Shown here piece after piece: positions 1 through 40,802 of a DNA stretch of 40,802 bases. Position 1 is the first letter of the stretch. Each line of letters starts with the position of its first letter. The position numbers and the translations under genes are program-made. Source of the DNA: Candidatus Peregrinibacteria bacterium (GTDB lineage: Bacteria > Patescibacteriota > Gracilibacteria > UBA1369 > LOWO2-01-FULL-3); the NCBI GenBank assembly GCA_016206505.1, contig JACQRJ010000032.1, positions 1-40,802 on the forward strand. The letters run 5' to 3'. The notes beneath the pieces were generated by a model. The model was not told the DNA's origin, did no database searches, and saw nothing but the letters and a program-made list of their open reading frames with translations.

Positions 1-222
1 GATGGAGATTTTTATTGTCTAATTAATTATTTTATTGAAAAGAATAAGCTGCAGGCGGTATTGATTCCTAATCGGCAGAAATTTTCAGCACTGCTAAAAT
101 TAAAACATTTTCGACCCTATTTGCGCTACATGAATGATCTTGAAGCTAAATTGAAGTATATAAAGAAAATGCCCCGGGAGGACAAGACCTTCAAGGGCGA
201 TTTTTCCATTGGTGATGTTTGA
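1..222 (+). CDS. C-terminal fragment of an uncharacterised protein (truncated by window edge)
   Basis: Frame 1 open from base 1 (DGDFYCLINYFIEKNKLQAVLIPNRQKFSALLKLKHFRPYLRYMNDLEAKLKYIKKMPRED...) to TGA at 220-222. Confidence 0.6.
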   Translation, partial: DGDFYCLINYFIEKNKLQAVLIPNRQKFSALLKLKHFRPYLRYMNDLEAKLKYIKKMPREDKTFKGDFSIGDV

Positions 223-262
223 ATTATATCAATTTTTTCCAGGAAGTGTCAAAATTTTCCCA

Positions 263-291
263 TTGACGGTGAGTATGTACTCACCTATACT
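263..291 (+). promoter_or_regulatory. Sigma70-like promoter (TTGACG-N17-TATACT) with 18-bp inverted repeat GGTGAGTA-TG-TACTCACC in the spacer
   Basis: Read directly: TTGACG 263-268, palindrome 268-285, TATACT 286-291, spacer 17 bp. Confidence 0.6.
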
Positions 292-311
292 TGGGCTATA
301 AAAAATTTAAG

Positions 312-905
312 ATGCAGGATATGAATGAGGGGGGCCATACAAAAGTAGCTTTATTCCAGAGTAAGGAAATTCGCAAAACTATTCATGTAAATGAGTGGTG
401 GTTTTCTGTGGTGGATGTATGTGCTGTTTTGACCGAAAGTCCTGATGCAGGTGCTTATTGGAGAAAGTTGAAACAGAGATTAAATGAGGAAGGCAGTGAA
501 GTCGTGACAAATTGTCACGGGTTGAAATTGGAGGCTCCTGATGGAAAAATGAGAGAAACCGATTGTGCAAATACGGAAACGCTTTTTAGAATTATTCGAA
601 CGATTCCTTCTCCAAAAGCCGAACCATTCAAAAGATGGTTGGCGAAAGTGGGTTATGAACGTGTACAGGAAATCGAAGATACTGAGCTTATTTTTTCCAT
701 GCTTGGCGAGGCGGCGACCACCGAAATTGCTAAAAATAGAGATGCTCAGGGTTTTCCTCAGAATCAAAAGGCCGCACAGCAGGGCGGGGAAGTTGCGGGA
801 AGCGCCAGAAAAGATGTGGAACAGAAAAGCGGGAAAAAAGTTGTGAGTAAGGAGAATTTTTTGGGGCTGGGGGGTGAAATAGGAGTTATTTCGAATGGAG
901 TTTAG
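312..905 (+). CDS. BRO-family N-terminal domain protein (phage antirepressor-like)
   Basis: VALFQSKEIRKTIHVNEWWFSVVDVCAVLTESPDAGAYWRKLKQRL...KLEAPDGKMRETDCANTETLFRIIRTIPSPKAEPFKRWLAKVG matches the Bro-N pattern. ORF track starts at TTG 291, which overlaps the -10 box, so ATG 312 is preferred. Confidence 0.85.
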   Translation: MQDMNEGGHTKVALFQSKEIRKTIHVNEWWFSVVDVCAVLTESPDAGAYWRKLKQRLNEEGSEVVTNCHGLKLEAPDGKMRETDCANTETLFRIIRTIPSPKAEPFKRWLAKVGYERVQEIEDTELIFSMLGEAATTEIAKNRDAQGFPQNQKAAQQGGEVAGSARKDVEQKSGKKVVSKENFLGLGGEIGVISNGV

Positions 906-935
906 GCATATGAAATCGTGTTGCTAATAATTATT

Positions 936-1259
936 ATGAAAAAAAGTTCAAAAATTTGGACATTGGCAATTGTGCCACTTCTACTCGTGCTTTTATGGTA
1001 TGTAGGTGAAAAAATCGCAATCAAAATTGCAGTTTATAACCAATGTAGTCAATTTATAATAGGTGATGATTGGGTAGGTTGCACTATAGATCTTGCATTA
1101 GAAAAAAACGATGCGAGATATTGTAGAAGCCAATGGATTTTTTCACCTTATCCGGGATTGTGTATGGAAAAGTTTGCCAAAAGGACAAAAGATGAAGGAT
1201 CTTGCGGCACAATGACCAAACCAAGATACAAAGAAGAATGCATAGTGAGATTTAATTAA
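936..1259 (+). CDS. Hypothetical protein with N-terminal membrane segment, Cys-containing
   Basis: MKKSSKIWTLAIVPLLLVLLWYVGEKIAI hydrophobic N-terminus; ORF track starts at 918, ATG at 936 preferred. Confidence 0.55.
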   Translation: MKKSSKIWTLAIVPLLLVLLWYVGEKIAIKIAVYNQCSQFIIGDDWVGCTIDLALEKNDARYCRSQWIFSPYPGLCMEKFAKRTKDEGSCGTMTKPRYKEECIVRFN

Positions 1260-1300
1260 TGCAACACGACACCAGTTAACAATGAATAACTTGTTGAAAA

Positions 1301-1540
1301 ATGAAAATAGTTTTTTCAAAACATGCTGAGAACCGAATGAACGAACGGCAAATTTCAAAAAATGAGGTAAAAGAAGCTATTTTGTTTCCAAATAAGTCTG
1401 GCAAGCAAGATCATAAGAATTTTGCAATGAAAACTAGAAAAAATGATCAACTTCTGATAGCATATTACATAGAGGAGGAAGGAGTTGCTCATGTAATAAC
1501 TGTCATTACAACCTCCAAAATCTCTAAATACCTACAATGA
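1301..1540 (+). CDS. DUF4258-like protein (RelE-like, possible toxin)
   Basis: MKIVFSKHAENRMNERQISKNEVKEAIL...VITVITTSKISKYLQ; overlaps next ORF by 4 nt (ATGA). Confidence 0.75.
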   Translation: MKIVFSKHAENRMNERQISKNEVKEAILFPNKSGKQDHKNFAMKTRKNDQLLIAYYIEEEGVAHVITVITTSKISKYLQ

Positions 1541-1743
1541 TGCAAAAGATTGAATATGATCCAGAGGTCAAAATTCTTAAAATTCGTTTTCGGCCAGGTA
1601 AAAGTGTGAATAGCGATGTGATAGATAATTTGGTTTTGGACTACGATAAAAATGGCAATTTAGTGAATGTTGATGTAATGGATATAAATTTGGAGGATCT
1701 GGTTGGAATTGTGAATTATAAGAAAAAGAGAACGGTAGCTTGA
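1537..1743 (+). CDS. DUF2283 family protein (possible antitoxin partner)
   Basis: IEYDPEVKILKIRFRPGKSVNSDVIDNLVLDYDKNGNLVNVDVMD, DUF2283-like. Confidence 0.75.
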   Translation: MMQKIEYDPEVKILKIRFRPGKSVNSDVIDNLVLDYDKNGNLVNVDVMDINLEDLVGIVNYKKKRTVA

Positions 1744-1796
1744 GTATTTCTGATGTTTTTGTTAATTTGTGACCTTAATTGTTAACTATAAATTTT

Positions 1797-2120
1797 ATGA
1801 GTCTCGATTCCAATGAGCTGGTGGCAGAAAGGCCACAAATGATAAAACATAATAGTTATTATGAAGGAAGGGTGCAGTCGCTAGGCTTTCCGACTGAAGG
1901 TGGAGATGCGACGTCCGGTGTGCTTGAGCCGGGAAGTTATAATTTTGGAGTGGCGTCAAGACGTGAAAGCATTAAGGTTGTTCATGGCGTATTGTGTGAC
2001 GATCGAACAGGCCAACTGTATGGAGCCTTGCCGGTACCTCAAGTATTAGTTTTTAATCCGGGCGAGGAAATAGAAATCTCGTGTGAGCAGCATGTGGCGT
2101 ATGTCTGCTGTTATGGCTAG
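1797..2120 (+). CDS. ppnP: Pyrimidine/purine nucleoside phosphorylase (PpnP/DUF1255 cupin)
   Basis: NSYYEGRVQSLGF...GVLEPGSYNFGVASRRESIKVVHGVL...FNPGEEIEISCEQHVAYVCCYG. ATG 1797 preferred over TTG 1779. Confidence 0.85.
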   Translation: MSLDSNELVAERPQMIKHNSYYEGRVQSLGFPTEGGDATSGVLEPGSYNFGVASRRESIKVVHGVLCDDRTGQLYGALPVPQVLVFNPGEEIEISCEQHVAYVCCYG

Positions 2121-2134
2121 GGGTTATTTAGCAT

Positions 2135-2581
2135 ATGAAAATTCGAAAATTTTTACAATCGGATGCGGCTGAACTTTCAAAATTGATGAGAGAAACTGTC
2201 GTGAAATCAAATAGCGCGGATTATTCAAAAGAGGCTGTTCGATGCTTAGTTGATGAATATACTGCTGAAAGATTGATAAAGGATTCTAAGAAAATGCATA
2301 TTTTTGTCGCATCTGAAGAATCCAAATTATTAGGTACTATTTCTCTGGTTGGTGACAGAGTATCCAGAATGTTTGTTTTGCCTGAATTTCAGGGTCAAAA
2401 GATCGGCAGTAAGTTGATTAGATGCGTAGAGAAATTTGCTAAAAAAGAGGGTAAAACGATTCTTAGAGTGCGTTCAAGTCTTACCGCTTATGGTTTTTAT
2501 CAAAAGTTGGGTTATCAAAAAACCAGAAGAGCTTCGAATAAATTCGTGGGTCCAATAGTTTGGATGAAGAAAGAACTTTAA
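2135..2581 (+). CDS. GNAT family N-acetyltransferase
   Basis: MKIRKFLQSDAAELSKLMRETV...RMFVLPEFQGQKIGSKLIRCVEKFAKKEG...AYGFYQKLGYQ. Confidence 0.85.
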   Translation: MKIRKFLQSDAAELSKLMRETVVKSNSADYSKEAVRCLVDEYTAERLIKDSKKMHIFVASEESKLLGTISLVGDRVSRMFVLPEFQGQKIGSKLIRCVEKFAKKEGKTILRVRSSLTAYGFYQKLGYQKTRRASNKFVGPIVWMKKEL

Positions 2582-3300
2582 ATTTCTTTGGAAGGTATGT
2601 ACAAAAATGCCGTCCCCCCTTTGCGTTGAATATTTTCTTTTCGAGAATCAATGTAAGCCTCTGGGGTTCCGTGAATTCGTAAATAATTATCAAAGCCAAT
2701 TTCAGTCCAGCCATCTTCACGGTTCAATTTTTTAATAGCTTCAATTTTTGTTCCAGCCAAAATTGAAACATCGCCATATTTTTTTCTAAGGTTAGCAATT
2801 GCTTGTTTTCTTAATGCACGATAAATGCCGTTTCCTCGTTCTTCAGGGACGATTAATGCTTTGCCTATTTCATAAACATCGCCATCAATAAACTGATTTG
2901 ACCCAACAGCATCAAGTTTATGGACTCTAACCATACCAATTGCTTTCCCCTCCTTTCGAGCAATGGTCATATCACCACGATCGATGGCTTTTTGTAAATG
3001 TTGAATTAAACTCGCGCGGGATTGTTCTTTTTGTTCAGCCTGAAATTGACGAGTTTTACTAAATTGTGGAAAACGATCACGCAATCGTTCGCGGACATCA
3101 GAAAGAATAGAGATAAGTTTATTGCCCATAGGAAGATCTTTCAAAACACTTTCAACTAGTACTCTAGTTCTTGAAATTGGGACATCAACAGGCTGATAAG
3201 TTTCTTTCATCCATAAAGCAACTAATTTTTCTAACTCACCAGCTTGCAGGTGGTTTTTAGTTTCATTGCCCCCGATAATTTCTATATCGTCTAATGGCAT
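2578..3300 (-). CDS. GNAT-like acetyltransferase domain protein
   Basis: ALIVPEERGNGIYRALRKQAIANLRKKYGDVSILAGTKIEAIKKLNREDGWTEIG; convergent 4-nt overlap with previous ORF. Confidence 0.65.
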   Translation of the reverse strand: MPLDDIEIIGGNETKNHLQAGELEKLVALWMKETYQPVDVPISRTRVLVESVLKDLPMGNKLISILSDVRERLRDRFPQFSKTRQFQAEQKEQSRASLIQHLQKAIDRGDMTIARKEGKAIGMVRVHKLDAVGSNQFIDGDVYEIGKALIVPEERGNGIYRALRKQAIANLRKKYGDVSILAGTKIEAIKKLNREDGWTEIGFDNYLRIHGTPEAYIDSRKENIQRKGGTAFLYIPSKEI

Positions 3301-3352
3301 GCTTGTGTTTTCGACTTCCCAATTATAGCAGGAATAAGAGGAAAAATCGAAT

Positions 3353-4201
3353 TCATCCGAAGTACTCCACGGCGTTTTTGAAGATTTTGAGGCCGAGACC
3401 TGATTTGGGGAGCTTTAGATCGGTTTGGGCGGAGTTTGAGTTGGTGCTTGAGCCTTTTTTGAGTGCTTCGCGCAGGAGTTTTTCTTTTTTTAAGTGCCAG
3501 TTGTATTCGTTTGTGAAGGAGTTGAAGCGTTCGGGGTGAGGCATCAGGCCAAAGATTCTGCCGGACTGGTCGCAGATGCCGGCGATGTCGAGCATGGCGC
3601 CGTTGGGATTTTCGGGAAATTTTCCGTTTGCCGGTAAGCCGTTTTCGCGGCAGTAGGTAAGCGCGATCTGGTCATTGTGCTTCAGGTGATGCATGACTTC
3701 GTCGTTGGCGTAAAAATTGCCTTCGCCGTGAGCCATCGGCAAATGAAGAATTTCGATTTGCTTTGTCCAGACGCATTTTTGCGATTGGTTTTTCACATAA
3801 ATCCAGCGACATTCGTAGCGGGCCTGGGCGTTGTGCATGAGGGCGGCCTGGCGGATGCCGTATTTTTTGTCGATTGCAGGGACCAGTCCGAGATTTGTAA
3901 TCATCTGAAAACCGTTGCAGATGCCGATTAAAAGTTTGTCTTCGTTTGCAAATTTGACGATGTCTTGCTGCAGGTGGTTTTTAATTTTGTTGGCGATGGC
4001 GTTGCCGGCTCCGGTATCGTCTCCGTACGAAAAACCTCCGGGGAAAGCCATGATCTGGAAGTCTTTGAGTTTTTTTTCGCCGCTGATCAGGTCGCTCAAA
4101 TGTACGATTTCAGCTTTTCCGCCGGCGATTTCAAAACACTTTGCGGTTTCTACTTCGCAGTTGATGCCGTATCCGGTCAAGATGAGAGCTTTTGGTTTCA
4201 T
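3353..4201 (-). CDS. purQ: Phosphoribosylformylglycinamidine synthase, glutaminase subunit
   Basis: ALILTGYGINCEVETAKCFEIAGG...MAFPGGFSYGDDTGAGNAIANKI...GICNGFQMITNLGLVP...GLMPHPERF class I amidotransferase. Confidence 0.93.
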   Translation of the reverse strand: MKPKALILTGYGINCEVETAKCFEIAGGKAEIVHLSDLISGEKKLKDFQIMAFPGGFSYGDDTGAGNAIANKIKNHLQQDIVKFANEDKLLIGICNGFQMITNLGLVPAIDKKYGIRQAALMHNAQARYECRWIYVKNQSQKCVWTKQIEILHLPMAHGEGNFYANDEVMHHLKHNDQIALTYCRENGLPANGKFPENPNGAMLDIAGICDQSGRIFGLMPHPERFNSFTNEYNWHLKKEKLLREALKKGSSTNSNSAQTDLKLPKSGLGLKIFKNAVEYFG

Positions 4202-4206
4202 GCTTT

Positions 4207-7200
4207 TTAATAATCTTTAAAGGTTGATTTGTAGGCTTCAGTCAGGGTTTTTACGTCGGTGGTTACGAGATTTCTGATGCTGAATTTTTTTTCTTTTGTG
4301 ACGTGGCCGATTTTTTTCAGCGGAATGCCTTTGAAATTTTTTTCAAATTTTTCTTTGTTTTCCGGTGCGATTGTTACGATAAAGCGTGATCTTGTTTCGG
4401 AGAAAAGCATGTAGTCTTCGCGTTTCAGATCTTCGGATTTTGGGATTTCTTCGAGATCGACTTCGAGTCCGAGCTGTGAAGCGATGGATTTTTGGGCGAG
4501 GGCTATGCCTAGTCCTCCAATATCTATGGAAATGGCTGAAGCAAGCAATCTTTGATCTACTGCCTGCATGAATTTGCGATACAGATCGAGGGCTTTTTCA
4601 CTATCGACTTTTGGCACTTCGTTGCCGATGCAATTTTGTGCGGAGTCTTTTTTTGAGGCGAAATATTCACTGCCGCCGAGTTCGTTTTTGGTTTCGCCCA
4701 GGATATAGATGAGATCGCCGGGAAGTTTCAGATCGGGAGTGATGGTTTTTGTGACATCTTTTATCACGCTTAAACTTGAGATCATCAGGGTAGGCAGTGC
4801 GGAAATTTTTATTTTTTCGCCTTTTTCATCGAAGCCGGAAAAGTCATTGAACATGGAATCTTTGCCGGAAATATAGGGGGTGGAGTAAGCGACGGCATAA
4901 TCAAAGCAGGCTTTGGCTGCGGCTTTTAATTCCCCGAGTCTTTGCGGATCTTTTGAGCTGCACCAGCAGAAATTATCCATCAGGGCCATGTGGTCGAGGT
5001 TGCCACCGACGGCGATGTTTTGGCAGATGGCCATGTCGATCGTGCAGGCGGCCATGTGGTAGGTGTCGATCAGGCTGTATCTTGGTGCGATTGATTGTGC
5101 GATGACGATGCCTTTTTCTGTTTCGAGAAATGGCTTGGTGACTGAGGCTTTGGTGTTTAGGCGGCCTTCGCCTATGACCGGTCCGATGACTGCGCCGCCC
5201 TGAACTGTGTGATCGTATTGGCGGGAAATCCATTCGAAGCTGGCGATGTTTGGGCGGGCGAGCATTTGCAAAAGTTCATGTGTGAGATCCTGAGGTTGTG
5301 TGAAATCAGGTTCTTCGTTTTGCGGCTTTTTGTATTGCGTGTGAAGTGTTTTTTTTGGCAAACCGTTGTGCAAAAAATCCATATCGAGATTCATTACTTC
5401 CTTGTTGTTGTATTTTACGCTGCAGCATGGGGAGTCGGTAAATTCTCCAATTACTGACGTTTCTACGCCGCGCGCTTCCATCAGTTTTGTGAATTTTTCC
5501 AGATTTTTTTTAGGCACAGCCAGGGTCATGCGTTCCTGGGATTCGGAAATCCAGATTTGCCAGGGCTGTAGATTTGGATATTTGAGTGGGACTTTATTTA
5601 GGTCGACGATGTAGCCGCCAGATTCTTTGGCCATTTCTGAAACAGAGCAGGAAATTCCGCCGGCGCCGCAATCGGTGATTGAGTCATAGAGATCGAGTGC
5701 CCGGGCCTCTTTGATGATGGCATCGGAAAGTTTTTTTTGGGTAATCGGATCGCCGATTTGCACGGCGGTGGCGGGTGAGCCTGCTGTGAGGGCTTCGGAT
5801 GAAAATGTCGCGCCGTGGATGCCGTCCTGTCCCACTTTGCCGCCGATGACGACGATTTTCTCACCCGGTTGCGCTTTTTTGATGTGTGATGGCTTGTTGC
5901 CGATTTTTCGCGGAATCAGTCCGACTGTGCCGACGAAAACAAGCGGTTTGCCTTTGTAGGATTCATCGAAATAGACAAAACCTTGCGGCGTTGCGATGCC
6001 GCTTTGGTTGCCGCCGGCGTTTACGCCTTCCACCACTCCGTCGAGGATGCGGCGGGGTGATAATGTGGGGGCGGTTTTTTCTTTGTCGCGGTAGAGCGGT
6101 TTTTTGTCATTGGGAAGTCCTACGCAGAAGCCGTATTTGTTGATGATGGGTTTTGCGCCTTTGCCGAAACCGATAGTGTCGCGGTTGACGCCGACGATGC
6201 CGGTGATGGCTCCGCCAAATGGGTCGAGGCTTGATGGACTATTGTGGGTTTCGGCTTTATCGGTGATGAGATAATTTTCGTCGAAGATTATGCCGCCTGA
6301 ATTGTCGGAAAAAACCGATACGCAAAAGTCTTTTTCGCCTTTTTGTTTGCGGATTTCTTCGGTGGCTTTTTTGATGCAGCCTTTGTATAAGCCTTCTTTG
6401 ATTTCGTCCATTTCTGCCGCGAAAATCGTGTGTTTGCAATGTTCCGACCAGGTTTGGGCGAGGGATTCCAGTTCGATATCGGTCGGATTTCTTTCTTCTT
6501 TGGCGAAATATTTTTTGATTGCTGCGATGTAATCTTTTTCAAGGGCCAAGGGTCCGCGGCGTGTGCCGTCTTTATTTTTGATACCCTTGGATGAAATTTT
6601 TTCCAGTTCTTCTTCCGCGACGTTGAGGTTTACTTCATCGGTTTGCGGGCTTTCTGTCAGTTGCACTTTTGGCACTATTTTGTCCATGCCTTTGTCGTTT
6701 GTGTATTTTTTGAACGATTTGATGTGCAGTCGCTGGATGAGAGGGTTGCTTAGGGTTAAGCCGATTTGCTCGACGGTTTCTTTGGAGCCCTCTTTGGTGA
6801 GTGGCTTTTCTTTGGCTGCTTTCAGGAAAATCATTGTTGAGGTGTGGACGGATTCCTGTGGGGCGAATTTTTCTTTGGTGAAATCTTCGATGGTTTCTTT
6901 GGCGGTTGAGGCGATGTTGTCGGTTACGCCCGGGAGAAAGCCGATTTCGAGGATGTAGTCGAAGTGATTTGCGTCAGTTGGCTGGTCGATTTTGAAGCCC
7001 TGGAAAATTGGATTTGAGAGAATTTCGGCGATATTTTGCAGTTCCCCTGAAGTATCACTGGTGAAACTTTTATTGATGGTGTAAACTTCGACAACTTTGA
7101 TTTTTGACAGGCTGAAGCCGAGGGCAGTTAGTTTTTTCAAGAGCACTTCGGATTTTTGATCGTTTACCGTTGTGGAAATTTCAATGCGGTGTGAGAACTT

Positions 7201-7212
7201 CTCTTTTTGCAT
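4207..7212 (-). CDS. purL: Phosphoribosylformylglycinamidine synthase with fused PurS-like N-terminus
   Basis: AIKKYFAKEERNPTDIELESLAQTWSEHCKHTIF...KAETHNSPSSLDPFGGAITGIVGVNRD...GGKVGQDGIHGATFSSEAL; two PurS-like segments precede the catalytic part. Confidence 0.95.
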   Translation of the reverse strand: MQKEKFSHRIEISTTVNDQKSEVLLKKLTALGFSLSKIKVVEVYTINKSFTSDTSGELQNIAEILSNPIFQGFKIDQPTDANHFDYILEIGFLPGVTDNIASTAKETIEDFTKEKFAPQESVHTSTMIFLKAAKEKPLTKEGSKETVEQIGLTLSNPLIQRLHIKSFKKYTNDKGMDKIVPKVQLTESPQTDEVNLNVAEEELEKISSKGIKNKDGTRRGPLALEKDYIAAIKKYFAKEERNPTDIELESLAQTWSEHCKHTIFAAEMDEIKEGLYKGCIKKATEEIRKQKGEKDFCVSVFSDNSGGIIFDENYLITDKAETHNSPSSLDPFGGAITGIVGVNRDTIGFGKGAKPIINKYGFCVGLPNDKKPLYRDKEKTAPTLSPRRILDGVVEGVNAGGNQSGIATPQGFVYFDESYKGKPLVFVGTVGLIPRKIGNKPSHIKKAQPGEKIVVIGGKVGQDGIHGATFSSEALTAGSPATAVQIGDPITQKKLSDAIIKEARALDLYDSITDCGAGGISCSVSEMAKESGGYIVDLNKVPLKYPNLQPWQIWISESQERMTLAVPKKNLEKFTKLMEARGVETSVIGEFTDSPCCSVKYNNKEVMNLDMDFLHNGLPKKTLHTQYKKPQNEEPDFTQPQDLTHELLQMLARPNIASFEWISRQYDHTVQGGAVIGPVIGEGRLNTKASVTKPFLETEKGIVIAQSIAPRYSLIDTYHMAACTIDMAICQNIAVGGNLDHMALMDNFCWCSSKDPQRLGELKAAAKACFDYAVAYSTPYISGKDSMFNDFSGFDEKGEKIKISALPTLMISSLSVIKDVTKTITPDLKLPGDLIYILGETKNELGGSEYFASKKDSAQNCIGNEVPKVDSEKALDLYRKFMQAVDQRLLASAISIDIGGLGIALAQKSIASQLGLEVDLEEIPKSEDLKREDYMLFSETRSRFIVTIAPENKEKFEKNFKGIPLKKIGHVTKEKKFSIRNLVTTDVKTLTEAYKSTFKDY

Positions 7213-7324
7213 TTATGCAGATTAAAGTATGCGCCCGATTGAAATTTATCATTGAGGGAAGTTTTTGGCAATTTGGTTAAAGGGGGATAAATGGGGAGGA
7301 ATGGTGAGGAATGGAAATTTTTCG

Positions 7325-9997
7325 CTATTGTGAAAAATTTCTTCCACAGCACTTTTTGTATTTTTTGCCGGAGCCGCAGGGGCAGGGGTCGTTGCGGCCG
7401 GAATTGCAGGTGGTTGAGCCGGTTTTTGATGGTGTTGAGCTTAAAGTTGTGTAAGTCACGCCGTTTCTGGTGACTGTTTTTGCCGGTTTTTCAGATTTGC
7501 GACCGGATCCGGCGCTTAAATTCGCTTCGATTTGGCCTTCATTTGTTGCCATTTTTTTCACTTCGGATTTTCGCAGCATTTGTTCAGGTACGACTTTTTC
7601 GAGATCGATTTTGAATAATGTTTGCACGGTGTTGTTGCGAATCATTGCCATCATTTCCTGGAACATGTCATATCCTTGCGATTTGTATTCGGTGAGAGGA
7701 TCTTTTTGCGCATAGCCGCTAAAGGCAACGCTTTGGCGGAGCTGGCTTAATGCATCAATGTGATCCATCCAGATAACATCATTGGATCTCAAGAATACCG
7801 CTCTTTCAATATCGCGCATTGTTGAGGGATCAGTGAAAATAGCTTCGCGCTTCTCGTAACTGGTTGTGAGATATTTTTTGGCTTTTTCGATGAGAAGTTT
7901 TTGATCTTTGAAGCTCTTGATTTGTTCAATAGTCAGAGGATCCTGATCGTCGCGGTAAATTGCAATCAAGGATTCGTAGATTTCCTGATAATTCCATTCT
8001 TTTTCTTCGCGGGCTTCGGTGTGATTTATAACAATCGCTTCCGCAGTATCTTCGATCATGGCAATGATTTCTTCGCGGATGTTTGAGCTTGTCAGGACGT
8101 CGCGGCGGCGTTTGTAAATGATTTCGCGGTGAATATTCATGACGTCGTCGTATTCCACGAGGTGCTTTCTGATATCAAAATTATGACCTTCGACTTTTTT
8201 CTGGGCGCTTTCAATTGAGCGGGAAATTATGGCGTTTTCGATTGGCATATCGTCTGGCACTTTCAGCATGTTCATGACGCTTTTGATGCGGTCGCCCCCG
8301 AAGATGCGCATGAGGTCGTCTTCCATCGAAACAAAGAATTGGCTTTCTCCCGGATCGCCTTGGCGTCCGCTGCGACCGCGTAACTGGTTGTCGATGCGGC
8401 GGGATTCGTGTCTTTCCGTCCCGAGGACAAAAAGTCCTCCGACTTGTGTGACGCCTTCGCCGAGTTTGATGTCGGTGCCGCGGCCGGCCATGTTGGTTGC
8501 TATTGTTACCGAACCTTTTTTGCCGGCATCTGAAACAATCTCCGCTTCCTTTTCATGGTTTTTGGCATTCAAGACGTTATGGGGCACGCCTTTGATTTTG
8601 AGTAACTGGCTGAGCATTTCGGATTTTTCCACGGAAATTGTGCCGACCAAAACCGGTTGGCCTTTTTCATGCAATGATTTAATTTTTTCGACAACGGCGG
8701 AAAATTTTCCTTCGGTGTTTTTGTAGACCAGGTCGGATTTATCAAGACGGGTTACCGGTTTGTTTGTTGGGATGACGATAGTGTCCAGGCCGTAGATTTG
8801 GTAGAACTCCTCGGCTTCCGTAAGGGCGGTACCGGTCATGCCGGCGAGTTTTTCAAAAAGGCGAAAATAGTTTTGGAAGGTTATAGTTGCCAGGGTTTTG
8901 GATTCGCGTTTGATTTCGACTTTTTCTTTGGCCTCGATTGCCTGATGGAGTCCGTGACCAAATCGGCGCCCAGGCATGAGGCGGCCGGTAAATTCATCGA
9001 TGATTACGACTTGATCGTCTTTTACGATGTAATCAACGTCTTTTTTGTAGCAGGCCTGGGCGCGCAGAGCCTGCTCAATATGATGAACTTCCGTAAAGCC
9101 CGCTTCGGTATAAATGTTTTCCAGTCCCAAAAGCTGTTCCATTTTTGCGATTCCTTCCTCGCTCAAAGTCGCATTTTTAGTTTTTTCATCGAGATTGTAA
9201 TGGCTGTTTTCAGCTAATTGCGGGATCAAACGGGCATATTGCTGATATTTGCTTGTCGATTCCTGGGCCGGTGCGGAAATAATCAAAGGTGTGCGTGATT
9301 CATCAATCAAAATTGAATCTACTTCATCCACGATGGCATAATGCAGATTTCTTTGAACGATCTCTTCTTTATTTGTGGCCATGTTGTCGCGCAGATAATC
9401 AAAGCCGTATTCGTTATTGGTTCCGTAGGTAATGTCGCATGAGTAAGCCGCTTTTTTTTGTTCATGAGTCTGGCCGTGAATGATGACACCTATGGAAAGG
9501 CCAAGATAATTGTAAAGTCCGCCCATCCATTCGCTGTCGCGTTGGGCCAGATAATCGTTGACCGTAACAACAAAGACACCTTTTTCGGTCAAAGCATTGA
9601 GGTAAACCGGCATCGTACAAACCAAAGTCTTACCTTCACCGGTTTTCATTTCGGAAATATTGCCCTTGTGCAGGACGATGCCGCCGATCAACTGTACATC
9701 GTATGGAACCATGTCCCAGACGGTTTGTTTGCCGCGTACGTCCCAGGATTTACCGAGGAGGTGTGTTGCCGCCGTTTTGACCAGTGCGAAAGCTTCGGGA
9801 AGCAGATCATCCAAAGATTCTCCATTTTTCAGACGCTCCTTGAACTCGCTGGTTTTCTGCAAAATATCATTTTGATCTTTGAGGTTTTCCTTATATTCTT
9901 CGTGAAATTTGTTGATTTTGGCAACCAGCGGAGTGATTTTCTTCAGTTCTTTGGCGTTGTTGTCGCCGAGTAGTTTGTTTATAAGGGCTCTGATCAT
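7325..9997 (-). CDS. secA: Preprotein translocase ATPase SecA
   Basis: [62 protein letters not shown]-terminal SEC-C motif [17 protein letters not shown]. Confidence 0.98.
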
Positions 9998-10034
9998 GCG
10001 GGGATTCTAACATAAGATTGACAAGGATGGTAAT

Positions 10035-11540
10035 TTATTCCTGATGGCCTCTGATTACCACGAAGAGGGTTTTTGAAATGATTTTCAGGTCTTTGAAAAT
10101 CGACCAGTTTTCGATGTAATAGCGGTCGAGCCTGGCTTCTTCTTCAAATTTTAAATCGCTTCTGCCGGAGATTTGGGCGAGGCCGGTCAGTCCGGGCTTG
10201 ATCGTGAGGAGAAAGCGATCGTGCTTTTGATAATTTTCCACTTCTTCCGGCAAATGCGGACGCGGCCCGACAAGACTCATGTTGCCGATCAAAACATTGT
10301 ATAGTTGCGGCAATTCGTCGAGTGAATATTTTCTGATAAAGCGGCCGACTCCGGTGACTCTAGGATCGTTTTTAATTTTCATCAGAGGGCCGTCTTCGCG
10401 CGTGTTGAGATTTTTCAGTTCGTTAAAGCGTTTGCTGTGAGTATTCGGATACATTGAGCGGAATTTGTAAAATGTGAAAGGTTTGCCTTTTTGGCCGATT
10501 CGTTGCGCTGGGGAGCCGTCATCGAGTTTGCTGAAGAGGATCGGGCCTTTGGAATTGATTTTGATGGCCAATGCTACGCCTAAAAAAAGTGGTGAGAAAA
10601 TAATGAAACCGAAAATTGCGCCGATAATGTCCAGAGAGCGTTTTGTAACTTTGTTCCAGCCGTCCAGTGGTGTTTTTTTGAGAGCGATTAAAGGAATGCC
10701 GTTGAGAGTTTCAATGTCGATATTTTGGCGATGGCGGACGTCGATCAAGTCCGGGACAAAGCGATAATCGACATGATAAATATCGCAAAGTTCCAGAATT
10801 TCCGAAGAATTTTGGTCGACGGTCTGGATGATTTCGTCTGGTTTTTTATTTTTGATGATTTTTTCGAGTTCTTCGATATCATCAGCTTTGACCGGTTCCA
10901 GAATTTTGCAGGTTTTTTCTCTTTGCAGAGTTTGTTCTATTTTATCGGCGATTTGGTTTTTGCCGATTATCAGTATTTTGCGCTGGCCGATGCCTTTTTT
11001 CAAGAAAGCCGTTTGTATCATTTTGACAAGTCCGCGGCCGCTCAAAATGAAAATCAGTGTCAATGTCCAGCTGTAGATAATTGCGAGTCGGGAAAAGGGG
11101 AATGTGCGTGTGAAGAAGAACCAGGTGATAATCGACATTGCCCAAAAGCTCCAGAAAATCAGCACTTTACGACTTTCTTTGCTGAATTTTAAAGTGGTTT
11201 TTATGGTGTACATTTTGCCAAAAATGAAAATGACGATCAGTGCGAGCGCAAGATATGCGCTAAATGTAAAATATTCGGATAATGTAGGTAAAACGCTGTA
11301 ATCGATGGGTTTGGCGATGCCAGATATCGGTTCGGTGATGAGGCGGAGTTGATAAGCGGCGAGAAACGCCAAAACGGTCATTGCAAAATCTACTGGGATT
11401 TTGATGATGCCGAAGAAGATTTCAAAGCGTTTCATGAGGTCTTTGATTTGATTTTTGCTCTTTTGATAGGCGGGTTTGTATAAGCCGGGTTCTGTTGGCG
11501 CTTGGGGAGGTTCCCTTTTTTTGCGACATGTGATCATCAA
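10035..11540 (-). CDS. Exopolysaccharide polyprenyl glycosylphosphotransferase (bacterial sugar transferase)
   Basis: N-terminal TM segments plus KRSLDIIGAIFGFIIFSPLFLGVALAIKINSKGPILF...YSLDELPQLYNVLIGNMSLVGPRPHLPEEVE...KPGLTGLAQISGRSD. Confidence 0.93.
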   Translation of the reverse strand: MMITCRKKREPPQAPTEPGLYKPAYQKSKNQIKDLMKRFEIFFGIIKIPVDFAMTVLAFLAAYQLRLITEPISGIAKPIDYSVLPTLSEYFTFSAYLALALIVIFIFGKMYTIKTTLKFSKESRKVLIFWSFWAMSIITWFFFTRTFPFSRLAIIYSWTLTLIFILSGRGLVKMIQTAFLKKGIGQRKILIIGKNQIADKIEQTLQREKTCKILEPVKADDIEELEKIIKNKKPDEIIQTVDQNSSEILELCDIYHVDYRFVPDLIDVRHRQNIDIETLNGIPLIALKKTPLDGWNKVTKRSLDIIGAIFGFIIFSPLFLGVALAIKINSKGPILFSKLDDGSPAQRIGQKGKPFTFYKFRSMYPNTHSKRFNELKNLNTREDGPLMKIKNDPRVTGVGRFIRKYSLDELPQLYNVLIGNMSLVGPRPHLPEEVENYQKHDRFLLTIKPGLTGLAQISGRSDLKFEEEARLDRYYIENWSIFKDLKIISKTLFVVIRGHQE

Positions 11541-11548
11541 TCTAGAGG

Positions 11549-11569
11549 AAACCGCGTGAAGCGGTTTCT
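11549..11569. repeat. Inverted repeat / hairpin GAAACCGC-gtgaa-GCGGTTTC between rnpB and the sugar transferase gene
   Basis: Perfect 8-bp arms; a T-tract follows only on the + strand, and not immediately. Confidence 0.5.
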
Positions 11570-11594
11570 ATCAGTCGCCTTTTTTTAATAAGGT

Positions 11595-12095
11595 CGCGGG
11601 TTAAAGCTTTTGGCTTTATTTCTGCGATGTTTTACGACTTATGCGGTGAGAAAACTTTTCGGCAATTGGGGAACTGAAAGGTTTTTCCATCTCACTTTGC
11701 ACCTCGTAGGGTTTACCGACTGTGGGAACCGGAGGCTCCCGTTGTCCCCGCTGAGCGGGGCTTTTCACCTTTCGGCAGAGCGTTTATTGAATTTTGTTTC
11801 AATAGGGTTTTGCTAAACTTTCTACGCAAGATGCTTCACGTTGTTTGCATTTTGCTTGAAAGTTTTCCTGCGCTCCGACAAAGAGCTCGCAGAGCTCCTC
11901 TTGTCTTCGCTTCGGATCGCAAAACTCGCTACTACCTAGTATTGTCTCTGTGGCACTTTCCCTGAAAAATATTTGTGTTTCACCTTGCGGCGAAATTATT
12001 ACTTTCCGGCACGCCGTTAGCGGCTACGATTTCCCGTGGTGCCCGGACTTTCCTCTCCGCTTAAAGCGGAGCGATCACATCAAACCCGTCTGTCA
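11595..12095 (-). ncRNA. rnpB: RNase P RNA
   Basis: Minus strand carries conserved GAGGAAAGTCCGGGCACCACGGGAAA, GCCGCTAACGGCG, AAAGTGCCACAGAGACAATAC, GGTAAACCCTACGAGGTGCAAAGTGAGATGGA. P1 pairing CGGGTT (12083-12088) with AACCCG (11597-11602), and GATGT/ACATC for P2. Confidence 0.9.
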
Positions 12096-12108
12096 AAGAG
12101 CATGATTG

Positions 12109-12136
12109 ATTATACTGTAAAGCTGCTGAAGGGCAA
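12109..12136 (-). promoter_or_regulatory. rnpB promoter: TTGCCC-N16-TATAAT
   Basis: Minus-strand TATAAT at 12109-12114, TTGCCC at 12131-12136, just upstream of the RNA 5' end. Confidence 0.6.
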
Positions 12137-12200
12137 GTTTAAGAGCGAGCGCGGTTGAGAGGCTTTTGCATGGTCCTTGCTAAGGTGTGGTGTGGCTTAG

Positions 12201-13439
12201 TTATGGCAATATGTAAAGGTAGAAGCCTTTGGCGTAGTATTTTTCCGCTCCTTCAACATTGTCCTGTACGGCGAGTTTGAAAAGCAGTTTTGTGCCGGAG
12301 GTAAAGCCTACTCCGTCAGTGAAAGTTTGCAGTTCGGAAATTGGAATTGGCCAGGTTCCGCCGATTGAGGCAACACCGGTGCTTTGTGTTTCCAGATAGT
12401 TTGCACAGACGGTTGTATCTGAGGCATCGCAAACTTCAATGAAAAATTTGAAACTGTCCTGGTCGCCGGTGTAGAAGTATTCAGTGCCATATTCATTCGT
12501 CTTTGCGCCTGTTTGCGTGTAACTAAACTGGATAAACGGCCCGTCGGCTGCCGGTACATATTCGCCTTTTGTTAATTTGAAATTTGTGAGATTGAATGCC
12601 AATTTTAGGGCGTCGTCTTCGATTTTTTGTTTAAAGGCGCCCGTGCTGGTCAAAATTTCACCGTTGGGATCTTCAATTTGCATTTTGAAATCAACTTTTT
12701 CTCCGTGATTTGCGCCCAGTGTTTGTACTGCGTTGTAAAGTTCGTCGCGTGTTATGGTGTAGTAATTGGATTTTTCCCAGCTATACTCCGGATTTTTGTG
12801 GATTGTTACCGTTTCGGTGTGTGCGGTTGCGCAAGCTGTTCCCACATCCTTTTGCTTACAGATCACGGCAAATATCGGCACTTCGTAGCTGTCGTTTTTA
12901 TCATCGCCTTCATAGGTTGGGAAATCAACACTGATACGGTAAGAGTCTTTTGCGCTGTTCTGGCCGTAGCGCAGTACTGAATATTTGCTTACAAGATTAA
13001 AGGTTCCGTTTTTTTCTGCTTCCATAACTGCCGTGACATTGAATGTTGCCGTATCAAAAATTACAGGCAAAGGTTCGGCCGGCGCTTCTTCGGCTGGAGG
13101 AGTAGCAGGTTTGTCCGGTGCGGGCGCAGGTTCTGGCGCAGGTGCGGGCGTATCCGGTTCGGCCGGTGCTTCTTCGGCTGGAGGAGTAGCAGGTTTGTCC
13201 GGTGCGGGCGCAGGTTCTGGTTTCGCCTGTGGAGTTGGTGTTATGACTGTGCGAGGAGTATCTGGTGTTGTGATTTTACGTGGCAGTTCTGGAGTAGTGT
13301 TGCGAGGTTTTTGTTCTGTGAGATTTCTTGATAATTTACCTTGTAAAAAACTGCCGCTTCCCATGAAGTAAACAGAGGCACCGATTAGTAAAATTCCTAT
13401 CATGCCAATGACAAGTATTTTCTTTTTTGAATTTCCCAT
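12201..13439 (-). CDS. Membrane-anchored protein with Pro/Ala/Glu-rich repeat linker and C-terminal beta-rich region
   Basis: N-terminal TM ILVIGMIGILLIGASVYFM, repeated APEPAPAPDKPATPPAEEAPAEP. Confidence 0.7.
   Translation of the reverse strand: MGNSKKKILVIGMIGILLIGASVYFMGSGSFLQGKLSRNLTEQKPRNTTPELPRKITTPDTPRTVITPTPQAKPEPAPAPDKPATPPAEEAPAEPDTPAPAPEPAPAPDKPATPPAEEAPAEPLPVIFDTATFNVTAVMEAEKNGTFNLVSKYSVLRYGQNSAKDSYRISVDFPTYEGDDKNDSYEVPIFAVICKQKDVGTACATAHTETVTIHKNPEYSWEKSNYYTITRDELYNAVQTLGANHGEKVDFKMQIEDPNGEILTSTGAFKQKIEDDALKLAFNLTNFKLTKGEYVPAADGPFIQFSYTQTGAKTNEYGTEYFYTGDQDSFKFFIEVCDASDTTVCANYLETQSTGVASIGGTWPIPISELQTFTDGVGFTSGTKLLFKLAVQDNVEGAEKYYAKGFYLYILP
13072..13220. repeat. Tandem direct repeat, about 65-bp copies at 13072-13136 and 13156-13220 (period 84)
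   Basis: ggttcggccgg(c/t)gcttcttcggctggaggagtagcaggtttgtccggtgcgggcgcaggttctgg occurs twice with one mismatch. Confidence 0.9.
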
Positions 13440-13517
13440 AGATATTTATTTTTACGTTAAATATATTATACAACAAAACCGTGCGCGTGGCAATGCCGTG
13501 AATGGGGGTAATGTTTC

Positions 13518-14441
13518 TTAAAACAATGAAATCCAGAAGGGAAGTGTGAAAACCGAGAGTATTGTGCTTATGACGATTGAGCGTGCGATAAATTCTTTGT
13601 GCAAATTGTATTCATCGGCTAAAGCAAAGGGTGTAATGGCTAAGGGCATCGCAGCTTCGATAATGGAGGTTGAAAAATTTGCCGGAGAAATCTGGAATAA
13701 TATTAATCCAAAATAGAAAAATGCTGGCAGAGCCATGAGAGTTTCGAGAGAAAATATGCCGACAGGCAGCCATTCTTTGATTTTGCCTATTTTTGATTTG
13801 CCGATAAAAAGCCCGATGACGACAAGTACGACAGGGGTGACCGAGGCGGTTATCATTGAAGCGGCGGTTTTGATCATTTCCGGTATTTTGATTTGAAAAA
13901 TGCTAAGAGTGATACTCAAAATTACCGTTATCAAAAGCTGGTTTTTGCATAGTTTGATAGCTACTTTTTTCAAGATGTCGCGCTTTCTTGTATTGTTATG
14001 ATATTCGAGGTAACCGACTCCAGCAGTGAAAATCCAGAAGACATATATTCCCAGAATCATACTGAGGACAGGCAGAACGCTTTCGCCTTTGAGCTGATAT
14101 AAAATGGGGATTCCCAGAAAGCCGATATTGCTAAAGGCGATGCAGATAAAAAGGGTTTTTAAGGTTTTTGTTTCCAGCTTTAGGATTTTACCGAAAATGT
14201 AAGTTATGAACAGTATTGAGAGTATGAAAGCCGAATTTGCCAGAATCAGTTCTGAATTTTGGTTGAAATTGAAGGTGTCTTTTGTTAGTGAGGTGAATAT
14301 AAGTGCGGGCAAACCGATGTTGAGCGCGAGGGAATTTAAAACTTTGGTCCATTCTTCGGGGAAATTTTTGAAACGTTGGGCTGTTGCAGCTCCGAAAATA
14401 ATGAGGAAAAGGGGAGCGATGATGAAGAAAATGTTGAGCAT
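13518..14441 (-). CDS. AEC (auxin efflux carrier / malate permease) family transporter
   Basis: About 10 TM segments; NIGLPALIFTSLTKDTF, AFSNIGFLGIPILYQLKGESVLPV, AAMPLAITPFALADEYNLHKEFIARSIVISTILSVFTLPFWI. Confidence 0.85.
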   Translation of the reverse strand: MLNIFFIIAPLFLIIFGAATAQRFKNFPEEWTKVLNSLALNIGLPALIFTSLTKDTFNFNQNSELILANSAFILSILFITYIFGKILKLETKTLKTLFICIAFSNIGFLGIPILYQLKGESVLPVLSMILGIYVFWIFTAGVGYLEYHNNTRKRDILKKVAIKLCKNQLLITVILSITLSIFQIKIPEMIKTAASMITASVTPVVLVVIGLFIGKSKIGKIKEWLPVGIFSLETLMALPAFFYFGLILFQISPANFSTSIIEAAMPLAITPFALADEYNLHKEFIARSIVISTILSVFTLPFWISLF

Positions 14442-15922
14442 TAATTAAAGATTTTTGATAATGAAGAGATTTCTTTTTCGAGCTTTGTTTTAAAAGTTTT
14501 GTCGGTGATTTGCTTGAGATTGATTTCGATGTTGAGGATTGCGCCTTTGACTGAGGCCTCTGCCATATGTAACGCGACTCCGCAGTCGGAAAGGGCGTTT
14601 TGATTGCCGATTTTGGAGATTTGCGGGATCAGGTTGAGCAAAGTTGACGACGATTTTGCGATATTGAGAGGGCTTAGAGCTGCGTTTTTGAGAGCTTCTT
14701 GTAGCTTGTTTTGATTGATTTTGCCATTTTTGTCTTTGGCGCGGTAGACATTTGCCACTTCTGCGTAGGACTCTGCATCGGCTTCAATGTCCAGATAAAG
14801 TTTTTTTCTTAGAGTTCCAGATTTTTCGAGAAGTCCGGCGATTTGCTTGTGGACTTTGGCGTATTTTTTGTTGTTTAGGGTCAGGTTGCAGACCATTTCG
14901 CATAGTGCGGCGGCGAGGGAGCCTGATAGAGCCGCGACCGAGCCGCCGCCTGGAACCGGGCTTTTTGATGCAGTTTGATCGAGGAAGTCTTCAAGTGTCG
15001 GGGAAGATTTTTCGATTTGTTTTTGCACGCTTTTTTCCAGAATTTGATTGTTTTTAAATCCGTTGAGTTGCAAATAGTATTTTGCAGCTTTAAATAAAGC
15101 TTTTTCGGGTATCAATCCCACGATTTCGCTTTCCAGGATGCCGACGCCGTATTTTTGCGCTTCGCATTTTATCGCTTCAAAAACATGATGAACTGTGGAT
15201 TTTTTGTAATTCACCAGATTCATGGAAACTTGCGCAACGCCACGATCTTGAAGCATAAATCCAAGTGCTTTTACGTATTTAAATCCGCCATCCTTGCCGC
15301 GAATTGTTTTGGCGATTTTTTTGGCAATTTTGAGATCCGGAGTGTTTAAGTTTACGTTGTAGGCGACAAGCGGTTCGCGCGCTCCTATCGCGGTGATTCC
15401 CGCTTTGCCAAGTTTTGCCGGGCCAAAGTCGGGTTTGCGTGAGGGATTTTTGCCGATTTCTTTTTTGATTCCTTCGTATTCTCCTTTTCTCATGTCGGCG
15501 AGATTTTCTCTTTCCGGTTTTCTGGCGGCTTTTTCATAGAGGTAAACGGGAATTTCCAATTCTTTGGCGACTTTTTCTGCGAGTTTTTCGGCATAAGCGA
15601 CACATTCTTCCATTTTTACTCCTTTCAGAGGTACGAGCGGGCAGACATCGGTTGCGCCCATGCGTGGGTGTTCGCCTTTGTGTTTATTGAGATCAATGAG
15701 TTGTGCGGCGATTTTTATTCCATTAAAAGCGGCTTGCAATACATCTTCCGGTTCTCCGGCAAAAGTTACGACAGAGCGGTTGTGCGCAATATCGCTTTCC
15801 ACTCCCAAAAAAAGAATTCCGGGAACGGATTTTATTGCTTCAACTATTTGAGTGATTTTGTGTTGATCGCGGCCTTCGGAGAAATTTGGGATACATTCTA
15901 TTATTTTTTTCATATTTACCAA
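14441..15922 (-). CDS. ftcD: Glutamate formimidoyltransferase / formimidoyltetrahydrofolate cyclodeaminase (bifunctional)
   Basis: IIECIPNFSEGRDQHKI...HKGEHPRMGATDVCPLVPLKG...ITAIGAREPLVAYNVNL; C-terminal TLEDFLDQTASKSPVPGGGSVAALSGSLAAALCEMVCNLT cyclodeaminase. Confidence 0.93.
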   Translation of the reverse strand: MVNMKKIIECIPNFSEGRDQHKITQIVEAIKSVPGILFLGVESDIAHNRSVVTFAGEPEDVLQAAFNGIKIAAQLIDLNKHKGEHPRMGATDVCPLVPLKGVKMEECVAYAEKLAEKVAKELEIPVYLYEKAARKPERENLADMRKGEYEGIKKEIGKNPSRKPDFGPAKLGKAGITAIGAREPLVAYNVNLNTPDLKIAKKIAKTIRGKDGGFKYVKALGFMLQDRGVAQVSMNLVNYKKSTVHHVFEAIKCEAQKYGVGILESEIVGLIPEKALFKAAKYYLQLNGFKNNQILEKSVQKQIEKSSPTLEDFLDQTASKSPVPGGGSVAALSGSLAAALCEMVCNLTLNNKKYAKVHKQIAGLLEKSGTLRKKLYLDIEADAESYAEVANVYRAKDKNGKINQNKLQEALKNAALSPLNIAKSSSTLLNLIPQISKIGNQNALSDCGVALHMAEASVKGAILNIEINLKQITDKTFKTKLEKEISSLSKIFN

Positions 15923-15962
15923 TTTAGATCATCTTGCTGAAGTTGCAAGCGCGTTGCTTTAT

Positions 15963-16733
15963 TTATGCTTGTACAATAAAAAGAGTGTTTTCATCATCAT
16001 ACGTTATGTCTTCCGGATTTTCATATTGTTTTAAAATATTCCTTTTAAATGTATCAATGGCTGTTGTTAGCTCCGTATCATCGTAGAGTGCGAAGGTGGA
16101 ATAATGATGTTTTTTTGCTTTTTCAATCAATTCATTCAGCTTTTTACGTCTTTGAAATACAAACTCCACCACGGATTTTATGGCTAATCCTAAACTCCTT
16201 CTTATTGCCTCTTCTATAGACTTTCTTGAAAACAAGCGATTTTCTTTTTCATTGAATCCCGGAAAATGCGTGCCCCAAATGCCTCTTTGATTCTGCTCCT
16301 GAGTTCGTGTATAGACAAAAGCTTGTCCTTGAGGTTTGACAACACGGCGCACCTCTTTAAGAAATCTATCTAAATCAAAGTGATGTACCGCATTAAATGT
16401 AGTTATAAAATCAAGCTTTTCAGGTTCAAACGGTAATTCCTCTGCTGGCGATATTATAGGACTTACTGTTTTTCCATGTGTACTCATTATCCTCCTTTTT
16501 AGCTCCGCCAGCATTTCTTCATTTGCATCGACACAATGTAGGGTTGAATCTTGTTCAAGAACACTTAACACAAGCTCTGAATAACGTCCTGTTCCGCAGC
16601 CTATATCGGCTCCCAAAAGTGGCTTTTGTGGCAAGTGACTTTGAATGACGGTGATTGGAGGACTGTCGGTTTCTCTTAGCGTTCGATATTCTTCTGCAAT
16701 TCTCATAAAGTGTTCTGGCATGCCAGTAGACAT
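15963..16733 (-). CDS. SAM-dependent methyltransferase
   Basis: LLGADIGCGTGRYSELVL...LHCVDANEEMLAELKRRI...FITTFNAVHHFDLDRFLKEVRRVVKPQGQAFVYT. Confidence 0.87.
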   Translation of the reverse strand: MSTGMPEHFMRIAEEYRTLRETDSPPITVIQSHLPQKPLLGADIGCGTGRYSELVLSVLEQDSTLHCVDANEEMLAELKRRIMSTHGKTVSPIISPAEELPFEPEKLDFITTFNAVHHFDLDRFLKEVRRVVKPQGQAFVYTRTQEQNQRGIWGTHFPGFNEKENRLFSRKSIEEAIRRSLGLAIKSVVEFVFQRRKKLNELIEKAKKHHYSTFALYDDTELTTAIDTFKRNILKQYENPEDITYDDENTLFIVQA

Positions 16734-16810
16734 AAAGCTGGGTGGGTTTTTTATATTATTTTTAAATTTGAATACGATTGTGCTAGGATGCCTTGGGCGT
16801 AAGTTTAACT

Positions 16811-18445
16811 ATGGATTCTCAAAGTGATGTCACTTCGACTGATTTGGCGCGCAATGCTGTGAGGCTTAAGCGCGGTGTAAATCCACATGCCAGGGACGTA
16901 TCCGCTTGCAAGTTTTCCGAGCCGCTTTGCCTTACCGGCAGCAATTTAACTTTAGAGGATATCGAGCAAGTTGCAAGATTTTTTCGCGTTGTGGCCATTT
17001 CCGAGGAGGCTTTTTTGAACGTTGATCGGGCAAGAGCGGTTATTGAGGAAAAATGTGAGGGAGATGGGGTTTATTATGGCATCAATACGGGCTTTGGTGA
17101 TTTGTGCAATGTCAGAATTGATCGCGAGGATCTCAAGGATTTGCAGGTAAATCTGGTGAGAAGTCATGCGGTGGGCGTGGGAGAGCCTTTGAGTGAGGAA
17201 GTTGTGCGGGCGGTGATGCTGATTCGGATAAATACTTTGATTCAGGGAAATTCGGGAGTGAGAAGAGATGTTGTGAATTTATTGGTGAATTTTTTGAATA
17301 ATGGGATTCATCCGGTGATTCCGTGTAAAGGGTCTGTTGGTGCGAGTGGGGATTTGGCGCCTTTGGCGCATATGGCTTTGCCTTTGATCGGTGAGGGGGA
17401 AGTTTATTTTAATGGAGAAATGCGGGAAACTGCCGAGGTTTTGAAGGAGACCGGTCTTGTGGCGGTGATTTTGCAGGAAAAAGAAGGATTGGCGGTTTTG
17501 AATGGGACGGCGGTGATGTCGGCTGTGGGCGCCTTGGCCTTACTTGATGCGGAAAGGATTGCCAAAATGGTGGATATTTCGGGATCGATGAGTCTGGAAG
17601 CTTTGAAAGGTGTTGAGACTTTTTTGCGCGAAGAAATTCATCAAATGCGGCCGCACAAAGGGCAAATTGCTTCTGCTGCGAACATGAGAAAACTTATTTC
17701 GGGCAGTTTGATTTTGGAATCGCAGAGAAGTTCGGGGAAAGTGCAGGATGCTTACAGTTTGCGCTGTATGCCGCAGGTGCACGGGGCAAGTCGCGATACT
17801 TTCGGGTTTGTGCGTCAGACTTTGGAAATCGAAGTAAATTCAGTCACTGATAATCCTTTGATTGTTTCAGGGACCGGTGAAATTTTGTCCGGCGGAAATT
17901 TTCATGGTCAGCCGGTGGCTTTTGCGATGGATTATCTGGCGATTGCCGTGGCTGAAATTGCAAATATTGCGGAGTCGCGCGTTTCACGTCTGATAAATTC
18001 GAGATATTCCGATTTGCCGGCGTTTTTGATTGCGGATAGCGGGCTGAATTCCGGTTTTATGGTGGCGCAATACACGATTGCGGCTTTGGTTTCGGAAAAT
18101 AAAGTGCTTTGTCATCCGGCGAGCGTGGACAGTATTCCCACATGTGCGGGACAGGAGGATCATGTGAGTATGGGGATGATTGCGGCGCGCAAGGCGCGGG
18201 AGGTTGTTGAAAATGTGACAAATGTGATTGCGATTGAATTTTTGGCGGCATCGCAGGGGCTGGATTTTCTTGATCCGATGCGGAGCAGTCCGGTTTTGGA
18301 GGCGGTGAGGGGGCTTATTCGCGGGCATGTGAAAAATTTGAAGCAGGATCGGAGGCTGAGTCTGGATGTTGCGAAAATTGTGAGCCTGATGAAGGATGGG
18401 GCGATTATTCGTGTGGCGGAAAACGTAGTGGGGGCTTTGAAGTAG
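16811..18445 (+). CDS. hutH: Histidine ammonia-lyase
   Basis: YYGINTGFGDLCNVRI, MIO motif GSVGASGDLAPLAHMAL, DNPLIVSGTGEILSGGNFHGQPVAFAMD, QEDHVSMG. ORF track starts at TTG 16793; ATG 16811 preferred. Confidence 0.95.
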   Translation: MDSQSDVTSTDLARNAVRLKRGVNPHARDVSACKFSEPLCLTGSNLTLEDIEQVARFFRVVAISEEAFLNVDRARAVIEEKCEGDGVYYGINTGFGDLCNVRIDREDLKDLQVNLVRSHAVGVGEPLSEEVVRAVMLIRINTLIQGNSGVRRDVVNLLVNFLNNGIHPVIPCKGSVGASGDLAPLAHMALPLIGEGEVYFNGEMRETAEVLKETGLVAVILQEKEGLAVLNGTAVMSAVGALALLDAERIAKMVDISGSMSLEALKGVETFLREEIHQMRPHKGQIASAANMRKLISGSLILESQRSSGKVQDAYSLRCMPQVHGASRDTFGFVRQTLEIEVNSVTDNPLIVSGTGEILSGGNFHGQPVAFAMDYLAIAVAEIANIAESRVSRLINSRYSDLPAFLIADSGLNSGFMVAQYTIAALVSENKVLCHPASVDSIPTCAGQEDHVSMGMIAARKAREVVENVTNVIAIEFLAASQGLDFLDPMRSSPVLEAVRGLIRGHVKNLKQDRRLSLDVAKIVSLMKDGAIIRVAENVVGALK

Positions 18446-18481
18446 GTTTTTTGATGAAGAAAATTTGCTATAATTCTAATC

Positions 18482-20173
18482 ATGGAAAAGCGGCCGATGT
18501 TTATGGAGGAAAAACCTGATGCGCCGATTCGTGCCGCTATTGGTAGTGGTTTGCGGTGCAAGAGTTGGGAAGTCGAGGCGGCGCTTAGGATGCTGGAAAA
18601 TAATTTGGATCCGAAAGTTGCTTTAGTTCCCGATGAATTGATCGTTTATGGCGGGAGTGGACGCGCCGCCCGAAACTGGCGCGAGTACAATAAAATTGTG
18701 CGCTCTTTAAAGAGTCTGGAAGCCGATGAAACGCTGCTTATTCAATCCGGAAAAGCGGTGGGAATTGTGCGCACTTTTGTATCGGCGCCGCGAGTTTTGA
18801 TGGCAAATTCAAATATTGTTCCGGCGTGGAGCACGCAGGAAAATTTTGATCGTTATGACGCGATGGGCCTGACCATGTATGGCCAGATGACGGCCGGTTC
18901 GTGGATTTATATCGGTACACAGGGGATTTTGCAGGGGACTTATGAGACTTTTGCCGCTTTGGCCGATAAGCATTTTGGCGGGAGTCTGAAAGGAAAATTT
19001 GTTGTTACCGGCGGGCTTGGCGGCATGAGTGGTGCGCAGCCTCTTGCTGTGACGATGAATGAAGGAGCTTGTCTGGTTGTGGAGTCGATTGAGGCTCGGG
19101 TGAAGCAAAAACTTGATGAAGGCTATCTGGATAAAATGACTGCGGATTTTGATGAGGCGATTGATTTTGTGCGTGCGGCTGTTTCTCGTGGTGAAGCTTT
19201 ATCCGTCGGACTTGTCGGCAATGCGGCTACTGTTTTGTCGCAAATGGTAGAGCGGGGAATTATTCCCGACGTGGTTACGGATCAGACTTCGGCGCATGAT
19301 TTGATGGCTTATTGGCCGGAGGGAGAGATTTCGGAGGTGATCGCTTTGCGCGATAAAGATGGTGTTGAATTTCGGAGGCGTGCGCTTGAGGCGGTTGTGA
19401 AGCACACTGCGGCGATTTTGGATATGCAAAAGGCGGGAGCGATTGCTTTTGATTATGGGAATAATTTGCGTGGGCAAGCGGAAAAAGGCGGTTTGACCGT
19501 GCGCGATGGTGCGGGTGAGTTTTTGTTTCCGGGTTTTGTGCCGGCTTATATACGGCCTTTATTTTGCGAAGGCAAAGGTCCTTTTCGCTGGGCGGCTTTG
19601 AGTGGCGATCCTGCTGATATTTTGCGATTGGATGAGGAGGTTTTGCGCATGTTTCCTGAAGATTTGGCTTTGGCGCGCTGGATAAAACTGGCAGCTGCAA
19701 AAGTGCCGTTTATCGGCTTGCCGGCTCGTGTTTGCTGGCTGGGTTATGGGGATCGGGCGAAATTTGGTTTGAGGATAAATGAACTGGTTGCTTCCGGTGA
19801 ATTGAAAGCGCCTATTGTGATCGGTCGGGATCATCTGGATTGCGGCAGTGTGGCATCTCCAAATCGTGAGACGGAAGCCATGAAGGACGGTTCTGACGCG
19901 ATTGCGGACTGGCCGCTTTTAAATGCTTTGGCAAATACTGCGAGCGGCGCGGATTGGGTTTCGATTCACAATGGCGGGGGAGTGGGCATCGGCAATTCCA
20001 CTCATGCTGGCATGGTGATTGTGGCTACTGGAACTGCAGAAAAAGCCGCGCGTCTGGAACGGGTTTTGACCACCGATCCGGCCATGGGAATTTTCCGTCA
20101 TGCCGATGCCGGCTATGAGAAGGCGATTGAGGTGGCGAAGGAGAGGGGGGTGAAGGTCGGCGAGGGATTATAG
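18482..20173 (+). CDS. hutU: Urocanate hydratase
   Basis: [118 protein letters not shown]. Confidence 0.97.
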
Positions 20174-20182
20174 ATACATTGA

Positions 20183-20641
20183 CTAAGTAAAATCCTTTAA
20201 ACAAAGCACTTTTACTTCCTCAATCTTTTTCAAAGCACTGTCGTTTGTCAAAAGTACCGCCTCACTCTTTTGCATAGCAGTAGCCAAGTGAATACTGTCA
20301 GGCGTTTTGATGTTATATTTCGCCCTCAAAAAAGCGGCGTCAACCGCTATTGTTGGGGTCAAATCAATGATTTCTATGTTTGGTGTCATTTTGAAGTACG
20401 ACATCCACTCTTTTGCAATATCCAGATCATTGTTTTGATAAGGTCGAACCAGTAATTCAACCAGGAGCAAAGCCGAAAAACTGATCTTTTTATTGTTCAA
20501 TTCCAGAAATGAAAACAATTTTTTCAAAAACTCTGAATAGCGGTTTTCTCCTTCAAGAAGATAAATGAAAATAACGGTATCGAGAGAAACTGTGTCAAAA
20601 TCATTTAAAAGCTTTTCTAATTCAGTTGGTTCCTTTACCAT
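20183..20641 (-). CDS. PIN-domain protein (VapC-like toxin)
   Basis: TVSLDTVIFIYLLEG...AVDAAFLRAKYNIKTPDSIHLATAMQKSEAVLLTNDSALKKI. Confidence 0.88.
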   Translation of the reverse strand: MVKEPTELEKLLNDFDTVSLDTVIFIYLLEGENRYSEFLKKLFSFLELNNKKISFSALLLVELLVRPYQNNDLDIAKEWMSYFKMTPNIEIIDLTPTIAVDAAFLRAKYNIKTPDSIHLATAMQKSEAVLLTNDSALKKIEEVKVLCLKDFT

Positions 20642-20853
20642 GAGAGCCTCTCTTTCTTTAAATAGTCCTTTGGAAATTTATAACTACCTTCAAGATCAAG
20701 GATGGATGTTGGAATTTTTCGCAGTACGATAGTGTTTTTATCAAGTGGAAACACACCCATTTTTTCGTTTGGCTTAACTTCAACGATTTTTCGCACTTCC
20801 TTTGGGATTACCACCTGATATTTCACATTAACCTGAGCGGTAGAATAGTTCAT
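20635..20853 (-). CDS. AbrB/SpoVT-like DNA-binding antitoxin
   Basis: AQVNVKYQVVIPKEVRKIVEVKPNEKMGVFPLDKNTIVLRKIP; start MNYSTAQV at 20853 preferred over ORF-track 20892. Confidence 0.85.
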   Translation of the reverse strand: MNYSTAQVNVKYQVVIPKEVRKIVEVKPNEKMGVFPLDKNTIVLRKIPTSILDLEGSYKFPKDYLKKERLSW

Positions 20854-20857
20854 GCGT

Positions 20858-20880
20858 ATTACATTATCAGATAACGTAAT
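20858..20880. promoter_or_regulatory. 23-bp imperfect inverted repeat ATTACATTATC-A-GATAACGTAAT just upstream of the AbrB start (putative operator)
   Basis: 11-bp arms with one mismatch, 4 bp from the ATG, overlapping a minus-strand -10-like GATAAT. Confidence 0.6.
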
Positions 20881-20916
20881 ATATTTTAGCAATTCGTAGT
20901 ACGAAAAGCAAGATTA

Positions 20917-21087
20917 ATGAGATTAAGGAAATTGTGTGGTAGAGTTGCTGTGATTTTTACGGCGCTGGGAATGGCGGTCGGGAGTTTTGTGCATGTGGCT
21001 TATTCAGTGGCAGGGATAGCGCTGATTCTTTCGGCTTCGGAGAGGTCTTTTGATGTGATTAAATTTTTGGGTGCGGCAGTGTTTTAA
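20917..21087 (+). pseudogene. Fragment resembling LysE/RhtB-type exporter
   Basis: LGMAVGSFVHVAYSVAGIALILSASERSFDVIKFLGAAVF then stop; resembles LysE GxxxGxxxH...SxxxFxxxKxxGA segment, rest of family missing. Confidence 0.5.
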
Positions 21088-21175
21088 ATGCGGAGTTTCG
21101 GTCCGGGCGACTTATTCTGCGGAAAGCGGTGTTAAGGTGTATTGTGAGAAATGTTATTTGGACGTTGTTTACTAA
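21080..21175 (+). pseudogene. C-terminal remnant of a zinc-ribbon (double CxxC) protein
   Basis: Reading frame gives CFKCGVSVRATYSAESGVKVYCEKCYLDVVY*, overlapping the LysE-like fragment in another frame. Confidence 0.4.
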
Positions 21176-21251
21176 GACTGCTCAATGATTGATTTGAGCT
21201 ATTATAGAGGTTTCTTAGTTTTGATTTCGTTATAAAGCTGTATTGATCGAT

Positions 21252-21575
21252 TTATGTTTGCACTTGTGAATCATCTTCAAAAATATGTAATTTCAGTATG
21301 TCTAGGATTGTCTTTGATAGGTTGTCTATGTCCCGTCGGTCGTATTCTTTTTTTGAGTTAAAATACTGTTGGATATAAACAAAAACAGGATCTTGTGTTG
21401 GAAAGTCTCCATTTTGATTCAAAAAGGTCTTTAATTCACCAAGCAAAGTATTTTTGAATATCTTGATGCTTTCGGTTTCGTCCTTTCTGGTGAGGCGTGT
21501 AGACGGAATTATGTCCAAAATGCCAATTTCAAAATCAAATTTGACTATTTTCCTTTTCTTGTCTTTCTTGCCCAT
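21252..21575 (-). CDS. RusA-like Holliday junction resolvase family protein, short
   Basis: EYDRRDIDNLSKTILDILKLHIFEDDSQVQT matches RusA DxDNLxKxxLDxL...DDSQV motif; ends right after DDSQV. Confidence 0.6.
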   Translation of the reverse strand: MGKKDKKRKIVKFDFEIGILDIIPSTRLTRKDETESIKIFKNTLLGELKTFLNQNGDFPTQDPVFVYIQQYFNSKKEYDRRDIDNLSKTILDILKLHIFEDDSQVQT

Positions 21576-21581
21576 GAAAAG

Positions 21582-21737
21582 TTACTTAACTCTTGTTTGA
21601 AAAGTTACTCCATCTTTATTTACAGCTCGTTCTACTTCTTTTGAAGATATCAGTTTACCCTCTTTTGTATAAAATCGTATTCTGGTTTTATAGTTTCCAT
21701 ATCGTGTTGCAACAGCTGTGACATTTTCTTTTACCAT
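21582..21737 (-). CDS. Small hypothetical protein (51 aa) upstream of RusA-like ORF
   Basis: Minus strand MVKENVTAVATRYGNYKTRIRFYTKEGKLISSKEVERAVNKDGVTFQTRVK*; not in ORF track because it is short. Confidence 0.4.
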   Translation of the reverse strand: MVKENVTAVATRYGNYKTRIRFYTKEGKLISSKEVERAVNKDGVTFQTRVK

Positions 21738-21810
21738 AAGTATCTTGATTACATTTCAATTCTAGCAGAATAACATTTAGTGTCAAAAATTAGTTCGAGC
21801 CATTTACAAA

Positions 21811-22110
21811 ATGGCCACAGTATGCGAATCTTGCGGTATGACTACAATCAACGAACTTGCAAAAGAAGTGGATAAGATCAAGGCGCGAAATAAACGTGTG
21901 GAAGCCGATAAGGCCTGGGAAACCAGCTTGATGCGGAAGCTTTTGATTTTGGCGCTGACTTATATCGTGGTTACCGTTTTCTTTTTGATAGCGAAATTGC
22001 CAGATCCTTTTGCCAATGCCTTGGTGCCGTCTGGGGCTTTTGTACTTTCCACTTTAACTGTTCCGTTTTTCAAAAAACTCTGGATTAGGAAGCTTTATAA
22101 GAAGCGCTAG
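21811..22110 (+). CDS. Small membrane protein with N-terminal CxxCGM zinc-knuckle-like motif
   Basis: MATVCESCGMTT...DKAWETSLMRKLLILALTYIVVTVFFLIAKLPDPFANALVPSGAFVLSTLTVPFFKKLWI, two TM segments. Confidence 0.75.
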   Translation: MATVCESCGMTTINELAKEVDKIKARNKRVEADKAWETSLMRKLLILALTYIVVTVFFLIAKLPDPFANALVPSGAFVLSTLTVPFFKKLWIRKLYKKR

Positions 22111-22189
22111 ATTTGGCCTAATAACCGTTCTTCCCGGGATTCCTGGCAATTTGACATTTATCCATAATTCCCGGTAGAATTGTATTGTT

Positions 22190-23149
22190 ATGAAAATACA
22201 TATTCCAAACAGCGTGTGGTTGGGTAATATCGATCCTTTTTTGAAAGGATTTTATCCGCTCAAGCCAAATGAATTAAAAATAACATTCAATAAAAAATGG
22301 ATATCCATACATCCAATGGTTTTGTCCATGATTGCAGCGCTGGGACTTCAAATCCATGCATCAAAAATCGAATGTGAAAAATTGGAGGCGAAGTCAAAGC
22401 ATTATCTGGAAAGAATGAAATTGTTTCACTTTTTGCGCGTAAAGTCCGGCATATCTGTAAAAGAGCACGAAGCTGCCGGTAGATTTGTGCCATTGACGCA
22501 GATCAAAGACTCAAAATCATTAACAAAATTTGTTACCGAAGTTACGCCATTGTTACATCTCGAGCCAAAGCATGCCGAGCCGATAAGATATATAATGAGC
22601 GAATTGATTAGAAATGTTCTTGAACACTCATTGTCGAAAGATGGCGCAATTGTTTGTGCTCAATATTACAAAAAAAGTAACACGATAAGAATCGGAATTG
22701 CCGATACCGGCATAGGTATCTGGAAATCGATAAGTCAATCGTATAAGCCCAAGAATGATTTGGAGGCTATTGGCATGGCTTTGACACCGGGTATAACAGG
22801 TACGACGATAAAAGAGGGAGGTACGGAGCGTAATGCGGGAGCCGGCTTGTTTTTTATCAAATCCATTGCTTCAGTAAATAATGATTTTTTTGTTATTTAT
22901 AGCGGCAAGGCGTTGTATAAACTTTTGAAAAGGACTGGTAAAAAAATCAAGTTGCATGTCGATCCTTTTGACGATCGGCATTCCAGGAGAGATGATTTGC
23001 CAAGCTGGCAGGGTACCGTCGTAGGCATAGATTTGTCTCTGGATAAAACGCAGGAATTTGCTTTGCTTTTACAGCTTTTGAATAAAACTTTGCGAGAAGC
23101 TATAAAAGAGAGGAAAAAAGCTCGTTATAAAAAACCACAATTTATATGA
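22190..23149 (+). CDS. GHKL/HATPase_c ATPase domain protein
   Basis: RYIMSELIRNVLEHSLSKDGAIVCAQYYKKSNTIRIGIADTGIGIWKSI...GGTERNAGAGLFFIKSIA (N-box and G-boxes). Confidence 0.82.
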   Translation: MKIHIPNSVWLGNIDPFLKGFYPLKPNELKITFNKKWISIHPMVLSMIAALGLQIHASKIECEKLEAKSKHYLERMKLFHFLRVKSGISVKEHEAAGRFVPLTQIKDSKSLTKFVTEVTPLLHLEPKHAEPIRYIMSELIRNVLEHSLSKDGAIVCAQYYKKSNTIRIGIADTGIGIWKSISQSYKPKNDLEAIGMALTPGITGTTIKEGGTERNAGAGLFFIKSIASVNNDFFVIYSGKALYKLLKRTGKKIKLHVDPFDDRHSRRDDLPSWQGTVVGIDLSLDKTQEFALLLQLLNKTLREAIKERKKARYKKPQFI

Positions 23150-23436
23150 TTAAAATAAAACTTTTTAAGCAGGTTGGCCCATTTGCGGAAAACAAAGATG
23201 TTGCCAAGGATATAAGGCTAAAAAAATTAATTCCCGCTCTTTCGAAAGGGCAAAATGTCATATTGGATTTTGAAAATGTTGAGGGAGCCACTCAGTCATT
23301 CATTCATGCTCTAATTAGCGATTTGATTAGAAAATTTGGCAATGAAGTCCTGGATAAAATTAAATTTAAGTCGTGCAATGATACGGTAAAGGCAATTATC
23401 TCTATTGTGACGGATTATATGCAGGAAAGCGCGTAG
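23146..23436 (+). CDS. STAS-like protein (DUF4325-type)
   Basis: KGQNVILDFENVEGATQSFIHALISDLIRKFGNEVLDKIKFKSCNDTVKAIISIV; 4-nt overlap (ATGA) with preceding gene. Confidence 0.78.
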   Translation: MIKIKLFKQVGPFAENKDVAKDIRLKKLIPALSKGQNVILDFENVEGATQSFIHALISDLIRKFGNEVLDKIKFKSCNDTVKAIISIVTDYMQESA

Positions 23437-24359
23437 TGGTGCTGGGGATGATTATTGCATTGATTACGATTCATGTATTTACGGATTAACTTAATATATT
23501 CCGGATTTGTGCCGCAGCAGCCGCCGATGATTGAGGCTCCGTCTTTCAGCCATTTTTGGGCGAATTTGAGATAATCTTCCGGTTTTTTTTCTTTTAAAAA
23601 TTTCCATCCAAGTTCGTCATGAGGCATTCCATCTCCGTTTGCATAAAAGACGATGGGAATTTTTGAGATTTTTAATAATTTATAAAGTGAGATTTCGGCG
23701 ATTTGAGGCGGTGCGCAATTCGTTAAAATTGCCAGTGGCGCAAGCGGCGATATTGCCCTGTATGCAGCTTCAATTGACTCGCCGCTAAGCAGATTGCCAT
23801 TTTTGTTGCAGACGAAACTTATGGCAACTTCCAGACCTGTTTTTTTGCAGGCTTTAAAGGCGATTTTTGCTTCGCGAATGGTGTTGATAGTTTCTATGAA
23901 TAAAAAATCAACACCGTTTTTTGCCAAATTTTCAGCTTGTTCGCTGTGTTCTTGCCAGAGTTCTTTGTCACTTGGCACGAGTTTTGGTTCATAACAATCC
24001 TCGAGCGGTGCAATTGAGCCACCGATTAAAACTTCCTTTCTGCCGCTTTCGATCCGTGCTTTTAGAGCCAGTTTGACTGCGAGTTTTGTCAGTTTTTCCG
24101 ACTCGTCGCCTTTGTTGATTTTCTGAAGTGTTCTGCGATTGGTGCGGAAAGTGTTGGTGGTAATAATGTCGGAGCCTGCTTTTATATAATCCTCGTGGAC
24201 TCTGCTCACTATTTCCGGATTTGTAATCAATGCCGAGGCTGACCATAAAGGTAATTCGGTTTTTATGCCCCGTCTTTGAATTTCGGTGCCGCAGGCTCCG
24301 GCGAGGAGAATTTTTTCTTTATTTTTCAGACGATTTTTCAAAAATTCGATGCGATTCAT
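23415..24359 (-). CDS. Homocysteine S-methyltransferase family protein
   Basis: LLAGACGTEIQRRGIKTELPLWSASALITNPEIVSRVHEDYIKAGSDIITTNTFRTN...IIGGCCGTNPEYIKLI (Zn-binding GGCCGT). Confidence 0.9.
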   Translation of the reverse strand: MNRIEFLKNRLKNKEKILLAGACGTEIQRRGIKTELPLWSASALITNPEIVSRVHEDYIKAGSDIITTNTFRTNRRTLQKINKGDESEKLTKLAVKLALKARIESGRKEVLIGGSIAPLEDCYEPKLVPSDKELWQEHSEQAENLAKNGVDFLFIETINTIREAKIAFKACKKTGLEVAISFVCNKNGNLLSGESIEAAYRAISPLAPLAILTNCAPPQIAEISLYKLLKISKIPIVFYANGDGMPHDELGWKFLKEKKPEDYLKFAQKWLKDGASIIGGCCGTNPEYIKLIRKYMNRNQCNNHPQHHYALSCI

Positions 24360-24370
24360 GGGTGTTTTGG

Positions 24371-25348
24371 TTAGGAAATTTGTCCCTGATAAACGTAAAT
24401 GCGATGAAAGACAGGTAGCCTATTTTGTCTTCTTGTCTCGGCTTGTTCGGCGTTCAGAGGTTGTTTTGCCTCTTGGTCGGCGAAGAATTCAAACTGTCGT
24501 CCGCTTGCAACTTCCAGTGTCGCAAGTGATGAAAGGCTTGTTTCTGCGTGCTGGGCGATGATTTCCTGATGCAAAATGCTTGGTCTTAAACCATTTTTTC
24601 TAAAAAGTTCTTCCAGTGTTTTTTGTCCGGGGCGCCCGCCCAGATTTAAGACAACGCTGCCTCCCGGCTTGAGATGCGGGCGCACCTGCTGCAGCAAAAT
24701 ATCGTTTAACGCCAGTCCGTAGATGCCTAAGTCAGATGCATAGCGCTCTCTTTCGTAGTAATGAGCGAGTGCATCACCTTCGTATATTTGTTTATCTTTG
24801 GGCAGAATTACTTGTGGCAGGCATCCATATATGATGTCAAAATTGCCATCTTCGGCAAAGGGAAGCCAGCTTGCAAGATCGAGTGATCCACCATATGGCA
24901 AAACTTTTGCCAGGTTTTGGCTTTCCCTGCAGTGTCTTCTGATATTTCTGCATGCCAGAGGAACACATCGGCCTTCCTTGTCGGAAATCGCAATTGAATC
25001 GGGAGATTTAGCGAGTAGATAAATTACATTGATTCCGGTGCCGACGCCGATTTCCAAACATTTTTTGCCGCTTACGTCCAGTTTTGCCAGGCCACGCAAG
25101 AAGGCACGTGACCACTGATCGGGCTTGAAAGCGTAGGGTGGTATTTCGATGTCCACTGAATCGCTGCCAAAATCATCTGGCAGAACATCGGCTGTTGCAA
25201 CAAGCTGGCCTTCGGGCTCCCTAGTGTATTGATGATATAGTAGGCTTCTGTCAGGTTGTAGCTTTTGCAGGGCTTTGGTCGGCGGTGTTTTGAGATGTTC
25301 AGCGATGTCTATGGCATTTTCAGTGCCGATTAATTCTTCGGTAGTCAT
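24371..25348 (-). CDS. SAM-dependent methyltransferase
   Basis: KCLEIGVGTGINVIYLLAKSPDSIAISDKEGRCVPLACRNIRR...FDIIYGCLPQVILP...PHLKPGGSVVLNLGGRPG. Confidence 0.82.
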   Translation of the reverse strand: MTTEELIGTENAIDIAEHLKTPPTKALQKLQPDRSLLYHQYTREPEGQLVATADVLPDDFGSDSVDIEIPPYAFKPDQWSRAFLRGLAKLDVSGKKCLEIGVGTGINVIYLLAKSPDSIAISDKEGRCVPLACRNIRRHCRESQNLAKVLPYGGSLDLASWLPFAEDGNFDIIYGCLPQVILPKDKQIYEGDALAHYYERERYASDLGIYGLALNDILLQQVRPHLKPGGSVVLNLGGRPGQKTLEELFRKNGLRPSILHQEIIAQHAETSLSSLATLEVASGRQFEFFADQEAKQPLNAEQAETRRQNRLPVFHRIYVYQGQIS

Positions 25349-25375
25349 ATTTAGCTTGTTAGTGAAATAAATTGA

Positions 25376-25678
25376 TTACTTGTTTTTGAGTTTTTTCTTC
25401 CAGCGCATCACGGTGCCGGGGCTTACGTTTACAAAACCGGCGATTTTGCGAATGGGGATTTTTGCTTTGATCATTTCTATGGCTCTATTTATTTGAAGTT
25501 CTTTGCTGCGCAGTCCGTAGCGAAATTCTTTGCTATGGCCGCTCCAGGTTTTGCCGCATTTTCTACAGCGCAGTCGGTTGAAATTTTTGTCATGGATAGC
25601 GATTTCTTCTTCGTTGAATACACCGAAATTTGGACAAAATTTGTTGGGACATGCTTGATTTGAGATGTGTTCGTTCAT
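25376..25678 (-). CDS. Zinc-finger/HTH protein resembling IS1-type InsA / transposase N-terminal
   Basis: ACPNKFCPNFG...NRLRCRKCGKTWSGHSKEFRYGLRSK...AIEMIKAKIPIRKIAGFVNVSPGTVMRWKKKL; no catalytic ORF adjacent. Confidence 0.65.
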   Translation of the reverse strand: MNEHISNQACPNKFCPNFGVFNEEEIAIHDKNFNRLRCRKCGKTWSGHSKEFRYGLRSKELQINRAIEMIKAKIPIRKIAGFVNVSPGTVMRWKKKLKNK

Positions 25679-25708
25679 TGTGAGAAAATTCAGATATATA
25701 AAAAAAAT

Positions 25709-25798
25709 CCACGAAATTCTTTTGAACTTCGTGGAGGTGAGTTGCTTTTCAGCTTCTTAAGTTTTTGTATTAAGAAGAGCTCACCACGAAGTTCGTGG
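25709..25798. repeat. Cluster of three hairpins with shared CCACGAA/TTCGTGG arms
   Basis: CCACGAA(25709-25715)/TTCGTGG(25728-25734); GGTGAG(25736-25741)/CTCACC(25780-25785) enclosing CTTCTTAA/TTAAGAAG; CCACGAA-g-TTCGTGG(25784-25798). Confidence 0.85.
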
Positions 25799-25976
25799 GG
25801 CTCATCATCATTGAAGGATCAAATTGATTTTGGTGCGAATTGATCATACGTGGGCTATGGTATGCGCGCATTTGACGATTGTCAATAATGTTGTATCTGT
25901 ATAATGTGAAAATGGCAGGGCTTTTGTTTTTGGAGGAATGGTTTAGGGCGTAAAACTGGCTCCAGCTATTTACAAA

Positions 25977-26312
25977 ATGGCTGCAGTATGCCAATCTTGC
26001 GGTATGGACCATGAAAAACCATTTGGTGCGGATTGTGAAGGAGTTGTGTGGACTGAGACCAGAATTGCTGATATGAAATACTTCAAAAGGCGAGATGGCC
26101 TGTGGGTTTTGGCTAGAAAAAGAGGAGTTTTTGGTGACGTGGATTGTATGACATATCGCTTTGGGGGTATATTTTTTTTGGTAGTTGGGGAAGAGGATGT
26201 TGGGCGATTGTTGGATGTGAATGGAGTTGAGCTTATTGTAGTCAAGGATATTCGTGATCGTGTTTTGGTGACAAGTGCGATAGATGAGGTATCTCCGCAT
26301 AAGAAGCGGTAG
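25977..26312 (+). CDS. Small protein with N-terminal CxxCGM motif
   Basis: MAAVCQSCGMDHEKPFGADCEGVVWTETRIADMKYFKRRDGLWVLARKRG...; leader and N-terminus nearly identical to the 21811 ORF. Confidence 0.65.
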   Translation: MAAVCQSCGMDHEKPFGADCEGVVWTETRIADMKYFKRRDGLWVLARKRGVFGDVDCMTYRFGGIFFLVVGEEDVGRLLDVNGVELIVVKDIRDRVLVTSAIDEVSPHKKR

Positions 26313-26331
26313 GTTTGACATAACGGTGGCA

Positions 26332-26360
26332 TTGAAAAAAGCTCTTGGAAATGCTATAAT
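26332..26360 (+). promoter_or_regulatory. Near-consensus sigma70-like promoter TTGAAA-N17-TATAAT (extended TGCTATAAT)
   Basis: TTGAAA 26332-26337, TATAAT 26355-26360, spacer 17 bp, 23 nt before ATG 26384. Confidence 0.75.
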
Positions 26361-26383
26361 TAAGGGATTTTGGTTGTGCATAA

Positions 26384-26683
26384 ATGACTGAAATGAAAAC
26401 AAAAATAAAAAAAATGATAAGGAAATCTATTTTTCTTGATGAGTACCGGAAAAAAGCGCTTCTGACGATTGTTGATGATCTATCGTTATCAGATAGAGAG
26501 GCTATTTGCGTCCTTTTGAATTCAGAGGAGGATATTATGCGCAGGGTTTTGACCCGGATTGTAGAGCACGATGGCAGTAAAAAGCTGGAGGGGATTTTTA
26601 AAAGCACCAAAGGTTTATTTACCAAAGCTTCGAATGTCACCAGGCGCAAGTGGCTGCAGGAGAAAGCTGGGTGGAAAATGTAG
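26384..26683 (+). CDS. Hypothetical protein (99 aa), first gene of giant-protein operon
   Basis: MTEMKTKIKKMIRKSIFLDEYRKKALLTIVDDLSLSDREAICVLLNSEEDI...; follows strong promoter, 16 nt from next gene. Confidence 0.65.
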   Translation: MTEMKTKIKKMIRKSIFLDEYRKKALLTIVDDLSLSDREAICVLLNSEEDIMRRVLTRIVEHDGSKKLEGIFKSTKGLFTKASNVTRRKWLQEKAGWKM

Positions 26684-26699
26684 CATTTACGTTTAAAAA

Positions 26700-29600
26700 A
26701 TGACTTCGTTTGAAAGGCAAAAAGTAGGCGATGAAATAAAAAGGGTGGGACAGGTTGTTCGTGAAACCCCTCTTGAAGCTGCCAGGAAACAGGAGATAGT
26801 TGATGTTTATTTGAAAAGAACGCAGGATCTTTTGGATTTGGTCGATTCTCTTGATGCGAATGATCCTTTGAGGCAAACGGTTCTTCGTTATTTGCTTGAT
26901 AATCTTGCCAGGCTTGATAAAGACGCTTTGATCAAGGAGCTGGATGTTTATCGAGAGAGAATTGATCAATTTTATCGCGAAGTTTTGGCAAGAAAAGAAA
27001 AAGTGTCGGGTTGGAGGAGTGGTTTTCAAAAAAATCTGAATCAGGATTTTGTTGCTGTTTTTGGCGTTGAAATCCCCGGTGATGTAAGAGATAAGCTTTA
27101 TGTTATGCCGGAAAAAGGTACTGAAGCTTTCAGATACGCAATGGGGCAACTGATACGTGCAGGGAAAAATACCGTGCATGGGAAGGAAATATTTGGTAGG
27201 CATTGGTCAATGTTTAGGGAGGCGCTGGATTTTGCCGTTGCCGGTAAATTTGATCAGGCTGCAATTATAATCAATAAATTGATTATAATTGTTTTGGATT
27301 CAGGGAAAGCGAAAGAGCATGAAGCCGGTCAGGAAAATCTAAAATTAAGGGCAAGAGAGGTTTTAGCTCTAAAAAAACAGGGAATTTCGAAAGCTTACGG
27401 TGAATTTTTGAAATTGAAAGAACCTTTGGATTTTGAAATTACTGCTTATCTGCATGCCAAAGATATTCCAAAGTTTGCGAAACTGACTGCCGAAAGAATG
27501 TTTAAAATCCGGTCATTACAGCTTAGTCAGGCCAGGATGGTGCAAAAGGTTTTTATTGCTCGTGATGCGTATTTTAACGAGGCGCCTGCCGAACTTACGG
27601 CAAATGAAAAATATGATTTGTTTTGTGATGGAGTTGGATTGCCGAAAACATTTACCATAAGAGATTTTCGTGTTGTGGGGCCGGAGGGTGAGATTGATGA
27701 AAGGAGTAAGCAATCTTATGTGCCTGGCACTGTTTTAGATAATAATCTGGAGATTCCTCTGGATTTACATTCTTCGTTTTATAAACGATTGTTTGAAAAG
27801 CTGGAATATAATCAACTGTATGCCTCCAAGGAGGCCTTTTTACGTACTCATGATCCGAAGTATGAGAAAAGCGCGCGCAAGTTTTTTGAAGTGGAAGAAA
27901 ATGGTGGCGTTAAGACCGCTGATTGTTTGCGAAAGCAGGTTATCGCAGGTGCCGATATTGCGCCGGATGTAAAACGGCGGGTTGAAAAAGCAATGAAGTC
28001 AAAGATGGATAAGACAGTTAAAGACTTTTCAAAGTTGCAGAGTGATCTGGCGAAAGCCGACCCTTATGTAATTCACGACAAATCGCGTGAATTTTATCTT
28101 GCGCTTTCCAGCGAAAAGAAAGATGGAGTTTTGGAATTGGCAAAGTTGATTGATCCGAGATTGGCTGCGGATAATCCCGGAAATAAGGCGATATTGGATC
28201 TTTATGAGAATTTTACAAGTGTTTACATGGCGAGAACGGTTCAGTTGTCACAGGATGCCATGACCAAACATCCGAAAATCCTTGCTGATATCGCTGATGT
28301 AACGAGTTATATGAGCGATGCTTCAGGTTTTATGGAAGCAACGATGAGAACTTTCAAAGACATGCAAAAAACCGGAGAAGGCATTGGAGATCAGTTTCTT
28401 GGAGGGTTGCGTTATCGGGCAACTCAATTGTATCACGATCCTAGACGTGAAAAAATTTATAGCAAGCTTTATGGCAAGCCGTTTTTTGACGCTTATAAAA
28501 CTAAAAGCGCCAAAGATTCGACGGAATTCGATCGTCAGATGGAGATTGTATGGTCGGGTATGTCGAAAATGTATAAAGAAGCTCCACGTTTTGCTTCCGA
28601 TGTTGGACGTCTTTGTTCAAAGGTGATGAAAATGGAAGGCGATCCCAGTACTTTTCTCGATTATCTCGAGAGTATGCGCGGACCGATCATTATTACGGCG
28701 GTTGCGTGTGCGGGTGCAATTGCCGGTGGATATCTGCTTCTACCGCTTTTAGCAAAAGGTGGGGCTTTGGCTTCCGCCGGATTCCTGACAAAACTAGTCG
28801 CCACTTCTATTACCACCGGCGTAACTGCCGGTATCGGAAGTATGGCAGGGGTCGCTTTGGTAACGGGCAGAGTTGATCATATGGATTCTTGGCAGAAAAA
28901 TCTGCTCACTTTGGGGCAAAGTGTGGGAATGCAGGCTTTGGCGGGAGTTGGAGGCGCCGTTTTGGGCAGAGGGATGGCGTCGCTTGGGAAAGTTATTGCA
29001 AATAAATCTCCTTTTTGGGGTACTAGGGTTACGGCATATGCCAAAAATTATGCCGATGTCATGCTGGCCCGTTCGGTTTCGGTAAGAACCGGCGGTTTTT
29101 TCAGTAGATTCAAAGATTTTTTTGTGCGTTTGGGTGAAGAAACAAGCGAAGAATTGCTTGAAGATATGTTTGAGACCGTCGGTAAGGCTATAAGTGCCGA
29201 TAATCCGGTTTTGGGATTTGTATGCATGCTGATTCCTTCAAGTACAAGGACGGCTCGCGGTGTGTTTTTACAATCAAATGGAAAATTTACCGCAGCTCCG
29301 GGGGTAGATGTTCATGTGACAGAACGCGGTCTTGATATTCAATATGGCAGTATTGATAGTGTACTGGCCCTTTTGCGATCAAAAAAAGCACCTGCACAGT
29401 TGATTGCGTCCCTCGAACAAGGAGGTGAAGTGGATGCGGATTTTGACGGCGTGAGGATCAGAGTAAAGCCCACGCCTGCTGCGTCTGCGTCTGCTGCGCC
29501 TGTTGCGCCTACGGACACTTCACGGGCCCGGGATACGGATGTTGCAAGGAGCGAACCTGAGCCGGGTGACACGGGAGATATTGGGCAGGTTAAAACACTT

Positions 29601-31985
29601 GCTGATACCATAAGGGATAAGGGTCTGAGGTTGGCTGTTTTGGACGTGGTGTCGGATATATGGTCAAATACAAAAGAAGGTTTAGTGAGAGGTGTCCAAA
29701 AATTGGACAAGATATATGAAAAGCTCAAAGCTTCAGGAGCATGGGAACTGCTTGGGAAAATTGCCGACAAAATTGATGAAAAGATTCACCGCTTTCATGA
29801 TGCAACTACCGCTTTTAATTTGATGCTTTTGTTTGCTGCCGCCGGAATTGCCACTATAAGCGGTTTGTTTATTTATCTTTCGACCCGTTACGACAGGGTG
29901 CGAAAGGTTTTGCGTCGTGGTGAGATGGTTATTTTTGGTTCTGATAAAGACTGGGTGATTGAGAATCCCGATGCCCACGGTAGAGTTTTAATTATAAGAT
30001 TACAGCCTATTGGCCGCGAAGACCATGTACAGGTTATAAAGAAAATTGTCAGTCTGCGTGAGCTTTTGAGATATAATCCCGAAATATGGGACAGAACTTA
30101 TGTACAAGATACATCTCAGGGACATGCTCGTAGAGATGTTCGTGTAGATCGCTCCGCCGATAGGTCCCAACGTCGTCACGAAGGGAATTTCAACAATAAA
30201 CTTAATCCTAAACAGATTTATATTTTTTCTGTTAATCGTCCTGTTGTTTTGCTTTTGGCGATAAGGAAATCTCAAAGGGTTAATTTATCCGTTTTGGAGG
30301 ATGGCAGCATAGTTCTTGAGAGTAACGGCAAAAGGCATGTAGTGCGTGTCGGTGAGGAGATGCTATTTGGCCGAGCAGATTTTGATTCTAATAATGATCA
30401 TGTTTCTGCTCAACATGTGAGGATCAAAAATTTGGGCGATGGAAAATTTGAGCTTGAGGACTGGAATTCAAAAAACGGTACGAAAGTTGAAAGTGTTGCG
30501 GATGGTAGAGGGGCTGTAGATCAAGGTGCAAGATTGGAAGGTCCTTTTACGGTGAGTCCTTCTTTGGCTGCACTATTTGCCTGGCTGGATTCTCAGGGTA
30601 CGACATATAGCGGTATGCCGGTTGAAAAAATCAAGGCGAACATAATCGCTTATATACAGGGAAATGGCAGTATTGCTCCGGATGGTATTCCCCGCATGGG
30701 CGACCTCAGGCAAAAAGCTGTTGATATTTTGACTGAATATCAGAGAGATGCTGTTCAGTCGCATCTGCAGAGATCCAAGGTGACGTATGATGTTTCAAAT
30801 ACGGTATCGCGTGTGGAGGATGCAAATTCGGCTGAAATCGAAGATACAATATCAAGATGGTTGGGAGCTAAATCTGCCGATACATCACATGGAGTGATTG
30901 TTGATGATGTGTTGGCGAATAATTTTAGAAGAGGACGTCCTCAAAAATTTGAGATTCGATTTAGAAACGGTACTACTGTGAAATTAATATTTCCTGCTCG
31001 TTGTGGAGGAGAGATGGCTCGTATACAGAGCTATGTTGCTGCAGCCGAACAATGGATCCAATTGCAATTTGGACAGTATGGTGTAAAACCAAGACAGAAT
31101 CTGACTATTTTGTTAATGGACGATGTGCCCGGCCATGGTAAAAGTGTTCGCGGTCATGCGGGTAGGGATAGTATTATCATGAGGGCGGATTCGATAGGTA
31201 CCCAGAGATTTTATGAAACTTATTTTCATGAAAGAACTCATTCTATTTTGGGAGCTCATAACATGTGGGCTCATGATGGCGGTGTTGTTGAAGGAATAGC
31301 CAATTATATGGCTGCAGATGGTGTGAAATCTTTGGGGTTTGTAAATCCTGAGGTTATGAAGATTTCCGGAAGGCGTGGTCGCGTGGCTGATGCAGTTCTG
31401 GATAATGTACGTAGTGGCATGTCATATTTCCAAGCTTTGAAACTCTATTTTGAGCAATTTCATAACAAAACTGATTATGATTTGAATTATGAATATGGTC
31501 AGGCTTTTACGGCAGCATTTATAGAGCATTTTCATGGCAATATTGCTGTGTTTCTGGAACTTTATGCGGCGTTGGGAAAAAGTGAATTCAGAAGTGGTGG
31601 ACGCCCGGTAAATGAAATGTATGCCGGAGCGATGCGTGCTATAGGCTTATCCAGTGATGATATCACCTCTATTCTTCATGAAACTGCCGGTAAATTGATG
31701 TTGAGAGCGCATAAAGGGCAAGAGCTTTTTGATATGATAATCAGCCAGAGTCCCAGTGAAATACATGCGATTTTGGATCAGCAGAGTCTTGCTACAATAT
31801 TTGGTCTTGATAGTCCGACTTTGGCCGAACTGGAGGCTCATGTTGAGGATGCGAAAAGGTATGTGCATGGAAGGCGGGCGGGACGTGCAAGCATTCAGGC
31901 TTTTATTCAAATTTTGGATGTTAAGCTTGGTGAAATAAAAAGTAGTCGGGGTATGGGACTGCGTACTCAAATGCGTTACGAATAA
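26700..31985 (+). CDS. Giant multidomain protein: helical N-terminus, membrane segments, FHA domain, HExxH metallopeptidase-like C-terminus
   Basis: Uninterrupted 1761-codon ORF. FHA VVRVGEEMLFGRADFDSNNDHVSAQHVRIKNLGDGKFELEDWNSKNGTKVE (about 30270-30495); YFHERTHSILGAHNMW...VVEGIANYM (HERTH codons 31227-31241); TM GPIIITAVACAGAIAGGYLLLPLLAK and FNLMLLFAAAGIATISGLFIYL. Confidence 0.9.
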   Translation: MTSFERQKVGDEIKRVGQVVRETPLEAARKQEIVDVYLKRTQDLLDLVDSLDANDPLRQTVLRYLLDNLARLDKDALIKELDVYRERIDQFYREVLARKEKVSGWRSGFQKNLNQDFVAVFGVEIPGDVRDKLYVMPEKGTEAFRYAMGQLIRAGKNTVHGKEIFGRHWSMFREALDFAVAGKFDQAAIIINKLIIIVLDSGKAKEHEAGQENLKLRAREVLALKKQGISKAYGEFLKLKEPLDFEITAYLHAKDIPKFAKLTAERMFKIRSLQLSQARMVQKVFIARDAYFNEAPAELTANEKYDLFCDGVGLPKTFTIRDFRVVGPEGEIDERSKQSYVPGTVLDNNLEIPLDLHSSFYKRLFEKLEYNQLYASKEAFLRTHDPKYEKSARKFFEVEENGGVKTADCLRKQVIAGADIAPDVKRRVEKAMKSKMDKTVKDFSKLQSDLAKADPYVIHDKSREFYLALSSEKKDGVLELAKLIDPRLAADNPGNKAILDLYENFTSVYMARTVQLSQDAMTKHPKILADIADVTSYMSDASGFMEATMRTFKDMQKTGEGIGDQFLGGLRYRATQLYHDPRREKIYSKLYGKPFFDAYKTKSAKDSTEFDRQMEIVWSGMSKMYKEAPRFASDVGRLCSKVMKMEGDPSTFLDYLESMRGPIIITAVACAGAIAGGYLLLPLLAKGGALASAGFLTKLVATSITTGVTAGIGSMAGVALVTGRVDHMDSWQKNLLTLGQSVGMQALAGVGGAVLGRGMASLGKVIANKSPFWGTRVTAYAKNYADVMLARSVSVRTGGFFSRFKDFFVRLGEETSEELLEDMFETVGKAISADNPVLGFVCMLIPSSTRTARGVFLQSNGKFTAAPGVDVHVTERGLDIQYGSIDSVLALLRSKKAPAQLIASLEQGGEVDADFDGVRIRVKPTPAASASAAPVAPTDTSRARDTDVARSEPEPGDTGDIGQVKTLADTIRDKGLRLAVLDVVSDIWSNTKEGLVRGVQKLDKIYEKLKASGAWELLGKIADKIDEKIHRFHDATTAFNLMLLFAAAGIATISGLFIYLSTRYDRVRKVLRRGEMVIFGSDKDWVIENPDAHGRVLIIRLQPIGREDHVQVIKKIVSLRELLRYNPEIWDRTYVQDTSQGHARRDVRVDRSADRSQRRHEGNFNNKLNPKQIYIFSVNRPVVLLLAIRKSQRVNLSVLEDGSIVLESNGKRHVVRVGEEMLFGRADFDSNNDHVSAQHVRIKNLGDGKFELEDWNSKNGTKVESVADGRGAVDQGARLEGPFTVSPSLAALFAWLDSQGTTYSGMPVEKIKANIIAYIQGNGSIAPDGIPRMGDLRQKAVDILTEYQRDAVQSHLQRSKVTYDVSNTVSRVEDANSAEIEDTISRWLGAKSADTSHGVIVDDVLANNFRRGRPQKFEIRFRNGTTVKLIFPARCGGEMARIQSYVAAAEQWIQLQFGQYGVKPRQNLTILLMDDVPGHGKSVRGHAGRDSIIMRADSIGTQRFYETYFHERTHSILGAHNMWAHDGGVVEGIANYMAADGVKSLGFVNPEVMKISGRRGRVADAVLDNVRSGMSYFQALKLYFEQFHNKTDYDLNYEYGQAFTAAFIEHFHGNIAVFLELYAALGKSEFRSGGRPVNEMYAGAMRAIGLSSDDITSILHETAGKLMLRAHKGQELFDMIISQSPSEIHAILDQQSLATIFGLDSPTLAELEAHVEDAKRYVHGRRAGRASIQAFIQILDVKLGEIKSSRGMGLRTQMRYE
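27262..27291. repeat. Perfect inverted repeat, 14-bp arms with 2-nt centre, inside the giant ORF
   Basis: CAATTATAATCAAT-AA-ATTGATTATAATTG. Confidence 0.9.
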
Positions 31986-32001
31986 TTTAACTAAATTTTT
32001 T

Positions 32002-32451
32002 ATGACAAGAGCGGACTGTGGTGAAGTATTCGAACCTTTGAAGGCGGCTGTGGATCCGACATATCTTTTCAGTCATGTCGATGCTGCACGTGCTTTTGCG
32101 GATGAAGCTTTGGATTTGAAGCGGCCTGATTTTGTTCAGGCTTTAAAGATTAAAGGTGTGCTTAAGGAGCGGGTCGATTTTCGATTGCTTTTGCAGGCGC
32201 TTGACTGTGATCGAGCTTGTCGTGATGAGGTTTTGTTTTATCTGAGCAGGGTTAGTGTGCATGAACTTGAAGGGCAGGTTATTGAGTTTATAAACATCGA
32301 ATTAGAGCGTGATGGGGAGCCTGATGCGGCTATTTACTGGATGATTCGGGCATTGGTTTGTATGAATACTAAAACTGCAAGATTTTTTCTTGACGGATTG
32401 AGGAATCATCCAAAGATTAGGGGAGATGAGGTGCTTGCTGCGCTTGTTTGA
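32002..32451 (+). CDS. Hypothetical alpha-helical protein (149 aa), probably co-transcribed with giant gene
   Basis: 16 nt downstream of giant ORF, same strand; MTRADCGEVFEPLKAAVDPTYLFSHVDAARAFADEALDLKRPDFVQALKIKGVLKERVDF... Confidence 0.65.
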   Translation: MTRADCGEVFEPLKAAVDPTYLFSHVDAARAFADEALDLKRPDFVQALKIKGVLKERVDFRLLLQALDCDRACRDEVLFYLSRVSVHELEGQVIEFINIELERDGEPDAAIYWMIRALVCMNTKTARFFLDGLRNHPKIRGDEVLAALV

Positions 32452-32485
32452 TGCCTTATTTTGCTCTTTGTGCTAAGATTTTGTC

Positions 32486-33811
32486 ATGTACGATCTTTTG
32501 ATAAAAAATTGCGGGCAGGTGGTGACGATGAGTGGGAGTATGCCGAGATGTGGCAAGGAGATGCGCGAACTTGCTGTAATTGAGGATGGATTTGTGGCTT
32601 GTGAAGGGGAGAGGATTGTTGCAGTGGGTTTTATGGGCGATTTTGAAAAGAAGAGTGGATATTTTGAAGGGAAAATCGGAAAAAAAACGAGAATTATTGA
32701 TGCCGGGGGCAAAGTTTTATTGCCGGGTTTGATTGATTGTCATACGCATCTGATTTTTGCGGGAAATCGGGCGGGGGAGTGGCGGGAGAAACTTGCGGGG
32801 AAGTCTTATCTGGAAATTTTGGCCGGTGGAGGAGGAATTTTGAGCACAGTAATGGCGACACGGGCGGCTTTGAAGAAAGATTTGCTGCGGAGCGGACTTT
32901 CGCATTTGCGGGAGATGTTGGCTTATGGCGTGACTACTGTGGAAATTAAAAGTGGATATGGTTTGGATTTGGAAAGTGAAATGAAAATTCTTGATGTGGC
33001 CGGTGAGCTTGGGCGGGTGCAGCCTGTTTGCGTGGTGAGAACTTTTTTGGGCGCGCATGTGGTGGGGCCGGAATTTCGCGGAGAGGAGGGCGGAAGTGCT
33101 TCCGATGCCGCGCGATATTTGAAATATCTGGTGCAAAAAGTTTTGCCGGAGGTTAGGGGCAAGGCGGATTTTGTGGATATTTTTTGCGAGAAAGGCGCTT
33201 TTGATCTGAAGCAGAGCGAAAAATACTTGAGGGCGGCGCGTGAGATGGGTTTTGGTGTGAAAATTCATGCGGAGCAGATAAACAATCTTGGCGGCTGCAA
33301 AATGGCTTGCAAGCTTGGTGCAGCGAGTTTTGATCACTGCGATCATTTGACTGTTGCGGATATTAAAGCGCTTGGAAAACTGAGCAAAGGGGCAAAAGGC
33401 GGCAAAAAAGCCAATTTTTGCAATGAGCCGGTAGCGGTGCTGCTTCCTCTCGTTCCGCTTTTTTTGCGTGAGCATGTTTTTGCCGACGGTAGGGCAATGA
33501 TTGACAATGGCCTTGCCGTTGCGGTTTCCACCGATTTCAATCCCGGATCCTGTCCAAGTAAAAATATTTTTCTGGCGATGAGTATGGCGTGTTTAAAAAT
33601 GGGGCTGCTTCCCGAGGAGGCTTTGACGGCCGTGACTGTAAATGCGGCAGCGGCTCTTAGGCTTTTTGATCGCGGAGTTATCGAAAAAGGCAAACGCGCC
33701 GATCTTGTTTTGTTTGATGTGCAAAATTATCAGGAAATTCCTTATTGGATGGGGGATAGCAAGGTTGCAAAAGTGGTTTGTGGAGGGAAGGTTGTTTTGA
33801 CTGCCAGTTAG
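32486..33811 (+). CDS. hutI: Imidazolonepropionase
   Basis: LPGLIDCHTHLIFAGNRAGEWREKLAGKSYLEILAGGGGILSTV...VKIHAEQINNLGGCKMACKLGAASFDHCDHLT...VAVSTDFNPGSCPSKN. Confidence 0.95.
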   Translation: MYDLLIKNCGQVVTMSGSMPRCGKEMRELAVIEDGFVACEGERIVAVGFMGDFEKKSGYFEGKIGKKTRIIDAGGKVLLPGLIDCHTHLIFAGNRAGEWREKLAGKSYLEILAGGGGILSTVMATRAALKKDLLRSGLSHLREMLAYGVTTVEIKSGYGLDLESEMKILDVAGELGRVQPVCVVRTFLGAHVVGPEFRGEEGGSASDAARYLKYLVQKVLPEVRGKADFVDIFCEKGAFDLKQSEKYLRAAREMGFGVKIHAEQINNLGGCKMACKLGAASFDHCDHLTVADIKALGKLSKGAKGGKKANFCNEPVAVLLPLVPLFLREHVFADGRAMIDNGLAVAVSTDFNPGSCPSKNIFLAMSMACLKMGLLPEEALTAVTVNAAAALRLFDRGVIEKGKRADLVLFDVQNYQEIPYWMGDSKVAKVVCGGKVVLTAS

Positions 33812-33863
33812 TTGAATTAAAATTTCTAAATTCCGTTCCCGGGAATGTTTTTGGCAAATTTTT

Positions 33864-34382
33864 CTACAAATAAACTGGTTCATTCCCATTTGCACAGGGG
33901 GCGGAGTTATTGCGAACGGTATCGATGACGTACTGATCGTTTTCGTATTTACTCAAAATTGTCATCATCAGGGTGTCGTTGTTCACAGGCAAATCATGTT
34001 TTCTGTATGCGGCATCGATGGATTCCTTGAGGCGTTGAGTGTCTTCGAGAATTTTTTGATCTATGTAAATCAGGCATGTGAAATCGATATTTGCATTGAT
34101 GAAAGCCTTTTTCTGATCTTCTTCGGAGAGATTTTTGAAATTTTCATTGATTTTTTTTGCGGTTTCAAGGGCTGCTTGCTGCTCAGTGGTAAGTGCATTT
34201 TCGCTTCCTAATGTGTCGGAATTTTCACCGATTGTTGCGTCTGTATTCTCGTCTAAAGTCGAGGAAGAATCTGTAGTAGTTGTAGAATCGTCTGCTTTTT
34301 TTCGCGGTTCGCAATTTTTGAAAAGAAAAACGGCGCCAACAATAATAACAATGATTATTAGTACTGGAAGAAGACGTTTCAT
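33864..34382 (-). CDS. Hypothetical secreted/membrane-anchored protein
   Basis: N-terminal LLPVLIIIVIIVGAVFLFKNC followed by Ser/Thr/Asp-rich linker. Confidence 0.6.
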   Translation of the reverse strand: MKRLLPVLIIIVIIVGAVFLFKNCEPRKKADDSTTTTDSSSTLDENTDATIGENSDTLGSENALTTEQQAALETAKKINENFKNLSEEDQKKAFINANIDFTCLIYIDQKILEDTQRLKESIDAAYRKHDLPVNNDTLMMTILSKYENDQYVIDTVRNNSAPCANGNEPVYL

Positions 34383-34514
34383 GTGACTATTGTCGGAGTT
34401 TTTTCAGAAAAATGCAATGGGCAGAGTGGCCTTCCATTTCTCTCATTGCTCAGAATCGCCACTGCCAAGCAGTTGGCTCAATTCGCAATTCGATAAATGC
34501 AAAGCCCTCTGCCT

Positions 34515-35132
34515 TTACTTTTTATGTTTCAACTTCTCATATTCTCTCTGAAAAAAGCGGACAGCATTCAAGCATTCTTTGGCTTTTTGATTGTCCGGTT
34601 CGATTTGAAGAGTTTTTTTGAATAAAAGCGCTGCGCGATCGAAATCTTTTTCATTGAGATACAAAACACCGATGTCGTTTAAAATCAACGGATCGTTTGG
34701 CGCAAGGAAAAGAGATCTTTCAAGAATTATCACGCCTCTTTTGTTCTGGCCGGAATGATACATGCTCCAGCCCAAACAGCGTAAAATTTCCGGATGATTC
34801 GGATATGCTTTGTCGGCATGCTCCAAAAGTTCTACGGATTCTTTCCACTGGCCGGTGCAGGAATATACAAAACCGAGCAAATAATTTGCGTTGGCACTTT
34901 GTTTATTGATTTTTAAAGCTTGTTTCAAAGCTTTTTCGGATTTGTCGTATTGGCGAAGACTCAAATAATTGTCGCCGATTTCTTCATAGGCCTCCACACA
35001 TTTAAGATCCGATGTCAGAATTTTTTCGCAAAGTCTGATGGCTTCGAGATGTTTTCCTTCGTTCTTTTTCTTGTCAGCCTCTTCGATGAGAGGATGAACG
35101 GCCGTGTCGGAACTTTTATATGAGTCGCCCAT
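34515..35132 (-). CDS. TPR-repeat protein
   Basis: VEAYEEIGDNYLSLRQYDKSEKALKQALKINKQSANANYLLGFVYSCTGQWKESVELLEHA...NDIGVLYLNEKDFDRAALLFKKTLQIEPDNQKAKECL. Confidence 0.85.
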   Translation of the reverse strand: MGDSYKSSDTAVHPLIEEADKKKNEGKHLEAIRLCEKILTSDLKCVEAYEEIGDNYLSLRQYDKSEKALKQALKINKQSANANYLLGFVYSCTGQWKESVELLEHADKAYPNHPEILRCLGWSMYHSGQNKRGVIILERSLFLAPNDPLILNDIGVLYLNEKDFDRAALLFKKTLQIEPDNQKAKECLNAVRFFQREYEKLKHKK

Positions 35133-35214
35133 GATTTTTGTTTTTATTTTTTGTTTTTGATTTGCCTTAAGACCATTCTTTCTTTAAGCAAATCTAGGTA
35201 TTCTACCTGAAAAT

Positions 35215-36069
35215 TTATTTCATATCAAGCCCTTTGAGGTATTTTGCGAAAGGAGTTTTTAATTCGGAGTGTTTTAAACCGAAATGTACGACTGCTTGAA
35301 GATAGCCGAGTTTGTCGCCGGTATCAAATCTTTTGCCTTCTATAAGGCAAGTATTGATGTCTGAAATTTTGATGAATTCGCTCATTCCGTCGATGAGGCG
35401 CAGTTCTCTGTCTTTGACTTTTTTTGAGGCGAGAGTTTCTAAAAGTTCGGGAGTGATGATGTATTTTCCGGTGATGGCGAGATTACTTTTTGCTTTTTTT
35501 GGCGAAGGTTTTTCGGTTAAAGATTTTACTTTGCCGGAATTTTTTTCGGTTTCGACGATGCCGTATTTTTCAGTTTCAGTTAACGGGATTTTTGTCACGG
35601 CAATGATTGGCGTTTTGAATTTCTCATATTCTTTAAGCATTTGAGCCAATGGCGGAATTTTGCTGTCCCAGATATCGTCTCCAAAAAGTATGGCGACAGG
35701 TTCATCTTTGACGAGTTCTTTGGCGCAGAGGATTGCGTGTCCGTCACCATGTGGGAAAGGTTGGCGCACATAGACAAATTTTGCCATGTTTTCGATTCGT
35801 TCGATTTCTTTGAGCAATGCTTTTTTGCCGTTTTTTTGTAAATGTGCATGCAGTTCAAAAGAATGGTCGAAGTAATCTTCAATTGATCTTTTGCCGCGGC
35901 CGGTAACGATAATTATTTCTTCGATGCCGCTTTTTACCGCTTCTTCAACAAGATAATGAATACAGGGTTTATCCACGATCGGCAGCATTTCTTTTGGTTG
36001 GGATTTTGTAGCCGGCAAAAATCTCGTACCGAGTCCGGCGGCCGGAATGATCGCTTTTTTGATTCTCAT
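35215..36069 (-). CDS. galU: UTP--glucose-1-phosphate uridylyltransferase
   Basis: KAIIPAAGLGTRFLPATKSQPKEMLPIVDKPCIHYLVEEAVKSGIEEIIIVTGRGKRSIEDYFD. Confidence 0.96.
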   Translation of the reverse strand: MRIKKAIIPAAGLGTRFLPATKSQPKEMLPIVDKPCIHYLVEEAVKSGIEEIIIVTGRGKRSIEDYFDHSFELHAHLQKNGKKALLKEIERIENMAKFVYVRQPFPHGDGHAILCAKELVKDEPVAILFGDDIWDSKIPPLAQMLKEYEKFKTPIIAVTKIPLTETEKYGIVETEKNSGKVKSLTEKPSPKKAKSNLAITGKYIITPELLETLASKKVKDRELRLIDGMSEFIKISDINTCLIEGKRFDTGDKLGYLQAVVHFGLKHSELKTPFAKYLKGLDMK

Positions 36070-36071
36070 CT

Positions 36072-36461
36072 TTAAGCTTTAATCTTAATGATCTGGGTTT
36101 TTTCTTTTTCTGTTTTTGGGATGCGAATTTCCAAAACATTTTTTTCAAAAGAAGCTTTGATGTTTTTTGTATCTGCTTCCAATGGCAGGACAATAGAGCG
36201 GGAAAAATTTCCCCAGAAACATTCTTTGGTATAATAATTGTCTTCCGGTACATCTTCGCCAAGTTCACGGTCGCCCTTTATTATCAAAACATCGTCTGTA
36301 ACGGCTATGTGCAGATCTTCTTTATTTACTCCAGCGATCGGAGCCTTGATAACTATTTCACCATCGGTCTGCCAAATATCGAGTGCGAGTTGGCCGACTT
36401 CTTTTTTCATCGGCTTGTCGTCGTTTGGCAGTGGATGAATTTTGATGCTGGTGTTGTTCAT
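36072..36461 (-). CDS. Hsp20/alpha-crystallin family chaperone
   Basis: GQLALDIWQTDGEIVIKAPIAGVNKEDLHIAVTDDVLIIKGDRE...YYTKECFWGNFSRSIVLPLEADTKNIKASFEKNVLEIRIPK. Confidence 0.92.
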   Translation of the reverse strand: MNNTSIKIHPLPNDDKPMKKEVGQLALDIWQTDGEIVIKAPIAGVNKEDLHIAVTDDVLIIKGDRELGEDVPEDNYYTKECFWGNFSRSIVLPLEADTKNIKASFEKNVLEIRIPKTEKEKTQIIKIKA

Positions 36462-36463
36462 AT

Positions 36464-38344
36464 TTATTCAGCTTTTGCGACGGCTTTGGTTATAGATTCA
36501 TGCGCTTTTTTTGGGACTTTCATATTTTTGAAATATTCCTTGAATTCTTCGGCGGTCATGTTTTCTTTTTTGATGAGATCTTCGGAAATTTTTTCGATCA
36601 GTGCTTTGTGTTTGTTGATTATTTCTTTACATTGTCTGTAGGCTTTGTGGATCACTTTTTGAACAAGTTCATCTATTTTTGAAGCGTATTGTTCGGAATA
36701 ATTTTTTACATGGCCGAAATCACGTCCGAGAAAAACTTCGTCCTGATCTGAACCGAAAGTAACCGGCCCCAGTTCGCTCATGCCATATTTTGTAATCATC
36801 GCTCTGGCCATTTTCGCCACTTTTTGCAGGTCGGATGAAGGGCCAGTAGATGTTTCCCCAAAGAAAATTTCTTCGGTGACATAGCCGCCCAAAGCCATGC
36901 AAAGATCGTCTTCAAAATGACTTTGGGAAACATAATTTTTTTCTTCTTCGGGACGGGACCAGGTGACGCCGCCGGCGGAACCGCGGGAAATAATAGATAC
37001 TTTATGGATCGGATCGCAATTTGGCAATAAATGGCCGACAATTGCGTGGCCAACTTCGTGATATGCTGTGAGTTTTTTTTCTTTGTCGGACATGACACGG
37101 GTTTTTCTTTCGGGACCGAGTACGACTTTTTCGATGGAGGCTTCGATTTCTTTCATCGTGATGTATTTCTTGTCCTGTTTTGCTGCAAGAATAGCGGCTT
37201 CATTCATAAGATTTTCAAGATCGGCGCCGCTAAAACCGATGGTTCCTTTGGCTATGTGGGCGAGATCAACATGTTTTGAAAGCGGTTTTTTGCGGCTGTG
37301 AACTTTTAGAATCGCTTCGCGTGCTTTCAAGTCCGGCATGCCGACAATTACACGGCGATCAAAACGGCCCGGTCGAAGCAGTGCGGGATCGAGAATGTCC
37401 GGACGGTTTGTGGCTGCGATTACTATGACGTTAGTTCCTGTTTCAAAGCCGTCCATTTCGGTAAGGATTTGGTTTAAAGTTTGTTCGCGTTCATCATGTC
37501 CTCCTCCCATTCCTGCACCACGATGGCGGCCCACTGCGTCAATTTCATCGATAAAAATGATGCATGGAGCATTGCGCTTTGCTTTGGTAAAAAGATCTCT
37601 TACGCGGGAAGCGCCGACACCGACAAACATTTCGACAAATTCGGAACCGGAAATACTGAAATATGGTACATCCGCTTCGCCGGCTACGGCTCTTGCAAGC
37701 AAAGTTTTGCCGGTTCCAGGTTGGCCGACAAGCATTACGCCTTTTGGAATTTTGGCGCCCATTTTGCGGTATTTTTGCGGATGTTTTAAAAAGTCCACGA
37801 TTTCAACGAGTTCTTCCTTAGCTTCATCGGCTCCGGCTACGTCTTCAAAAAGTGTTTTTTCTTTATTTTTGTCATAAGTTTTTGCGCGACTTTTGCCGAA
37901 AGAAAGAGCTTGATTGTTGGCTCCCTGAGCCGAGCGCATCATGAAAACGAAAAAAGCTATTATAAGGATAAATGGGATCATCCCTATAAGGAGGTCTGTC
38001 CAAAAAGCATTGGTTTCCGTATCTTCGATGCTGATTGGTAGTGCTGAAATAGTTTCATTTTTGACTCCGGCCTGCCCTAAAAGTTCATAAACGCTGATGC
38101 CCGGTTCCTTGAAAACATGTTGTTTGGTGCCGTCCACAAGTTCGATATTGATGCGATTACTGGAAACTATCAAAGAATGAATCGTGCCGGAACTGACTTC
38201 TTCGACAAAATTATTGAGACTGATTTCCGTTGAGGTTTTACCGCCGTTATTGAACATCATGGTTAAAGCGGCTACAAAGAGCGCAATAATGACCAATGAC
38301 ATTAAAGTGGTTCGCGGTTTTTTGGGGACTGGTAAAGTTGCCAT
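36464..38344 (-). CDS. ftsH: ATP-dependent zinc metalloprotease FtsH
   Basis: [51 protein letters not shown]...[14 protein letters not shown]...[15 protein letters not shown]. Confidence 0.98.
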
Positions 38345-38382
38345 GAGTGCATTTTGGACTTTTTCAGGCTAATTTTCAAGCC

Positions 38383-39372
38383 CTATGATACTTCAATAAT
38401 GTTGTTTTTGATTTTGAAAGTCAGGCTGTTTAAAGTCTTTTTTTTGTTTCCGTGAGGGCTTTTTAGGGTTTTTAGGATATCTTCCAAATGTGAAGATTCC
38501 AGGTTTTTTGTGTGGCCGATTTGTGTTTTATAGATGGCAAAAATGATCGTTTTTTGTAGCGCCGTATGAAGTTTTTTAAAAGTTTTGGCGTTTAGGAGGG
38601 TTTTCGCTTTTGCTGTTTTTGAGTTTTTTTTGAGCCATTTTTCTGCTTCTTCATTCAGGAAATTTTCGATTTCGCGTAAATTTTGCGTGTTTTTGGCTGA
38701 AGTTTTTATGAGATTTGGATTGAGTTTTTTTAATTTAGGGATGATTTCGTGACGAAGAAAGTTGCGAGAATATTTGCGGTCTTGGTTTGTTTCGTCATTT
38801 CTGTAAGGGATTTTTTTAAATTCGAGATAAGCGAGAATTTCTTTTTTGTCGATGTCGAGCAGGGGACGAAAGAGTTGCGGAGAATATTTTGGAGGATGTG
38901 ACGAAATAATTTCCATACCGAGCAATCCTTGCAACGAAGCTCCGCGTGTGAAATTTAGGAGTCTGGTCTCAAGGTTGTCATCGGCATTGTGGGCGGTAAT
39001 GATGAGGTCGGCCTGGTGTTTTTTGGCCATTTTATTGAAAAAATCGTATCTGACCTTGCGGCCGGTTTCCTCGACTCCTTCTTTGTTTTTTTGTGCCAGT
39101 TTTGCGATGTCTGTCCTTAAAATTTCCACTTTGATTCCGTGCGATTTGCTTAAGTTTTGTACGAATTTGGCATCGTTTGCCGATTCTTTTCGTAATTGAT
39201 GATTGACGTGGGCGATGATGATTTTTGCAGAAATTTTTAGCAGCATGTGGAATAAAAATACCGAATCACCACCTCCTGAAACGGCTGTGATAAGTTTTGT
39301 ATTCTTTGTTAAATGCGTGTTTAGGATTTTCAGAATTTTTTCTTCGAGTTTTTTCGCTTCCTGTTTATTCAT
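38383..39372 (-). CDS. tilS: tRNA(Ile)-lysidine synthase
   Basis: LITAVSGGGDSVFLFHMLLKI (PP-loop), IIAHVNHQLRKESANDAKFVQNL, LIITAHNADDNLETRLLNFTRGASLQGLLGM, YRNDETNQDRKYSRNFLRHEIIPKL. Confidence 0.95.
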   Translation of the reverse strand: MNKQEAKKLEEKILKILNTHLTKNTKLITAVSGGGDSVFLFHMLLKISAKIIIAHVNHQLRKESANDAKFVQNLSKSHGIKVEILRTDIAKLAQKNKEGVEETGRKVRYDFFNKMAKKHQADLIITAHNADDNLETRLLNFTRGASLQGLLGMEIISSHPPKYSPQLFRPLLDIDKKEILAYLEFKKIPYRNDETNQDRKYSRNFLRHEIIPKLKKLNPNLIKTSAKNTQNLREIENFLNEEAEKWLKKNSKTAKAKTLLNAKTFKKLHTALQKTIIFAIYKTQIGHTKNLESSHLEDILKTLKSPHGNKKKTLNSLTFKIKNNIIEVS

Positions 39373-39694
39373 TTGGTTTTGGGGGATTTAGGTTTTGCGA
39401 TACTTCGATGATTTTATCGAAATTATCATCCTCTGCCATTTTATTTACTTTTTCTGCGCCGCATTTTAAACATTTATGAGTGATGATCCAGCCTTTTTTG
39501 CCGTCCTGATTGACCCGTGTCGGCTGCATTAAGCCATGACATAGCGATTTGCGGTCGCCGGGCGAATTTTCATCCAGATGCAGCGAAAAGAGGCAGCTGC
39601 CGCAATGATTGCGGCAGCTGCCTCTCAGTTTTTCATTATCTTTGGAACAATTTTGGCATTTGAAGCCTTCGTTGATGACAATGAACTTTTTCAA
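39365..39694 (-). CDS. RNHCP domain-containing zinc protein
   Basis: FKCQNCSKDNEKLRGSCRNHCGSCLFSLHLDENSPGDRKSLCHGLMQPTRVNQDGKKGWIITHKCLKCGAEKVNK; overlaps tilS start by 8 nt. Confidence 0.9.
   Translation of the reverse strand: MKKFIVINEGFKCQNCSKDNEKLRGSCRNHCGSCLFSLHLDENSPGDRKSLCHGLMQPTRVNQDGKKGWIITHKCLKCGAEKVNKMAEDDNFDKIIEVSQNLNPPKPNE
39589..39625. repeat. 37-bp perfect palindrome (18-bp arms, 1-nt centre) within the RNHCP gene
   Basis: AGAGGCAGCTGCCGCAAT-G-ATTGCGGCAGCTGCCTCT. Confidence 0.95.
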
Positions 39695-39698
39695 ACTG

Positions 39699-40802
39699 TT
39701 ACTTATTTTTTAGATATTGATAAATGGCAACCGCCACTTCGTTTCTTGTCATCTTACTTCCGGGATTCAAATACTTATCTTTTTTCGGCAATAGATCGTA
39801 TTTTTCTACAATGCCTGCGTATTTCGCAAACCAGTCTTTAGAATCCACGTCTTTAAAATCGTATGAAAGATTGAGCTTGAGATTGAATGTTAATGCGATC
39901 ATTTTTAGAGCTTCGGCAATACTGACCGGATTACCGGGCTTGAAAGTTCCGTCCGAATAACCATTTATTATTCCTTTATTGTAAGCCGTTACGACATATT
40001 TCACGTACCATTCGCCCTCTTTTACGTCGCTGAATTTGCCGTTATTTTTTACGCTGGAGACTTCTCCATATTTTGCCAGGAGCAAAAATTTTGCTATTTC
40101 GGCACGATTTACCGTTCTGTATCCTTTGAATTCTCCATCTTCATATCCTCCTATTATGCCACGTCTGTATAATTCGGCTGCGGCGATACCTTCCAGAGTT
40201 GAGAGATCGGTATCGGAAAAGGGATTTTCGTAATCATCATAATTGGTGATAACGTCGTCTTCATATTCCGCAGGCGGTAAGGTTTTTTTATTTGTGCCTC
40301 CGGAAGTGTCATATTCAAAATATCTGTATTCTGACCAGGAGCCGGCTATGTTTTTTGAGTTGATAGCGCGGACTTTGAAGCGGAATTTGTAATCTCCGGC
40401 AAGAGCGGGGGTTGTGTAATATAAATTTGAAGTTGTGTAAGTTGAAGGATTTGTCCATTTGGCTTTGCTATTGCTGCAGAATTCACAGGCCAATTGAATT
40501 TCATATTTTGAGGCACTTCCAACTTCGCTCCATTCCAGATAGGCTTTTCTTGGGTAATTTGTGAGCACAGTGTTGTTTAGCGGCCACATTATTGTCGGAG
40601 TGCCGAGGTTAGTTGAATTGCCGGAAGTGTCATATGAAAAATATCTGTTGTCCGACCATGGGCTTGCAGTGCCGCTTGAGTTTAGAGCGCGGACTCTGAA
40701 GTAATAGTAGTAGTCACCGGCAAGTGCAGGGGTTGTGTAGTATGAATTTGTGGTGCTGTGGTTTGTTGGGCTACCCCATGAACCATTGATAAATGTGAAC
40801 AA
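39699..40802 (-). CDS. S-layer homology (SLH) protein with fibronectin-like repeats, N-terminus beyond window
   Basis: Three SLH-like segments (GIIGGYEDGEFKGYRTVNRAEIAKFLL; GIINGYSDGTFKPGNPVSIAEALKMI; LNPGSKMTRNEVAVAIYQYL) preceded by repeats YYTTPALAGDYYYYFRVRALNS...WSDNRYFSYDTSG. Confidence 0.9.
   Translation of the reverse strand: MFTFINGSWGSPTNHSTTNSYYTTPALAGDYYYYFRVRALNSSGTASPWSDNRYFSYDTSGNSTNLGTPTIMWPLNNTVLTNYPRKAYLEWSEVGSASKYEIQLACEFCSNSKAKWTNPSTYTTSNLYYTTPALAGDYKFRFKVRAINSKNIAGSWSEYRYFEYDTSGGTNKKTLPPAEYEDDVITNYDDYENPFSDTDLSTLEGIAAAELYRRGIIGGYEDGEFKGYRTVNRAEIAKFLLLAKYGEVSSVKNNGKFSDVKEGEWYVKYVVTAYNKGIINGYSDGTFKPGNPVSIAEALKMIALTFNLKLNLSYDFKDVDSKDWFAKYAGIVEKYDLLPKKDKYLNPGSKMTRNEVAVAIYQYLKNK

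What the first reader, a model, noticed from the sequence alone, without database searches (positions are those of the whole stretch)
26332..32451. Giant FHA + metallopeptidase membrane protein in a three-gene operon
Seen directly: a near-consensus promoter (TTGAAA-N17-TATAAT) precedes a 99-aa ORF, a 1761-aa ORF and a 149-aa ORF with 16-nt gaps. The giant product combines an about 650-aa helical N-terminus, a Gly/Ala-rich hydrophobic block, a second TM helix, a clear FHA domain (phosphothreonine-binding family) and a C-terminal HERTH...EGIANYM gluzincin-like motif. Neither flanking ORF matches a family I recognise. Inference: a membrane-associated, phospho-regulated protease machine; the hydrophobic block followed by EETSEELLEDMFE is loosely reminiscent of large secreted or phage-like proteins. 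This is the strongest candidate for an undescribed system in the window.
Basis: partly seen in the sequence, partly recalled or inferred. Interest (0 to 1): 0.75.

Follow-up and report, generated by a model that had tools for sequence, protein, structure and literature searches.

The report
Polymorphic giant membrane hydrolases in Gracilibacteria
The window holds one copy of an apparently undescribed three-gene module, spread through the Gracilibacteria/Peregrinibacteria branch of ultra-small bacteria, in which a small helper gene precedes a giant membrane protein whose enzyme end is swapped between species together with a small matching partner gene, as in polymorphic toxin systems.

Summary
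In detail: promoter, 99-aa ORF1, 1761-aa giant and 149-aa ORF3 at the stated coordinates, with an intact FHA domain and a HERTH…EGIANYM peptidase site. AlphaFold plus Foldseek place the C-terminal third in the M1-type gluzincin fold, although fold confidence is moderate. The genome is a Peregrinibacteria-type Patescibacterium of about 1.15 Mb. Related giants occur in 37 of 353 genomes of its class and in no viral, phage or plasmid collection searched. ORF1 homologues lie directly upstream of 20 of 24 giants, often with a 4-nt overlap. The giants share an N-terminal/hydrophobic core, while their C-terminal halves are exchanged: gluzincin, calpain, HD, metallophosphatase, GGDEF, cNMP-binding and other types. 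Two pairs of C-termini from unrelated backbones carry homologous ORF3s, which is the logic of polymorphic effector–immunity loci. FHA is not a conserved part and no Ser/Thr kinase was found in the 84%-complete genome, so 'phospho-regulated' is weak. Best reading: a polymorphic giant effector module (ORF1 adaptor, membrane-inserting carrier with swappable hydrolase, ORF3 cognate regulator or immunity protein). Secretion, toxicity and immunity are inferred, not shown. An intracellular membrane-anchored signalling module is the main rival.

The parts
26332..26360 (+). sigma70-like promoter TTGAAA-N17-TATAAT
   Evidence: exact consensus spacing, position fits; not significant by count alone
26384..26683 (+). 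ORF1, 99-aa helical small protein; member of a class-wide Gracilibacteria small-protein family that precedes giant genes
   Evidence: leave-one-out HMM E 1.3e-9
26700..31985 (+). giant ORF, 1761 aa
26700..28679 (+). all-helical N-terminal region (aa 1-660), no signal peptide apparent
28203..29579 (+). conserved core of the giant family (helical segment, hydrophobic block, acidic motif)
   Evidence: HMM A1
28680..29009 (+). Gly/Ala-rich hydrophobic block (about aa 661-770)
   Evidence: AF2 low confidence here
29142..29240 (+). conserved acidic motif after the block, EETSEELLEDMFETVGKAISADNPVLGF in the window (family: ETKEE..EEG.E..G.aIAPD.P.LGF)
29802..29888 (+). single hydrophobic (TM) segment aa 1035-1063
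30297..30494 (+). FHA domain with consensus pThr-pocket residues (GR aa 1224, S aa 1236, NGT aa 1259)
   Evidence: not conserved in other peptidase-type homologues
30543..31964 (+). gluzincin (M1-like) metallopeptidase domain plus helical C-terminus, aa 1282-1755
31227..31241 (+). HERTH zinc-binding motif (aa 1510-1514), invariant in all three homologues
31290..31310 (+). EGIANYM third-ligand motif (aa 1531-1537)
32002..32451 (+). ORF3, 149 aa; cognate of the metallopeptidase-type C-terminus (homologue directly behind the same C-terminus in G017)

Best explanation
The locus is one copy of a Gracilibacteria-wide polymorphic effector module. Shown: (1) ORF1, a small helical protein, is encoded directly upstream of the giant and often translationally coupled to it. 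(2) The giants share a helical N-terminus plus a Gly/Ala-rich hydrophobic core. (3) Their C-terminal hydrolase halves are exchanged between backbones and lineages. (4) In two cross-backbone pairs a homologous ORF3 goes with the same C-terminus. Inferred: ORF1 is a chaperone or adaptor for the hydrophobic giant; the core inserts into or crosses a membrane; here the C-terminal zinc metallopeptidase is the payload that cleaves proteins of another cell (host, prey or competitor); ORF3 binds and holds the cognate peptidase in check in the producer, as immunity or inhibitor. The FHA domain is an optional targeting or regulatory insert.
For: Related giants in 37 of 353 class genomes. ORF1 directly upstream in 20 of 24 core-positive giants with upstream DNA, gaps -35 to +30 nt, often -4; leave-one-out HMM finds the window ORF1 at E 1.3e-9 and 16 of 17 rows below 1e-4; ORF1 hits outside the training set (G000 contig 5, G045, G027, G257, G249, G001 contig 9) turned out to precede giant or giant-like genes. 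Module swapping by segment BLAST: window core nearest G006 (34%) but window C-terminus nearest G017 (39%); G017 core nearest G022/G007a (48%); G007a C-terminus nearest G042 (36%); G060 core = G053 (55%) but C-terminus = G025/G002 (46%); G083 core = G042 (64%) but C-terminus = G025. ORF3 goes with C-terminal type: window/G017 (E 1e-28), G042/G007a (8e-19, different families), and a G009 paralogue pair. C-terminal types by Pfam: calpain, FHA, metallophos, HD, cNMP-binding, GGDEF. The window's type is M1-like by fold: top 50 PDB hits all M1 aminopeptidases. C-terminal diversity by recombination with an adjacent small cognate gene is how polymorphic toxin loci are described in PMC3482391.
Against: No signal peptide and no recognised delivery apparatus: only FtsK-like hits, no EssC; no PF03135 VirB4 hit in this genome or its 12 same-family relatives. 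Several C-terminal modules (GGDEF, cNMP, FHA) are regulatory rather than toxic. Many giants have no ORF3, and G013a has the same peptidase without one. The giants sit in housekeeping neighbourhoods (miaB, alaS, eno). The Foldseek matches have modest E-values (0.01-0.17) and low TM-scores. No activity, toxicity or secretion evidence.
Confidence: 0.42

Rival explanations
1. An intracellular, membrane-anchored signalling or stress/defence module: the giant core is a sensor or scaffold at the producer's own membrane, the swappable C-terminus is the output enzyme (peptidase, HD, metallophosphatase, GGDEF) or ligand sensor (FHA, cNMP), and ORF3 is a dedicated regulator.
For: FHA with intact consensus residues, GGDEF, two cNMP-binding domains and HD domains are typical of intracellular signalling; no signal peptides; a single strong TM segment with basic residues on its C-side suggests a cytoplasmic C-terminus; not every locus has ORF3.
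Against: No nucleotide-binding sensor domain was found in any giant; no PADLOC family beyond one weak hit; not in defence islands; no PF00069 kinase in this genome; extreme C-terminal exchange with a co-travelling cognate gene is more typical of conflict systems; a second module of the same genome (G000 contig 5) ends in a Cys-rich CKADSDCPGDEICVDGRC tail and has a peptidoglycan-binding-like motif, which suggests an extracytoplasmic site.
Confidence: 0.3
2. A large surface or cell-wall ectoenzyme used to attach to hosts or degrade host proteins, ORF1 and ORF3 being folding helpers; variation reflects host range rather than effector-immunity conflict.
For: Peregrinibacteria and Absconditabacteria are reported to have very large, variable exported or membrane proteins (PMC4736985, PMC8080830, PMC11573180); PG-binding-like half motifs in several relatives.
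Against: No signal peptide, no adhesion repeats or cell-wall anchor in the window giant; FHA, GGDEF and cNMP domains make little sense outside a cell; the reported large proteins mostly have signal peptides or adhesion domains.
Confidence: 0.18
3. An ordinary lineage-specific peptidase that happens to have small neighbours; no system.
For: The exact metallopeptidase type is in only 3 of 353 class genomes.
Against: ORF1 conservation, ORF3 conservation with the peptidase type and documented module exchange.
Confidence: 0.06

Closest known systems
Polymorphic toxin systems (Zhang et al. 2012, PMC3482391)
   Same: Conserved N-terminal carrier with highly diverse C-terminal enzymes exchanged by recombination; adjacent small gene that goes with the C-terminal type in some pairs; HExxH metallopeptidases are among known toxin domains; immunity genes may be lacking when targets are distant.
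   Different: No RHS/FilH repeats, LXG/WXG, PAAR, pre-toxin or other known trafficking domain; many C-termini are signalling-type (GGDEF, cNMP, FHA); an upstream ~100-aa partner of a Gracilibacteria-specific family; toxicity untested.
LXG toxins of type VIIb secretion with Lap adaptors (recalled, not tested beyond EssC)
   Same: Layout of small helical gene(s), large helical N-terminal protein, small cognate gene.
   Different: No EssC homologue above cut-off in 21 genomes, no WXG/LXG family match, giants several times larger, central hydrophobic block.
M1 family gluzincin aminopeptidases (ERAP1, IRAP, APN)
   Same: Fold of aa ~1286-1750, HExxH helix followed by an E-G-x-A-x-Y helix.
   Different: No detectable sequence similarity to Pfam M1 or PDB chains, HExxH-x16-E spacing rather than x18, no M1 N-terminal domain; about 9-15% identity in the fold alignment.
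Giant membrane proteins of Vampirococcus and very large exported proteins of Peribacteria (PMC8080830, PMC4736985)
   Same: Same class-level lineage, similar sizes, membrane association, strain variation.
   Different: Those are described with adhesion/WD40/PKD/Cys-rich domains and mostly signal peptides; no ORF1-giant-ORF3 module or C-terminal exchange is described in the passages read.

Membership tests
Polymorphic toxin systems | Conserved N-terminal/central part with recombining, highly diverse C-terminal enzymatic domains | tested here: met
   segment BLAST discordance; Pfam domain types
Polymorphic toxin systems | Adjacent small immunity gene cognate to the C-terminal domain | tested here: inconclusive
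   ORF3 goes with the C-terminus in window/G017, G042/G007a and the G009 paralogues, but G013a and several others lack ORF3, and G001 has an unrelated one; inhibition not testable
Polymorphic toxin systems | Recognised trafficking/secretion module | tested here: not met
   No known trafficking domain in Pfam/NCBIfam; no EssC; no PF03135 VirB4 hit in own genome
Polymorphic toxin systems | Toxic C-terminus | not testable with these tools
   Needs expression in a laboratory strain
Gluzincin metallopeptidase (clan MA) | HExxH plus downstream Glu on a following helix | tested here: met
   HERTH and EGIA(N/V)YM invariant in three homologues; helices in AF2
Gluzincin metallopeptidase (clan MA) | Thermolysin-like/M1-type catalytic fold | tested here: inconclusive
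   Foldseek: top 50 PDB hits all M1 enzymes, probability 0.85-1.0, but E 0.01-0.17 and TM about 0.2 over the whole model
Peptidase family M1 | Sequence membership, HExxH-x18-E | tested here: not met
   No M1 hit in Pfam or by PDB sequence search; spacing is 16
FHA phosphothreonine-binding domain | Conserved R, S, N pocket residues | tested here: met
   GR at aa 1224, S at aa 1236, NGT at aa 1259
FHA phosphothreonine-binding domain | Partner Ser/Thr kinase in the genome | tested here: not met
   PF00069: none in G000 (84% complete), present in 10 of 21 genomes searched
Type VIIb secretion / LXG | EssC ATPase | tested here: not met
   Only FtsK-like partial hits, none over cut-off
Phage structural/ejection proteins | Match to phage families or viral contigs | tested here: not met

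The most novel reading that the evidence does not exclude
A previously unrecognised contact- or secretion-dependent effector system of Gracilibacteria/Peregrinibacteria, with its own adaptor family (ORF1), its own membrane-translocating carrier (helical N-terminus plus Gly/Ala hydrophobic core) and interchangeable hydrolase payloads with cognate antagonists, used on host or prey cells.
Probability: 0.33. Interest if true: 0.85.

Novelty: new variant of a known kind. Interest (0 to 1): 0.62.

Why it matters
How episymbiotic and predatory Patescibacteria act on their host cells is largely unknown, and Peregrinibacteria are enriched in uncharacterised huge proteins (PMC11573180). If the effector reading holds, this gives a class-wide, recognisable marker (ORF1 directly before a giant gene) that lists candidate effectors and antagonists in many genomes and makes host interaction testable. 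Even under the signalling reading it is a new modular giant-protein family with exchangeable outputs.

Tried and rejected
Phage or mobile origin: no hits in viral contigs with the peptidase or core profiles, none in phages or plasmids, PHROGs only noise, viral fold search without significant hits. Type VII secretion: rejected, no EssC. T4SS: VirB4 not detected by PF03135 in this genome or its same-family relatives; inconclusive because Patescibacterial T4SS proteins are divergent (PMC12102498). Anti-phage defence: PADLOC weak SIR2 hit only. Pfam weak hits for ORF1 (DUF3388, Mononeg_RNA_pol) and ORF3 (TPR_16) are below cut-off and were discarded. N-terminal fold search gave only generic helical bundles. 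PDB sequence searches with ORF1, core and other C-terminal profiles gave nothing useful. A genome-collection search with the single giant found nothing; with the peptidase alignment it named G017 and G013. ORF3 of G001 was tested against the G042/G007a type and is not homologous at this depth.
Full report
Observation. The promoter, the three ORFs, their 16-nt gaps, the FHA domain and the HERTH…EGIANYM motif are all at the coordinates given. The promoter matches consensus exactly, but a promoter-like string by itself is no more frequent than chance. Pfam and NCBIfam recognise only the FHA domain. The next gene, hutI, is a conventional imidazolonepropionase.

Organism. The window is one contig of a 1.15-Mb, 84%-complete genome. 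The two nearest carriers of the same peptidase that could be named are Candidatus Peregrinibacteria bacterium RIFCSPLOWO2_01_FULL_39_12 (G017) and Candidatus Gracilibacteria isolate STF1_85 (G013). Both belong to the window's family. One family of the same class (f25) has in-frame TGA codons inside homologous genes, as expected for the Gracilibacteria/Absconditabacteria code. The window genome itself reads TGA as stop.

Homologues. The giant has relatives in 15 of 99 close genomes. An HMM of its core (aa ~487-960) hits 37 of 353 genomes of the class. In an evenly drawn sample of the phylum it hits only genomes of the own class (6 of 287). The matches lie in open frames of up to 3079 aa, mostly over 1500 aa. 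Nothing was found in viral contigs, phages or plasmids.

ORF1. A ~100-aa helical gene lies directly before the giant in 20 of 24 core-positive giants with upstream DNA (the ORF1 of G034 is weak). Gaps are -35 to +30 nt and often the 4-nt ATGA overlap. The small proteins are homologous. A profile built without the window copy finds it at E 1.3e-9, and 16 of 17 rows are found below 1e-4 when left out; the exception is G034 at 0.28. ORF1-type hits outside the training set then led to further ORF1-giant pairs. One is a second module in the window's own genome: contig 5, next to miaB, with a 1147-aa protein. The ORF1 family also has a near-universal solitary paralogue with the motif ESMNDEERQYW…LPIMTxEQ, beside greA in several genomes.

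C-terminal exchange. The last third to half of the giants is not orthologous between relatives. Segment BLAST shows strong discordance. The window core is closest to G006 (34%), which carries calpain plus FHA, while the window C-terminus is closest to G017 (39%). The G017 core is closest to G022 and G007a (48%). The G007a C-terminus is closest to that of G042 (36%), a member of another family with a different core. G060 shares 55% core identity with G053 but 46% C-terminal identity with G025/G002. G083 shares 64% core identity with G042, but its C-terminus is like G025/G012. Pfam types found among C-termini are calpain (G006, G009a), FHA (window, G006, G009a), metallophosphatase (G013b, G015), HD (G080; weak in G042 and G091), two cNMP-binding domains (G252) and GGDEF (G045). 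The gene behind the G008 giant is an ADP-ribosylglycohydrolase with HEAT repeats. By eye only, and not confirmed by a profile: HELQH-type zincins (alignment A9, G009b), a caspase-like H-G/C pair (G001 contig 9), a nucleotidyltransferase-like motif (G302), an ADP-ribosyltransferase-like motif (G080) and a metallophosphatase-like motif (G034). The weak PNP_UDP match of G008 is below cut-off.

ORF3. A short gene follows many, not all, giants. ORF3 goes with the C-terminal type: window and G017 (E 1e-28), G042 and G007a (8e-19, across families), and the two G009 paralogues. The f19 group and G053/G081 agree too but are close relatives throughout. Exceptions are G013a (peptidase, no ORF3) and G001 (related C-terminus, unrelated ORF3). 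G017's gene is split by a contig end: C51 carries ORF1 and the N-terminus, C53 the C-terminus and ORF3. The synteny eno…ORF1-giant / giant-ORF3-miaB-…alaS supports that they are one locus.

Structure. For aa 1121-1761 with three sequences, AF2 gives pLDDT around 75-85 over most of the peptidase part. Foldseek's 50 best PDB matches are all M1 gluzincin aminopeptidases, with probability mostly above 0.9 but E-values of 0.01-0.17 and low TM-scores. With the invariant HERTH and EGIA(N/V)YM motifs, a gluzincin peptidase is well supported, but membership of family M1 is not (no sequence match, spacing 16). The N-terminal model is a long helical array up to about aa 640, with the hydrophobic block unresolved and only generic helical matches.

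FHA and phosphorylation. The pocket residues are intact. However, the domain is absent from G017, where SH3-like repeats shared with G015 take its place, and was not detected in G013a. No PF00069 kinase was found in the incomplete own genome, although 10 of 21 genomes searched have one. FHA is best seen as one more exchangeable module.

Mechanism. The best-supported reading is a polymorphic effector-type module: ORF1 as adaptor or chaperone, a membrane-inserting carrier, a swappable hydrolase and a cognate ORF3 that restrains it. Polymorphic toxin loci are described in just these terms, and their immunity genes may be missing when targets are distant (PMC3482391). The steps of secretion, membrane crossing, target and immunity are inferred. 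The main rival, an intracellular membrane-anchored signalling module, draws strength from GGDEF, cNMP and FHA modules and from the missing secretion signals. No recognised delivery machine was found, although Patescibacteria are reported to have a divergent T4SS (PMC12102498).

Novelty. No description of this module was found in the library searched. Giant membrane or exported proteins are known from the same lineage but are described with other domains (PMC8080830, PMC4736985), and huge proteins of Peregrinibacteria are listed as uncharacterised (PMC11573180). I file it as a new variant of a known kind: it works like polymorphic systems, but membership fails on the trafficking criterion and is untested for toxicity.

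Noticed in passing
L116:8458-12248 (G000 contig 5): Second ORF1-giant module of the window's own genome, next to miaB: 116-aa ORF1 plus a 1147-aa protein with a peptidoglycan-binding-like half motif (DGKVGPETM), Pro/Glu-rich linkers and a Cys-rich C-terminal tail; no hydrophobic core seen by eye.
   Followed up: partly
L126:7631-8032, L118:9719-10126, L120:9329-9739: Near-universal solitary paralogue of ORF1 in Gracilibacteria (304 of 341 class genomes have an ORF1-family hit), motif ESMNDEERQYW, beside greA in several genomes; function unknown.
   Followed up: partly
L019, L025, L066, L068, L069, L030, L080, L123, L125 (first ~45 aa of the giants): Recurring N-terminal motif [KR]x[LF]V[FY]F (e.g. 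KRLVFF, SKLVFF, RKFVYF) in about nine giants without signal peptides; possible targeting signal.
   Followed up: no
L030:8247-10028, L031:7611-9353: Stand-alone 580-593-aa proteins homologous to the calpain-FHA C-termini, next to a tyrosine-recombinase-like gene; possible orphan cassettes.
   Followed up: no
L022:11901-14033: Gene directly behind the G008 giant encodes HEAT repeats plus ADP-ribosylglycohydrolase, possibly an antagonist of a C-terminal activity; unproven.
   Followed up: no
window 25376-25678 (-): 100-aa protein with zinc-ribbon-like and helix-turn-helix parts resembling the N-terminal part of IS1-family transposases, standing alone.
   Followed up: no
window 25977-26312 (+): 111-aa ORF ending about 20 nt before the promoter, no family match, possible Zn-binding N-terminus (CQSCGMDHEKPFGADC).
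   Followed up: no
L073, L077 (G142, G136): Core homologues in class members with in-frame TGA codons (25 and 3 TGA), i.e. the recoded Gracilibacteria/Absconditabacteria lineage also has the family.
   Followed up: no
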